Below, one piece after another: positions 1-64,000 of a stretch of DNA of 64,000 bases. The number at the start of each line of letters is the position of its first letter. Positions within the stretch are counted from its first letter, which is position 1. Where the stretch lies: assembly GCF_963675165.1 (NCBI RefSeq), contig NC_087384.1, positions 6,255,182-6,319,181 of the forward strand. Reading direction: 5' to 3'. The notes under the pieces were generated by a model. It was not told the DNA's origin, ran no database searches, and saw nothing but the letters and a program-made list of their open reading frames with translations. A program made the translations under genes and the position numbers. The stretch is from Halichondria panicea (Eukaryota; Porifera; Demospongiae; Suberitida; Halichondriidae).

Positions 1-208
1 TAGGTCATTTGAGTCAACGTCAAGTTGAAGCCCAATATCAAACCATTGATCAGTCACATCATATAGGACTGTGTAGACATCTTTTAGTTTAAGAGAGTTT
101 GGGCTAGAAAGAAGTATAAGATGAGCTTTAATTGTCATTATCTGACTGCTAGAACACTTTTGATTACTACTTAACATACCCTCTGTTTGTATCACCTGCA
201 CCACTCAT
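1..208 (-). CDS. Death-domain gene B4, 5' end only (runs off window)
   Basis: This is the first two exons of a class B death-domain gene read on the minus strand. Exon 1 (208 to 171) starts at an ATG and encodes MSGAGDTNRGYV, ending at a GT donor in phase 2. Exon 2 (103 to beyond 1) follows a TTCTTTCTAG acceptor and encodes PNSLKLKDVYTVLYDVTDQW and the start of the death domain, closely matching gene B1 at 7394-7695. The rest lies outside the window. The tiny leader exon plus death-domain exon layout is shared with B1 and B3. Death domains are homotypic interaction modules of cytosolic signalling adaptors. The donor (GTAGTA) is weaker than the GTAAGT of B1, so I cannot say whether the copy is functional. 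Confidence 0.7.
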
Positions 209-409
209 TTCTTTTTAATTTTAGAGTAACTTGTTTTTGATGATCATGTTGCACCTGCACCTGCATTACCTTATTCTGAGAATTATAATTATATTCATTG
301 AATGCATATGTACTATATATGGTATACCTATTTATAGCTAGTCTATAACTTTGTTATTACATGTAGTTGTATTACTTCTGTGGTTATTCTATATAGTGCC
401 AGCTATTAG

Positions 410-2001
410 TCACTGAGGTTTTCTTAAAGCTGTTTTACACGAAGTTTCAACTGTGTCTATACGCTGTCGGAGCTCGTCAAACATGCTATGAATCGTACTC
501 ATAGCGAGTGCAAAGTGCACATTGATGTCTTCTTCGTGTAGTCTCATTTCCTCCGTGTCTCCGTCTCCCACAAATGTACATCCTAGCCAGCTGTACTTGC
601 ACGGCCGTCTTCTCTTTGGGCATTCCTGTCTTAGATGTCGATCAAGTGCATGCAGCGATAGCGTTGCTCCACACTTTTTCTCACAAGACACAGTCAAACC
701 CCTTAAATTATTGTCCGTAGGCCTATCTCTCACATACTGATCTGTCCTTTTGCATACCGGGCATTTCAGGTGTTTACAGTTGCTACAGGAAAGTCCACTG
801 CAGCTGTTTTTTGGATTCATATTATCTGCTATACTTTGACATCGATAGAATTGCTTCGGTACTTTCTTGCAATGAGTGCATCGGTATCTTTGCAGTGTGT
901 TTGGATTGACAAACATGTCCGTTTCACTGTAGTACTCTGCTTTCGTTATCTTGGGGCGCTGCAAAACAAATTACATAGTGTATGTTCTTAAGAATTCAGT
1001 GCCTATATACTTGTGGACACATAAATGTAGTATAGTACATAGTATAGACTCACCTTGGAAGGCCCAGCTATTGGTCCGTCTAGTGGTCTCTTTCTAACTC
1101 CAGGTTTTTCGGGGGGAGGGAGTACAGAAGGACAGTAGTTTGCTCTTATATTCGTGGCCTCTCCTTTTCTATAGACTGTGATGTTTTCCAAAGCTTCTAC
1201 AATTTTCTCCCACGTCAGGCCTCCTTGGTTTAGCCTCTGGTTGAGCATTTCACGAAGACAGCTTGCATCCGTGTGGTTCGCATTTCGGATACCGTTTAAA
1301 ATGAAAGCACCGCGGGTGCTGATGCCTCGGTGGAGGTGCCAAAGCTACATAACATAAAGCTACTAATAGCTAGCTTTTATACACACATTGATTATAATTA
1401 TCATGATTAATTTTGCTGCATGCAGAATCCAGAATCACAGGGAAACTCAAAGAGTGGGTAATGATTGACGATGATCGTTGTTAAAACGATCGATGCCAAA
1501 AGTTTAAGTCTAAAATTAATGGCTGCAAGTCAACAGAGCCTTGCAGCTCTCTTCTCACTCTTGCAGGTACCAATAGCTAGCGTTCTAGTGCAGAGTTAAC
1601 TACTAAGTAGAGTAGCAACACTCGGTGAACAAGTTTTGCTACGGACTCTTCTGAAAAGGCTGCAATGGCATTCCAAGTAGGCATAACTCGAGAACGAAGC
1701 TTTATTTTGCAAATCCACAAATACCAAGCCAAGAAAACATGACTAGAAGCCTATAGAAACTCTTACTTGCACTTCATTGATCCTTGAGCAGCTGAAACAG
1801 TCTACACACACAGACACACACACAGACACACAAACACACTACCGTATACCTCGCTTGCGCATGCGCACCGAGGCATAATAACCGGACCCAATCCGAGACA
1901 GAGTCCAATGTTATACCATTTGTTTCAAGTTGCACTGTAAACAGCTCCCTTAGAACTAGTGCTAGGTCGTCACTCGAAAGCTCTTGTTTGTTAGTAGCCA
2001 T
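410..2001 (-). pseudogene. Death-domain/TRAF zinc-finger gene A4, death-domain exon split by a transposon
   Basis: The ATG is at 2001 (MATNKQELSSDDLALVL). The death domain reads normally to about 1880, is interrupted by a ~575 bp inverted-repeat element (1304-1878), and resumes near 1303 with NHTDASCLREMLNQRLNQGG through GPSK. A good donor (AAG|GTGAGT) lies at 1054. The last exon is 958-410 (acceptor TTTTGCAG), in phase 0 and fully open: Cys-rich segment, TRAF-type zinc finger (C-x3-C...H-x4-C-x6-C) and a C-terminal helix, stop TGA at 410-412. Only the insertion and a short diverged flank damage the gene. An uninterrupted read of exon 1 stops at 1774. A truncated product starting downstream of the insertion cannot be excluded. 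Confidence 0.8.
1304..1878. mobile_element. MITE family 1 inside death-domain exon of A4
   Basis: The element's ends are inverted copies: ATGCCTCGGTG at 1322-1332 and CACCGAGGCAT at 1866-1876. A short hairpin-like stretch (AGCACC/GGTGCT) lies just outside the left motif. It has no coding capacity and contains a (GT)n tract. Related, partly truncated copies in opposite orientation occur at about 47796-48085 and from about 62001. It interrupts a death-domain exon that is continuous in A1, A2 and A3, which defines it as an insertion. The exact borders and the target duplication (perhaps AAT) are uncertain. Confidence 0.75.
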
Positions 2002-2224
2002 CTTCATTCAAACACGCCCTTCTAACTACGTGTGACAAATTTGTGGAACCCTCCCATAAAGTAACCGTAGATACGCATTTTACATCTTGTGAATTTGATT
2101 ATTCTCGGCATACATACATGCATTCATTGAAAAACGAGCGCAATTGCCTACACTAACAAATCCAAATTAGTATAAATAATATTACTGTTCATTCATAATT
2201 AACATGCGTATGACAGTTGAGAGT

Positions 2225-3634
2225 TTATAGCTCTCGTGTCGTTTGTGGTCCAGGGTTTAACTTAGCTTCGATCTTTTTAATACGCTTGTGTAGTTTGTCA
2301 ATAGCAGCTAGGACATGTACTCCAACTTCTCTCTCATGTTCATCTCCAGCTCCCTCGATTTTGCAACCTGCCCACGCATATTTACATAGCTTCTTTCGAA
2401 ATTTGCACTCGTTTTTAATGTGGCTTCTGTTTTCTCGGTTAGTGAGAATTATGTTTTTTCCACATTTGTTTTCACAGAACACCGTTAGCATGCGTATGTT
2501 GCCGTTAGTGATTGTATCAGGTTCGTACTGGTCGCTTCGCTCACAGTCAATGCAAGCCTGGTGTGTGCAGTCACCACAAGATAGACCAGTGTTGTCTTCA
2601 AATCTTGCTCTACCCTTTCCAACTTCTTGTTTTTCATTCTTTCTGCCACACTTGCATCGAAAGAAGCTCTTTGGTAATTTTTTGCAATGAATGCATTTAT
2701 ATTTTGCCAGGCTGCTCTTAATGACAAAAATATCTTCATTGTAATATTCTGCTGCCTTTTTAGGACGCTGCAAAAATGAATACTCAGTCTGAAAGCAGTT
2801 TGTTTTTTTAAGTGCATGCTATATCACCTTGCTGCTTGCTTGTAAGGTGCTGTTGGCTGGCCTCTTCTTTGCCACTGGAGTAGCACTGGAGTGACCTTTT
2901 CCCTGAGTACCATTGGCTTCTGGTGCAATACTAAAAACAGAAAATAAATACCTCCCTCTCATTGATGGTTGTGCAGCTGCTATGGATGTGGTCGGTTTCT
3001 TGAGAGTCGACAGTGATTGGCTAATAGTAGCAGCAGTACTTGTAGTGGTACGACTTCCAGTCGCTGTGTTGAATGTAGTAGTTACCGGTGCCACTGTTGT
3101 ATTGCTGATAGTTTCTATACAAATGGTTCAGGATTAATGCACATACATAGTTATTTTAATTGATTATTGTATCAGTACTCATTTTATATTAATTACCTCT
3201 TTCTACTGGGGGTATAGTAGTAGTTGCAGCTTGTGGTTTGATGTATTTGCTTTTATTTCATCGGCAATAACTTTTTGGCCAATAGTACGATTTTCTAAAG
3301 CCTCTATAATCTGATCCCATGTCAAATCTCCTTGGGCTAGCCTCACAGTGAGCATGTTACGCAGTCTCTCTTTATTGTTTTGGAACTTGGCGTCAATCCT
3401 TTCTAGGTCATCTGAGTCAATGTCAAGTTGAAGGCCAATATCAAACCATTGATCAGTCGTATCATAGAGGGCTGTGTAGACATCTTTTAGTTTAAGATTA
3501 GATGGGATGTCCCTGAAGTTAAAAAAATAGTTGCATATTCATTGTGTCAACATCTCATGAATTATGCGTGCATTTAGTCACTTTGTGATGGCATCAACTT
3601 GATACATGTACCTTTTGTTTGTAGCACTACTCAT
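2225..3634 (-). pseudogene. Death-domain/TRAF zinc-finger gene B3, one-base frameshift
   Basis: There are four exons on the minus strand: 3634-3612 (MSSATNK, phase 2), 3512-3197 (death domain), 3114-2828 (Ser/Thr-rich linker ending ASSK) and 2767-2225 (zinc-finger exon, stop TAA). All splice sites are plausible (AG|GTACAT, AG|GTAATT, AAG|GTGATA; acceptors CTTCAG, GTATAG, TGCAG). The exon lengths fit only if one base is added in exon 2: exons 1+2 total 339 nt, whereas exon 3 needs a phase-1 junction. Comparison with B1 places the missing base near 3250, where B1 has ATAAGAAGC and B3 has ATAAAAGC. The result is a TAG stop near 3203. The zinc-finger exon itself is open (181 codons with stop) and ends in a coiled-coil-like helix. 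It could be a recent pseudogene or a sequencing error. Confidence 0.75.
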
Positions 3635-3808
3635 TTTGTCTTTTCGCACTGTTTGGTGATCTTACAAAAAGCACATGTCTGAATTTGTCTAATCATGTGA
3701 CAAATTTATTATTCATAGGTATATACATGTACTACTCTGTTTCATGTTTATCAAAATTACCACATGTGTAGTACTCTGTACTCTCTATAATAGTATAGGC
3801 GCTAGGCG

Positions 3809-4140
3809 CTAGGCCTCTATGATGTGATCCCATGTCAAATCTCCTTGGTTCAGCCTCACGGTGAGCATCTCACGCAGTCTCTCTGTATTGTTTTGAAGGG
3901 TGCCCTCATTGAAAATCCTTTTTAGGTCATTTAAATCAACGTCAAGTTGAAAGCCAATATCAAACCATTGATCAGTCGTATCATATAGAGGACTGTGTAG
4001 CAGTTTGGGTTGGTATGTGTAATGAGATGTCCCTAAAGTAACAAAATAGTTGTATGCAATATACATACTACAAAGTCATGCATGTGTATAGTCTAGCTAT
4101 ATATAAGGACACTTTTTGACTTTTATTTGTAGCATACTTT
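3809..4140 (-). pseudogene. Class B death-domain fragment B2
   Basis: The open stretch encodes TTDQWFDIGFQLDVDLNDLK...QNNTERLREMLTVRLNQGDL and HIIEA, then stops at TAG inside a small GGCGCTAG duplication (3796-3812). Upstream sequence resembling the B leader exon is degraded: the ATG context at about 4130 has lost the MSxAT reading frame. No linker or zinc-finger exon belonging to it is present before B3 begins. It is a decayed partial duplicate of a class B gene. Confidence 0.7.
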
Positions 4141-4314
4141 TTGTCTTCTTACAAAGGCACACGTTTGAATTGTATCATGTAACAAATTTGTTATTCATAA
4201 GTATAATAATACGTACTCTGCATTATAATCACATGTGTAGTTTAATCGTGCTCGACTCTCCTCTAATTGTTTCTGTTAATTTAACTAGTATAGTACCCAG
4301 TATATAGCTATCAG

Positions 4315-5948
4315 TCACTGAGGTTTTTCTGGAGCTGTTTTGTTCAGTTTTTCAACTGTGTTTATGCGCTGTAAATTGCTCTGAATCATATTCATAGCTA
4401 GCGCAAAGTGCACAGTGATGTCTTCTTCGTGTTGTCTCATCTCCTCCGTGTCTCTGTCTCCCACAAATGTACATCCTAGCCAGCTGTACTTGCACGGCCG
4501 TCTTCTCTTTGGACATTCCTGGCTTAGATGTCGATCAAGTGAACGCATCGGTAGTTTTACTCCACACTTTTTCTCACAGGACACAGTCAAGCTCCTTATG
4601 CTGTCTGTAGCCTTATCTCTCTCTCGTACTGATCTGTCCTTTTGCATGCAGAACAGGCTTTGTCAATACAGTCGCTACAGGAAAGTCCATTCCCATTGTT
4701 TGCACTTCTGCACCGACATCGATAGAATTGCTTCGGTACTTTCTTGCAACGAGTGCATCGGTATCTTTGCAGTGTGTTTGGATTGACGAACATGTCTTCA
4801 TTGTAGTACTCTGTTTTCGTTTTCTTGGGGCGCTGAAAAACAAATTATATTGTTCCTCCAATTTTCAGTGCTTATATTATACTGGTGTATGTACACATTC
4901 ATGTGATGTATATTTATTGTACACGTCATAGTAGATTCACCTTGGGGGGAGGTCCAGCAATTGAGCCCTCTAATGGTCTCTTTCCAACTCCAATTGTTTT
5001 CTTGGGGGGTACATGAGTTAGAATAGCAGAAGAAGTACCAGAATTGTGTGGATAACTACCAGATGGGTTGCTAGGTCTTGCTGTTGGATTCACTGGTTTA
5101 GTACTCGACAGTGGCTACAAAAATGAGCAATCATTCAGTCAGAACAAAGTTATTTTGCTGCTTACCTTTGTATTGACTGGTGGAGTGTTGTTGGCTTCCC
5201 TAAAGAGGAGGCCTGCCAGTGGATTAGTTGGGTAGCTAGGTCCTGCTGTTGAAATCACCGGTTTAGTGCTCGGAATTGAAACGACAGGAACATTGTGATG
5301 CGGTATCGTTGCCGTGGAGCTACCTGTTGCAACTCTTGTTGTAGTTAAGACTGCTGCCCCAAGGCCTGCCAGTAGAGTAGTTGGGTAGCTAGGTCCTGCC
5401 GTTGTAATCGCCAGTTTAGTGCTTGGAATTGAAACGACAGGAGCATTGTGTTGTGGTATCGTTGCCATGGAGCTACCTGTTGCAACTCTTGGAGTAGTCG
5501 GGTAGCTAGGTCCTGCCGTTGTAATCGCCGCTTTAGTGCTCGGAATTGGTGGTTGATGAATGACACGAGCGCTGTTGTCGAACGCACTTTGTTGGGGTAT
5601 TGTTGCCGTGGGGTGATCTGGTGCAACTCTAGTTAAGACTGTTTGTGTAGCAACAAGAGTACAGTATTTTGCTCTGACCTGCTGGGCTTCCCCTTTTCTA
5701 CCAACTATGACCTGCTCCAAAGCTTTTGCAATTTTCTCCCATGTCAGGCCTCCTTGGTTTATCCTCTGGTTGAGCATATCACGAAGGCAAACGTCATTTG
5801 TTTGGTTTGCATTTCGGATATTGTCTAGAATAACCACACGCAATCCGAGACTGAGTCCAATGTTATACCATCTGTTTTGCACTATGAACAGCTGCTCTAG
5901 AACTAGTGCTAGGTCGTCACTCGAAATCTCTTGTTTGTTAGTAGCCAT
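4315..5948 (-). pseudogene. Death-domain/TRAF zinc-finger gene A3, (GA)n frameshift
   Basis: There are three exons: 5948-5166 (261 codons, ATG, death domain then a repetitive linker), 5114-4941 (58 codons, linker ending GPPPK) and 4832-4315 (zinc-finger exon, stop TGA). All junctions are in phase 0 (donors AAG|GTAAGC and AAG|GTGAAT; acceptors TTTTTGTAG and TTTTTCAG). The linker carries three imperfect ~45-residue repeats, each with a PSTK...ITTAGPSYPT core. In the last exon the GAGAGAGA run near 4615-4625 has one extra GA compared with A1 and A4. This moves the frame and gives a stop at 4596, before the TRAF finger. Removing one GA would leave the frame open to 4315 (about 490 aa). The predicted truncated product keeps the death domain and Cys-rich segment only. 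Dinucleotide slippage, a polymorphism or a sequencing error are all possible. Confidence 0.8.
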
Positions 5949-6173
5949 CTTTGATTCAAACACGCCCTTCTAACTGTGTGTGACTATATTCATCCATAAA
6001 TTTGTGGAACCCTCCCATAAAGTAACCGTAGATACGCATCATCTGTGCTTTGTGAATTTGATTATCCTCAGTACATTCAGTGAAATACTAATTGCTATCA
6101 ATGTGTTCGAAACAAATCTAATTATAAGTATAAATATAGCGTTCAATCATAATTACGATACATAGTTAGGCTG

Positions 6174-7779
6174 TCATGTTGGTGGTCCTGAACTTCTAGG
6201 GTTCAACTTAGCTTCGATCATTTTAATACGCTTGTTTAGATCCAAGTTTTCTTTCCTTAGATCTGAGTTGAGCTCGAGATTTTCCTTGTGTAGTTTGTCA
6301 ATAGCAGCTAGGACATGTACTCCAACTTTTTTCTCATGTTGTTCTATCTCTACTCCAACTCCCTCGATTTTGCAACCTGCCCACGCATATTTACATGACC
6401 TCTTTCGCTTTGAGCACTCGTTTCTTACATGGCTTCTGTTTTCTCGGTTAGTGAGAGTTATCTTTTCACCACATTCGTTTTCACAGAACACCATTAGCAT
6501 GCGTATGTTGCCGTTGGTGCGCGTATCAGGTTCGTACTGGTCGCTTTTCCCACAGCTAGTACAAGGACAGGTTTTACAGTTGCTACAAGATAGACCAGTA
6601 TTGTCATCATATTTTGCTCTACCCCTTCCAGTTCCTTGCTTATCCACTTTTCCACACTTGCATCGAAAAAATTTCTTTGGTGTTTTCTTGCAATGAATAC
6701 ATTGATATTTGTTTAAGCTGCTCTTACTGACAAACATGCCTTCGTCGTAGAATTCTGCTTCCGATGTTTTGGGACGCTGCAAAAATGAGCAATACAGGTT
6801 TTTTTGCTAAGTATAATTGTATAAATTGTGCTGTTTACCTTGCTGCTGCTTTTTGGTGAAGTGTTGCTGGCTGGCCTCTTCCTTGCCATTGGAGTGCTTC
6901 CTTCTTGAGTGCTTTTTATGTTTGAGACAACATTGTTTGTGGGCAAACCAACATTAAATATCGATAGTGCGTGCGCAGCTGTGGAAATGGTTGGTTTCTT
7001 CAAAGTCGACGGTGGTTGGCTCGAGGTAGCGGCAGTGATAGTTGTAGTTTGAGTGTCCGTTGCTGTGTTGGATGTGCTGGTTACCGGTGTCACTGTAGGG
7101 TGTCATACAGAATTAAAATAGGGTAGGGCACACAAAGTGTGTCGTCGGCTAGGGGGACCCAGGGGCACCCCCCCTCGGAAATTATAGATGGTCTTTGTGA
7201 ATTCTGGGCACACTCAGTCATATACAACTATAGTAAATGAATGCATGCAAACTTTAGGGGAGGGGGATATCCCCCTTTCCTCCGATGTATGACACCCTGC
7301 ACAAGTTGTATTTGTGGCATGCTATTTGCTGCAAAAGGATTAGACATACCGTTTTACTAGGTTACTTAGTTATATATTTGTTGCATTAATTACCTGGTGT
7401 AGTAGTTGCAGTTTGTGGTTTGATATGTTTGCTTCTTATTTCATCGGCAATAACTTGTTGGCTTATAGTAGGATTTTCTAGAGCCTCTATAATTTGATCC
7501 CATGTTAACTCTCCTTGGGCTAGCCTCACAAAGAGCATCTCACGCAGTTTCTCTTTATTGTTTTGGAGGGTGCCCTCATTGCAAATCCTTTTTAGGTCAT
7601 TTGAGTCAACATCAAGTTGAAGGCCAATATCAAACCATTGATCAGTCACTTTAATTAGAGCTGTGTAGACATCTTTCAGTTTAAGAGAGTTTGGGCTAGA
7701 AAGAAAGCTTTGTGTCACACTAGAGCACTTTGATTGAATCAACTTACTTGACATACCCTCTGTCTGTAGCAACACTCAT
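6174..7779 (-). CDS. Death-domain/TRAF zinc-finger protein B1 (intact, 396 aa)
   Basis: There are four exons: 7779-7748 (ATG, MSVATDRGYV), 7695-7394 (death domain), 7092-6839 (Ser/Thr/Pro linker with the basic stretch MARKRPAS) and 6776-6174 (zinc-finger exon, stop TGA). Phases 2, 1 and 0 match at every junction, giving 1,191 nt. Domains in order: leader; death domain, residues ~12-105 (DQWFDIGLQL, LREMLFVRLAQGELTWDQII); linker ~112-196; Cys-rich zinc-binding segment starting CIHCKK with FFRCKCG and CSNC; TRAF-type finger starting CENECG with HVRNEC and CKYAWAGC; C-terminal coiled coil (KENLELNSDLRKENLDLNKR). I infer a cytosolic innate-immune or apoptotic adaptor. The third exon's acceptor is immediately beside a MITE (7097-7298). 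The starting ATG is the only one in frame before the death domain. There is no full RING E3 signature and no MATH domain. Confidence 0.82.
7097..7298. mobile_element. MITE family 2 at an intron/exon border of B1
   Basis: The termini are inverted copies, AGGGTGTCATAC on the left and GTATGACACCCT on the right. The interior is G/C-run-rich (GGGGATATCCCCC). A second copy with the same ends and the same GGGATATCCCCC core lies at 63246-63454 in an intron of the second myosin copy. It is non-coding. It sits in intron 2 of B1, with its left end four bases outside the acceptor used by exon 3. Confidence 0.8.
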
Positions 7780-7970
7780 TTCTTTCAAAGTTAATTGTTT
7801 TTGGGTGCAGTGAGAATGATCATGTGATAAATTATTATTTATATTGCAGTTGCACGTGAGCATTCTCTTGTTCTGAGAATTATACATTCTTGTGTACTAT
7901 ATATGGTAGACCTAGCTAGAATTGTTATTGTATCGGTGTGTGCATGGTTACCCTATATAGTATTTATCAG

Positions 7971-8602
7971 TCACTGAGGTTTTCCTGGAGCTGTTTTGTA
8001 CAAAGTTTCAACTGTTTCTATACACTGTAACATGCTATGAATAGTACTCATAGCTAGTGCAAAGTGCACATTGATGTCTTCTTCGTGTAAATTCATCTCC
8101 TCCGTGTCTCTGTCTCCCATAAATGTACACCCTATATAGCCAGCTGTGCTTGCACGACTGTTTTCTCTTCGGGCAGTCATTGCTGAGATGTTGATCCAGT
8201 GCACGCATCTTTATCTTTGCTTCTCACAAAACATGGTCAAGCCCCTTATGTTGCCGTGGGGTGACTTGGTGCAACTCTTGTTGTAGTTAAGACTGTTTGT
8301 GTAGCAACAGGAGTACAATATCTTGCTCTGATCTGCTGGGCTTCTCCTTTTCTACCGACTATGACCTGCTCCAAAGCTTTTGCAATTTTCTTCCATGTCA
8401 GGCCTCCTTGGTTTATCCTCTGGATGAGCATATCACGAAGGCAAACGTCATTTGTTTGGTTTGCATTTCGTATATTGTCTAGAGTAACCACACGCAATCT
8501 GAGACAGAGTCCAATGTTATACCATTTATTTTGCACTGTGAACAGCTCCTCCAGAACTAGTGCTAGGTCGTCACTCGAAAGCTCATGTTTGTTAGTAACC
8601 AT
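7971..8602 (-). pseudogene. Death-domain/TRAF gene A2, internal deletion fusion
   Basis: The ATG at 8602 opens a normal class A death domain (MVTNKHELSSDDLALVLEEL ... RINQGGLTWKKIAKALEQ). Near 8255 the linker (HPTAT) runs straight into the zinc-finger exon (RGLTMFCEK) and a TAA stop. The rest of the zinc-finger exon is present but frameshifted by indels, then readable from GCTFMGDRDTEEM to a TGA at 7971. No linker intron remains. It is a pseudogene, although a ~120-residue death-domain-only product could still be translated from the first ORF. Confidence 0.8.
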
Positions 8603-8981
8603 CTTTGATTCAAACACGCCCTTCTAACTATGTGTGACTATATTCATCCATGAATTTGTGGAACCCTCCCATAAAATAATCATAGTTACATTGTGTGAAT
8701 TAATTTTGATTGTCCTCAGTGCATTCATTGAAAAACCAATGTGTTTGAAACTAGTATTGAAAAAAACAATTGAACACCGAACAGTGTGGTGAATTACATG
8801 TATTGCACAAGCACATGCGTATAATTTCTGATTGTAACCCGCCTGCCGGCCTTAGCCATACGTGGTCATGTCAACCCACACAGTTTACATTACTACAAGT
8901 GTTTGTGACGTAGAGAGACAACAATATAAATGGTGTGTATAGTAGTCGCTTACTCCCCTTCATGTACTAGTACTCTACCTA
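8603..8981. other. Spacer between A1 and A2
   Basis: About 380 bp with no open frame of note. The part next to A2 (8603-8700) matches the 5' flank of A3 (5950-6060), so it is probably the duplicated promoter or leader region of class A genes. The rest is AT-rich and unassigned. Confidence 0.4.
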
Positions 8982-10220
8982 TCAGTCACTGAAGTCTATC
9001 TGGAGGTGTTTTGTACCCCAAGTTTCAACTGTGTCTATACGCTGTCGGAGCTCGTAAAACATGCTATGTATCGTATTCATAGCTGGCGCAAAGTGCACAT
9101 TGATGTCTTCTTCGTGTTGTTTTAGTTCCTCCGTGTCTCTGTCTCCCACAAATGTACATCCTACCCAGCTGTACCTGCACGGGCGTCTTCTCTTTGGGCA
9201 TTCCTGGCTTAGATGCTGATCAAGTGCACGCAGCAGTAGCGTTGCTCCACACTTTTTCACACAGGACACAGTCAAGCCTCTTAATCTATTGTCTGTAGCC
9301 GTGTCTCTCTCATACTGATCTTTCTTTTTGCATACCGGGCATTTCAGGTGTCTACAGTCGCTACAGGAAAGTCCACTGTAGGTGTTTTTTGGATTCATAT
9401 TATCTGCTATACTCTGACATTGATAGAATTGTTTCGGTACTTTCTTGCAATGAGTGCATCGGTATCTTTGCAGTGTGTTTGGATTGACGAACATGTCTTC
9501 ATTGTAGTACTCTGTTTTCGTTTTCTTGGGGCGCTGTAAACAAATTTTAGTATAGTTAATAATTTTCAGTGCCTACATGATACTTTATACACATACACGT
9601 AGCATATATAGTACATATAGTAGACTTACCTTGGAAGGCCCAGCTATTGGGCGGTCTAGTGGTCTCTTTCCAGGTCCAGGTTTTTGGCGGTCTAGTACTA
9701 GTGGTCTCTTTCCAGGTCCAGGTTTTGGGGCATCTAGTGGTCTCTTTCCAGGTCCAGGTTTTGTTTTTGGGGGCGGTACAACAGGAATAGGGATAGCAAA
9801 TGAAATAGCAGAATTGTGTGGATAACTACCAGATGGGTTGCTAGGTCCTGCTGTTGGATTCACTGGATTAGTGCTCGACAGTGGTCTCGTTGCCATGGGG
9901 TTACCTGTAGTTAAGACTGCCTGTGTAGCAACAGGAGGAAGGTGTCTTGCTCTGATCTGCCTGGCTACTCCTTTTCTACCGACTATGACCTCTTCCAAAG
10001 CTTTCGCAATTTTCTCCCATGTCAGGCCTCCTTGGTTTATCCTCTGGTTGAGCATATCACGAAGACAGGCGTCATTCGTTGTGTTGTTAATATTGTCTAG
10101 AGTAGCCGGATTCAATCCGAGGCTGAGTCCAATATTATACCATTTGCTTTGCACTGTGAACAGCTCTCTCAGAATTTGTGCTAGGTCGTCACTCGAAAGC
10201 TCTTGCATGTTAGCAGCCAT
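8982..10220 (-). CDS. Death-domain/TRAF zinc-finger protein A1 (intact, 380 aa)
   Basis: Two exons: 10220-9630 (197 codons, donor AAG|GTAAGT) and 9533-8982 (acceptor TTTACAG, phase 0, stop TGA). The start is the ATG of MAANMQELSSDDLAQILREL, conserved with A2-A4. Order: death domain, residues ~8-95 (KWYNIGLSLGLNPATLDNI, LRDMLNQRINQGGLTWEKI); proline/threonine linker; three tandem KPGPGKRPL units (~150-190); Cys-rich segment beginning CTHCKK at ~223; TRAF-type zinc finger with C288, C292, H304, C309, C316 and C323; C-terminal helix with heptad-like spacing (STMFYELRQRI-type). It lacks a RING E3 signature and the TRAF MATH domain. TRAF fingers and death domains usually sit on separate proteins of one pathway, so a fusion suggests a direct receptor-to-ubiquitin or NF-kB adaptor (inference). 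It is the best-preserved class A copy. Confidence 0.82.
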
Positions 10221-10948
10221 TTTTGATTTTCTTCTAACTGTGTGGGTGTAACTATATTCATAATTGTGGTAGAACTTCCCATAAAGTAACCATTGTGTTT
10301 TGTGAATCAAAAGAAACGCTTAAATACATTCATTGAAACTACTGCGATGTCCCCATGCACAGTTTATTGACTGTTAAATGGGTGTTTTTTGGTTGGCCAC
10401 AAAACGTGGTTAACGGGAGTAAAGGGGGAGACAAATGGGGAGAGCGCTTGGTTTGGTATAGGCATTTCTGTTAGTTGTTCACTGATCTCATAATTACAGG
10501 TATTGGTATATTATTCGGTATATTCAGCACAGACTCGCCTTCTGGTTAAGTATTCAATGTTTGGATATTTCGGGCATGGGCAGTAGAGTCAACTTCATGC
10601 ATGTGACTCTATGTCTGCAAAGTTAGATAGCCATTGCATCTCTGTAGCTTATTGCCGTTGCTTTTGCCGCCTCCCTCCCTTGTTTCATCTGGGGGGTATT
10701 CATACCTCTTTCCCAGGCCGGGAGTTCACTGTGCATCACCAGCCTTTTATAGGTGGGGTAAATCCCTTATTGGTTAGCGAGGGCTCTGCCCTTCCAGTAG
10801 TGAGGCCGTGCCCTCTTTGGTAATTAAAAAACTTATTTATTCGGCCCAAATTAGCTGGTATTTCCCCCCTCCCCTTAGCGTTCATTAATATATTACATAC
10901 TACATACAAAATGTGCATTCATGCATCACCTCCCCCTCCCACACACAG
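10221..10948. other. Divergent intergenic region, death-domain cluster / myosin
   Basis: These 728 bp separate two divergently transcribed loci. I see no exon here for the missing myosin N-terminus (no GESGAGKT-type P-loop in any plus frame). The stretch at 10,640-10,830 is less AT-rich and has a short open frame without recognisable similarity. It may hold the A1 promoter. Confidence 0.4.
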
Positions 10949-13900
10949 AGGCGTCCAAGTTCATGCTCAAGTATATAGCTCAGTGCAGTGGTCATGCTGG
11001 AGACGTGGATCGTGTGAGGAACAGACTGCTGCAGTCCAACCCAGTGCTGGAGGCATTCGGGAACGCTCGTACTAGTAGGAACGACAACTCCAGCAGGTTT
11101 GGCAAGTACATGGATATTGAGTTCGACTTCAGGGTAAGTAGAATGTTTTCAATATTACTTTTGTGCTTATATATAAATATGTGTCTATCTGCATGCAGTA
11201 CACATTACCTGTACATGTATTATATTTAGTAGTTGATTTTGAAGTATGGAATTTTACTTACTGTGCCAACCTTTGCCAATTACGTAATCATATTCAGATA
11301 TTGTCAGCTACCCACACACACACATCACCCTCTGCCCCCCCCCCCCACACACACACACATCACACCACCCTCCACACACACATATCAAACCCTCCACTCC
11401 ACACACATCACACACAGGGAGCACCGGTGGGCGGTCACATCAAAAACTACCTCCTGGAGAAATCACGAGTGGTATGCCACTCTGAGGGTGAGAGGAACTT
11501 CCACATCTTCTACCAGTTGCTAGCTAGCAGGGACCAGAAGCTGCTGTCTGAGTTGGAGCTCTCTAGTAACCCCAAGGAGTACCTCTTCCTCAGCCAGGTG
11601 AGCAGAGAGAGAGATAGAAGTGTTTTATTATTGCAAGAGGGAGCTGAAATGATTTAAGCTTATAATTTTTTTGCTTTAAGAGTAGTCAGTGGGTTTGCAA
11701 AATGGTAATGTATTCACTTATGTACTTGATTAGTGCAGTAGTAAGCTACGTATGTGCAGGCAATTATGCTGTCTATACATGCATTGTATTATGTACATAT
11801 TATTGTGTGTGTGGGCACATGATGGTTGATGCTCTTAGTCACATGACCTACTCGTCTCCAGGGAAACTCCACCCACGTGAGGAGCATCAACGACACTGAT
11901 GAATTCACGACCGTACGAAAGGCTCTCAAAATATTGGGCTTCACCCAAGAAGAATCGATGGTAAGAAAGTGTTACGTTTTGTGCAGAGAGACAGACTATA
12001 CACAGCAATAAATCATTAAGCCTCACATTTGTCCCTGAAAATGTAAGTATACGTATGTAGTTATAATGGTCGCTCAATCACATGGAGAGCTTCTAACGCA
12101 CACCCCACCCCACACTAATGACACCCCTCACACGCCCACACACACACACAGAGCCTGTGGCACGTAGTGAGTGCTATCCTCCACCTGGGACAGGTGCAGC
12201 ACACTGCTCGCTCTGATGGACACGCCTCCATTGACCCAGCCTTCATCAAGCCAATCTCACAAGTATGGACATTATACTACCAATAAATATACTGTTGTAA
12301 TTTCAACTCTTTGTTCTGTATGCAGTACCAGTGCCATAGTCTTTGTTACGTGTGCAGTACCAGTGCCATAGTCTTTGTTACGTGTGCAGTACCAGTGCCA
12401 TAGTCTTTGTTACGTGTGCAGTACCAGTGCCATAGTCTTTGTTACGTGTGCAGTACCAGTGCCATAGTCTTTGTTACGTGTACAGTACAGTCATGCTTAT
12501 ATCTATAGTAATAGTACAGTGCATGTGTTGTAAATAGTCTGTGTGTTATGTATGCAATATACTTATAGCCCTACTAAGCTTCCTCAATAAGTCGTAGTGC
12601 GTAATCCGACACTAGCGGATGAAAAGGTGTCCAATACATACAAGTGCATGCTAGTAGTACAGTGGCTGTGATGATGTAATGGACTCCTCTCTCTTGCAGC
12701 TGCTGCTCATCTCCAAGGAGAACGTTGACCTCGCTCTCACCCATCGCTCCATTGAGACCATCAGAGAGAAGTTCATGTCCCCCCTCACTGTGGAGCAGGC
12801 CGTGTATGCGCGAGATGCCTTTGCCAAGGCAACCTACTCACGCCTCTTCACCTGGCTTGTCAAGAGGCTCAACTCATCTCTACAGGAGAGCAAGGTACGA
12901 GTACTTGTCCTGACATATATAGCTCTTAAGATATGACTTTGACTTTTGGATGGTCCAATTTTTAAGGAGCTCTAAATTAGATCTACATGTACGTATACAA
13001 TCGTAACATACATGTGGGCATGTTTAGATTTTGATCGGGTGAAAATTTGGCCGAATAGGAAGTCTCTATGTACAATATTTCGTATATTCAATGCTCTTTC
13101 CCTCCAGCAAAAAGACTCCCGTCGAAATGTTATGGGCCTTCTCGACATTTACGGGTTCGAGATCTTTGGATTGAATGGTTTTGAGCAGTTCTGCATCAAC
13201 TACTGCAACGAGAAACTGCAACAGCTGTTCATCGAGCTCACACTGCGCTCAGAGCAGGAAGAATACCGGAGTGAGGGGATTGAGGTACGTAAGAGGTCAA
13301 GTGGGGGGGGGGGGTCTGGTTTAGTTGCTATGGAGTTCTCAATGTGTATATCAATGTTATAAGCTTCGTGTGTACGAGACTGTGTATATACAGTAACAAG
13401 CTTTAGCCTGTACATACACATATAAAATGATACGTATTTTTGCCAAATAAGGTATAAAATTCATGCTCGGACAATTTTCTCTTGATTTTTACTATTATAA
13501 ATAGCGTGTAGTTACAGTGATGACAGTGTTTAATGTACTCTCTGCTCTTACAGTGGGAGCCTGTGGAATACTTTGACAACAAGATCATCTGCGATCTGGT
13601 GGAAGAGAAGCACAAGGGCATCATGTCCATTCTAGACGAGGAGTGCGTACGCCCTGGGGACGCTACCGACGACACATTCCTCGAGAAACTAGTGACGTCA
13701 ATCGGAGAGCACAAGCACTTCATCACTCACCAGATGCTCGACTACGAAGGGAGGAAGACGATCGAGCGGAATCAGTTTCGATTGCTTCACTACGCGGGGG
13801 AGGTGACCTACACCACTGTCGGGTTTATTGACAAAAACAACGACATGCTCTATCGAAGCTTAAAGGAGGCGGCTAACATGAGTGCCGATCCCATCGTCAG

Positions 13901-16900
13901 GGAGATGTTTCCAGAGAGCGAGCTGCTCTCTCAGAAGAGACCCCCCACAGTAAGTGGGTGTGGGGAAGGCCGTGCATGGGGACGGGCTACATGTACACAC
14001 ATAGTATTGGAGCCATTTTAATGTATTGAAACATGTACAGTATTTTGTGTGCAATGGTTCAGCTTAAAGCTTTATTGGTAGCTACTACTATATACGTGTG
14101 ATGTAATGTTGTTGTTAATATAACGGTCGATATAGTTATTAGTATTTGACAATCGATATTTTCTCCAGGCTGGTACTCAGTTTAAGGACAGCCTGTCAGA
14201 GTTGATGAAGATCCTTCACTCCAAAGAGCCCTCCTATGTCCGTTGTATCAAGCCTAACGACAGCAAGATGCCCAGTAAGTATTTTCAAGTGCTTATATTA
14301 GTAATAAATCCCAGGACCCTATGAGTACTATTGACTGAGCACAGAACTACTAAGAACGTTTTTTTTTTGAGTGATCAATGCAATACTGAGTGTAATAACC
14401 TTACGACCATAACTTTAGTTCCGTTGGTCCAATAACCCGTAGGATTTTTTGAAAGCTTACATTGAGCTTGTTTAATAAGATGGTGCATTAAAATCAAAAG
14501 TCTGTTTTGGGCTTGTTTTTGACAAAATACTATGGGCTATAATTATGTCGCGTTCAAAATTTGAGAATTGAGCATACTATCTGAACAGGCTACTTCTAAG
14601 CTTTCAGAAAATCATTGAACTTGTATTTCCAAAACTCTAGTTATAGAGAGCCGACTCTAGTACTCTCAAAATACAAAATAATTGTACTCATGCGCATGCA
14701 TACATGCTGCGTTAATTTTAATTTACAATTTTTTGAAAGCTTAGACTTTTGATTTGATACATGTACACCAGCTCTAAGCTTACAACCTAAATATATACTG
14801 AGTGTATTTTATCATAACTACCATAATTATTTTGACTCCTCCCCCACCACCCACACACTAGACAAGTTTGATGACAAGATCATTCGTCACCAGGTCCAAT
14901 ACCTCGGCCTCATGGAGAACCTGCGAGTGAGGAGGGCAGGGTTCTGTTATCGCCGAACCTTTGAGGTGTTTCTAAAACGTTACAAGTGTCTGTGCCCGGC
15001 TACCTGGCCTGAGTGGAATGGGCCTCCCAAGCAAGGGGTGGAGTCTCTGTGTCAGCACCTCGGCTACACCTCCGACCAGTACAAGACAGGACGGTGAGTG
15101 GAGTTGAAATATACGCTGTATCTGAAATAATGCGATTATTATAATTATCTCGACAAATAATAATAATACAGTTTGTTTCATTTTTACTCACAATTGTGAT
15201 ATGTTGTTAATTATTATGCTTCTTTGATGCTTCTTTGATGCTTTTCTAGTAAACACACACGGGCTTACAATGCACACACCTATGCACACACACAGTACAA
15301 AGCTGTTCATTAGGTTCCCAGAAACCCTCTTCAAAACTGAGGACCTCTACCAACAGAAGAAGCATGACCTAGGTAAGTGAACTCTAACCTTTTACGTTTA
15401 TTGATCACAATTTTTTTTCTTTTTCACACTCATAACTAAACAATACTCTACCTACTCCCCCTCCCACACACACAGCCACACCCACACACCCACACACACA
15501 CACACACACACAGCCACTATTATCTCTGCCAAGTGGAAGATGTACGTCAACCGTAAGAAGTACCAACAGCTGCGATGGGCCTCCACGGTGTTTGCCACCA
15601 ACTGGAAGAGACTACAGGTCCAGCGCTACGTGGCCAAGTACAAGAAGGCCGTGTTTGTGGTCCGAAAGTTCATCATAGGGTTCATGAACAGAAGCAAACC
15701 AAAGTGCGAAGAGAACATCTATGTGAGTTTAACATTTATCGTAAAGGCTGTTGGTATGACTTCAAGATCCTCATGCCTGATTGCAAACGTTAAATCTCAA
15801 ATTTTCTGTTGATTTGGCTCATTCGTAATTTAAAGATTTTTTCGCTCACACAAATTGTAGTAAAATACAGTCACGTATGACAGGTTAATTATGCTCTTGT
15901 AGTAAGCTCTATGTGTTTAAAACCCCTCCCCCTTACCACACCCACAGTTCCTTGACTTTGTGCGAGTGAACTACCTGATGAAGTTGTCCCGCTCGCTGCC
16001 CTCCAGCCTTGTGGCGTACGATGAGAAATGGCCCGGAACTCGTAGTCAAGCGATGATGGAAGCAGACCAACATCTCAAGGCTATGTACCGACTGCATCGT
16101 ACCAGAAACTTCATGAGGAAGCTAACTAAAGAAGACAGGACTCAGGTTAGAGTCTGGGGGAGTAGAAGAAAATATTTGTTTGATAATAAATAGTTGTTTG
16201 AAGGATTTTATATGTGGATCGCAGATAGTGAGGAAGATGATAATTATATATGTGTGAGCAGTTAGTTTCTATATATTTATGCATGCATATGACTTGTACT
16301 GATTGTCATGTGACTGCACAGTACACGCTCAAGTTGGCGGCCAGTGACTTGTTCAGAGGCAAGAAGGAAACCTACCCAGCCAGCGTGGCCAGGCCCTACC
16401 TCAACACCCATCTCTGTGAGTAGCACCAGTCACACTGATACAGTCCCTGTGTACTAAGGGAGACTCCACTGATACAGTCCCTGTATACTAAGGGAGCCGC
16501 TAAACTCCTGTTTTGCAAATTACATGAATTCGTGGGTGGACACTGAGAGCCTCTGCACTTGACCTTTGTTTGACTATATATTATTGGTGACCTTTATGAG
16601 CTAATGAACCATTGAGCTAATAATTGTTGTGTTTTAATATTTGCAATTTTTGTTCTGTTAGCTCGTGAAGATATGCGTTTGAAGGAAACCCACTTTGATG
16701 TCAAGGTGCCCAGTCCAGGGAAGCTCAAGGTACAGTCAGTATTTATTTGAGGGTGGATGCTTTTAGCAACATTGTCTTCTTGTTTGTAGTTTTCTCTGCG
16801 AGTTGTCAAGTACGACAGACACGGATACAAGGCCAGGACAAGAGCTGTCATCATCACTGAGACGGTAACAACATTTTCCAAACACCCACTCACCCCCTCT

Positions 16901-18161
16901 CCACACACACACACACACCCGCTCATCCCACACACACACACACACACCACCCACTCCCCCCACACACACCCACAACGCATTCACACACAACCCACAGAAC
17001 TGCTTCTTTCTTGATACCAGCAATTTCAAAGTGAAGGAACAGTTTCCCCTCAGTGACATTTCCGCTATCTCTGTTAGCAGCCTGAGTGATGGAGTGATGG
17101 TCATCGGACTACCCACGGAGGGACCCAATGCAAGAGGTGACCTCATTATCAAGACTGAGCAGGTGATTGAGCTCGTCACTAAACTGGCTCTGTTTGGAGG
17201 GAAACTAGATACTGTCAAGATTGTCTCCACGGGAACGTGAGTCACTGCATTTCACTGCTTATTATTTCCTCGAGAAAACGAAAACTCAGTTGTTAAGACG
17301 AGTCATGTGATAGCTAGGTCATATATTACTATAGATATCAACTAAACAATGAAACGTATTGTTGTACGAACATTTCACTCTAATAGTAATAGCTTGCCGC
17401 TAGCTAGCTTTCACTATTCGATCCTATAGCTGCATGCATGCACTGTGCGTGTGTACTAGCAGTGCATGCAATAATGTGTAGTCCAGTGCATGTATACTTG
17501 TGTTAACTCGTGTCCTTTTCTTTGTGCAGTATTGTCCACCACATGCCAGAGCACAAGACTGGCACCATCACATTCCAGAAAGGGTGAGTCAAATAGGACA
17601 CCTGCGCATGCTCAGCTTACAGCTTGTGCGTCAACGTGCACCTAACCATTGTCACAGTATATTACTGCATGCGTGGGGGGAGGGTCATTACATGTACCTC
17701 TCTCGCTATTTTGATGGCTTTTGCTCAATATTATATATAGGTGTGTGTGTACGTGCATTGCCTTGGTATGCTACAGAAGCCTGTTAGTCAGCTGCTTACA
17801 AGTTAGTACATATCATACACTGGTATATGGTTATCAATAGTTATCTATTACCCTCTTGCAATTTTGATGGCATTCACTCAATATGTGCTTTTCATAAAAA
17901 AACAACAGTTATCATTGGAATGAATATGTGTATATATCTATTTGCAGAGACTTTGAATTTGCTGGTAAAGGGAAGACAGGAAACATGGAAGTGGTAAGTG
18001 CTTATAATTAGAAGACACAGTTTTTTTATACTTAGGATTCTGTATGTAATGGCCGCACTCTATCACTTGCTGTTGATGGTATTACTTGTGTCTGAACTGA
18101 TTGTTTGATTGTCTCCATGCAGATCTCCCCCACACTGTCCTCACCTTCACCAAGCCGGTGA
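10949..18161 (+). CDS. MYO1C-like: Class I unconventional myosin, Myo1c-like (5' incomplete)
   Basis: Nineteen exons keep one frame for 926 codons: 10949-11133, 11418-11597, 11862-11960, 12152-12262, 12700-12894, 13108-13284, 13554-13949, 14169-14274, 14862-15093, 15296-15372, 15514-15722, 15948-16145, 16322-16415, 16662-16729, 16790-16864, 16998-17236, 17530-17583, 17948-17993, 18123-18161 (stop TGA). The first exon begins [12 protein letters not shown], the sequence that directly follows the P-loop GESGAGKT. About 100 N-terminal residues are therefore missing. Switch I ([10 protein letters not shown]) and switch II (DIYGFEIF) are intact, as are [19 protein letters not shown] and [10 protein letters not shown] of the converter. 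One or two IQ-like helices follow, then a TH1 membrane-binding tail ([24 protein letters not shown]). The tail resembles Myo1c. Actin-based membrane-linking motor. Introns are 60-590 bp; many acceptors are preceded by (CA)n. Confidence 0.88.
12322..12484. repeat. 32-bp minisatellite in myosin intron
   Basis: Five near-identical 32-bp copies (core CAGTACCAGTGCCATAG), starting at 12322, 12354, 12386, 12418 and 12450. They lie in the intron after exon 12152-12262. Confidence 0.9.
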
Positions 18162-20155
18162 CATTTAGAGAACACAATCTTCATAGTGCGTATAGAGGAC
18201 TCGTGTTAATTAATTTGTTGTCAATGATTAATTAATTTTGTGCGTTTAGTTTTCATTTTCGTAGCTAGTCTAGTAATACATGAAAGATTTTTATAACTAC
18301 CATTCTTGTAAAAATTATAACAACATTAATAATTATTGTTATTTAGTCGAGGGCGTTGTGTGATTGAAGTAAAACTAAATTAATGTATGTCCATGTCTGG
18401 CCGGCCGGCTAGCTCGAGGTCTGGGTTTGTAGAAAGAAAGGTATATTGGCATCAAGACGACCCCGGGCCGTAGCTCTGACGGCTCAGTGAGCTGAAGTGT
18501 CGATTGATAGAGAGGGGGAGCCACTGCTCTCGATCTCCAAGAGGATAGCTGACAAGAATCAAGGTGAGTAAGAAATCATGAAAATTCATGTTTGTAGATT
18601 TTTGTACAAAAGCTTGGTTACTGTTTCTAGCTGATACAAGGGAGGCAATATTCGTACATACCTCATAAAACACACTATTAAAGCCGTACCATTATCAGTA
18701 AGCCAACTGTTTTACACTATTAAAGCCGTACTATTTATATCAAATAAGCCAACTGTTTGTTTATTTAAGCCTAACACAAGTTTTTGTACCTCACATAATA
18801 TTGCATACTTGTGTACTGTGTCCAGCACATTTATATTAGTATGCCTTCACAATGAGATTTGACTATTAGATACCTAACCAACTTTGCCTGAGGGATGATT
18901 GTTTTTAGAGATAATTAAATAGGAGCTTCCAATTTTCAGAAAAGAAATGTTTCGTTCTGTCACACTTACATGTAGGAAGTAGTTTGTTGCGATGATTTAC
19001 TGCTTGGCAATTATTTTATTTCCCCTCTCTCTCTCCTGCAGCCACTGAGCGGAAGCTAGGTATGATCTTTGGGGTGACCATTCCGTGCTGTCTTTCCATC
19101 TTTTCTGTCATCATCTTCCTGAGGCTTGGCTTTGTCTTGGGACAGGTGAGCAAGTGTGTGAGAGTGTCTGGTTGAGGCTGGTAGGAAACCTTGGGTACAG
19201 TACATGGAAGTCAAGTATGACTCTGTGTCACTAGATAGTCTGTATACATGTAGGTGTCCTTGAATACAGCAATTGTAGCTTTGAAGTATGAAGTATGCTC
19301 TGTATATCATTAGATAGTCTCTATAGGTGTCCTTGAATGCAGCAATTGTAGCTTTGAAGTATGAAGTATGTTCTGTATATTGAATACAGGAATGAATGTA
19401 GCTTAGAAATATTTCTGTACAGTTTTTCTTGAGTTAGATTTAGTAAAAATACAAATTGAGAGACAATTATTGACCCCCTTCTCCCCCTGTCCAGGCTGGC
19501 TTCTGGGAGACCATAGCGATGCTCATCCTAGGCTACCTGGTGGTCATGCTCACCGTGCTCTCCATCTCTGCCATAGCAACCAGTGCCACCGTTGAGGGTG
19601 GAGGAGTTTACTGTATCCTAACACTGTTACAGTAACTATGTACCTCAGAACACCTGCCTTCGTGTATCGATGTGTGGTTTTCTTTGTGGCTCTCTTGTGA
19701 GTGTAGTGCTCGACTTCATGGTTGATTTCCCGGGATCCTAGAAACTTATAGGCTTTCCTAGTGTCTGTATCGTATAATTTGGGGGGGTAGGGGGGAGAAG
19801 GTAAAAATGTTGTGGTTGAAGCTCGGAGCATGAATATTTGACCCATAAATGAAGCGATCATTGACCACTTTTACTTGTAGTGCAAAGTAGCAACCATGAA
19901 AATAATATCAAAATTGATTCCCTGAAATTACCCGCTATATCCGAATCTTTTTTCCCTTTTACTATGTACTGTGTTTTATAGAGTACTCCTTTTCTTTAAC
20001 ATCTAAGCGACCATTGTGCAAACAACACAACTTAATGACCATGATAATAACATTGTGATACTTATACGTGCCAAATAAATACATTTTGAAGTGCTTAACA
20101 ACTATGTGCTCTTCTATATTGCCTAGGGTTATTTTGCAGTACATTATTATTGTCT

Positions 20156-20779
20156 CTATATATGATATTGTATTACGGGTGAGATATTCACCAGTCCCAC
20201 GATATGAATGATGCCATTGTTAGTCCTCACTGGCGTTGCCTCTGGAGTCACCATCTCAGCAGGATGACCTCCCTCACACGACTCTTGTCTCCCTAGTGGG
20301 AACAGAGCTGTCGGACGTCTTCTTGGAGCCTGTGATCGTGCTTCTGAAAAGCGTCTTCGAATGCTGTTTTCTGTGCTTATATGTCTTGTAACTGCTCCTT
20401 CAGAAGCAGCAGTTGCTGTATTTGAGCTGCTTGACGAAGAACTACTGTCTGAAGTTTGTGAAGACATTGCATGTGGTAGCTGCGAACAAACTGCTGTGCT
20501 CGAGGTGTCACTGTCGTCTTTGTCAATGGAGGCAGATGATTTAAATCTTTTACGATGTGGAGTGCAACTGTTAAAGTCTGTGGACTGCTCTCTCGTTAAT
20601 GGAGGCACTAAGATGGCATCGTCTTGTGTGGGTACATTTTCTGCTCCTTTGGATGACTCTGGCTCTAGCTCTGGCTCTAGCTCTATCGGTGGTTGGTAGG
20701 AGGTGGTGGTCATTATTCCAGGACAATCGTTGGCTGGACTACTGCTCACAAAATACTTCAAGGTGGTACGTGAATTCAT
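20156..20779 (-). CDS. Serine-rich antisense ORF, family S copy 1 (207 aa)
   Basis: The ATG (MNSRTTLKYFV) lies a few bases inside a conserved acceptor (CTATTCACAG) at about 20,800, so the start is probably near the beginning of a terminal coding exon. The protein has acidic ELEPE repeats (~35-45), a basic NLS-like RKRFKSS followed by an acidic SIDKDDSD stretch, a Ser tract, an RRRPTALFPLGRQES motif and a hydrophobic end (IHIVGLVNISPVI). Its C-terminus stops early (VIQYHI) compared with the other copies, which end NNPRQYRRAHSC. I do not recognise the family. It lies antisense in the transporter intron between E3 and E4, 3' end facing E3. A nuclear or low-complexity regulatory protein is a guess from composition only. 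Confidence 0.6.
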   Translation of the reverse strand: MNSRTTLKYFVSSSPANDCPGIMTTTSYQPPIELEPELEPESSKGAENVPTQDDAILVPPLTREQSTDFNSCTPHRKRFKSSASIDKDDSDTSSTAVCSQLPHAMSSQTSDSSSSSSSSNTATAASEGAVTRHISTENSIRRRFSEARSQAPRRRPTALFPLGRQESCEGGHPAEMVTPEATPVRTNNGIIHIVGLVNISPVIQYHI

Positions 20780-21022
20780 TTAACATGCACTTATGGATCT
20801 GTGAATAGATAAATGGTAACAGTTGACATGTAGTTTACTTGTTCATGTTGTTAGAAACCTATACCTATAGTTACTACAGTTTGCTCCTAGTAATAATACA
20901 GTTGAGTGTTAATTGTGACCACCCTTAGTATAATATTTACTATTCTTGATGCTTGCGAGGCTGTATTTTAATTTGCATGCCACTAGCTGTAAATTTCTGC
21001 TCCTATGCTGCATGTACTTTAC

Positions 21023-21614
21023 CTTTCTCTCCAGGAGTGAGGGTGTGTGTTCCAATGCCGTGCTGTTGCAGTATATAGTGGTGTCCTTAGCTTGTGTTGA
21101 CTGCAACCTGGAGTAACTCATTCACACTGACCACTGGTAATAGAATTGGGTCTTTTATAGTCAGCTTGAGTGTAACTTCCTGCCTGGCTGATAATCGGAA
21201 TTTCTTCTATTTTTGGTTGTACATGTACATGTATATGAATTTGAATTACGTCAGGTCCTGTCAGGTAGTTAATTTTACCACATGAATATATATACAGTTG
21301 TTGTGCCAAGTGTAATTTGGAGAATCCCTAGTTGTACATTAGCTTTCGGTAATTTGGTATTCTGGTATTTAAGGTGTTGACACATGTAGTTAGGTGTCAG
21401 CCTTCAATGTTATGGATGCTAGCTGTTGTTGTACATGGAATTGCCTTGTTTTACAACAATGACCCCTCTTGAGATAGCTGTAAAATGTTCTGCTCTTAAG
21501 TTGCATGCACTTACCTTTATTTCTGGAGTAAGGAGTGAGGTGTGTGTTCCAACTGGTGTTGTTGCAATTAGTGGTGTCCTTAGCTTGTGTTGACTGCAAC
21601 CTAGAGTAACTCAT
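21023..21614 (-). other. Two exon-like leader cassettes upstream of S1
   Basis: Each cassette runs from a conserved AATGAGTTACTCCAGG to an AAG|GTAAAG-type donor (21121 to 21023; 21614 to ~21513). They lie upstream of the S1 acceptor on the same strand. Equivalent cassettes precede S2-S6, but their reading frames are not conserved, which argues for 5' untranslated exons or repeated promoter-leader units rather than protein. Confidence 0.45.
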
Positions 21615-21689
21615 TTACACCGACCACTGGCTAGCAACAGTTCCACTTTGTGTGGTGGTAGTTTTGGTCCTCGCTTTATATTGGCTCGA

Positions 21690-21795
21690 GGAAAACCTTT
21701 AAGTTCTCTGTGTGCCTTGTGTATCTTGATATGTTCTCTGTGTGCCTTGTGTATCTTGATATGTTCTCTGTGTGGCTTGTGTGCATCGATATGTG
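21690..21795. repeat. ~30-bp tandem repeat
   Basis: Three copies of a unit with core TTCTCTGTGTGCCTTGTGTA, in the transporter intron. A shorter version is at about 48440-48510. Confidence 0.8.
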
Positions 21796-22045
21796 TTCTC
21801 TACCTAAAAACATAAGAAACACAAGGTACCTTATGTTTCTTATGTTCTTTGAATGCCATTAAGTCGTTAGTGTTAATTAATGGGGAGTCTATGTTCAGTC
21901 ATGGAATTGTCCAGCTAGAACTATATATGTCTCTATTAAAAGTTAATTTCAAGTTCGTAGAATGACTCGGTAGTGGTAAACAACTACAGATCCTTGTTAC
22001 CTGTAGTAAATTTGTGATCAGTGTGTAATTATCACTGTATGACAC

Positions 22046-22186
22046 CAGAGGAGGTAGGACATGCAGGATTAGATTGAGCACTTTAATTACATTCCGTTCA
22101 CGTGTAGGCCTAGGTTTCTTAATGCTGAGTCAGCTAATTAAGTGGAAAATTAAGCCTAATTGCTCCTGCGTGTCGTACCTCCTCTG
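22046..22186. mobile_element. Short MITE family 3 (CAGAGGAGG ends)
   Basis: A 141-bp element with inverted ends CAGAGGAGGTA / TACCTCCTCTG, flanked on both sides by GTATGACAC, a 9-bp direct repeat consistent with a target duplication. The same insertion, at the same intronic place, is at 48719-48865, so it predates that duplication. Larger relatives are at 61066-61488 and 61571. Confidence 0.85.
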
Positions 22187-23262
22187 GTATGACACTGTAT
22201 CACTATGACAGTCACCAGGAGTGCAGGAATACACTCCTGCAGTCACTTATGTGTATGTCATAATGTTTTGTGTGTTATATTTAGGCTGTGTAGATGTGGT
22301 TGTTAGGGGATTAATGGCAGTGTAGATTAATTAAGGGGGAATTTTGAGTTATGTTCAGTTAGAATTTTCCAGCTGATTAAATTGTAACTATGTTGGTTAT
22401 AAGGTTCTATTAAAAGTTAAAGTAAATTTATGTTCAGGTTTCTTGAATGACTCTGAAGAATGTACTGTCGTGTTGTGCACAACATATTCATGATGTCATT
22501 AATACAGTGTCTGTCATACAGTGTATAATCGTATGATGTACTATTATTGTACTGGAACTCGTACAGTGAAGCAGTGCTATTAATCACGTATCTGTGCATG
22601 TCGTCAAGGCTGTAATTGGGTGGGGGCTTGTTTTCGAATAACGGTCGCAACTAAAATGCGACATGTATTAAACCTGCACAAAACTGCATCATAAACGATT
22701 ATTAACAATCAATAATAATGGTTACTTGTGCAATAAGGATTAATAGCATGTATGTGTACGAATCCTTAACGCTGATCATTCATGATAAGCAGAGCCCTTG
22801 GTCTGGAGTTCAGTGGTTCTGTTGGTATCATCTTCTTCGTTGCCAACATATTTGCCTCAGCTGCCTACATCATCGGTGAGTGTCTCATCCTAATTAAGCC
22901 GTTATGTAATTACCCCAGGTTTGGTTTTGTTTACATATCTTCCCACAAGGTTTACATCATGATCAATTCCTAACCCCCCACAAGCCAATAAATGTTGGGT
23001 CATAGTACCTGACCTCCATGCATTCCCACCTTTCGTCTGCTCTGCTAGTTATAGCACTATAGCTGCTCCATTGTCTAACCTCACTGTGTGGCACGTAGTA
23101 AACTATTTTATTTTCTGCTACAGATATTCCAAAACCGGTGCAGAAACAATGGTTCGGACTAAACCTATCTGCCACTGTGCGGTGTGGACTTTCTTCCACG
23201 CCTGGCGATTACTGGTGGTTGCATGGGGACGGACATTAAGTTATAGTTGTGACACATGCACA

Positions 23263-23360
23263 GTGCCACATGGGATATATTGGCTCAGTAGTGACTTAGG
23301 CCGAGGGCCGCAGGCCTCGAGGGAAAAGGCACTACCGAGCCAATATATCCAATGTGCCAC
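23263..23360. repeat. Imperfect palindrome (foldback)
   Basis: GTGCCACAT...GATATATTGGCTC on the left is mirrored by GAGCCAATATATC...ATGTGCCAC on the right, with a G/C-rich centre. Probably a small foldback element inserted near the candidate Ig-like exon. Confidence 0.8.
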
Positions 23361-23543
23361 AAGTGAGCTGTGTACACATCACTCCTTTTATAGGACAACT
23401 AGTTTCAACTACTTGTGGTGGCTGTGGAATGCACCAGACGCATGAAAAACGTTTTCTGCCTACCACTGAATCTGTTTAACAGTGTTATACTATAAAATGG
23501 ACTGTTTCCCGTTACTGGGTGGAGGGTGGGCTTTAGGTAACTT

Positions 23544-23811
23544 CAGCCATACTATGCCAGTATCTAGATATTGGCACAGTTCAAGGACTTCAGCCATACT
23601 ATGCCAGTATCTAGATATTGGCACAGTCATACTATGCCAGTATCTAGATATTGGCACAGTTCAAGGACTTCAGCCATACTATGCCAGTATCTAGATATTG
23701 GCACAGTTCAAGGACTTCAGCCATACTATGCCAGTATCTAGATATTGGCACAGTTCAAGGACTTCAGCCATAATGCCAGTATCTAGATATTGGCACAGTT
23801 CAAGGCTTGAC
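23544..23811. repeat. 47-bp minisatellite
   Basis: About six copies of a 47-bp unit with core CTATGCCAGTATCTAGATAT; one copy is shortened. The ORFs across it are repeat artefacts. Confidence 0.92.
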
Positions 23812-24394
23812 CTGTGCCATATGGCAGATATTGGCACAGTGTTTCCATTGATCTGCCCACTCAAAATGCAACAATAACCCATTATCCTTCAGGCGTCATG
23901 GCACTGGAAATAACGACTGTATGGATGGCTCTGTTTGTACCTTGCCGTACTCCAATTTCAACTTAGATCCAAACACCTACCTCTGCTGTACTGAAAATGG
24001 AGCTAGCAGTATTGTGAATGCCCAATCTGTTGATTGTCAAGAGATTGCAGGTTTGTAAGAGAAGTTTGGTTTTGTTTACGTATCTTCCCACAAGGTTTAC
24101 ATCCTCTGAAATAACACAGCCAATTAGCCAATTAATGAGTTCAAAGCTACTCTCTTCATGTGATTAACTCCTGTTTGCATACCTGTACATCCTTAATGAA
24201 GGCTTCTACAGACTGTGTTTTACGGTCTCTTAAATACAACACTATAACCATGAGTAGATGAATACAACACTGTCTGATTTTTATTTTATTTTACAGCCCC
24301 AGCTGTCTTAAAGGGGAGCATTTGTGTAAGAGCTAGAGTCTTGTGATAGCAAGGTCACCTTGTTCAATGTAGTTAGTGTGTGTCCCTCCCCACA

Positions 24395-24400
<6 letters not shown>

Positions 24401-24434
<34 letters not shown>
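24401..24434. repeat. (CA)n microsatellite at E6 acceptor
   Basis: A pure CA tract ending in the GGCAG acceptor of transporter exon E6. Confidence 0.9.
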
Positions 24435-24435
<1 letters not shown>

Positions 24436-24748
24436 CAGATGATTGTGGTCTCCCTGGCAATTACTGGTTCAACTTCTTGTACAGGACGGCTGTTCTCTTC
24501 TTCTGTCTAATAGTGTGTCTTATTGGAGCAGGTGAGAGACATTCAGCATTGTATCACACTAACAGTGGAGCCTCAAAAAAATTATTTTTGAGAGTAACTG
24601 GAAAGAGGTTGTTCTTTAATTGGGGGAGCTAGCTATAAAATGATGTCATTAAACAGTCCCAATTATAGAGAGGTTATAATTTTCTTTGTAGCTGGTGATT
24701 CTTTAATACCACCCACTGTATTGCTCTTACTAGCTATGATATACTGTA

Positions 24749-25277
24749 TCCGACTAGAAAAACATTTGCAATGTGAAAAATTGCTAGGATTGGCCAGGGG
24801 AACCACAAAAAAGCGTGGAAACAAGAAATCCGACGAGAGCATAACTCCAATCCGTTACAACGTCAATCACATGTACTGGTTGTTTTCCCGGCCAATAATT
24901 ATAATAAATTTTTACTGGTGGGGTGATGACCAATCCTTTTATTATACATCCATTTTGGAATGTGCGCATATAATCATGGTGATTTGTGATGAATTGATGT
25001 TCCTAATACATGCAGTGTTGAGCACAGGTACACACAGTCCATCCATGCGTAGTAACATGCACGGACCGTACTGGTGACCTGCATGGAATGATGTGGTGGA
25101 TGGAAGCTGGTAGAGATGGATCTGGAACAAAGTCTATATACTATGTATTGTACATGTTTATGACGTTGTAACGGATTGGAGTTATGCTCTCGTCGGATTT
25201 CTTGTTTCCACGCTTTTTTGTGGTTCCCCTGGCCAATCCTAGCAATTTTTCACATTGCAAATGTTTTTCTAGTCGGA
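24749..25277. mobile_element. Foldback element with 116-bp inverted arms
   Basis: The left arm 24749-24864 and right arm 25162-25277 are reverse complements along their whole length, with a ~300-bp loop. The ends read TCCGACTAG / CTAGTCGGA. The ORF spanning it is incidental. A non-autonomous DNA transposon is the likely origin. Confidence 0.88.
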
Positions 25278-26827
25278 TTCCCTTTCTTTTTCAATACAAG
25301 TGGAACGTTAAGAGGCAGTACAGAATTTCAAGAAGAGAAGGCAGGACTAATCAGATATCTTCTCAAATATCTCTGGACTAATAATGATAGCTTGATATGT
25401 TGAATTTGTGAATCAGTATTAAATGACAGCCATTTTAAGAGCATGATATATATTATAGCCAGAGCATATAGCATGCTTGTCAGAGAAAGGGAGCTAGAGC
25501 TGAACAGTGTGAAGAAAAGCAACACCTCCAGCTCTGGAAAAGCACTGCACTGATTTTTTACTGAGGCGCACGGTTTCTTAGCCACGCCTATCTATTATTT
25601 GGCCACAACACAATGGCTGAGTCATTAAAGATGGCGGAATTGTCTAGGTAAGAGAAATAGAGACTGAGAGGTCATCTGCCTCGTGGAAGCAATCGCAAAT
25701 CTGAAGAAGCGCTTTGTAATCCAGGTTGTAGTCGTTTGGAAACCCTGTGCAGAATGTCCTGGAGAGGGCTGTACTTGGAGTAAATGCTGGGCAAGAAACT
25801 TACTCACTTACTTACTTACTTAGTCAGTCAGACAAAGAGCGGTGAAACGTCGAAATAGTGCAATTTTTAAAATGACAATATTCATACATTTAAAACGTTC
25901 ATGGATTATGAAATGAGAGATACGAAGAGAGAAAAAGCTAAATAAACTATCTGTCCATTCAGTTTCTTGATGTGGCCTTTCCCTGCAGAGATAGAACAGT
26001 TTGAACAAGAGTCAAAATAAGTGAAATATTGCTAAACACGGGCAAACCCACTGCCAATCCTATGTAAAACCTACTGGTTTTACTAATAGCAGGTAATTTC
26101 CATTGGTGCAAATTTTTTTACAAGCTACCCATTTGAATTTTAAATATTCGTACAGCTCAGGATAGTGACGTTGAATCTATTGCGGTAGAATACTTTCTTA
26201 GTTTAATTTTTTTATGATGCTCTTTAATACGAAATATACGAAATAACCCGCTATACGGTAAACATTTTACCAACTTTTCTGTTTCTATAAGGAACTGTTT
26301 TCCTGCAGGGATGTTTGCTAAAGCTACGTTTATCATATTCATATTCTGTGTGTATATCATGTTAGTGCTTGCATTCTGTATGTGATGCTGCTGTGCTTGT
26401 GTTTTTCTCATTAAAAAACCATCCCATAAACCTAAAAACTGTATTGTTAGGAACTGTTGGGAATAGTAGCTGCTCCTGTACACAAATGCTAGTTTCCTGG
26501 GCTAGTTCCTACACTATCCTGATATAGCACCACTAGAGTAGGCCCAGGTAGTGGGTGATTCTGGTGAGCATTAGCTGGCAGGATGTGATTAGAGATTGTT
26601 CACCTACTATAGTTGCAGTATTGTGTTTCATGGTTTGTTTACATGATTGTATGCACTACTAACCCTAACCCCTCTAGACACACACACACACACACACACA
26701 CTACTGTATACCCCCCCCCCCCCACACACACACACTGTATACCCCCCCCCACACCACACACAGTCTAACGTACTATACTATTGACTACACTAATCAAGGC
26801 TCTGGAGTCTTGCAATTGTTCTGTTAG
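25278..26827. other. Gene-free spacer; recurrent block before myosin-tail module
   Basis: No supported exon. From about 26,300 to 26,820 the sequence matches the blocks before the other tail modules (37,860-38,455, 49,760-50,335, 57,890-58,550). It includes a shared AACTGTATT...GGGAATAGTAGCTGC stretch and (CA)n/poly-C tracts at 26677-26760. The 25,280-26,100 part is unassigned. Confidence 0.5.
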
Positions 26828-27594
26828 CTCGTGAAGACATGTGTTTGAAGGAGACCCACTTTGATGTCAAGGTGCCCAGTCCAGGGAAGCTCAAGGTACA
26901 GTCTGTCCTACGTATGTGCTTGTGTTGACTCGTGTCCTTTTCTTTGTGCAGTGTTGTCTACCACATGCCAGAGCACAAGACTGGCACCATCACATTCCAG
27001 AAAGGGTGAGTCAAATAGAACACCTGCTCAACTACAGCTTTTGCGTCAACACATGCACGGCCTGGCCATTGTCACTGTATATTACTGCATGCGTGGGGGG
27101 AGGGGAGGTCATTACATGTACCTCACAATTTTGATGGCTTTTGCTCAATATTATATATAGGTGTGTGTGTACGTACATTGCCTTGGTATGCTACAGAAGC
27201 CTGTTAGTTAGTCAGCTGTTAGTCAGCTGCTTACAAGTTAGTACATATCATACACTGGTATATAGTTATCAATAGTTATCTATTACCCTCTTGCAATTTT
27301 GATGGCATTCGCTCAATATGTGCTTTTCATAAATAAAAAAACAGTTATCATTGGAATGAATATGTGTATATATCTATTTGCAGAGACTTTGAATTTGCTG
27401 GTAAAGGGAAGACAGGAAACATGGAAGTGGTAAGTGCTTATAATTAGAAGACATAGATTTTTTTTAGACTAGTATGATGAAATGGCCGCACTCTATCACT
27501 TACTGTTGATGATATTACTTGTGTCTGAACTGATTGTTTGATTGTCTCCATGCAGATCTCCCCCACACTGTCCTCACCTTCACCAAGCCGGTGA
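26828..27594 (+). pseudogene. Myosin-tail module, unit 1 (middle TH1 exons deleted)
   Basis: Copies of myosin exons 14 (26828-26895), 17 (26952-27005), 18 (27384-27429) and 19 (27556-27594, stop). Exons 15 and 16, the core of the TH1 domain, are missing through a deletion joining intron 14 to intron 16. Splicing exon 14 to 17 changes phase and gives an early stop, so no normal tail can be made. The same deletion is present in unit 4 (50338-51100). Confidence 0.85.
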
Positions 27595-29449
27595 CATTTA
27601 GAGAACACAATCTTCATAGTGCGTATAGAGGACTCGTGTTAATTGTTGTCAATGATTAATTTTGTGCGTTTAGTTTTCATTTTCATAATTTGTAGCTAGT
27701 TTAGCTAGTAATACATGAAAGATTTTTTATAACTATAATTTTATACCATTCTTGTAAATTATTTTGTATGAATAAGATTGTTATTTAGTCTAGGGCGTTG
27801 TGTGATTGAAGTAAAACCCTCTGCTCTGGCCTTGTCCATGGAAGCTTTCACTACATGTATTGTGTCTGGCTGGAGGTATGGCGTCAAGTCTACCCCGTAC
27901 GTAGCTCTGACGGCTCAGTGAACAGTGAGAGTGTCTCTGTCTTAGCTGAAGCGTCGCCGCCCATATCAATGATTGATATGATAGAGAGGGGGAGCCATTG
28001 CTCTCCAGCTCCAAGTGGATAACTGACAAGAATCAAGGTGAGTGAATAATTAATAAAAATTCATGTTTGTAGACTTTTGTACAAGTACAAGAGCTTAGTA
28101 CTGTTCCTAGCTGATACAAGGGAGGCAATATTTGTACGTGCCTCATAAAATACTATTTAAAGCTGTACCATTATCAATAAGCCAACTGTTTGTTTATTTA
28201 AAGCCTAACACAAGTTTTTGTACCTCACATAATGTTGCATACTTGTGTATGTGTGTTGTGCTTATCCAGCACATTATTTTATTGTAAGCCTGACAATGAG
28301 ATTTCACTATCAGATCTAACCAACTTTGCCTGAGGGGGTGATTGTTTTTAGAGATAATTAAATGAGCTTCCAATTTTCAGAAAAGAAAAGTTTTGTTCTG
28401 TCACACTTACGTGTAGAAAGTTAGTTTGTTTCGATGATTTACTGCTTGGCAATTATTTTATTTCCCCTCTCTCTTGCAGCGACTGAGCGGAAGCTGGGTA
28501 TGATCTTTGGGGTGACCATTCCGTGCTGTCTCTCTATCTTCTCTGTCATCATCTTCCTGAGGCTTGGCTTTGTCTTGGGACAGGTGAGCAAGTGTGTGAG
28601 AGTGTCTGGCTGAGACTGGTAGGAAACCTTGGGTACAGTACATGGAAGTCAAGTATGACTCTGTATCACTAGATAGTCTGTATAGGGGTCCTTGAATGCA
28701 GCAATTGTAGCTTTAAAGTATGAAGTATGTTCTGCATATTGAATACAGGAATGAATGTAGCTTAGAAATATTTCTGTACAGTTTTTCTTGAGTTAGATTT
28801 AGTAAAAATACAAATTGAGAGGCAATTATTGACCCCCTTCCCCCTGTCCAGGCTGGCTTCTGGGAGACCATGGCGATGCTGGTCCTAGGCTACCTGGTGG
28901 TCATGCTCATCGTGCTCTCCATCTCTGCCATAGCAACCAGTGCCACCGTCGAGGGTGGAGGAGTTTACTGTATCCTAACACTGTTACAGTAGCTATGTAC
29001 CTCAGAACACCTGCCTTCATGTATCGCTGTGTGGTTTTCTTTGTGGCTATCTTGTGAGTGTAGTGCTCGACTTCATGGTTGATTTCCCGGGATCGATCCT
29101 AGAAACTTCTTGTGTCTGTATCGTATAATTTGGGGGGGTAGGGGGGGAGAAGGTGAACATGTTGTGGTTGAAGCTCGGAGCATGAATATTTGACCCATAA
29201 ATGAAGCGATCATTGACCACTTTTACTTGTAGTGCAAAGCAGCAACCATGAAAATAATATCAAAATTGATTCCCTGAAATTACCCGCTATATCCTGAATC
29301 TTTTTTCCCTTTTACTATGTACCGTGTTTTATAGAGTACTCCTTTTCTTTAACATACTAAGCGACCATTGCACAAACAACATAACTTAATGACCATGGTA
29401 ATAACATTGTGATACTTATACGTGCCAAATAAATACATTTTTGAAGTGC

Positions 29450-30148
29450 TTAACAACTATGTGCTCTTCTATATTGCCTAGGGTTATTTTGCAGTACATT
29501 ATTATTATCTCTATGACATAGTATTACGGGTGAGATATTCACCAGTCCTACGATATGAATGCTACCATTGTTAGTCCTCACTGGCGTTGCCTCTGGAGTC
29601 ACCATCTCAGCAGGATGACCTCCCTCACACGACTCTTGTCTCCCTAGTGGGAACAGAGCTGTCGGACGTCTTCTTGGAGCCTGTGATCGTGCTTCTGAAA
29701 AGCGTCTTCGAATGCTGTTTTCTCTGCTTATATGTCTTGTAACTGCTCCTTCAGAAGCAGCAGTTGCTGTATTTGAGCTGCTTGACGAAGAACTACTGTG
29801 TGAACTTTGTGAAGACATCGTGTGTGGTAGCTGCGAACAAACTGCTGTACTCGAGGTGTCACTGTTGTCTTCGTCTATGGAGGCAGATGATTTAAATCTC
29901 TTACGATTTGGGGTGCAACTGTTAAAGTCTGTGGACTGCTCTCTCGTTAATGGAGGCACTAAGATGGCATCATTTTGTGTGGATCCATTTTCTGCTCCTT
30001 TGGATGGCTCTAGCTCTGGCTCTAGCTCTGGCTCTAGCTCTGACTCTAGCTCTATCGGTGATTGGTTGAAAGTGGTGCTCATTATTCCAGGATAATCGTT
30101 GGCTGGACTACTGCTCACAAAATACTTCAAGGTGGTACGTGAATTCAT
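29450..30148 (-). CDS. Serine-rich antisense ORF, family S copy 2 (232 aa)
   Basis: The longest copy. It has the same architecture as S1 but with four or five ELEPE units, from expansion of a GAGCTAGAG-type hexamer-based repeat, and a full C-terminus NNNVLQNNPRQYRRAHSC. The ATG sits just 3' of the conserved CTATTCACAG acceptor. It lies antisense between E3 and E4 of unit 1. It is open despite the decay of the surrounding transporter exons, suggesting recent duplication or retained function. Confidence 0.62.
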   Translation of the reverse strand: MNSRTTLKYFVSSSPANDYPGIMSTTFNQSPIELESELEPELEPELEPSKGAENGSTQNDAILVPPLTREQSTDFNSCTPNRKRFKSSASIDEDNSDTSSTAVCSQLPHTMSSQSSHSSSSSSSSNTATAASEGAVTRHISRENSIRRRFSEARSQAPRRRPTALFPLGRQESCEGGHPAEMVTPEATPVRTNNGSIHIVGLVNISPVILCHRDNNNVLQNNPRQYRRAHSC

Positions 30149-30393
30149 TTAACATGCACCTATGAATCTGTGAATAGATAATAATGGTAACAGTTGACAT
30201 GTAGTTTACTTGTTCATGTTGTTAGAAACCTATACCTATAGTTCCTACAGAGTTTGCTCCTAGTAATGCAGAATGAGTGTTGTGACCAACCCCTGTAGTT
30301 ATTTGATGCTTGCAAATGTTAGGCCGTATTTGCAGTAAATGCGCATTACACAATCTTTTATAGCTGCTCCTATGTTGGCTGTATGCACTTTAC

Positions 30394-31705
30394 CTTTCTC
30401 TCCGGGAGGGAGGGTGTATATTCCAATGCTGTGCTGTTGCAGTTAGTGGTGTCCTTAGCTTGTATCTCTGGGGTGAGGGGAGAGGTTCGTGTTCCAATAC
30501 TGTGTTGTCGCAGTATACATATAGTGGTGTCCCTTAGCTTGTGTTGACTGCAACTTGGAGTAACTCATTTACATCGACCACTGACTAGCAACAGTTGTAG
30601 CAGTTGTGACTTCCTAGGAGATTTTGCTTTGTTTTATACCATAGATTGTAACTTCCTGTGGCTTGGCATATATCCATGAATAATTGTTGTAAGGGACTGT
30701 TATGTTCTATTTTTGGTGGTATAAATTAGATCATTCATGTTGGCAGATAATAAATATAGTAACACATACTTGACCACAGGAATTCAGTTGTAACTGTCTA
30801 CCTATTATTCCACAACAATTGATTTGTAGTTGCATTGCTTCTGGTACTAGGATGCACTTTTAGCAGTGGCTTTCGGTAAGGGCAATGTCAGGTGTGTGCC
30901 TTCAATGCTATGGATGCTAGCTGCATGTGTTTTATGGTTACCATAAGGCCATGCAAAGTCAGTTTGTAGTTTCTCAGGCCCTCGCGCTTGGAAATTGGCA
31001 GCTTTACAAAAAAGTTAAATATCACGTGACCTCAAATTAAAGGCACTAAAAGAAAAGAAAAGGATAAATTTGTATGGTTTTTTGGTCATGAATATAATTA
31101 TAACTAAAATTACTAAGTAAAAATTATGCACTTCCGCTTATTGAGGAAGTTAGGGTGTGTTTTCAATTAAAATTCTATGAATATCATTATCATTAATATT
31201 TATCAAATGCCTCAATCCGCTTGCTATTTTAGGAATAATAGCCTGAGAAACTACAAATTGACTTTGCTTGGCCTAATTATTGTTGTTTAATGCAATTGCT
31301 TCGGGACCGTATAGTGGGAAATTTTTGTGAGGTGCAAAATTTCACGTTTTTTGAGGGTAGACAGTTTAGCACGAAAAACTCCCATTGTATTTCACATGCA
31401 AAGCTATTGGTGGGTGTGGTTTCCTGTCATTGAACCGCGAATATTAGAACCCACGAAATTTCTGCTGAGGGCTCTGAAGCCAAATAGCAAATATTTGCAC
31501 CTGTAAAAATTTCCCACTGATACGGTATTAGTTTTACAATGTCATGTATCTACATCTTCGATAGCTGCATATTTTTCTGCTCCTAGGTTGCATGCACTTA
31601 CCTTTATCTCCGGGGTAAGTAGTGAGGTTTGTGTTCCAATGCTGTGTTGTTGCAGTAGTGAGTGTCCTTAGCTTGTGTTGACTGCAACCTGGAGTAACTC
31701 ATTTA
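30394..31705 (-). other. Leader cassettes upstream of S2
   Basis: At least two AATGAGTTACTCC...GTAAAG/GTAAGT cassettes (about 30568-30394 and 31705-31598), the first with an internal duplicated core. The frame from the ATG stops quickly, so they are unlikely to be protein-coding. A MITE (30947-31273) lies between them. Confidence 0.4.
30947..31273. mobile_element. Harbinger/Tourist-like MITE (GGCC ends, TAA duplication)
   Basis: A 327-bp element with ~33-bp inverted ends (GGCCATGCAAAGTCA... / ...TGACTTTGCTTGGCC), flanked by TAA on both sides. The paralogous locus at 43,975-43,990 has the uninterrupted empty site (CCATAATTATTG), proving insertion after the units diverged. A 3-bp TAA duplication with GGCC ends is typical of PIF/Harbinger MITEs. 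Confidence 0.88.
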
Positions 31706-33175
31706 CACAACCACTGGCTAGCAACAGTTGTACTAGTAACTGTGTTTTCACTTTATATGTGGTGGTAGTTTTGGTATTCTGCTTTACACTGGCTTGAGGG
31801 TCTTTGTGTGTTATTTTTAGGCCATTGAATGACATACTGTAGCATAATAATTATTCATAGGGATAATAGTGTGTGGATGTGGGTTGTTGGGGATTAATGT
31901 CAACAAGCCTTTGTAGATTAATGAAAGAGGAAGTTTGAGTTATGTTCAGTCATTAATTAAATTGGAACTATGTGCTTAAAGTCAATTTCTTTTGAGGTTG
32001 AATATTATCCCTGCACTCTAGAATGACTCGGTAGAGACCATCGTGGGGTAAACAGTTACAGATCCTGTCCTATTTTGTAATAAATTGTATGCACTGTATG
32101 ACACTATGACGATCACTATGTGTATTAATGACATCCTTAATTAATGAATATGTTGTGCCCAACACGACAGCTAGTATATGTACACATGTGTTTGAATCCT
32201 TAACCCTGATCAGTCATGATAAGCAAAGCACTTGGTCCAGAGTTCGGTGGTTCTGTTGGTATCATCTTCTTCGTTGCCAACATATTTGCTTCAGCTGCCT
32301 ACATCATCGGTGAGTGTCTCATCCTAATTAAGCCGTTATGTAATTATCCCAGGTTTGGTTTTGTTTACATATCTTCCCACAAGGTTTACATCCTCTGAAA
32401 TAGCACAGCCAGTTTACAGCCAATTTGAGCAGCTAATGGGTTCAAAGCTATTCTCCTCATGTGATTAACTCCATCCTTAATGAAGGAACATCTCTAGGCT
32501 TCTACAGACTGTGTTTACGGTTCTTATAAGTATAAAACTATAACCATGAGTTGAATACAACACTGTGTGTGCATACAACACAGTTCCTTCATCTTTCTAC
32601 AGACTCTCTGTTTACGTTTTCCTTGAAGTACACAACCACATTGTGTAATTATGTGTTTATACAATACAGTTCCTTCATCTCTCTGTATCCAGATTAATTT
32701 TGTTGTTTCTCACCTGCTGCAGGTTTTGTGGAGGCCCTGGTCAGTAACCTTGGAGAAGGAGGCAGTCTTTTGGTGGAGTATGCTGGATGTGGTGAGTGTG
32801 TATTTAGTAGGCATTGCCCAATTATGCTCAAAATTTTACCTATTAGTCTAGTCTCCAAGTCTCATGCATTGTACCTATTAGTCTTTAATTATTACCCATT
32901 AGTCTCAATAAAAATTATCAACGAGAATTATACTGCAACATCACAGACGCTTCTACATAATCTTCTAAGGAACTATATACATTGGTGAAAGAAATCTAGA
33001 AAAGAGTTAACTGATCTAGTAGTACTGACTCTGTATATGTGTCCTTGAATACAGGAATTAATGTAGCTTAAAAATATATCTGTACAGCTTTCCTTGAACG
33101 CAAGAATGTAGCTTAGTATAGATTTAGTAGAAGTATATATTGAGAGACAATTATTTACCCCCTTCCCCCGTCTAG

Positions 33176-33293
33176 GCTGGCTTCTGGGAGACCATGGCGA
33201 TGCTCATCCTAGGCTACCTGGTGGTCATGCTCACCGTGCTCTTCATCTCTGCCATAGCAACCAGTGCCACCGTCGAGGGTGGAGGAGTTTACT
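33176..33293 (+). pseudogene. SLC12A9-like exon E3, unit 2 (isolated copy)
   Basis: An intact copy of the TM2 exon (AGFWETMAMLILGYLVVML..., VEGGGVY) with acceptor TCTAG and donor T|GTATCC. It lacks its own E1 and E2: the preceding sequence comes directly from the intron after E5 of unit 1. It could only be used as an extra or alternative exon, which would duplicate TM2. Confidence 0.8.
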
Positions 33294-33568
33294 GTATCCT
33301 AACACTACCTGCCTACATGTACCGATATGTGGTTTTCTTTTTGGCTATCTTGTGGTATGTGATTTTCTGGGATGCTTCAAACTTACGAGGTTTTCTTAGA
33401 AGTCCCGTATCTGTTACCCTTTTAGTATGTACTGTGTTTAGAGTACTCCTTCATTTTAACAATCGAATCTAAATGTACCCCTCATTGCAAACACAACTTA
33501 ATGACCATGGTAATAACATCGTGATACTTATTGTGCTATACGTGCCAAATAAATACATTTTGAAGTGC

Positions 33569-34231
33569 TTAACAACTATGTGCTCTTCTATATTGCCTAG
33601 GGTTATTTTGCAGTACATTATTATTGTCTGTATGATATTGTATTACGGGTGATATATTCACCAGTCCCACGATATGAATGATGCCATTGTTCGTCTTCAC
33701 TGGCGTTGCCTCTGGAGTCACCATCTCAGCAGGATGACCTCCCTCACACGACTCTTGTCTCCCTAGTGGGAACAGAGCTGTTGGACGTCTTCTTGAAGCC
33801 TGTGATCGTGCTTCTGAAGAGCGTCTTTGAATGCTGTTTTCTCTGTTTATATGTCTTGTAACTGCTCCTTCAGAAGCAGCAGTTGCTGTATTTGAGCTGG
33901 TTGACGAAGAACTACTGTGTGAAGTTTGTGAAGACATCGTGTGTGGTAGCTGCAAACAAACTGCTGTGCCCTCGGTGCCACTGTCGTCTTCGTCAATAAA
34001 GTCAGATAATTTAAATCTCTTACGATGTGGAGTGCAACTGTTAGACTCTGTGGACTGCTCCCTCGTTAATGAAGGCACTATGATGGTGACGTCTTGTGTG
34101 GATCCATCTTCTGCTTCTTTAGATGGCTCTGACTCTAGCTCTAGCTCTATCAGTGGTTGTGTCAAGGTCGTGTCCATTATTCCAGGGTGATCGTTACTGC
34201 ACACAAAATACTTTAAGGTACGTGAATTCAT
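33569..34231 (-). CDS. Serine-rich antisense ORF, family S copy 3 (220 aa)
   Basis: ATG MNSRTLKYFVCSNDHPGIMD: one residue shorter at the start than S1/S2 and with a distinct N-terminus shared with S4 and S6. It has one ELELE run, RKRFKLSDFIDEDDSG, a Ser tract, RRRPTALFPLGRQES and a complete C-terminus. The acceptor CTATTCACAG is preserved. A leader cassette lies at about 34615-34513. Confidence 0.6.
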   Translation of the reverse strand: MNSRTLKYFVCSNDHPGIMDTTLTQPLIELELESEPSKEAEDGSTQDVTIIVPSLTREQSTESNSCTPHRKRFKLSDFIDEDDSGTEGTAVCLQLPHTMSSQTSHSSSSSTSSNTATAASEGAVTRHINRENSIQRRSSEARSQASRRRPTALFPLGRQESCEGGHPAEMVTPEATPVKTNNGIIHIVGLVNISPVIQYHTDNNNVLQNNPRQYRRAHSC

Positions 34232-35789
34232 TTAGCGATCTGTGAATAGATAAATAGTAACAGTTGACATGTAGTTTACTTGTTCATGTTGTTAGAAACC
34301 TATACCTATAGTTACTACAGTTTGCTCCTAGCAATAATGTGTTGTGACCACTACCCTGCAGTGTAATTATTTACTACATTTTATTTTTATTTGATGCTTG
34401 CAAATGTTAGGCCGTATTTTAATTTGCAGCAAACATGCATATAATACAATCGTTGATAGCTGTACATGTCTGCTCCCATGCTGCATTATGAGCTCCTATG
34501 CTGCATGCACTTACCTTTCTCTGGGGAGTGAGGTTCGTGTTTCAATGCTGTGTTGTTGCAGTTAGTGGTGTCCTTAGCTTGTGTTGACTGCAACCTGGAG
34601 TATATGTAACTCATTTACAAACCACTGGCTAGCAACAGTTGTAGCAGTTTGTGTAGTAGCCGTCCTAAAAAAGTTGCTTTTATACCATGCACTTCCTGTG
34701 CCAGCCGTTTGTGGGGATATTTTGTTTGATTACGTTCTATTTTTGGTTGTGAATTTGGTCATGATCAGATAGTGTCATGATGGCTATGTCATGATGGCTA
34801 GCGTGGGTAGATACATGTAGTAATTAATATAGTACAATACTTGTAAAGTTATGAATGCGGTTGTGCCAAGAATTTAGCTATTCCACCACAATGATACAGT
34901 CCTTTTAGTAAAACTTGCAATATTCTGATAAACTTTGCTGCAACCACAGTTGTAACCACATAGATGATTATGAATACCATGCATTAAGCATGGAAAGTTC
35001 AAACATCTAACAGCAAGCACTAGTTTTTCTGCACTGCATGTACACTGTACACCATAATGACTTCGCACAGCCTCAGAGAACAGCTCAAACATGCCAATGA
35101 AGAGAATGTTGTATAAGTGTCCAAGGTTCTCATTAATTTCGAGATAACACTATAATTATATAAATATACATAATTATACCCATGTAACTTATTTTCAGCA
35201 TGCTGTAATGCATGTTGCTCCTACAACACTGACACTGCCACCCTGCGTTGTATATAATTATACGGAAACTCGCAAAATAATTATAATGGGTATAAGGTCA
35301 ATTAAATAACCATTCTCAACTGAGTTTCATTCATTGGCATAATTATGGAGCTGTTCTGAGGCTGTGCTGAAGTCATTCAATGCACGCTTGCTGTTACATA
35401 ACTGATATTTGACTTGGTCTTGCTGCTTACTGCATGGTTTAATTATATTCATAATCATGTCCTTCTGTGGTTACTACTGTGGTTGCAGCCAAGTTACCAA
35501 GTTTTACTAAAATGACAGTATTGAGATCCCTAGTTGTATTGCTTCTGATATTGAAGCTGCTAGGTGCACTTCAGTAGCCTCAGTCAAGTCAGTGTTAGAC
35601 AAGTATGTGTTGCCCTAAAATGTTATGTTATGTATTGCTTCTGATATTGAAGCTGCTAGGTGCCTTCAGTAGCCTCAGTCAAGTCAGTGTTAGACAAGTA
35701 TGTGTTGCCCTTAAGTGTTATGGATGCTAGCTGTTGTTTTTGTTATTATTGGTGTTTACATGGAATTGCCTTGGGACGTATTATTTTTG
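34232..35789. other. Transporter-intron sequence, unit 2
   Basis: Holds an S-leader cassette (about 34513-34615) and two copies of a ~75-bp segment (TTGCTTCTGATATTGAAGCTG at 35537 and 35635). No supported exon. Confidence 0.4.
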
Positions 35790-37045
35790 CAATTTTCACG
35801 TATCTTACACAATATTGACCCTCTTTGATAGCTGTAACATTTTCTGCTCTATACATACCTTGGTACACGTTTAGATCCCTGTAGTTAAAGGTTTCCGAGC
35901 AACTGACAAGATAATTATTATTATACATGTATGTCTCAGAAAATCGTCCGGAACACTAACACACATAGCTATGTACAAGTATTTATATCACTGTGTTACT
36001 CGTGAGTGTGTTAGACAAGAGTCTCTCTACTGGCCGAGGCATGCAAGTCACTGGAGAAGGACAATGTGAGATACCTTATAGTGGGTTGTTTTTCAATGGT
36101 GAACATTTTCGTAGATTTCGTATTGAAGAGCAGCATACGAAATATTTAAATAGGTTGTTTGTACGAAAATTTGCACCAACTATATTAGTAGAGGCTTCTG
36201 TTACAAGATGTTGAGGATGCCAACTTGTTTAGAAACATTCGCTTATTGTTTATATAAGATTCCATGACTGAACACATACCATGATTATATGTGGGTGTAC
36301 TGTCGCCGTACACCCACATGCCTTCCTCTCTATTATATTACCTATTAAACTTGAATAGAACCTATAATCAACATAGTTCCAATTTAATTAGCTGGAAAAG
36401 TATGACTGAACATAATTATAACAACACTCCCCTTCATTAATCTACAAGGAATGCTGCCATTAATCCCCTAACAACCACATCCCTAACAACCACATCTACG
36501 CAGCCTAAATATAACACACAAAACATATAGTAACTGTCATACAGTGTCATACAGTGTCATAAATTCTTATCAGTGTCTGATCAAGAATTCATTCTCTGAC
36601 AAGTGTCTGTAAGAATTACAGACACTTGTCAGAGAATGAATTCTTGATGAGGGGTGTATCATAAATTATGATACTATTATTATGCATCAGCCTGATTTTT
36701 CATTCCAATGTAGGTCAGGTCTCCATACCATTCCACACAATGCAAAGGTTCATTTCAACTATGCCAATTTTCTCATCACATTCTTCTCCAGTGACTTGCA
36801 TGCCTCGACCAGTAGAGAGAGACTCTTGTATACCACACTCACGAGTAACACAGTGATATAAACACCTTGTACATAGCTATGTGTTTGTGTTTGTATTCTG
36901 GACAATTTTCTGAGATCTTGTCAGTTGCTCGGAAACCTTTAACTACAGGGATCTAAACGTGTACCAAGGTATGTATAGAGCAGAAAATATTACAGCTATC
37001 AAAGAGGGTCAATATTGTGTAAGAAACGTGAAAATTGCAAAAAGT
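35790..37045. repeat. Large inverted duplication (~280-bp arms)
   Basis: The left arm (about 35790-36072) and right arm (about 36778-37045) are reverse complements sharing GTGACTTGCATGCCTCG, TAGATCCCTGTAG and TTGACCCTCTTTGATAGC. Beyond the right arm, about 36,290-37,680 is transporter-intron sequence in the opposite orientation to the rest of the array (compare 54,880-55,750), so a block is inverted here. Confidence 0.75.
36581..36647. repeat. Perfect 32-bp palindrome
   Basis: Arms 36581-36612 and 36616-36647 are exact reverse complements with a 3-base loop (GAA). It sits inside the inverted block. Confidence 0.95.
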
Positions 37046-37727
37046 CATTCTAGAGTGCGGGACAATATACAACCTGAAAAGAAATTGACTTTAACTTTTA
37101 CAGCACATAGTTCCAGCTAGAAGATTCCATACTGAACACATACCATGATTAAACACATAACTCAAAATTCCCTCTTTAATTAGATTCATTAATCTACAAA
37201 GAAAGAGCTAACAGCGGGCCATAATCCCCTGGCTTATGACTTAATGTCATTCAATGACCTAAAAATAAAACAAAACCACAAAGACCCTCAAGGGTTTCCT
37301 CAAGCCAATATAAAGCCAGGACCAAAACTACAGGGCCACAAAGTGGAAACACAGTTACTAGTACAACTGTTGCTAGCCAGTGGTCGGTGTAAATGAGTTA
37401 CTCCAGGTTGCAGTCAACACAAGCTAAGGACACTCACTACATGTATATACTGCAACAACACAGCATTGGAACACACCCCTCACCCCGGAGATAAAGGTAA
37501 GCCATGCAACCTAGGAGCAGAAAATGTTACAACGGTCAATATTGTGTAAGATACATAAAAATTGCAAAAATAATACATGTACGTCCCATGTACGTCCCAA
37601 GGCAATTCCATGTAAACACCAATAATAACAAAAACAACAATCATAACATTGAAGGTCAACACGTACATGTAACTAACATTGACTTAACCATGGCTACTGA
37701 AGTGTATATTATTATCCGTGCCCTCAG

Positions 37728-37799
37728 GTGTGGTATGGGAATGAGACTCTGTTAAACTACACCAGCTGGAGTTGGAACACCTTCCTCAATAACCTAGGA
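37728..37799 (+). pseudogene. SLC12A9-like extracellular-loop exon (copy 1)
   Basis: A 72-nt phase-0 exon (acceptor CCTCAG, donor GGA|GTGAGT) encoding VWYGNETLLNYTSWSWNTFL and NNLG. It has two N-glycosylation sequons (NET, NYT). The WNTFLNNLG part resembles the FNSSTLKDNLG loop of SLC12A9. A near-identical copy is at 57766-57837. Intervening exons are absent, so it is stranded in the array. Confidence 0.55.
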
Positions 37800-37859
37800 G
37801 TGAGTCACCACTAGTAACACTCACTATAATTATTATGTATGCCGTACACTATCTCTATT

Positions 37860-38458
37860 TCTTATCATGTTTAGTATAATCCTGGCTTTTTGACAAGTGC
37901 ATGGATAGGCAAATATTTACTTCCTTTTTAAATCTTAATGCACGTGCACTTACATACTTGGTCTTGTATTCATATTCGTACATGTATATGTTTGCATTTC
38001 TGTGTGTGATCTGCTGTGCTTGTGTTTTTCTCATTAAAAAACCATCCCATAAACCTAAAAACTGTATTGTTAGAAACTGTTGGGAATAGTAGCTGCATAT
38101 CCTGCACACAAATGCCAGTTTCCTGGGCTAGTTCCTACACTATCCTGATATAGCACCACTAGAGTAGGCCCAGGGTGTACACTGTACATGATATGTAAGT
38201 GATTCTGGTGAGCATTAGCTGGCAGGATGTGATTAGAGATTATTCACGTACTATAGTTGCAGTACTGTGTTTGAAAAGCAATTAGTTTGTTTACATGATT
38301 GTATGCACTACTAACCCTTAACCCCTCTAGACGCACACACACACACACACGCACACACACACACCACTGTACCCCCCCCCCCCCTGACACACACACAGTC
38401 CAACTATACTATTGACTTCACTAATCAAGGCTTTGAAGTCTTGCAATTGTTCTGTTAG
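37860..38458. other. Recurrent spacer before myosin-tail module, unit 3
   Basis: Same block as 57,890-58,550 and closely similar to it. It contains (CA)n and poly-C tracts (38333-38400). No exon. Confidence 0.55.
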
Positions 38459-40576
38459 CTCGTGACGACATACGTTTGAAGGAGACCCACTTTGATGTCA
38501 AGGTGCCCAGTCCAGGGAAGCTCAAGGTACAGTCTGTCCTACGTATGTGGAGGGTGGATGTTTTTAGCAACATTGTCTTCTTGTTTGTAGTTTTCTCTGC
38601 GAGTTGTCAAGTACGACAGACACGGATACAAGGCCAGGACAAGAGCTGTCATCATCACTGATATGGTAGATAATTCATTTTACCAAACACCCACTCACCC
38701 TCCCCACATACACCACCTACTCCCCCTCTCTACACTCATGCACACTGCCCACACATCCACTCATCCCACACACACCACCCACCACACACACCCCTCCACA
38801 GACAGAATAACTGCTTCTATCTTGATACCAGCAATTTCAAAGTGAAGGAGCAGTTTCCCCTCAGTGACATTTCCGCTATCTCTGTTAGCAGCCTGAGTGA
38901 TGGAGTGGTGGTCATCGGACTACCCACGGAGGGACCCAATGCAAGAGGTGACCTCATTATCAAGACTGAGCAGGTGATTGAGCTTGTCACTAAACTGGCT
39001 CTGTTCGGAGGGAAACTGGATACTGTCAAAATTGTCTCCACGGGAACGTGAGTCACTGCATTTCACTGCTTATTATTTCCTAGAGAAAACAGAAAACGAA
39101 AACTCAGTTGTTAAGACGGGTCATGTGATAGCTAGGTCATACGTTACTATAGTTAATACTAGCTCTGTGAACGTCTTATTAGGCTAACTAACAATGGAAT
39201 GTATTATTGTACGAAAATTTTACTCAATAGTATAATAGCTGATCACACGCTAGCTTTCACTATCGACCCTATAGCTGCATGCACTGTGTGTGTGTACTAG
39301 TCCACAATAATGTGTAGTCCAGTGCATGTATACTTGTGTTGACTCGTGTCCTTTTCTTTGTGCAGTATTGTCCACCACATATATAATATCTATTCCAGAA
39401 AGGGTGAGTCAAATAGGACACCTGCGCATGCTCAGCTTACAGCTTGTGCGTCAACGTGCACCTAACCATTGTCACTGTATATTACTGCATGCGTGGGGGG
39501 AGGGTCATTACATGTACCTCTCTCGCTATTTTGATGGCTTTTGCTCAATATTATATATAGGTGTGTGTGTACGTACATTGCCTTGGTATGCTACAGAAGC
39601 CTGTTAGTTAGTCAGCTGTTAGTCAGCTGCTTACAAGTTAGTATGTATCATACACTGGTATATAGTTATCAATAGTTATCTATTGCCCTCTTGCAATTTT
39701 GATGGCATGTGCTTTTCTAGCCTCGATCCCAGGCCGCACTTCCCGCTAGGGAAGTGGGCCTGGTATCGACTGCTTGCGCATGCGCTAATATCCCCCCGGT
39801 ATCTGGGGGCTTTGGATAACATCGTTTATGCTCAGTAAAACTATGACATCACAACGAAAGGAAGTGGATTGAAGGAAGTAGATAGAAAGTTCGATTGAAG
39901 GTTTCTAGCCCATCGGATAGCATTCTCTGATAGCTACCCTTAGCCTGCTATGTTAACAAAAGACTCACAGCCTGCAACAGTGTGGATGACGATCGTCTGA
40001 AAGGAGTGACGGCTGATAAGAGCCTATATATGGACAGGCCACGCCCATTTAACACTAACTTTGGTGAAAGTCTACTATACTACTGCTACTGATTCTATCA
40101 GAAGAAAATAGCAGTACAACAAACCTACACAGCTCTGTTTCTAGCTAGCTAGCTATATAGCTCTGTGTATGACTTTTAGGATATTTTCTCTGATGTATCC
40201 AGTATTATAGAAATATTTACGGGAAAAAAATCCAATAATTTGGCGCATGCGCAAGCAGTCGATAGCAGGCCTTCTTTCAAAGGCCGGTGAAGGAGGCTAG
40301 TGCTTTTCATAAATAAAAAAACAGTTATCATTGGAATGAATATGTGTATATACCTATTTGCAGAGACTTTGAATTTGCTGGTAAAGGGAAGACAGGAAAC
40401 ATGGAAGTGGTAAGTACTTATAATTAGACGACATAGACTTTTTTTAGACTAGTATAATGAAAAATGGCCGCACTCTATCACTTGCTGTTGATGGTATTAC
40501 TTGTGTCTGAACTGATTGTTTGATTGTCTCCATGCAGATCTCCCCCACACTGTCCTCACCTTCACCAAGCCGGTGA
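38459..40576 (+). pseudogene. Myosin-tail module, unit 3
   Basis: Exons 14 (38459-38526), 15 (38591-38665), 16 (38806-39047, one codon longer: NNCFYLD), 17 (39366-39403, shortened by 16 nt, which breaks frame), 18 (40364-40409) and 19 (40538-40576). The TH1 core is well conserved, but exon 17 is damaged at CACATATATAATATC, and a transposon (39718-40299) occupies intron 17. Exons 14-16 and the exon 17 lesion are shared with unit 5. Confidence 0.82.
39718..40299. mobile_element. Inverted-repeat transposon, family 4 (TAGCCTC ends)
   Basis: The ends TAGCCTCG / GAGGCTA with longer imperfect arms (TCGACTGCTTGCGCATGCGC and its complement) are flanked by GTGCTTTTC (39709-39717 and 40300-40308). The same intron in units 0, 1 and 4 has no insertion. 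It is non-coding, 582 bp. A second family member is at 51348-52127. Confidence 0.88.
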
Positions 40577-40859
40577 CATTTAGAGAACACAATCTTCATA
40601 GTGCGTATAGAGGACTCGTGTTAATTAATTTGTTGTCAATGATTAATTAATTTTGTGCGTTTAGTTTTCATTTTCGTAGCTAGTCTAGTAATACATGAAA
40701 GATTTTTATAACTACCATTCTTGTAAAAATTATAACAACATTAATAATTATTGTTATTTAGTCGAGGGCGTTGTGTGATTGAAGTAAAACTGTATGTCCA
40801 TGTCTGGCCGGCTGGCTAGCTCCGAGGTCTGGGTTTGCAGAAAGAAAGGTATATTGGCA

Positions 40860-41949
40860 TTAAGACGACCCCGGGCAGTAGCTCTGACGGCTCAGTGAGC
40901 TGAAGTGTCGATTGATAGAGAGGGGGAGCCACTGCTCTCGATCTCCAAGCGGATAGCTGACAAGAATCAAGGTGAGTAAGAAATCATGAAAATTCATGTT
41001 TGTAGATTTTTGTACAAAAGCTTGGTTACTGTTTCTAGCTGATACAAGGGAGGCAATATTCGTACATACCTCATAAAACACACTATTAAAGCCGTACCAT
41101 TATCAGTAAGCCAACTGTTTTACACTATTAAAGCCGTACTATTTATATCAATAAGCCAACTGTTTGTTTATTTAAGCCTAACACAAGTTTTTGTACCTCA
41201 CATAATGTTGCATACTTGTGTACTGTGTCCAGCACATTTATATTAGTATGCCTTCACAATGAGATTTGACTACATTGTATTAGATACCTAACCAACTTTG
41301 CCTGAGGGATGATTGTTTTTAGAGATAATTAAATAGGAGCTTCCAATTTTCAGAAAAGAAATGTTTCGTTCTGTCACACTTACATGTAGGAAGTAGTTTG
41401 TTGCGATGATTTACTGCTTGGCAATTATTTTATTTCCCCTCTCTCTCTCCTGCAGCCACTGAGCGGAAGCTAGGTATGATCTTTGGGGTGACCATTCCGT
41501 GCTGTCTTTCCATCTTCTCTGTCATTATCTTCCTGAGGCTTGGCTTTGTCTTGGGACAGGTGAGCAAGTGTGTGTGTGAGTGTCTGGTTGAGACTGGTAG
41601 GAAACCTTGGGTACAGTACATGGAAGTCAAGTATGACTCTGTATCACTAGATAGTCTGTATAGGGGTCCTTGAATGCAGCAATTGTAGCTTTAAAGTATG
41701 AAGTATGTTCTGCATATTGAATACAAGAATGAATGTAGCTTAGAAATATTTCTGTACAGTTTTTCTTGAGTTAGATTTAGTAAAAATACAAATTGAGAGA
41801 CAAATATTGACCCCCCTTCCCTCCCGTCCAGGCTGGCTTCTGGGAGACCATGGCAATGCTGGTCCTAGGCTACCTGGTGGTCATGCTCATCGTGCTCTCC
41901 ATCTCTGCCATAGCAACTGGTGCCACCGTTGAGGGTGGAGGAGTTTACT
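40860..41949 (+). pseudogene. SLC12A9-like unit 3, exons E1-E3
   Basis: E1 (to 40971) lacks the ATG (ATATTGG, as in unit 0). E2 41456-41559 and E3 41832-41949 are open and have intact splice sites. There is no E4 before the next unit starts near 44,912. Confidence 0.75.
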
Positions 41950-42427
41950 GTATCCTAACACTGTTACAGTAGCTATGTACCTCAAAACACCTGCCTTCAT
42001 GTATCGATGTGTGGTTTTCTTTGTGGCTCTCTTGTGAGTGTAGTGCTCGACTTCATGGTTGATTTCCCGGGATCCTAGAAACTTATAGGCTTTCCTAGTG
42101 TCTGTATCGTATAATTTGGGGGGGTAGGGGGGAGAAGGTAAAAATGTTGTGGTTGAAGCTCGGAGCATGAATATTTGACCCATAAATGAAGCGATCATTG
42201 ACCACTTTTACTTGCAGTGCAAAGCAGCAACCATGAAAATAATATCAAAATTGAAATTACCCGCTATATCCTGAATCTTTTTTCCCTTTTACTATGTACC
42301 GTGTTTTAATAAAGTAACTCCTTTTCTTTAACATACTAAGCGACCATTGCGCAAACAACACAACTTAATGACCATGGTAATAACATTGTGATACTTATAC
42401 GTGCCAAATAAATACATTTTGAAGTGC

Positions 42428-43075
42428 TTAACAACTATGTGCTCTTCTATATTGCCTAGGGTTATTTTGCAGTACATTATTATTGTCTCTATGATATTGT
42501 ATTACGGGTGATATATTCACCAGTCCCACGATATGAATGCTACCATTGTTAGTCCTCACTGGCGTTGCCTCTGGAGTCACCATCTCAGCAGGATGACCTC
42601 CCTTACACGACTCTTGTCTACCTCGTGGGAACAGAGCTGTCGGACGTCTTCTTGGAGCCTGTGATCGTGCTTCTGAAGAGCATCTTCGAATGCTGTTTTC
42701 TCTGCTCATATTTCTTGTAACAGAAGCAGCAGTTGCTGAAACTGAGCTGGTTGACGAAGAACTACTGTGTGAAGTTTGTGAAGACATCGCGTGTGGTAGC
42801 TGCGAACAAACTGCTGTACTCGAGGTGTCACTGTCGTCTTCGTCTATGGAGGCAGATGATTTAAATCTCTTACGATTTGGAGTGCAACTGTTAGACTCTG
42901 TGAACTGCTCTCTCGTTAATGGAGGCACTAAGATGGCATCATCTTGTGTGGGTCCATTTTCTGCTCCTTTGGATGGCTCTGGCTCTAGCTCTATCGGTGG
43001 TTGTGTCGAGGTCGTGTCCATTATTCCAGGATGATCGTTACTGCCCACAAAATGCTTCATGGTACGTGAATTCAT
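42428..43075 (-). CDS. Serine-rich antisense ORF, family S copy 4 (215 aa)
   Basis: ATG MNSRTMKHFVGSNDHPGIMD. It has a short ELEPE run, RKRFKSSASIDEDDSD, an SVSATAASVTRN segment that replaces the SNTATAASEG of S1/S2 (shared with S6), RRRPTALFPRGRQES, and the complete C-terminus. The mixed pattern of variants suggests exchange between copies. Confidence 0.6.
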   Translation of the reverse strand: MNSRTMKHFVGSNDHPGIMDTTSTQPPIELEPEPSKGAENGPTQDDAILVPPLTREQFTESNSCTPNRKRFKSSASIDEDDSDTSSTAVCSQLPHAMSSQTSHSSSSSTSSVSATAASVTRNMSRENSIRRCSSEARSQAPRRRPTALFPRGRQESCKGGHPAEMVTPEATPVRTNNGSIHIVGLVNISPVIQYHRDNNNVLQNNPRQYRRAHSC

Positions 43076-43295
43076 TTAGCGATCTGTGAATAGATAAATG
43101 GTAACAGTTGACATGTAGTTTACTTGTTCATGTTGTTAGAAACCTATACCTCTAGTTCCTACAGTTTGCTCCTAGTAATAATGTGTTGTGACCACTCTGT
43201 AGTTATTTGATGCTTGCAAATGTTAGGCCGTATTTGCAGTAAATGCGCATTGCACAATCTTTTATAGCTGCTCCTATGTTGGTTGCATGCACTTT

Positions 43296-44415
43296 ACCTT
43301 TCTCTCTGGGAGGGTGTGTATTCCAATGCTGTGCTGTTGCAGTTGGTGGTGTCCTTAGCTTGTATCTCCGGGGTGAGGGGAGAGGTTCGTGTTCCAATGC
43401 TGTGGTGTTGCAGTATAATTATAGTGGTGTCCTTGGCAGGTCCTTGGCTTGTGTTGTTGTTGCAAGTAGTGGTGTCTGCCCTTAGCTCGTATCTTCGGGG
43501 TGAGGGGTGAGGTTCGTGTTTCAATACTGTGTTGTCGCAGTATACATATAGTGGTGTCCCTTAGCTTGTGTTGACTGCAACTTGGAGTAACTCATTTACA
43601 TCGACCACTGACTAGCAACAGTTGTAGCAGTTGTGACTTCCTAGGAGATTTTGCTTTGTTTTATACCGTGGATTGTAACTTCCTGTGGCTTGGCATATAT
43701 CCATGAATAATTATTGTAAGGGACTGGTTATGTTCTATTTTTGGTGGTATAAATTAGATCATTCATGTTGGCAGATAGTAATAAATATAGTAACACATAC
43801 TTGACCACACGAATTCAGTTGTAACTGTCTACCTATTATTCCACAACAATTGATTTGTAGTTGCATTGCTTCTGGTACTAGGGTTTTAACATCGCACTTT
43901 TAGCAGTGCTTTCGGTAAGGGCAATGTCAGGTGTGTGCCTTCAATGCTATGGATGCTAGCTGCATGTGTTTTATGGTTACCATAATTATTGTTGTTTAAT
44001 GCAATTGCTTCGGGACCGTATAGTGGGAAATTTTCGTGATGTGCAAAATTTCACGTTTTTCGAGGGCAGACAGTTTAGCACGAAAACTCCCATTGTATTT
44101 CACATGCAAAGCTATTGGTGGGTGTGGTTTCCTGTCATTGAACCGCGAATATTAGAACCCACGAAATTTCTGCTGAGGGCTCTGAAGCCAAATAGCAAAC
44201 ATTTGCACCTGTAAAAATTTCCCACTGATACGGTATTAGTTTTACAATGTCATGTATCTACATCTTCGATAGCTGCATATTTTTCTGCTCCTAGGTTGCA
44301 TGCACTTACCTTTATCTCCGGGGTAAGGGGTGAGGGTGTGTGTTCCAATGCTGTGTTGTTGCAAGTAGTGAGTGTCCTTGGCTTGTGTTGACTGCAACCT
44401 GGAGTAACTCATTCA
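43296..44415 (-). other. Leader cassettes upstream of S4
   Basis: Tandemly repeated cassette cores (GTGTCCTTAGCTTGT units) at 43296-43590 plus another cassette at about 44306-44412, each ending in a GTAAAG or GTAAGT donor on the minus strand. The stretch 43,985-44,240 matches 31,275-31,520. Confidence 0.4.
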
Positions 44416-44911
44416 CACCGACCACTGGCTAGCAACAGTTGTACTAGTAACTGTGTTTCCACTTTATATGTTGTGGTAGTTTGGTCCTAGCTTTATGTTG
44501 GCTTGAGGAAACCCTTGCCGGTCTTTGTGTGTTGTTTTTAGGCCATTGAATGACATACTGTAGCATAATAATAATATTCATAGGATAATATTGTGTGGAT
44601 GTGGGTTGTTAAGGGATTAATGTCAACAAGCCTTTGTAGATTAATGAATGTAACTAAAAGGAGTTATGTTCAGCCATGGCTAATTAAATTGGAACTATGC
44701 GCTTTAAAAGTTAAAGTCAATTTCTTTTGAGGTTGAATATTATCCCTGCACTCTAGAATGACTCGGTAGGGACCATCGTCGGGTAAACAGTTACAGATCC
44801 TGTCCTGTTCTGTAATCAATTGTATACACTGTATGACACTATGACAATCACTATGTGTATTAATGACATCCTGAATATGTTGTGCCCAACACGACAGCTA
44901 GTATGTGTATG

Positions 44912-45411
44912 TGTGAGTCACCACTAGTAACACTCACTATAATCTATTGTAAGCAGCTGTAAAATAGTACACAGGGCATTGTGTGATTGAGTGAAAGCAG
45001 TACATGTCGATCCCATATCCGTATAGCAAAATAAAGTCTTTCTACCGGTAATCTATGTATGGATGGAATTTTACTGTATGAATCAAAGCTTTCACTGTGG
45101 TATGTACTATTATATCTATTAAAGCTGTACCATTATCAATAAGCCAACTGTTTGTTTATAATCCTCACATAATGTTGCATACTTGTGTACGTGTGTCCAG
45201 CACATTTATATTAGTATGCCTTCACAATGAGATTTCACTATTAGATACCTAACCAACTTTGCCTGAGGGGTGATTGTTTTTAGAGATGATTAAATGAGCT
45301 TCCAATTTTCAGAAAAGAAATGTTTCGTTCTGTCACACTTACATGTAGGAAGTTAGTTTGTTGCGATGATTTACTGCTTGGCAATTATTTTATTTCCCCT
45401 CTCTCTTGCAG
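44912..45411. other. Unit junction and pre-E2 intron
   Basis: GTGAGTCACCACTAGTAACA at 44,912 is the sequence that follows the loop exon at 37,800. It then passes into E1/E2-intron sequence. This marks a recombination junction where E1 was lost. Confidence 0.5.
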
Positions 45412-46375
45412 CGACTGAGCGAAAACTAGGTATGATCTTTGGGGTGACCATTCCGTGCTGTCTTTCCATCTTTTCTGTCATCATCTTCCTGAGGCTTGGC
45501 TTTGTCTTGGGACAGGTGAGCAAGTGTGTGAGAATGTCTGGTTGAGACTGGTAGGAAACCTTGGGTACAGTACATGGAAGTCAAGTATGACTCTGTATCA
45601 TTAGATAGTCTGTATAGGGGTCCTTGAATGCAGCAATTGTAGCTTTGAAGTATGAAGTATGTTCTGTATATTGAATACAGGAATGAATGTAGCTTAGAAA
45701 TATTTCTGTACAGTTTTTCTTGAGTTAGATTTAGTAAAAATACAAATTGAGAGACAAATATTGACCCCCCTTCCCTCCCGTCCAGGCTGGCTTCTGGGAG
45801 ACCATGGCGATGCTGGTCCTAGGCTACCTGGTGGTCATGCTCACCGTGCTCTCCATCTCTGCCATAGCAACCAGTGCCACCGTTGAGGGTGGAGGAGTTT
45901 ACTGTATCCTAACACTGTTACATTAGCTATGTACCTCAGAACACCTGCCTACATGTATCGATGTGTGGTTTTCTTTGTGGAGTGTAGTGCTCGACTTTGA
46001 TTGATTTCCCGGGATCCTTGAAACTTGTGAGGCTTTCCTAGTGTCTGTATCGTATAATTTGGGGGGGTAGGGGGGGAGAAGGTTAAAATGTTGTGGTTGA
46101 AGTTCAGAGCATGAATATTTGACCCATAAATGAAGCGATCATTGACCACTTTTACTTGTAGTGCAAAGCAGCAACCATGAAAATAATATCAAAAATTGAT
46201 TCCCTGAAATTACCCGCTATATCCTGAATCTTTTTTCCCTTTTACTATGTACTGTGTTTTATAGAGTAACTCCTTTTCTTTAACATACTAAGCGACCATT
46301 GTGCAAACACAACTTAATGGCCATGGTAATAACATCGTGATACTTATACGTGCCAAATAAATACATTTTGAAGTG

Positions 46376-47056
46376 CTAACAACTATGTGCTCTTCTATAT
46401 TGCCTAGGGTTATTTTGCAGTACATTATTATTGTCTTTATGATATTGTATTACGGGTGATATATTCACCAGTCCCACGATATGAATGATGCCATTGTTAG
46501 TCCTCACTGGCGTTGCCTCTGGAGTCACCATCTCAGCAGGATGACCTCCCTCACACGACTCTTGTCTCCCTAGTGGGAACAGAGCTGTCGGACGTCTTCT
46601 TGGAGCCTGTGATCGTGCTTCTGAAGAGCGTCTTCGAATGCTGTTTTCTCTGCTTATATGTCTTGTAACTGCTCCTTCAGAAGCAGCAGTTGCTGTATTT
46701 GAGCTGCTTGACGAAGAACTACTGTCTGAAGTTTGTGAAGACATTGCGTGTGGTAGCTGCGAACAAACTGCTGTGCTCGAGGTGTCACTGTCGTCTTCAT
46801 CTATGGAGGCAGATGATTTAAATCTCTTACGATTTGGAGTGCAACTGTTAAAGTCTGTGGACTGCTCTCTCGTTAATGGAGGCACTAAGATGGCATCGTC
46901 TTGTATGGGTACATTTTCTGCTCCTTTGGATAGCTCTGGCTCTAGCTCTGGCTCTAGCTCTATCGGTGGTTGGTTGGAGGTGGTGGTCATTATTCCAGGA
47001 TAATCGTTGGCTGGACTACTGCTCACAAAATACTTCAAGGTGGTACGTGAATTCAT
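46376..47056 (-). CDS. Serine-rich antisense ORF, family S copy 5 (226 aa)
   Basis: Most similar to S1 (shared MNSRTTLKYFVSSSPANDxPG start and SQTSDSSSSS tract) but with the full C-terminus, so S1 is a truncated sister. Acceptor and ATG are conserved. Confidence 0.62.
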   Translation of the reverse strand: MNSRTTLKYFVSSSPANDYPGIMTTTSNQPPIELEPELEPELSKGAENVPIQDDAILVPPLTREQSTDFNSCTPNRKRFKSSASIDEDDSDTSSTAVCSQLPHAMSSQTSDSSSSSSSSNTATAASEGAVTRHISRENSIRRRSSEARSQAPRRRPTALFPLGRQESCEGGHPAEMVTPEATPVRTNNGIIHIVGLVNISPVIQYHKDNNNVLQNNPRQYRRAHSC

Positions 47057-47288
47057 TTAACATGCACCTATGGATCTGTGAATAGATAATAATGGTAACA
47101 GTTGACATGTAGTTTACTTGTTCATGTTGTTAGAAACGTACACCTATAGTTCCTACAGAGTTTGCTCCTAGTAATAATGTGTTGTGACCACTCTGTAGTT
47201 ATTTGATGCTTGCAAATGTTAGGCCGTATTTGCAGTAAATGTGTATTACGCTATCTTTTATAGCTGCTCCTATGTTGGTTGCATGCAC

Positions 47289-48350
47289 TTTACCTTTCTC
47301 TCCGGGAGGGAGGGTGTGTATTCCAATGCTGTGCTGTTGCAGTTAGTGGTGTCCTTAGCTTGTATCTCCGGGGTGAGGGGTGAGGTTCGTGTTCCAATGC
47401 TGTGGTGTTGCAGTATATAGTGGTGTCCTTGCCGGGTTCTTGGCTTGTGTTGTTGCAAGTAGTGGTGTCCTTAGCTTGTGTTGACTGCAACTTCTGGAGT
47501 AACTCATTCACACTGACCACTGGTAATAGAGTTGGGTCTTTTATAGTCAGCTTGAGTGTGATTATATAACTTCCTGCCTGGCTGATTATCTTAGGGGGGA
47601 TATTTTCTATTTTGGGTTTGTGTACATTGTATATGTATTTGAATTAGGTCACTGTCAGATATGTGGTAGATAGTAACAAACTTTACCACATGAACACAGT
47701 GGTGCCAACCTAGTGTAATTTGGTGAATCCCTAGTTGCACATTAGCTTTTGGTATTGAAGCTTCTAAGGTTTTGACAAGTAAGTCAATTAGTCTTCAATA
47801 CCAAAACCGAGTGTTGCTATTCTACTTAGTAGTTAACTCTGCACTAGAACGCTAGCTATTGGTAGCTGCAAGAGTGAGAAGAGAGCTGCAAGGCTCTGCT
47901 GATGGCAGCCATTAATTTAGACTTGAAGTTTGGCATCAATCGTTTTTAACAACAATCATGGTCGATCATCACACACTCTTTGAGTTTGCATGCAGCATGC
48001 AAATTAACTCAAATTAAACTATTAGTAGCTTTATGTTACGTAGCTTTGGCATCTCCACCGAGCCATCAGCACCTATGGTGCTTTCATTGTTTACATGGAA
48101 TTGCCTTGAGACGTATTATTTTTAGTATCTTACACAACAATGACCCCTCTTGAGATAGCTGTAAAATGTTCTGCTCCTAGGTTGCATGCACTTACCTTTA
48201 TCGCCGGGGTAAGGGGTGAGGTGTGTGTTCCAATGCTGTGTTGTTGCAAGTAGTGGTGTCCTTGCCGGGTTCTTGGCTTGTGTTGTTGCAAGTAGTGGTG
48301 TCCTTAGCTTGTGTTGACTGCAACCTGGAGTAACTCATTTACACTGACCA
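47289..48350 (-). other. Leader cassettes upstream of S5, one carrying a MITE fragment
   Basis: Cassette cores lie at 47289-47520 (three tandem KDTT-like units in one frame) and about 48192-48345. Between them, about 47796-48085, is a truncated family 1 MITE in the orientation opposite to 1304-1878 (shared CTGCACTAGAACGCTAGC and CACCGAGCCATCAGCACC-like end). Confidence 0.45.
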
Positions 48351-48718
48351 CTGGCTAGCAACAGTTGTACTAGTAACTGTGTTTCCACTTTGTGTGGTGG
48401 TAGTTTGGTCCTCGCTTTATATTGGCTCGAGGAAAACCTTTAAGTTCTCTGTGTACCTTGTGTACGTTATCTGTGTGCTTTGTGTATCTTGATATGTGTT
48501 CTCGTGCATATGTTCTTTGAATGCCATTAAGTCGTTAGTGTTCATTAATGGGGAGAGTCTATGTTCAGTCATGGAATTGTCCAGCTAGAACTATGTCTCT
48601 ATTAAAAGTTAAAGTCAATTTATTTTCAGGTTCATAGAATGACTCGGTAATGTGGTAAACAACTACAGATCCTTGTTACCTGTAGTAAATCTGTGATCAG
48701 TGTATCACTGTATGACAC

Positions 48719-48865
48719 CAGAGGAGGTACGACATGCAGCAATTAGACTTGATTGAGCACTTTAATTACATTCCGTTCACGTTTAGGCCTAGGTTTCTTA
48801 ATGCTGAGTCAGCTAATTAAGTGGAAAATTAAGCCTAATTGCTCCTGCGTGTCGTACCTCCTCTG
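48719..48865. mobile_element. Short MITE family 3, second copy
   Basis: Same element and same GTATGACAC flanks as 22046-22186, so duplicated with the unit. Confidence 0.85.
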
Positions 48866-49490
48866 GTATGACACTGTATCACTATGACAGTCAACAGGAG
48901 TCCATGAATACACTGCAGTCACTTACTGTATCACTATGACAGTCACCAGGAGTGCATGAACACACCTGCAGTCACTTATGTGTATGTCATAATGTTTTGT
49001 GTGTTATATTTAGGCTGCGTAGATGTGGTTGTTAGGGGATTAATGGCAGTAAACTCTTTGTAGATTAATTAAGGGGGAATTTTGAGTTATGTTCAGTCAG
49101 TAAATTTCTTTTCAGGTTTCTTGAATGACTCTGAAGAATGTACTGTCGTGTTGTGCACAACATATTCATGATGTCATTAATACAGTGTCTGTCATACAGT
49201 GTATAATCGTGTGATGTACTATTAGTGTACTGGAACTCGTACAGTGAAGCAGTGCTATTAATCACGTATCTATGCATGTCGTCAAGGCTGTAATTGGATG
49301 GGCATGTATGTGTACGAATCCTTAACCCCTGGTCAGTCATGATAAGCAGAGCCCTTGGTCCGGAGTTTGGTGGTTCTGTTGGTATCATCTTCTTTGTTGC
49401 CAACATATTTGCTTCAGCTGCCTACATCATCGGTGAGTGTCTCATCCTAATTAAGCCGTTATGTAATTACCCCAGGTTTGGTTTTGTTTA

Positions 49491-49579
49491 CATATCTTCC
49501 CACAAGGTTTACATCCTCTGAAATAGTACAGCCAACTAATTAGCTATTTCAGAGGATGTAAACCTTGTGGGAAGATATG
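49491..49579. repeat. 36-bp inverted duplication of E4-intron sequence
   Basis: The right arm 49544-49579 is the exact complement of 49491-49526; the parent sequence without the inverted copy is at 22,935 and 32,366. A local snap-back copying event fits. Confidence 0.88.
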
Positions 49580-50154
49580 CTCTTCTCCTTCATGTGATTA
49601 ACTACTGTTTGCATACCTGTACATCCTGATTCTACAGACTGTGTTTTACGGTATCTTAAATACAACACTATAACCATGAGTAGATGAATACAACACTGTC
49701 TGATTTTTAGTTTATTTTACAGCCCCAGCTGTCTTAAAGGGTAGCATTTGTGATAATAATGTTTGCTGAAGCTACGTTTATCATATTCATATTCTGTGTG
49801 TATATCATGTTAGTACATGTATATGCTTGCATTCTGTATGTGATGCTGCTGTGCTTGTGTTTTTCTCATTAAAAAACCATCCCATAAACCTGAAAACTGT
49901 ATTTAGGAACTGTTGGGAATAGTAGCTGCATATCCTGTAAACAAATGCCAGTTTCCTGGGCTAGTTCCTACACTATCCTGATATACATGTAGCACCAACC
50001 ACTAGAGTAGGCCCAGGTGGTATACACTGGTGGTGATTCTGGTGAGCATTAGCTGGCAGGATGTGATTAGAGATTGTTCACCTACTATAGTTGCAGTACT
50101 GTGTTTCATGGTTTGTTTACATGATTGTATGCACTACTAACCCTAACCCCTCTA

Positions 50155-50155
<1 letters not shown>

Positions 50156-50215
<60 letters not shown>
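50156..50215. repeat. (CA)n microsatellite
   Basis: A long pure CA run followed by poly-C, in the recurrent spacer before unit 4. It is shorter in unit 1 (26677-26701) and longer in unit 5 (58363-58474). Confidence 0.95.
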
Positions 50216-50217
<2 letters not shown>

Positions 50218-50337
50218 CTGTATACCCCCCCCCCCACACACACACACTGTATACCCCCCCACACCACACACAGTCTAACGTACTATACTATTGACTACAG
50301 TAATCAAGGCTCTGGAGTCTTGCAATTGTTCTGTTAG

Positions 50338-51100
50338 CTCGTGAAGACATGTGTTTGAAGGAGACCCACTTTGATGTCAAGGTGCCCAGTCCAGGGAAGC
50401 TCAAGGTACAGTCTGTCCTACGTATGTGCTTGTGTTGACTCGTGTCCTTTTCTTTGTGCAGTATTGTCCACCACATGCCAGAGCACAAGACTGGCACCAT
50501 CACATTCCAGAAAGGGTGAGTCAAATAGAACACCTGCTCAACTACAGCTTTTGCGTCAACACATGCACGGCCTGGCCATTGTCACAGTATATTACTGCAT
50601 GTGTGGGGGGAGGGGAGGTCATTACATGTACCTCGCAATTTTGATGGCTTTTGCTCAATATTATATATAGGTGTGTGTGTACGTACATTGCCTTGGTATG
50701 CTACAGAAGCCTGTTAGTTAGTCAGCTGTTAGTCAGCTGCTTACAAGTTAGTACGTATCATACACTGGTATATAGTTATCAATAGTTATCTATTACCCTC
50801 TCGCAATTTTGATGGCATTTGCTCATGTGCTTTTCATAAATAAAAAAACAGTTATCATTGGAATCAATACGTGTATATATCTATTTGCAGAGACTTTGAA
50901 TTTGCTGGTAAAGGGAAGACAGGAAACATGGAAGTGGTAAGTGCTTATAATTAGAAGACATAGATTTTTTTTAGACTAGTATGATGTAATGGCCGCACTC
51001 TATCACTTGCTGTTGATGGTATTACTTGTGTCTGAACTGATTGTTGATTGTCTCCATGCAGATCTCCCCCACACTGTCCTCACCTTCACCAAGCCGGTGA
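50338..51100 (+). pseudogene. Myosin-tail module, unit 4 (middle TH1 exons deleted)
   Basis: Exons 14 (50338-50405), 17 (50462-50515), 18 (50891-50936) and 19 (51062-51100). Exons 15 and 16 are deleted at the same place as in unit 1, so both descend from one deleted ancestor. Confidence 0.85.
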
Positions 51101-51347
51101 CATTTAGAGAACACAATCTTCATAGTGCGTATAGAGGACTCGTGTTAATTAATTTGTTGTCAATGATTAATTTTGTGTGTTTAGTTTTCATTTTCATAAT
51201 TTATAGCTAGTTTAGCTATATAGTAATACATGAAAGATTTTTTATAACTACCATTCTTGTAAAAATTATTTGTATGAATAAGATTGTTATTTAGTCGAGG
51301 GCGCTGTGTGATTGAAGTAAAACCCTCTGCTCTGGCCTTGTCCATGG

Positions 51348-52127
51348 TAGCCTCGTTCCCAGGCCTTACTTTTTCTTGCTGTTGTCACTGTTCATCCATA
51401 AATCATAAGAAAGACATAGTGAGGCAGCAAAGAAAGAAATGGGCGTACAGTTAAGAAAAAGTAAGGCCTGGTTTGGGAAATCGCGTGATCCACAAGGATT
51501 TTTATGAACGTGGGCGATATGTAGCCCACAATCGTGACGTAAGGTATTCTCCCACGCGTTCAGAGTTTTAATAAGACTGTACTGAGACAACCACCAAGCT
51601 GTGCTGCAAGTCAGATCAGAGAACCAGCGTGGCCAGCTCTGGTGGCAGTAGCTACCTGCTATATGATAATGATGACTAAGTTATTCTTGATCTATACTAT
51701 AGACTATAGCATGTAGAAAGACACAATGATAGTCTGATAGAATCTGAACACACAATTGCAAATTCAATCTAGACTAGTTACTAGTAGATCATCTAGCTAA
51801 GCCTAAGGTATAGCTAGCTATAGTGCTTGCAAACTTCCAGTTCCAAGTCCATGTCCAGCTTGCTGCTTTATTAGTCATAGATTTCTGTGTGGGCAGTCCA
51901 ACATCTCTAGCTCAGCATGCCCACGATCATTTTCACCCTTCTACCACCCTTCTACCCTCACGCGACTTCCCGATACAGGCTCTCCTTTTTCTTAACTCTA
52001 CGTCTATTTCTTTCTTTATTCCTCCAATTAATACCGTATTTTATCTCATTGAACAATTAATACAGTATTTTATCTTATTGAAAGATTGTGATAAAGAACA
52101 GAAAAAGGAGAGCCTGTGTAGAGGCTA
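51348..52127. mobile_element. Inverted-repeat transposon, family 4, second copy
   Basis: Ends TAGCCTCG / AGAGGCTA flanked by the 8-bp direct repeat GTCCATGG (51340-51347 and 52128-52135). The empty site is at about 27,828 in unit 1. The 780-bp interior has no transposase frame. An 8-bp duplication points to hAT-like mobilisation (inference). Confidence 0.9.
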
Positions 52128-53504
52128 GTCCATGGAAGCTTTCACTATTGTGTCTGGCTGGAGGTATGGCGTCAAGTCCACCCCGTACGTAGCTCTGATC
52201 ATGACGGCTCAGTGAACATGCAGTGAGAGTGTCTCTGTCTTAGCTGAAGCGTCGCCGCCCATATCAATGATTGATATGATATAGAGAGGGGGAGCCATTG
52301 CTCTCCAAGCGGATAACTGACAAGAATCAAGGTGAGTGAGTAATTAATAAAAATTCATGTTTGTAGACTTTTGTACAAGTACAAGAGCTTAGTACTGTTC
52401 CTAGCTGATATGATACAAGGGAGGCAATATTTGTACGTGCCTCATAAAATACTATTTAAAGCTGTACCATTATCAATAAGCCAACTGTTTGGTTTTTGTA
52501 CCTCACATAATGTTGCATACTTGTGTATGTGTGTTGTGCTATCCAGCACATTATTTTTGTAGCCTGACAATGAGATTTCACTATCAGATCTAACCAACTT
52601 TGCCTGAGGGGTGATTGTTTTTAGAGATAATTAAAATTAATGAGCTTCCAATTTTCAAAAAAGAAAAGTTTCGTTCTGTCACACTTACGTGTAGAAAGTT
52701 AGTTTGTTTCGATGATTGACCGCTTGGCAATTATTTTATTTCCCCTCTCTCTCTTGCAGCCACTGAGCGGAAGCTAGGTATGATCTTTGGGGTGACCATT
52801 CCGTGCTGTCTTTCCGTCTTCTCTGTCATCATCTTCCTGAGGCTTGGCTTTGTCTTGGGACAGGTGAGCAAGTGTGTGTGAGTGTCTGGTTTGAGGCTGG
52901 TAGGAAACCTTGGGTACAGTACATGGAAGTCAAGTATGACTCTGTATTGACTATGCATAGGTGTCCTTGAATACAGGAATGAATGTAGCTTAAAAATATA
53001 TCTGTACAGCTTTTCTTGAATGCCAGAATGTAGCTTAGTATAGATTTAGTAGAAGTATAAATTGAGAGGCAATTATTGACCCCCTTCCCCCCCTGTCCAG
53101 GCTGGCTTCTGGGAGACTATGGCGATGCTGGTCCTAGGCTACCTGGTGGTCATGCTCACCGTGCTCTCCATCTCTGCCATAGCAACCAGTGCCATCGTTG
53201 AGGGTGGAGGAGTTTACTGTATCCTAACACTGTTACAGTAGCTACGTAGTCAGAACACCTGCCTACATGTACCGATATGTGGTTTTCTTTTTGGCTATCT
53301 TGTGGTATGTGATTTTCTCGAGGTTTTCTTAGAAGTCTCGTATCTGTTTCCCTTTTAGTATGTACTGTGTTTTATAGAGTACTCCTTCATTTTAACAATC
53401 GAATCTAAATGTACCCCTCATTGCAAACATAACTTAATGAACACGGTAATAACATCGTGATACTTATTGTGCTTATACGTGCGCCAAATAAATTTTTAAA
53501 GTGC

Positions 53505-54158
53505 TTAACAACTATGTGCTCTTCTATATTGCCTAGGGTTATTTTGCAGTACATTATTATTGTCTGTATGACATAGTATTACTGGGGAGATAGTCACCAG
53601 TCCCACGATATGAATGATGCCATTGTTCGTCTTCACTGGCGTTGCCTCTGGAGTCACCATCTCAGCAGGATGACCTCCCTCACGCAACTCTTGTCTCCCT
53701 AGTGGGAACAGAGCTGTCGGACGTCTTCTTGGGACCTGTGATCTTTCTTGCAGAGAGCGTTCTCGAATGCTGTTTTCTCTGCTTATATTTCTTGTAACAG
53801 AAGCAGCAGTTGCTGAAACTGAGCTGGTTGACGAAGAACTACTGTGTGAAGTTTGTGAAGACATCGTGTGTGGTAGCTGCAAACAAACTGCTGTGCCCTC
53901 GGTGCCACTGTCGTCTTCGTCAATGGAGTCAGATGATTTAAATCTCTTACGATGTGGAGTGTAACTGTTAGACTCTGTGGACTGCTCCCTCGTTAATGAA
54001 GGCACTATGATGGTGACGTCTTGTGTGGATCCATCTTCTGCTTCTTTGGATGGCTCTGGCTCTGGCTCTAGCTCTATCAGTGGTTGTGTCAAGGTCGTGT
54101 CCATTATTCCAGGGTGATCGTTACTGCACACAAAATGCTTTAAGGTACGTGAATTCAT
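53505..54158 (-). CDS. Serine-rich antisense ORF, family S copy 6 (217 aa)
   Basis: ATG MNSRTLKHFVCSNDHPGIMD. It shares the S3 N-terminal half (DGSTQDVTIIVPSLTREQST) and the S4 middle (SVSATAASVTRN), consistent with gene conversion between copies. Its RERSLQERSQVPRRRPT stretch is unique. Full C-terminus. Leader cassettes lie at about 54438-54560 and 55066-55175. Confidence 0.6.
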   Translation of the reverse strand: MNSRTLKHFVCSNDHPGIMDTTLTQPLIELEPEPEPSKEAEDGSTQDVTIIVPSLTREQSTESNSYTPHRKRFKSSDSIDEDDSGTEGTAVCLQLPHTMSSQTSHSSSSSTSSVSATAASVTRNISRENSIRERSLQERSQVPRRRPTALFPLGRQELREGGHPAEMVTPEATPVKTNNGIIHIVGLVTISPVILCHTDNNNVLQNNPRQYRRAHSC

Positions 54159-54989
54159 TTAGCGATCTGTGAATAGATAAATAGTAGCAGTTGACATGTA
54201 GTTTACTTGTTCATGTTGTTAGAAACCTATACCTCTAGTTACTACAGTTTGCTCCTAGTAATAATACAGTTGAGTGTTAAGTGTGACCACCCTGTAGTAG
54301 TATCTATTTTTATTTGATGCTTGCAAATGTTAGGCCGCCGTATTTTAATTTGCAGCAAACATACATTTAATACACTATCTTTGATAGCTGTACATGTCTG
54401 CTCCCATGCTGCATTATGAGCTCCTATGCTGCATGCACTTACCTTTCTCTGGGGAGTGAGGTGTGAGGTTCGTGTTCCAATGTGTTGTTGCAGTATAATT
54501 ATAGTGATGTTCTTAGCTTGTGTGTTGACTGCAACCTGGAGAGTATGTAACTCATTTACACTGACCACTGGCTAGCAACCGTTGTAGCTTTTATACCACC
54601 CGGATTATTGCACTTCCTGTCCACCGTTGTAAGGGGATATTTTGTTTACTAAGGGATACGTTTCTATTTTTGGTTGTGGTTATGAATTAGGTCATGGTCA
54701 GATTGCGTGGGTAGATAGTAATAAATATAGTAACAAACATAGTATGAATATGGTTGTGCTAAGAATTTAGCTATTCCACAGCAATGATATTGAGTATCCC
54801 TAGTTGTATTGCTTCTGATATTGAAGCTGCTAGGTGCACTTCAGTAGCCTCAATCAAGTCAATGTTAGACAAGTATATGTTGGCCTTCAATGTTATGGAT
54901 GCTAGCTGTTGTTTTGTTATTATTGGTGTTTACATGGAATTGCCTTGGGACGTATTATTTTTGCAATTTGCATAATATTGACCCTCTTT

Positions 54990-55055
54990 GATAGCTGTAA
55001 CACTAGATCTCTTTGATAGCTGTAACACTAGATCTCTTTGATAGCTGTAATACTA
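54990..55055. repeat. ~25-bp tandem repeat
   Basis: Three copies of CTCTTTGATAGCTGTAA plus ACTAGAT-type spacer, just upstream (minus-strand 3' side) of an S leader cassette. Confidence 0.85.
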
Positions 55056-55175
55056 GGTTGCATGGCTTACCTCTATTTCTGGGGTGAGGTTCGTGTTCCA
55101 ATGCTGTGTTGTTGCAGTATATACATGTAGTGAGTGTCCTTAGCTTGTGTTGACTGCAACCTGGAGTAACTCATT

Positions 55176-57074
55176 TACACTGACCACTGGCTAGCAACAG
55201 TTGTACTAGTAACTGTGTTTCCACTTTGTGTGGCCTGTAGTTTTGGTCCTGGCTTTATATTGGCTTGAGGAAACCCTTGAGGGTCTTTGTGTTATTTTTA
55301 GGTCATTGAATGACATTAAGTCATAAGGTGTAGTTGTCATGGTTTGTTAAGGGGATTATGGCCGGCTGTGAGTTCTTTGTAGGATTAATGAATGTAATTA
55401 AAGGGGGAATTTGAGTTATTCAGTCATAATGTTCTAGCTGGAACTATGTGCTGTTAAAAGTTAAAGTCAATTTCTTTTCAGGTTGTATATTATCCGCACT
55501 CTAGAATGACTCAGTAGACACTATTGAACGCATACCTTGGTGGACGTTTAGATCCAGATCCCTGTAATTAAAGTTTTCCGAGCAACTGACAAGAACTACA
55601 TGTGTGCATATAATAACATGTCTCAGAAAATCGTCCAGAACACAAACACACATAGCTATGTACAAGTGTTTATATCACTGGGGTCCTCGTGAGTGTGGTG
55701 GACAAGAGTCTCTCTACTGGCCGAGACATGCAAGTCACTGGAGAAGGACAATGTGAGATATACGTGTATGACTCCGTATACTGTAGCTCCTAGGCTAAAT
55801 GGATTCTTATTTGGAATATAGGCTAAACAAGGGGTTTCTTTAATTTTGCCCAAGTGGGTGAAAATTTGGCAAGGTGTAAGTAAATAGCGCCCATGGGAAG
55901 CTAAGCTGGATGACTCACTTGAAGTATTATGATCATAATTATAATTGACTAGCCACAGATTGTTTTAAATATAATATTATTTGGTGGCAATAAAATCCAA
56001 AACACCAGATTCCCTGGTTGGTCTCGTAGTGTTCTGTGGCTTCTCTCGTTCGTCCCGAGTCTTTGAGAAATTTGCATAGTTGAAATGAACCTTTGCATTG
56101 TGTGGAATGGTATGGAGACCTGACCTACATTGGAATGAAAAATCAGGCTGATGCATAATATAATATCATAATTTATGATACACCCCTCCCCCCATTATGC
56201 CCTCCCCCCCCATTATGCCCTCCCCCCCATTATGCCCTCCCCCCCCATTATGCCCTCCCCCCCATTATGCCCTCCCCCCCATTATGCCCTCCCCCCCTAG
56301 ATACTAAGTATTCATTCTGCTATTGCACATAATTATGTTGCTTCAAGGCAGACGTTGAACACTGACTATACCCTGTATTATGGACATGCACTGATCATCT
56401 CCTGTATGTACTATTATTTTTGTCAGAACACTGTGTACATGACATTATTCATACGCTATGAAACTACTAACAGAACATTTCAAGCGGGTGAAAAGTAATC
56501 CGCTAACCTGCACTGAAATTAACTTGTATTTGTTTACTGTCCCACTAGTCGACACTTGAGCAACATCTTGTGGTGTTGCAACTGCAGATCCTGTAATAAA
56601 TTCTTGATCAGTGTCTGTAATTATGACACTGTATGACACTATATGACAGTTACTATGATATGTTGTGTGTGTTATATTTAGGCTGTGTAGATGTGGTTGT
56701 TAGGGATGTGGTTGTTTAGGGGATTAATGGCAGCCAACTCTTTGTAGATTAATGAGGGGGAATTTTGGTATAATTGTGTTCAGTGGTGGACGTTTCCAAA
56801 TTGGAACTATGTTGATTATGGGTTCTATTTAAGTTAAAGTCAATTTCTTTTCAAGTTGACTACTATCCCTGAAACCATCGCCGGGCAAACAACAACTCGA
56901 GATCCTGTCCTGTTCTGTAGTAAATATTATTGATCAGTGTAATTATGACACTGTATGACACTGTATGACAGTTACTATGTGTATTAATGACATCATTATA
57001 ATGAATAATTATGTTGTGCCCAACACGACAGCTAGTATGTGTATGCATGTGTTTGAATCCTTAACCCTAATCAG
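55176..57074. other. Unit 4 intron before E4
   Basis: About 1.9 kb without supported exons. 55,500-55,760 is the forward version of the sequence duplicated in inverted orientation at 35.8-37.0 kb. Confidence 0.4.
56178..56300. repeat. C-rich 17-18-bp tandem repeat
   Basis: About seven copies of CCCATTATGCCCTCCCCC. The G-rich complement has runs of six or seven G at regular spacing, which could form G-quadruplexes. Confidence 0.92.
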
Positions 57075-57765
57075 TCATGATAAGCAGAGCACTTGGTCTG
57101 GAGTTTGGTGGTTCTGTTGGTATCATCTTCTTCGTTGCTAACATATTTGCCTCAGCTGCCTACATCATCGGTGAGTGTGTGTGGTGTTCTCATCCTGTTG
57201 TGTAATTACCCCAGTTCAAATGTATGTACCAGGTTTGGTTTTGTTTATGTATCTTCCCACACGGCTTACATCCTCTGAAATAGCACAGCCAATTTGAGCA
57301 GCTAATGGGTTCAAAGCTATTCTCCTCATGTGATTAACTACTGTTTGTATGCCTGCATATACATCCTTAATCATATCATTTGAAGGAGCATCTCTAGGCT
57401 TCTACCTGTGTTTACCGTTCGCTTATAAGTACAAAACTATGTGTGTGTGTGTACAGCATAGTTCCTTCATCTTTCTACAGACTGTGTTTACAGGGTTCCC
57501 TTGAAGGACACAACTACACAGTACAGCCTTGTTGTATTCTAATTTGGTGCTACGGTTGTTTTGGTGGATTTCGGATAGTCATACTTATACATTGTAATCA
57601 TGCCATGTGATAGAGCTCTCTAAAGAGCTGCAAAACCGATATTTTTATATATTTCGTTTTAAGTTTTATGGCCTTCTATAATTGATACACGTACATGTAG
57701 TTGCTGTCAGTTGGATGTATGCATAATAGCGTGTATATTATTGTTATTATTATCCGTGCCCTCAG

Positions 57766-57837
57766 GTGTGGTATGGGAATGAGACTCTGTTAAACTACAC
57801 CAGCTGGAGTTGGAACACCTTCCTCAACAACCTAGGA
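57766..57837 (+). pseudogene. SLC12A9-like extracellular-loop exon (copy 2)
   Basis: Same 72-nt phase-0 exon as 37728-37799, differing by a silent change (AACAAC for AATAAC), with the same flanks. Confidence 0.55.
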
Positions 57838-57889
57838 GTGAGTCACCACTAGTAACACTCACTATAATTATTATGTATGCCGTACACTA

Positions 57890-58552
<663 letters not shown>

Positions 58553-59586
58553 CTCGTGAAGACATGTGTTTGAAGGAAACCCACTTTGATGTCAAGGTGC
58601 CCAGTCCAGGGAAGCTCAAGGTACAGTCTGTCCTACGTATGTGGAGGGTGGATGTTTTTAGCAACATTGTCTTCTTGTTTGTAGTTTTCTCTGCGAGTTG
58701 TCAAGTACGACAGACACGGATACAAGGCCAGGACAAGAGCTGTCATCATCACTGATACGGTAGATAATTCATTTTACCAAACACCCACTCACCCTCCCCA
58801 CATACACCACCTACTCCCCCTCTCTACACTCATGCACACTGCCCACACATCCACTCATCCCACACACACCACCCACCACACACACCCCTCCACAGACAGA
58901 ATAACTGCTTCTATCTTGATACCAGCAATTTCAAAGTGAAGGAGCAGTTTCCCCTCAGTGACATTTCCGCTATCTCTGTTAGCAGCCTGAGTGATGGAGT
59001 GGTGGTCATCGGACTACCCACGGAGGGACCCAATGCAAGAGGTGACCTCATTATCAAGACTGAGCAGGTGATTGAGCTTGTCACTAAACTGGCTCTGTTC
59101 GGAGGGAAACTGGATACTGTCAAAATTGTCTCCACGGGAACGTGAGTCACTGCATTTCACTGCTTATTATTTCCTAGAGAAAACAGAAAACGAAAACTCA
59201 GTTGTTAAGACGGGTCATGTGATAGCTAGGTCATACGTTACTATAGATAATACTAGCTCTGTGAACGTCTTATTAGGCTAACTAACAATGGAATGTATTA
59301 TTGTACGAAAATTTTACTCTAATAGTATAATAGCTGATCACACGCTAGCTTTCACTATCGACCCTATAGCTGCATGCACTGTGTGTGTGTACTAGTCCGC
59401 AATAATGTGTAGTCCAGTGCATGTATACTTGTGTTGACTCGTGTCCTTTTCTTTGTGCAGTATTGTCCACCACATATATAATATCTATCACTTACTGTTG
59501 ATGGTATTACTTGTGTCTGAACTGATTGTTTGATTGTCTCCATGCAGATCTCCCCCACACTGTCCTCACCTTCACCAAGCCGGTGA
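58553..59586 (+). pseudogene. Myosin-tail module, unit 5
   Basis: Exons 14 (58553-58620), 15 (58685-58759), 16 (58900-59141) and 19 (59548-59586). Exon 17 starts at 59461 and, after the same CACATATATAATATC lesion as unit 3, runs directly into intron 18 sequence, so exon 18 is lost. Exons 14-16 match unit 3 almost exactly, indicating a recent copy or conversion. Confidence 0.83.
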
Positions 59587-59901
59587 CATTTAGAGAACAC
59601 AATCTTCATAGTGCGTATAGAGGACTCGTGTTAATTAATTTGTTGTCAATAATTAATTTTGTGTGTTTAGTTTTTCATTTTTCATAATTTAATAGTATAG
59701 CTATAGCTAGTCTATAGCTAGTATATATAATTATGAAATATTTTTTTATATCTACCCTTTGTAAAATAAAAACTAATGATAATTAGTCGAGGGCGTTGTG
59801 TGATTGCTAACTAAAATGCAGTATCAGCAAAAATTAATTAATACCAGGATCTAGGAGTGCACTCCTGGCTCTAGGTATGGAAAGACAAGGTACTAGGTAT
59901 A

Positions 59902-60058
59902 ATGGCGTCCAGTCGACTTGTACCCCGTAGCCCTGACAGCTCAGTGAACAGTGAGAGTGTCTCTGTATTAGCTGAAACGTCGTCGCCCGTATCAATGATT
60001 GATAGAGAGGGGGAGCCATTGGCGTTGCTCTCCAAGCAGATAGCTGACAAGAATCAAG
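59902..60058 (+). CDS. SLC12A9-like first exon E1, unit 5 (only intact copy)
   Basis: ATG at 59902 opens MASSRLVPRSPDSSVNSESV, continuing with SVLAETSSPVSMIDREGEPL and ending IADKNQ at a GTGAGT donor in phase 1, as E2 requires. The cytosolic N-terminal tail is Ser-rich. It is the only E1 in the window with both an ATG and an uninterrupted frame. Yet it is followed by a partial myosin copy instead of E2. If used, its partner exons must lie beyond the right edge. Confidence 0.7.
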
Positions 60059-60200
60059 GTGAGTAAGAATTCATGAAAATTTGTGTTTGTAGATTTTTGT
60101 ACAAGAGCTTTGCTCCTGCAGTCCAACCCAGTGCTGGAGGAATTCGGGAACGCTCATACCTTGCAGTAGGAACGACAACTCCAGCAGGTTCGGCAAGTAC

Positions 60201-60538
60201 TAGACTGGAAATCACTCCCCTTCTCTCAGGAGAAAGGGACTGGCAAGCTGCCGTGTTGAGAGTTGTCCCAGTGCGTGAAGAATGTCACGCTGCCACAAGA
60301 ATGTAAACGTCACAAATAGTCATGTGCCACCGCCCACACGCTAACTATTACTGCTCAAAATATTATTGGCCTTGAGTATAGAGTACATCACTGGTGGTCT
60401 GTTATTGAGGCTGAAATAATATCACCCACGCATTACGCATTTTGTGGTTTGTTCTAATTGCATTCCAACAGGACAACTCTCAACACGGCAACTTGCCAGT
60501 CCCCAGAGCCCAGAGCGAAGGGAGTGGTTTCCAGTCTA
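60201..60538. mobile_element. Foldback MITE inside myosin copy 2 exon
   Basis: The ~70-bp arms (TAGACTGGAAATCACTCCC... / ...GGGAGTGGTTTCCAGTCTA) interrupt GGCAAGTAC|ATGGACATTGAG of the switch I exon, which is continuous in copy 1 (11101-11120). The flanking duplication is unclear. Confidence 0.88.
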
Positions 60539-61065
60539 GGCATGGACATTGAGTTCGATTTCAGGGCTAGGGTAAGTAGAATGTTTTCAATACTGTGCTT
60601 TCAATACAAATACATGTACAAACCTGTAGCTGTATTATAGTTGATTTGGAAATAGGGATTGATATTGTCGGCTACAACCCCCCTTCCACCCCACACACAT
60701 CACACCCTCCACTCCACACACACATCACACCTTCCACCCCACACACACCACACAGGGAGCACCGGTGGGCGGTCACATAAAAAACGACCTCCTAGAGAAA
60801 TCACGAGTGGTATACCACGCTGAGGGTGAGGGAAACTTCCACCAGTTGCTGGCTAGCAGGGACCAGAAGCTGCTCTCTGAGTTGGAGCTCTCTAGTAACC
60901 CCAAGGAGTACCACTTCCTCAGCCAGGTAAGCAGAGAGAGAGGTGTTGGATTGTTGCAAAAAGGAGTTGAAATAATTTAAGAGGTGATTTTTGTCAGTGG
61001 GTTTCCTCCACATAATGGTAATTCGTGTACAGACAGTGAGACAGCTAGTGCATGCAGTAGTAAGC

Positions 61066-61488
61066 CAGAGGAGGTCGGACATCACCTTAACTTTCACTAA
61101 TTATGACCTAAATTTTGATGACATTCCAGACCAAATTGCTTTTCGTTTTTGCTGACTCAGCAGTAGCGTCTACTGTGCTTCTGCTGATCTCATATTTCAG
61201 CCGCCCTCTAAAAGTTGGTCGGCCTAATCACGAGTCTATGTTATAGAGGGCGGCTGATTTATGAGACAATATTTCTGCACGGTTTCTGTCGCTGAATCTG
61301 TTGACAACTAGTTGTGTTTGGTGTCTATGATGGTTACTGGACCTAACCCTATCAGCACATAATAGCCATACAAGTTAGATCCAGTCGTGTTCTACTGCTG
61401 AGTCAGCAAAAACGAAAAGCAATTTGGCCTGGAATGTCATTAAAAGGTCATAATTAGTGAAAGTTCAAGTGATGTCCGATCTCCTCTG
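61066..61488. mobile_element. MITE family 3, long form
   Basis: A 423-bp element with ~100-bp inverted arms starting CAGAGGAGGTCGGACATC, flanked by an imperfect 9-bp repeat (GTAGTAAGC / CTAGTAAGC). The empty site is at about 11,738 in myosin copy 1. A solo end (CAGAGGAGGTACGACA) at 61571 borders the deletion of exons 3-9. Confidence 0.87.
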
Positions 61489-62000
61489 CTAGTAAGCTAT
61501 ATGCAGTTAATTATGCTATCTACATGTATTGTTTGTGCATTGTGTGGTGTGGGTACATGATGGTTGATTTCAGAGGAGGTACGACATAGGTTGACCTTTT
61601 CTCATTAGGTCGCTAATGAGTTACTCCCGTGTCTGTGCCCAGCTACCTGGCCGGAGTGGGAGGGGCCTCCCAAGCAAGGGGTGGAGTCTCTGTGTCAGCA
61701 CCTCGGCTACACCTCCGACCAGTACAAGACAGGACGGTGAGTGGAGTCAAAATATATGCCGTAGCTGAGAAATAGTGACTATCTCCATTAATATCACTTC
61801 AATGTGTACATGCAGTACATAAGAATAACTATAATATACTGCTTATCAGTAGAATAACTAACACACAGTCTTGCAATGTACACACCCACGCACACGCACA
61901 GTACAAAGCTGTTCATCAGGTTCCCAGACAAAACCGAGGACCTCTACCAGCAGGAGAAGCATGACCTAGGTAAGTGGACTCTATACCATAATAATAATTA

Positions 62001-62380
62001 TGCCTCGAGGCGTAGCCGCACAAGGGATACGGTAAAGCTGACTGTATGTGTGTGTGTCTGTGTGTCTTCCAACTGTAACTGCTCAACGGTTGCAATGCGA
62101 CGAAAACTAACAGCTTCTATAGGCTTCTAGCCACGTTCTCTTGGATTTTGATTCGTGGATTAGCAAACTAAAGCTCCTTTCTCGAGTTATGGCTAGTTTG
62201 ACTAACATTGAAGGCTGTTGCAGTCTCTTCAGAATCTTTCATAGCATCATCTGTTCGCACAAACTTTCTATTCAACACATGAGTTAGCCTTGCACTAAAG
62301 CGCTAGCTTTTTGTTAGCTACAAGAGTCAGAAAAGATATGTTAAAACAGCTAGCTAGCAGTAGCCATATATTGTGAAATT
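62001..62380. mobile_element. MITE family 1 copy in myosin copy 2 intron
   Basis: ATTATGCCTCGAGGCGTAGC at 62001 begins a stretch colinear with the complement of 1560-1878 (TTTCTATAGGCTTCTAG, CTAAAGCGCTAGC-like parts). The matching intron of copy 1 (15373-15513) is only 141 bp, so this is an insertion. The right border is uncertain. Confidence 0.65.
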
Positions 62381-62976
62381 GATCTCTTTGGACACACCCT
62401 TTAATTATTCCTGGATGCAATGCGCATGTGCGCTCATCCCCACATGTTAGAGCTCGACAATCCAGTGGCAGAATCAACTTACTTCTTTTTCTTGAGGTCC
62501 TGGTATACCGGTAAGCCACAAAACAAATGATACCATATAGACTAGATAACAATAGATTCATGTACACAAGTCTGGTAACAATAGATACATGTACACAAGT
62601 CTTTTCTTTTCAGTATAATAGATACTGACTCATAGATACTATACTACTGTCTGTTCTCTCTTCTTTCTTTTTTTTCTTCTATCTTACTCCGTGCCTTTGA
62701 CAAACTCACAGTATACACTATTAACTGTGGACACCCCTTTCTTGTGAAACAATAAAGCACATTGCAAATTATTTACCTCTTCTATAACACTCTAATACTT
62801 TTAAGCGAAAGCAAAAACATGGCGAGAGGCATTAGCAAGCGCACGCTTGTTAAACTAGTAATTATTTACACAATTCTTTTCTATTTTTCACACTTATAGC
62901 TAAACAAAGCTATGCATAATTTTTATACCTACTCCCCATCCCACACACCCCCACCCCCCCCCCCACACACACACAG
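62381..62976. other. Unassigned intron sequence, myosin copy 2
   Basis: Not present in copy 1. It may be the rest of the insertion at 62001 or another element; no ORF is supported. It ends in a C/CA tract at the exon 11 acceptor. Confidence 0.4.
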
Positions 62977-63245
62977 CCACTATCATCTCTGCCAAGTGGA
63001 AGATGTACGTCAACCGTAAGAAGTACCAACAGTTGCGATGGGCCTCCACGGTGTTTGCAACCAACTGGAAGAGACTACAGGTCCAGCGCTACGTGGCCAA
63101 GTACAAGAAGGCCGTGTTTGTGGTTCGAAAGTTCATCATAGGGTTCATGAACAGAAGCAAACCAAAGTGCGAAGAGAACATCTATGTGAGTTTAATATTT
63201 ATCGCAAGGCTAGCTATACCAGTACTTGTTGGTATGACATCAATC

Positions 63246-63454
63246 AGGGTGTCATACAGGATTTTGAAGTAGAGGAGGGAAATAAGAAAAGTAACTAGAA
63301 AATTTCCTAAAAAAAAGTCAACTGTTATTTCAATACCCTGTTAGTATGTAAAATTGCCAGTTATGGACCCAACTAGTACCAGAATGCAAATTTTAGGAGG
63401 GGAAAATTGGAGCTAGAGGGGGGATATCCCCCCTTTCCCCCTGTATGACACCCT
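63246..63454. mobile_element. MITE family 2, second copy
   Basis: Ends AGGGTGTCATAC / GTATGACACCCT and a GGGATATCCCCCC core, as at 7097-7298. It lies in the intron between exons 11 and 12. Confidence 0.85.
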
Positions 63455-64000
63455 GTTAATTCTTGCCGTTCATATATTCTGTATTAATTTGGCTCATTCA
63501 AAATTAAAGGTTTTTTCACTCATAAAAATTGCAGGAATACAGCCTGTCGTACATGTACAACAGGCTGTATTATGCTCCTGTATTAAGCTCTATGTGTTTA
63601 AAGCCCCTCCCCCTTACCATACCCACAGTTCCTTGACTTTGTGCGAGTGAACTACCTGATGAAGTTGTCCCGCTCGCTGCCCTCCAGCCTCGTGGCGTAC
63701 GATGAGAAGTGGCCCGGAACTCGTAGTCAAGCGATGATGGAAGCAGACCAACATCTCAAGGCTATGTACCGACTGCATCGTACCGGAAAGTTTATGAGGA
63801 AGCTAACTAAAGAAGACAGGACTCAGGTTAGAGTCTGGGGGAGTTGGAAATTGTGGTATATTATAGAAGACAATATTTGTTTGATAATAAATAGTTGTTT
63901 GAAGGATTTTATATGTGGATCGCGGATAGTGAGGAAGATGTATAATTTTATATATGTGTGAGCAGTTAGTTTCTATATTTATGCATTCATATGACTTGTA

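Follow-up and report, generated by a model that had tools for sequence, protein, structure and literature searches.

A tandem array of genes in the sponge Halichondria panicea joins, within single predicted polypeptides, an N-terminal death domain (DD) to a Cys-rich segment, a TRAF-type zinc finger and a putative coiled coil. We lean towards the reading that these genes encode a family of intracellular DD-TRAF adaptors acting downstream of sensors, in which a DD and the N-terminal half of a TRAF, without its MATH domain, are fused. A first-pass annotation of the window, a 64,000-nucleotide stretch (C8:6255182-6319181 of a 131-Mb, 39-contig assembly), had already placed the DD and the zinc finger in one predicted polypeptide, and this is borne out by the reading frames, the splice sites, the zf-TRAF scores and a predicted death fold.

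Extent and genomic setting of the array

We delimited the array by tblastn with the exons of the genes A1 and B1. It comprises 14 units, which belong to two types, A and B, in mostly alternating order, and spans ~20 kb of the minus strand from about C8:6245556 to 6265401, its right half being positions 1-10220 of the window. The type A units are A1, A3, A2, A4, A5 (a zinc finger alone) and A6 (a broken DD alone), and those of type B are B1, C1, B5, B6, B8, B9, B7 (a linker and zinc finger alone) and one DD fragment. Matches to both the DD and the zinc finger are present in 10 of the 14 units. Homologues of the zinc-finger exon occur in 12, one of them partial; two units (A5 and B7) have a zinc finger without a detected DD and two have a DD fragment alone. 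Because types A and B mostly alternate, an A+B pair may have been the unit of duplication.

The entire array lies inside one 22.2-kb intron of a myosin gene, on the opposite strand. On the plus strand, a myosin exon with GESGAGKT as its last residues stops at C8:6243893, and the following exon, which begins EASKF, starts at window position 10949 (10949..11128, right end provisional), so that the P-loop exon ends 22 kb leftward of it. Joined, the two exons give a Myosin_head match of 146.9 bits, and a pattern search of the intervening sequence found no other such P-loop; together these place the array in a single intron. Elsewhere on the minus strand of the window there is a second tandem family of three very similar Ser-rich open reading frames (ORFs) of 220-232 aa (29450-30148, 33569-34231 and 46376-47056; MNSRT..LKYFV...), the one scanned having no Pfam match.

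Gene models and the predicted joining of the two halves

The A1 gene is a single 380-aa frame over two minus-strand exons with GT-AG sites. Its first exon (9630..10220) holds the start codon, the DD (about residues 8-93), a Pro/Ser-rich linker and a KR-x(n)-KRPK motif, and its second (8982..9533) holds the Cys-rich segment, the zf-TRAF finger and a C-terminal stretch. B1, also on the minus strand, has four exons: a short first exon with the start codon and a phase-2 intron with donor GTATGT (7757..7779), a DD exon (7394..7695), a Ser/Thr-rich linker exon with a KRP-x(n)-KRPK motif (6839..7092) and an exon carrying the Cys-rich segment, the zf-TRAF finger and a helix-forming C-terminus (6174..6776). 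The type-B copy C1 (2225..3634, minus strand; exons 3634-3612, 3512-3207, 3104-2828 and 2767-2225) can also be read through; the intron that follows its DD differs in donor and phase. B5 (1..208, minus strand) has its first exon at 208-180 and the start of its DD exon at 103-1, and continues past the left edge of the window. B6 has an unrelated tail in place of the helix-forming end.

Seven of the 14 units are damaged or partial. As the first-pass annotation had reported, the damaged copies in the window, all on the minus strand, include A3 (8004..8602), where the DD lies close to the 3' half of the zinc-finger exon and a stop falls inside; A2 (4315..5948), with open DD and linker exons and a zinc-finger exon that shifts frame between about 4650 and 4617; A4 (410..2007), with the DD split in two pieces (2001-1870 and 1278-1123) and an open zinc-finger exon (958-410); and an isolated type-B DD fragment recognised by sequence match (3812..4006).

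The DD exon can be read through to the zinc-finger exon without a stop, with GT-AG splicing, in seven units (A1, B1, C1, B5, B6, B8 and B9). The annotation had counted A1 and B1 as the intact genes; both stand, but the count was too low, since C1 and B5 in the window also read through. For type B we tried all six copies that have both parts. Open splice choices, ranked by a simple score, numbered from 4 to 92 per unit, and the models are least certain for B9 and C1. The annotated joins 9630/9533, 7394/7092 and 6839/6776 keep the frame open and use valid splice sites. The annotated first join of B1, 7748/7695, is also open (396 aa), but a join at 7757/7695 is open as well (393 aa) and its donor place fits the remaining five copies of type B. 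All six allow a short first exon there whose donor is of phase 2, with alternatives open for five (donor GTATGT in B1, B5, B6 and B8, GTAAGT in B9 and GTACAT in C1). The first join of B1 is thus probably at 7757/7695, nine bases from where it had been put.

The intron after the DD, as modelled, is of phase 1 in B1, B5, B6 and B8, phase 2 in C1 and phase 0 in B9. The intron directly before the zinc-finger exon is of phase 0 in A1, B1, C1, B5, B6 and B8, and it falls at the same place, between SK and RPK, in both A1 and B1, whose overall identity is 35%. This common intron place argues that the DD and the zinc finger were fused before types A and B diverged. From the frames, splice sites and intron phases, we infer that the DD and the zinc finger are carried on one mature transcript. 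An alternative is that each unit consists of two genes that are never joined, one for the DD and, after it, one for the TRAF finger. The zinc-finger exons of A1 and B1 do have an in-frame Met near their start, upstream of the Cys-rich segment, where a second start may lie, and the two units with only a zinc finger and the two lone DD fragments would also fit separate genes. We nevertheless consider this improbable, as the joined frames are open in seven units with matching phase at the last intron and 10 of the 14 units hold both parts.

Identity of the death domain

None of the five DD-bearing window sequences reaches the Pfam Death (PF00531) cut-off of 22.6 bits, and only one of them, C1, matches at E<=10, with a sub-cut-off 19.6 bits; among 15 relatives, eight match Pfam Death at E<=1. 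Because the Pfam scores are below the cut-off, the identification of the domain rests on its fold, on a profile built with relatives and on a chain of sequence matches. A modest AlphaFold2 model of the DD is a six-helix bundle, and in a VIA-align comparison with Foldseek's 73 best-ranked chains the 15 best-ranked PDB rows are all death-fold structures. The profile that includes relatives has FADD as its best PDB match, while a profile of the window sequences alone found no convincing death domain in the PDB. An hhalign comparison of the DD profile with Pfam-positive DDs that gave 98.7% was rejected, the same sequence (from the C3 locus L068) being in both alignments; the clean comparison gave 1.8%. 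Taken together, the model, the profile and the matches identify the N-terminal domain of the array proteins as a death domain with a predicted six-helix death fold.

The TRAF-like half

TRAF proteins consist of a RING, TRAF fingers, a coiled coil and a MATH domain. The array proteins resemble them in a finger above the Pfam cut-off, a Cys-rich segment in the place of the RING and, in a low-confidence model, a following helix; they differ in the lack of any MATH domain found or RING-model match and in the added N-terminal DD. Unlike the Death model, zf-TRAF (PF02176) exceeds its cut-off of 27 bits in all four zinc-finger exons scanned (A1, 35.4 bits; B1, 33.6; C1, 34.2; exon 410-970 of A4, 33.1). 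A1 exon 2 also matches the TRAF4 finger 2yuc (E=4.3e-4). The model of the B1 zinc-finger exon has a mean pLDDT of only 45.7, too low to bear on a RING fold either way. It contains a single long helix, with a pLDDT of about 80 over residues 171-190, which may be a coiled coil after the TRAF finger. A strict rule that coiled-coil lengths differ by whole heptads was discarded: the differences from C1 are 14, 21 and 21 residues in B5, B7 and B8, but 18 and 53 in B1 and B9.

The statement that the proteins have neither a RING signature nor a MATH domain held in our searches. RING models match none of nine Cys-rich segments at E<=1, and two segments match IBR (best E 0.44). Two MATH queries reached a best E of 0.59 in the array (tblastn), and Pfam found no MATH domain in A1 or B1. 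MATH is the part by which TRAF2 binds TRADD, according to the portion of PMC8195603 that we draw on, and without it the array proteins cannot be assumed to act as TRAFs do. The Cys-rich profile bears a weak, only suggestive resemblance to the RINGs of this genome's own TRAFs (hhalign 32.8%, E 4.6e-4, over 28 of 77 columns; finger control, 0.7%), and against the PDB it returned a single row, an ethanol regulon transcription factor (E 0.24). The segment is probably derived from a RING.

Lacking MATH and a recognisable RING, the proteins could as readily be regulators or decoys as activators. It is possible, though we doubt it, that the proteins are dominant-negative decoys that would bind sensor DDs or TRAF trimers and block signalling, and the failure of RING models and MATH queries alike is what such decoys would show. 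A1 and the 410-970 copy further lack the fourth Cys of a C-x-C pair, but the remaining aligned array copies otherwise preserve the spacing of the Cys residues, and the weak profile resemblance to TRAF RINGs leaves room for an unusual RING that works.

A KR-x(9-13)-KRPK motif, which may be a bipartite nuclear localisation signal, precedes the zinc-finger exon in six of the eight copies examined (A1, A4, B1, C1, B5 and B6). Its frequency in shuffles of each linker is 0.0004-0.011, for a pattern that was written after seeing the sequences. Such a motif would suit nuclear regulators whose fingers act in the nucleus; this is an unlikely role, given that the motif is absent from B8 and B9, that its six carriers are related rather than independent and that it sits at an exon junction.

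Selection and turnover

We calculated dN/dS for within-type pairs by the Nei-Gojobori method with our own script. For the zinc finger the ratio is 0.40-0.65 in all 22 pairs; for the DD it is below 1 in 27 of 31 pairs (0.36-1.20; B9 against the DD exon at C8:6048728, 1.99). Pooled over four contrasts of our own choosing for each domain, in a test with approximate site numbers, it is 0.70 for the zinc finger (p 0.007) and 0.80 for the DD (p 0.21, not significant). The zinc finger is therefore constrained, while selection on the DD is weak and not significant. With homologous zinc-finger exons in 12 of the 14 units and a lower nonsynonymous than synonymous rate in every within-type zinc-finger pair, the similarity across the array is not due to chance. 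A decaying array without function, all of its copies dead or dying, would account for the seven damaged or partial units and the weak selection on the DD; it is quite improbable in view of the constraint on the zinc finger, seen in 22 of 22 pairs and in the pooled test, and of the seven units with open frames and splice sites.

The DD exon of B9 and that at C8:6048728 have 92.7% of 288 bases in common (dS 0.05, dN 0.10), as expected of a recent copy or conversion. The earlier description of a rapidly turning-over cluster is supported.

Relatives elsewhere in the genome

The zinc-finger exon has its strongest relatives, those with E 5.2e-7 or better, on C8 alone. Among the matches listed, the closest DDs to that of A1 outside the array are at C6:5.62-5.64 Mb, C16:4.63 Mb and C8:6.05 Mb, and NACHT is present in all three of the scanned C6 and C16 loci that carry A1-like DDs. 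The closest listed to the type-B DD is at C8:6048728, in a locus (C8:6046500-6051000) with a type-B DD exon and a later P-loop ORF whose match to Roc is weak (19.9 bits against a cut-off of 27). The receptor-to-TRAF shortcut proposed earlier was too general, the nearest DDs outside the array being those of NACHT genes and of this P-loop locus.

A DD and a zinc-finger exon with a broken frame also occur at C8:2.39 Mb, and two other loci combine a DD with zf-TRAF and MATH. At C8:5.01 Mb about 110 bases separate an ORF with a weak DD (14.8 bits) from a following ORF that has zf-TRAF and MATH, and a phase-0 junction between the two can be drawn by eye. At C3:8.27 Mb (L075, C3:8272600-8276200) ORFs with a DD, a ~260-aa stretch, a RING, zf-TRAF and MATH follow in order on one strand. 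The ~260-aa stretch matches no Pfam family and, judged by eye from a G-C turn, looks like TRADD-N, a motif described with such a turn (PMC8195603, in part); the locus may hold a complete TRADD-TRAF module within a single gene. A second copy (L068, C3:8280989-8284231), assigned by eye, has a DD, a ~270-aa stretch and, where the retrieved piece ends, the beginning of a RING. When 150 listed zf-TRAF places were compared by eye with the listed DDs, at least one of them (C3:8273389) followed a DD on the same strand at no more than 6 kb; this is a lower bound, given that the array itself is absent from the zf-TRAF matches listed. Genome-wide, at least 148 Death places and at least 150 zf-TRAF places represent very large expansions.

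Comparison with known systems and proposed mechanism

TRADD is not known to have a TRAF finger, and in MyD88 and FADD the partner of the DD is a TIR or a DED. The array proteins share with TRADD, a TRADD-N and DD adaptor that recruits TRAF2, a DD tied to TRAF biology, and differ from it in holding a TRAF finger and in the lack of a TRADD-N seen in the array (tblastn best E 6.9 with a single putative query, itself assigned by eye; no Pfam match in A1 or B1). Like MyD88 and FADD, the latter being the best PDB match of the DD profile, they would be small DD adaptors, but with a TRAF finger as the partner of the DD.

A published precedent comes from Amphimedon, for which the consulted part of PMC8195603 describes 357 TRADD-N proteins of the NCOA6 type; most have 1-3 death-like domains, and their variable C-termini include MATH. 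These too are a sponge lineage-specific DD expansion joined to TRAF-related parts, whereas that text names no TRAF finger in them and the array proteins show zf-TRAF without MATH. The locus at C3:8.27 Mb may belong to this Death-TRADD-N-MATH group. The fusion, whose two parts the first-pass annotation had described as lying on separate interacting proteins in well-studied animals, is therefore a new variant in having a TRAF finger without MATH, but it has DD-MATH precedents in Amphimedon and company in the two further DD and TRAF loci of this genome. Sponges also have DEATH-NACHT-LRR receptors (NLRD; PMC12909245, whose main text does not contain the term TRAF). The type-A DD is nearest, outside the array, to the DDs of this genome's NACHT genes, whereas A1 and B1 have no NACHT match in Pfam; B1 has no match in NCBIfam. 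The portions of PMC6321704, PMC9798719, PMC7654579 and PMC4083563 considered here name TRAFs and death domains and describe no such fusion. At the level of titles and the beginnings of abstracts, the open-access literature, supplementary tables aside, yielded no description of a protein with a DD and a TRAF finger.

We propose that the adaptor family would work as follows. Lineage-specific genes would supply a DD joined with a TRAF N-terminal half, comprising the Cys-rich segment, TRAF finger and coiled coil. Once an intracellular sensor is activated, the DD would dock homotypically on its counterpart there, with the NACHT genes as candidate partners of type A and the DD and P-loop locus at C8:6.05 Mb as that of type B. 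The TRAF finger, together with the C-terminal helix, would then oligomerise or recruit the same genome's full TRAF E3 ligases. The output would be a signal to ubiquitin or NF-kB-type pathways or, considering that a recognisable RING and MATH are missing, a decoy action in competition with the full TRAFs; either would presumably serve an immune role. In a more far-reaching form, which we think rather unlikely, the array would be a one-step sensor-to-TRAF system whose diversifying adaptor DDs are exchanged and kept in register with the DDs of NLR-type sensors, each type serving its own sensor class and the paired A and B units evolving sheltered in the myosin intron.

To our knowledge, how signals are relayed from the large NLR and death-domain sets of sponges is an open question. 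A DD-TRAF fusion with a DD akin to those found in NACHT genes is a direct and testable candidate for this relay, and it suggests that the two-protein TRADD-TRAF step of vertebrates can be packed into one protein.
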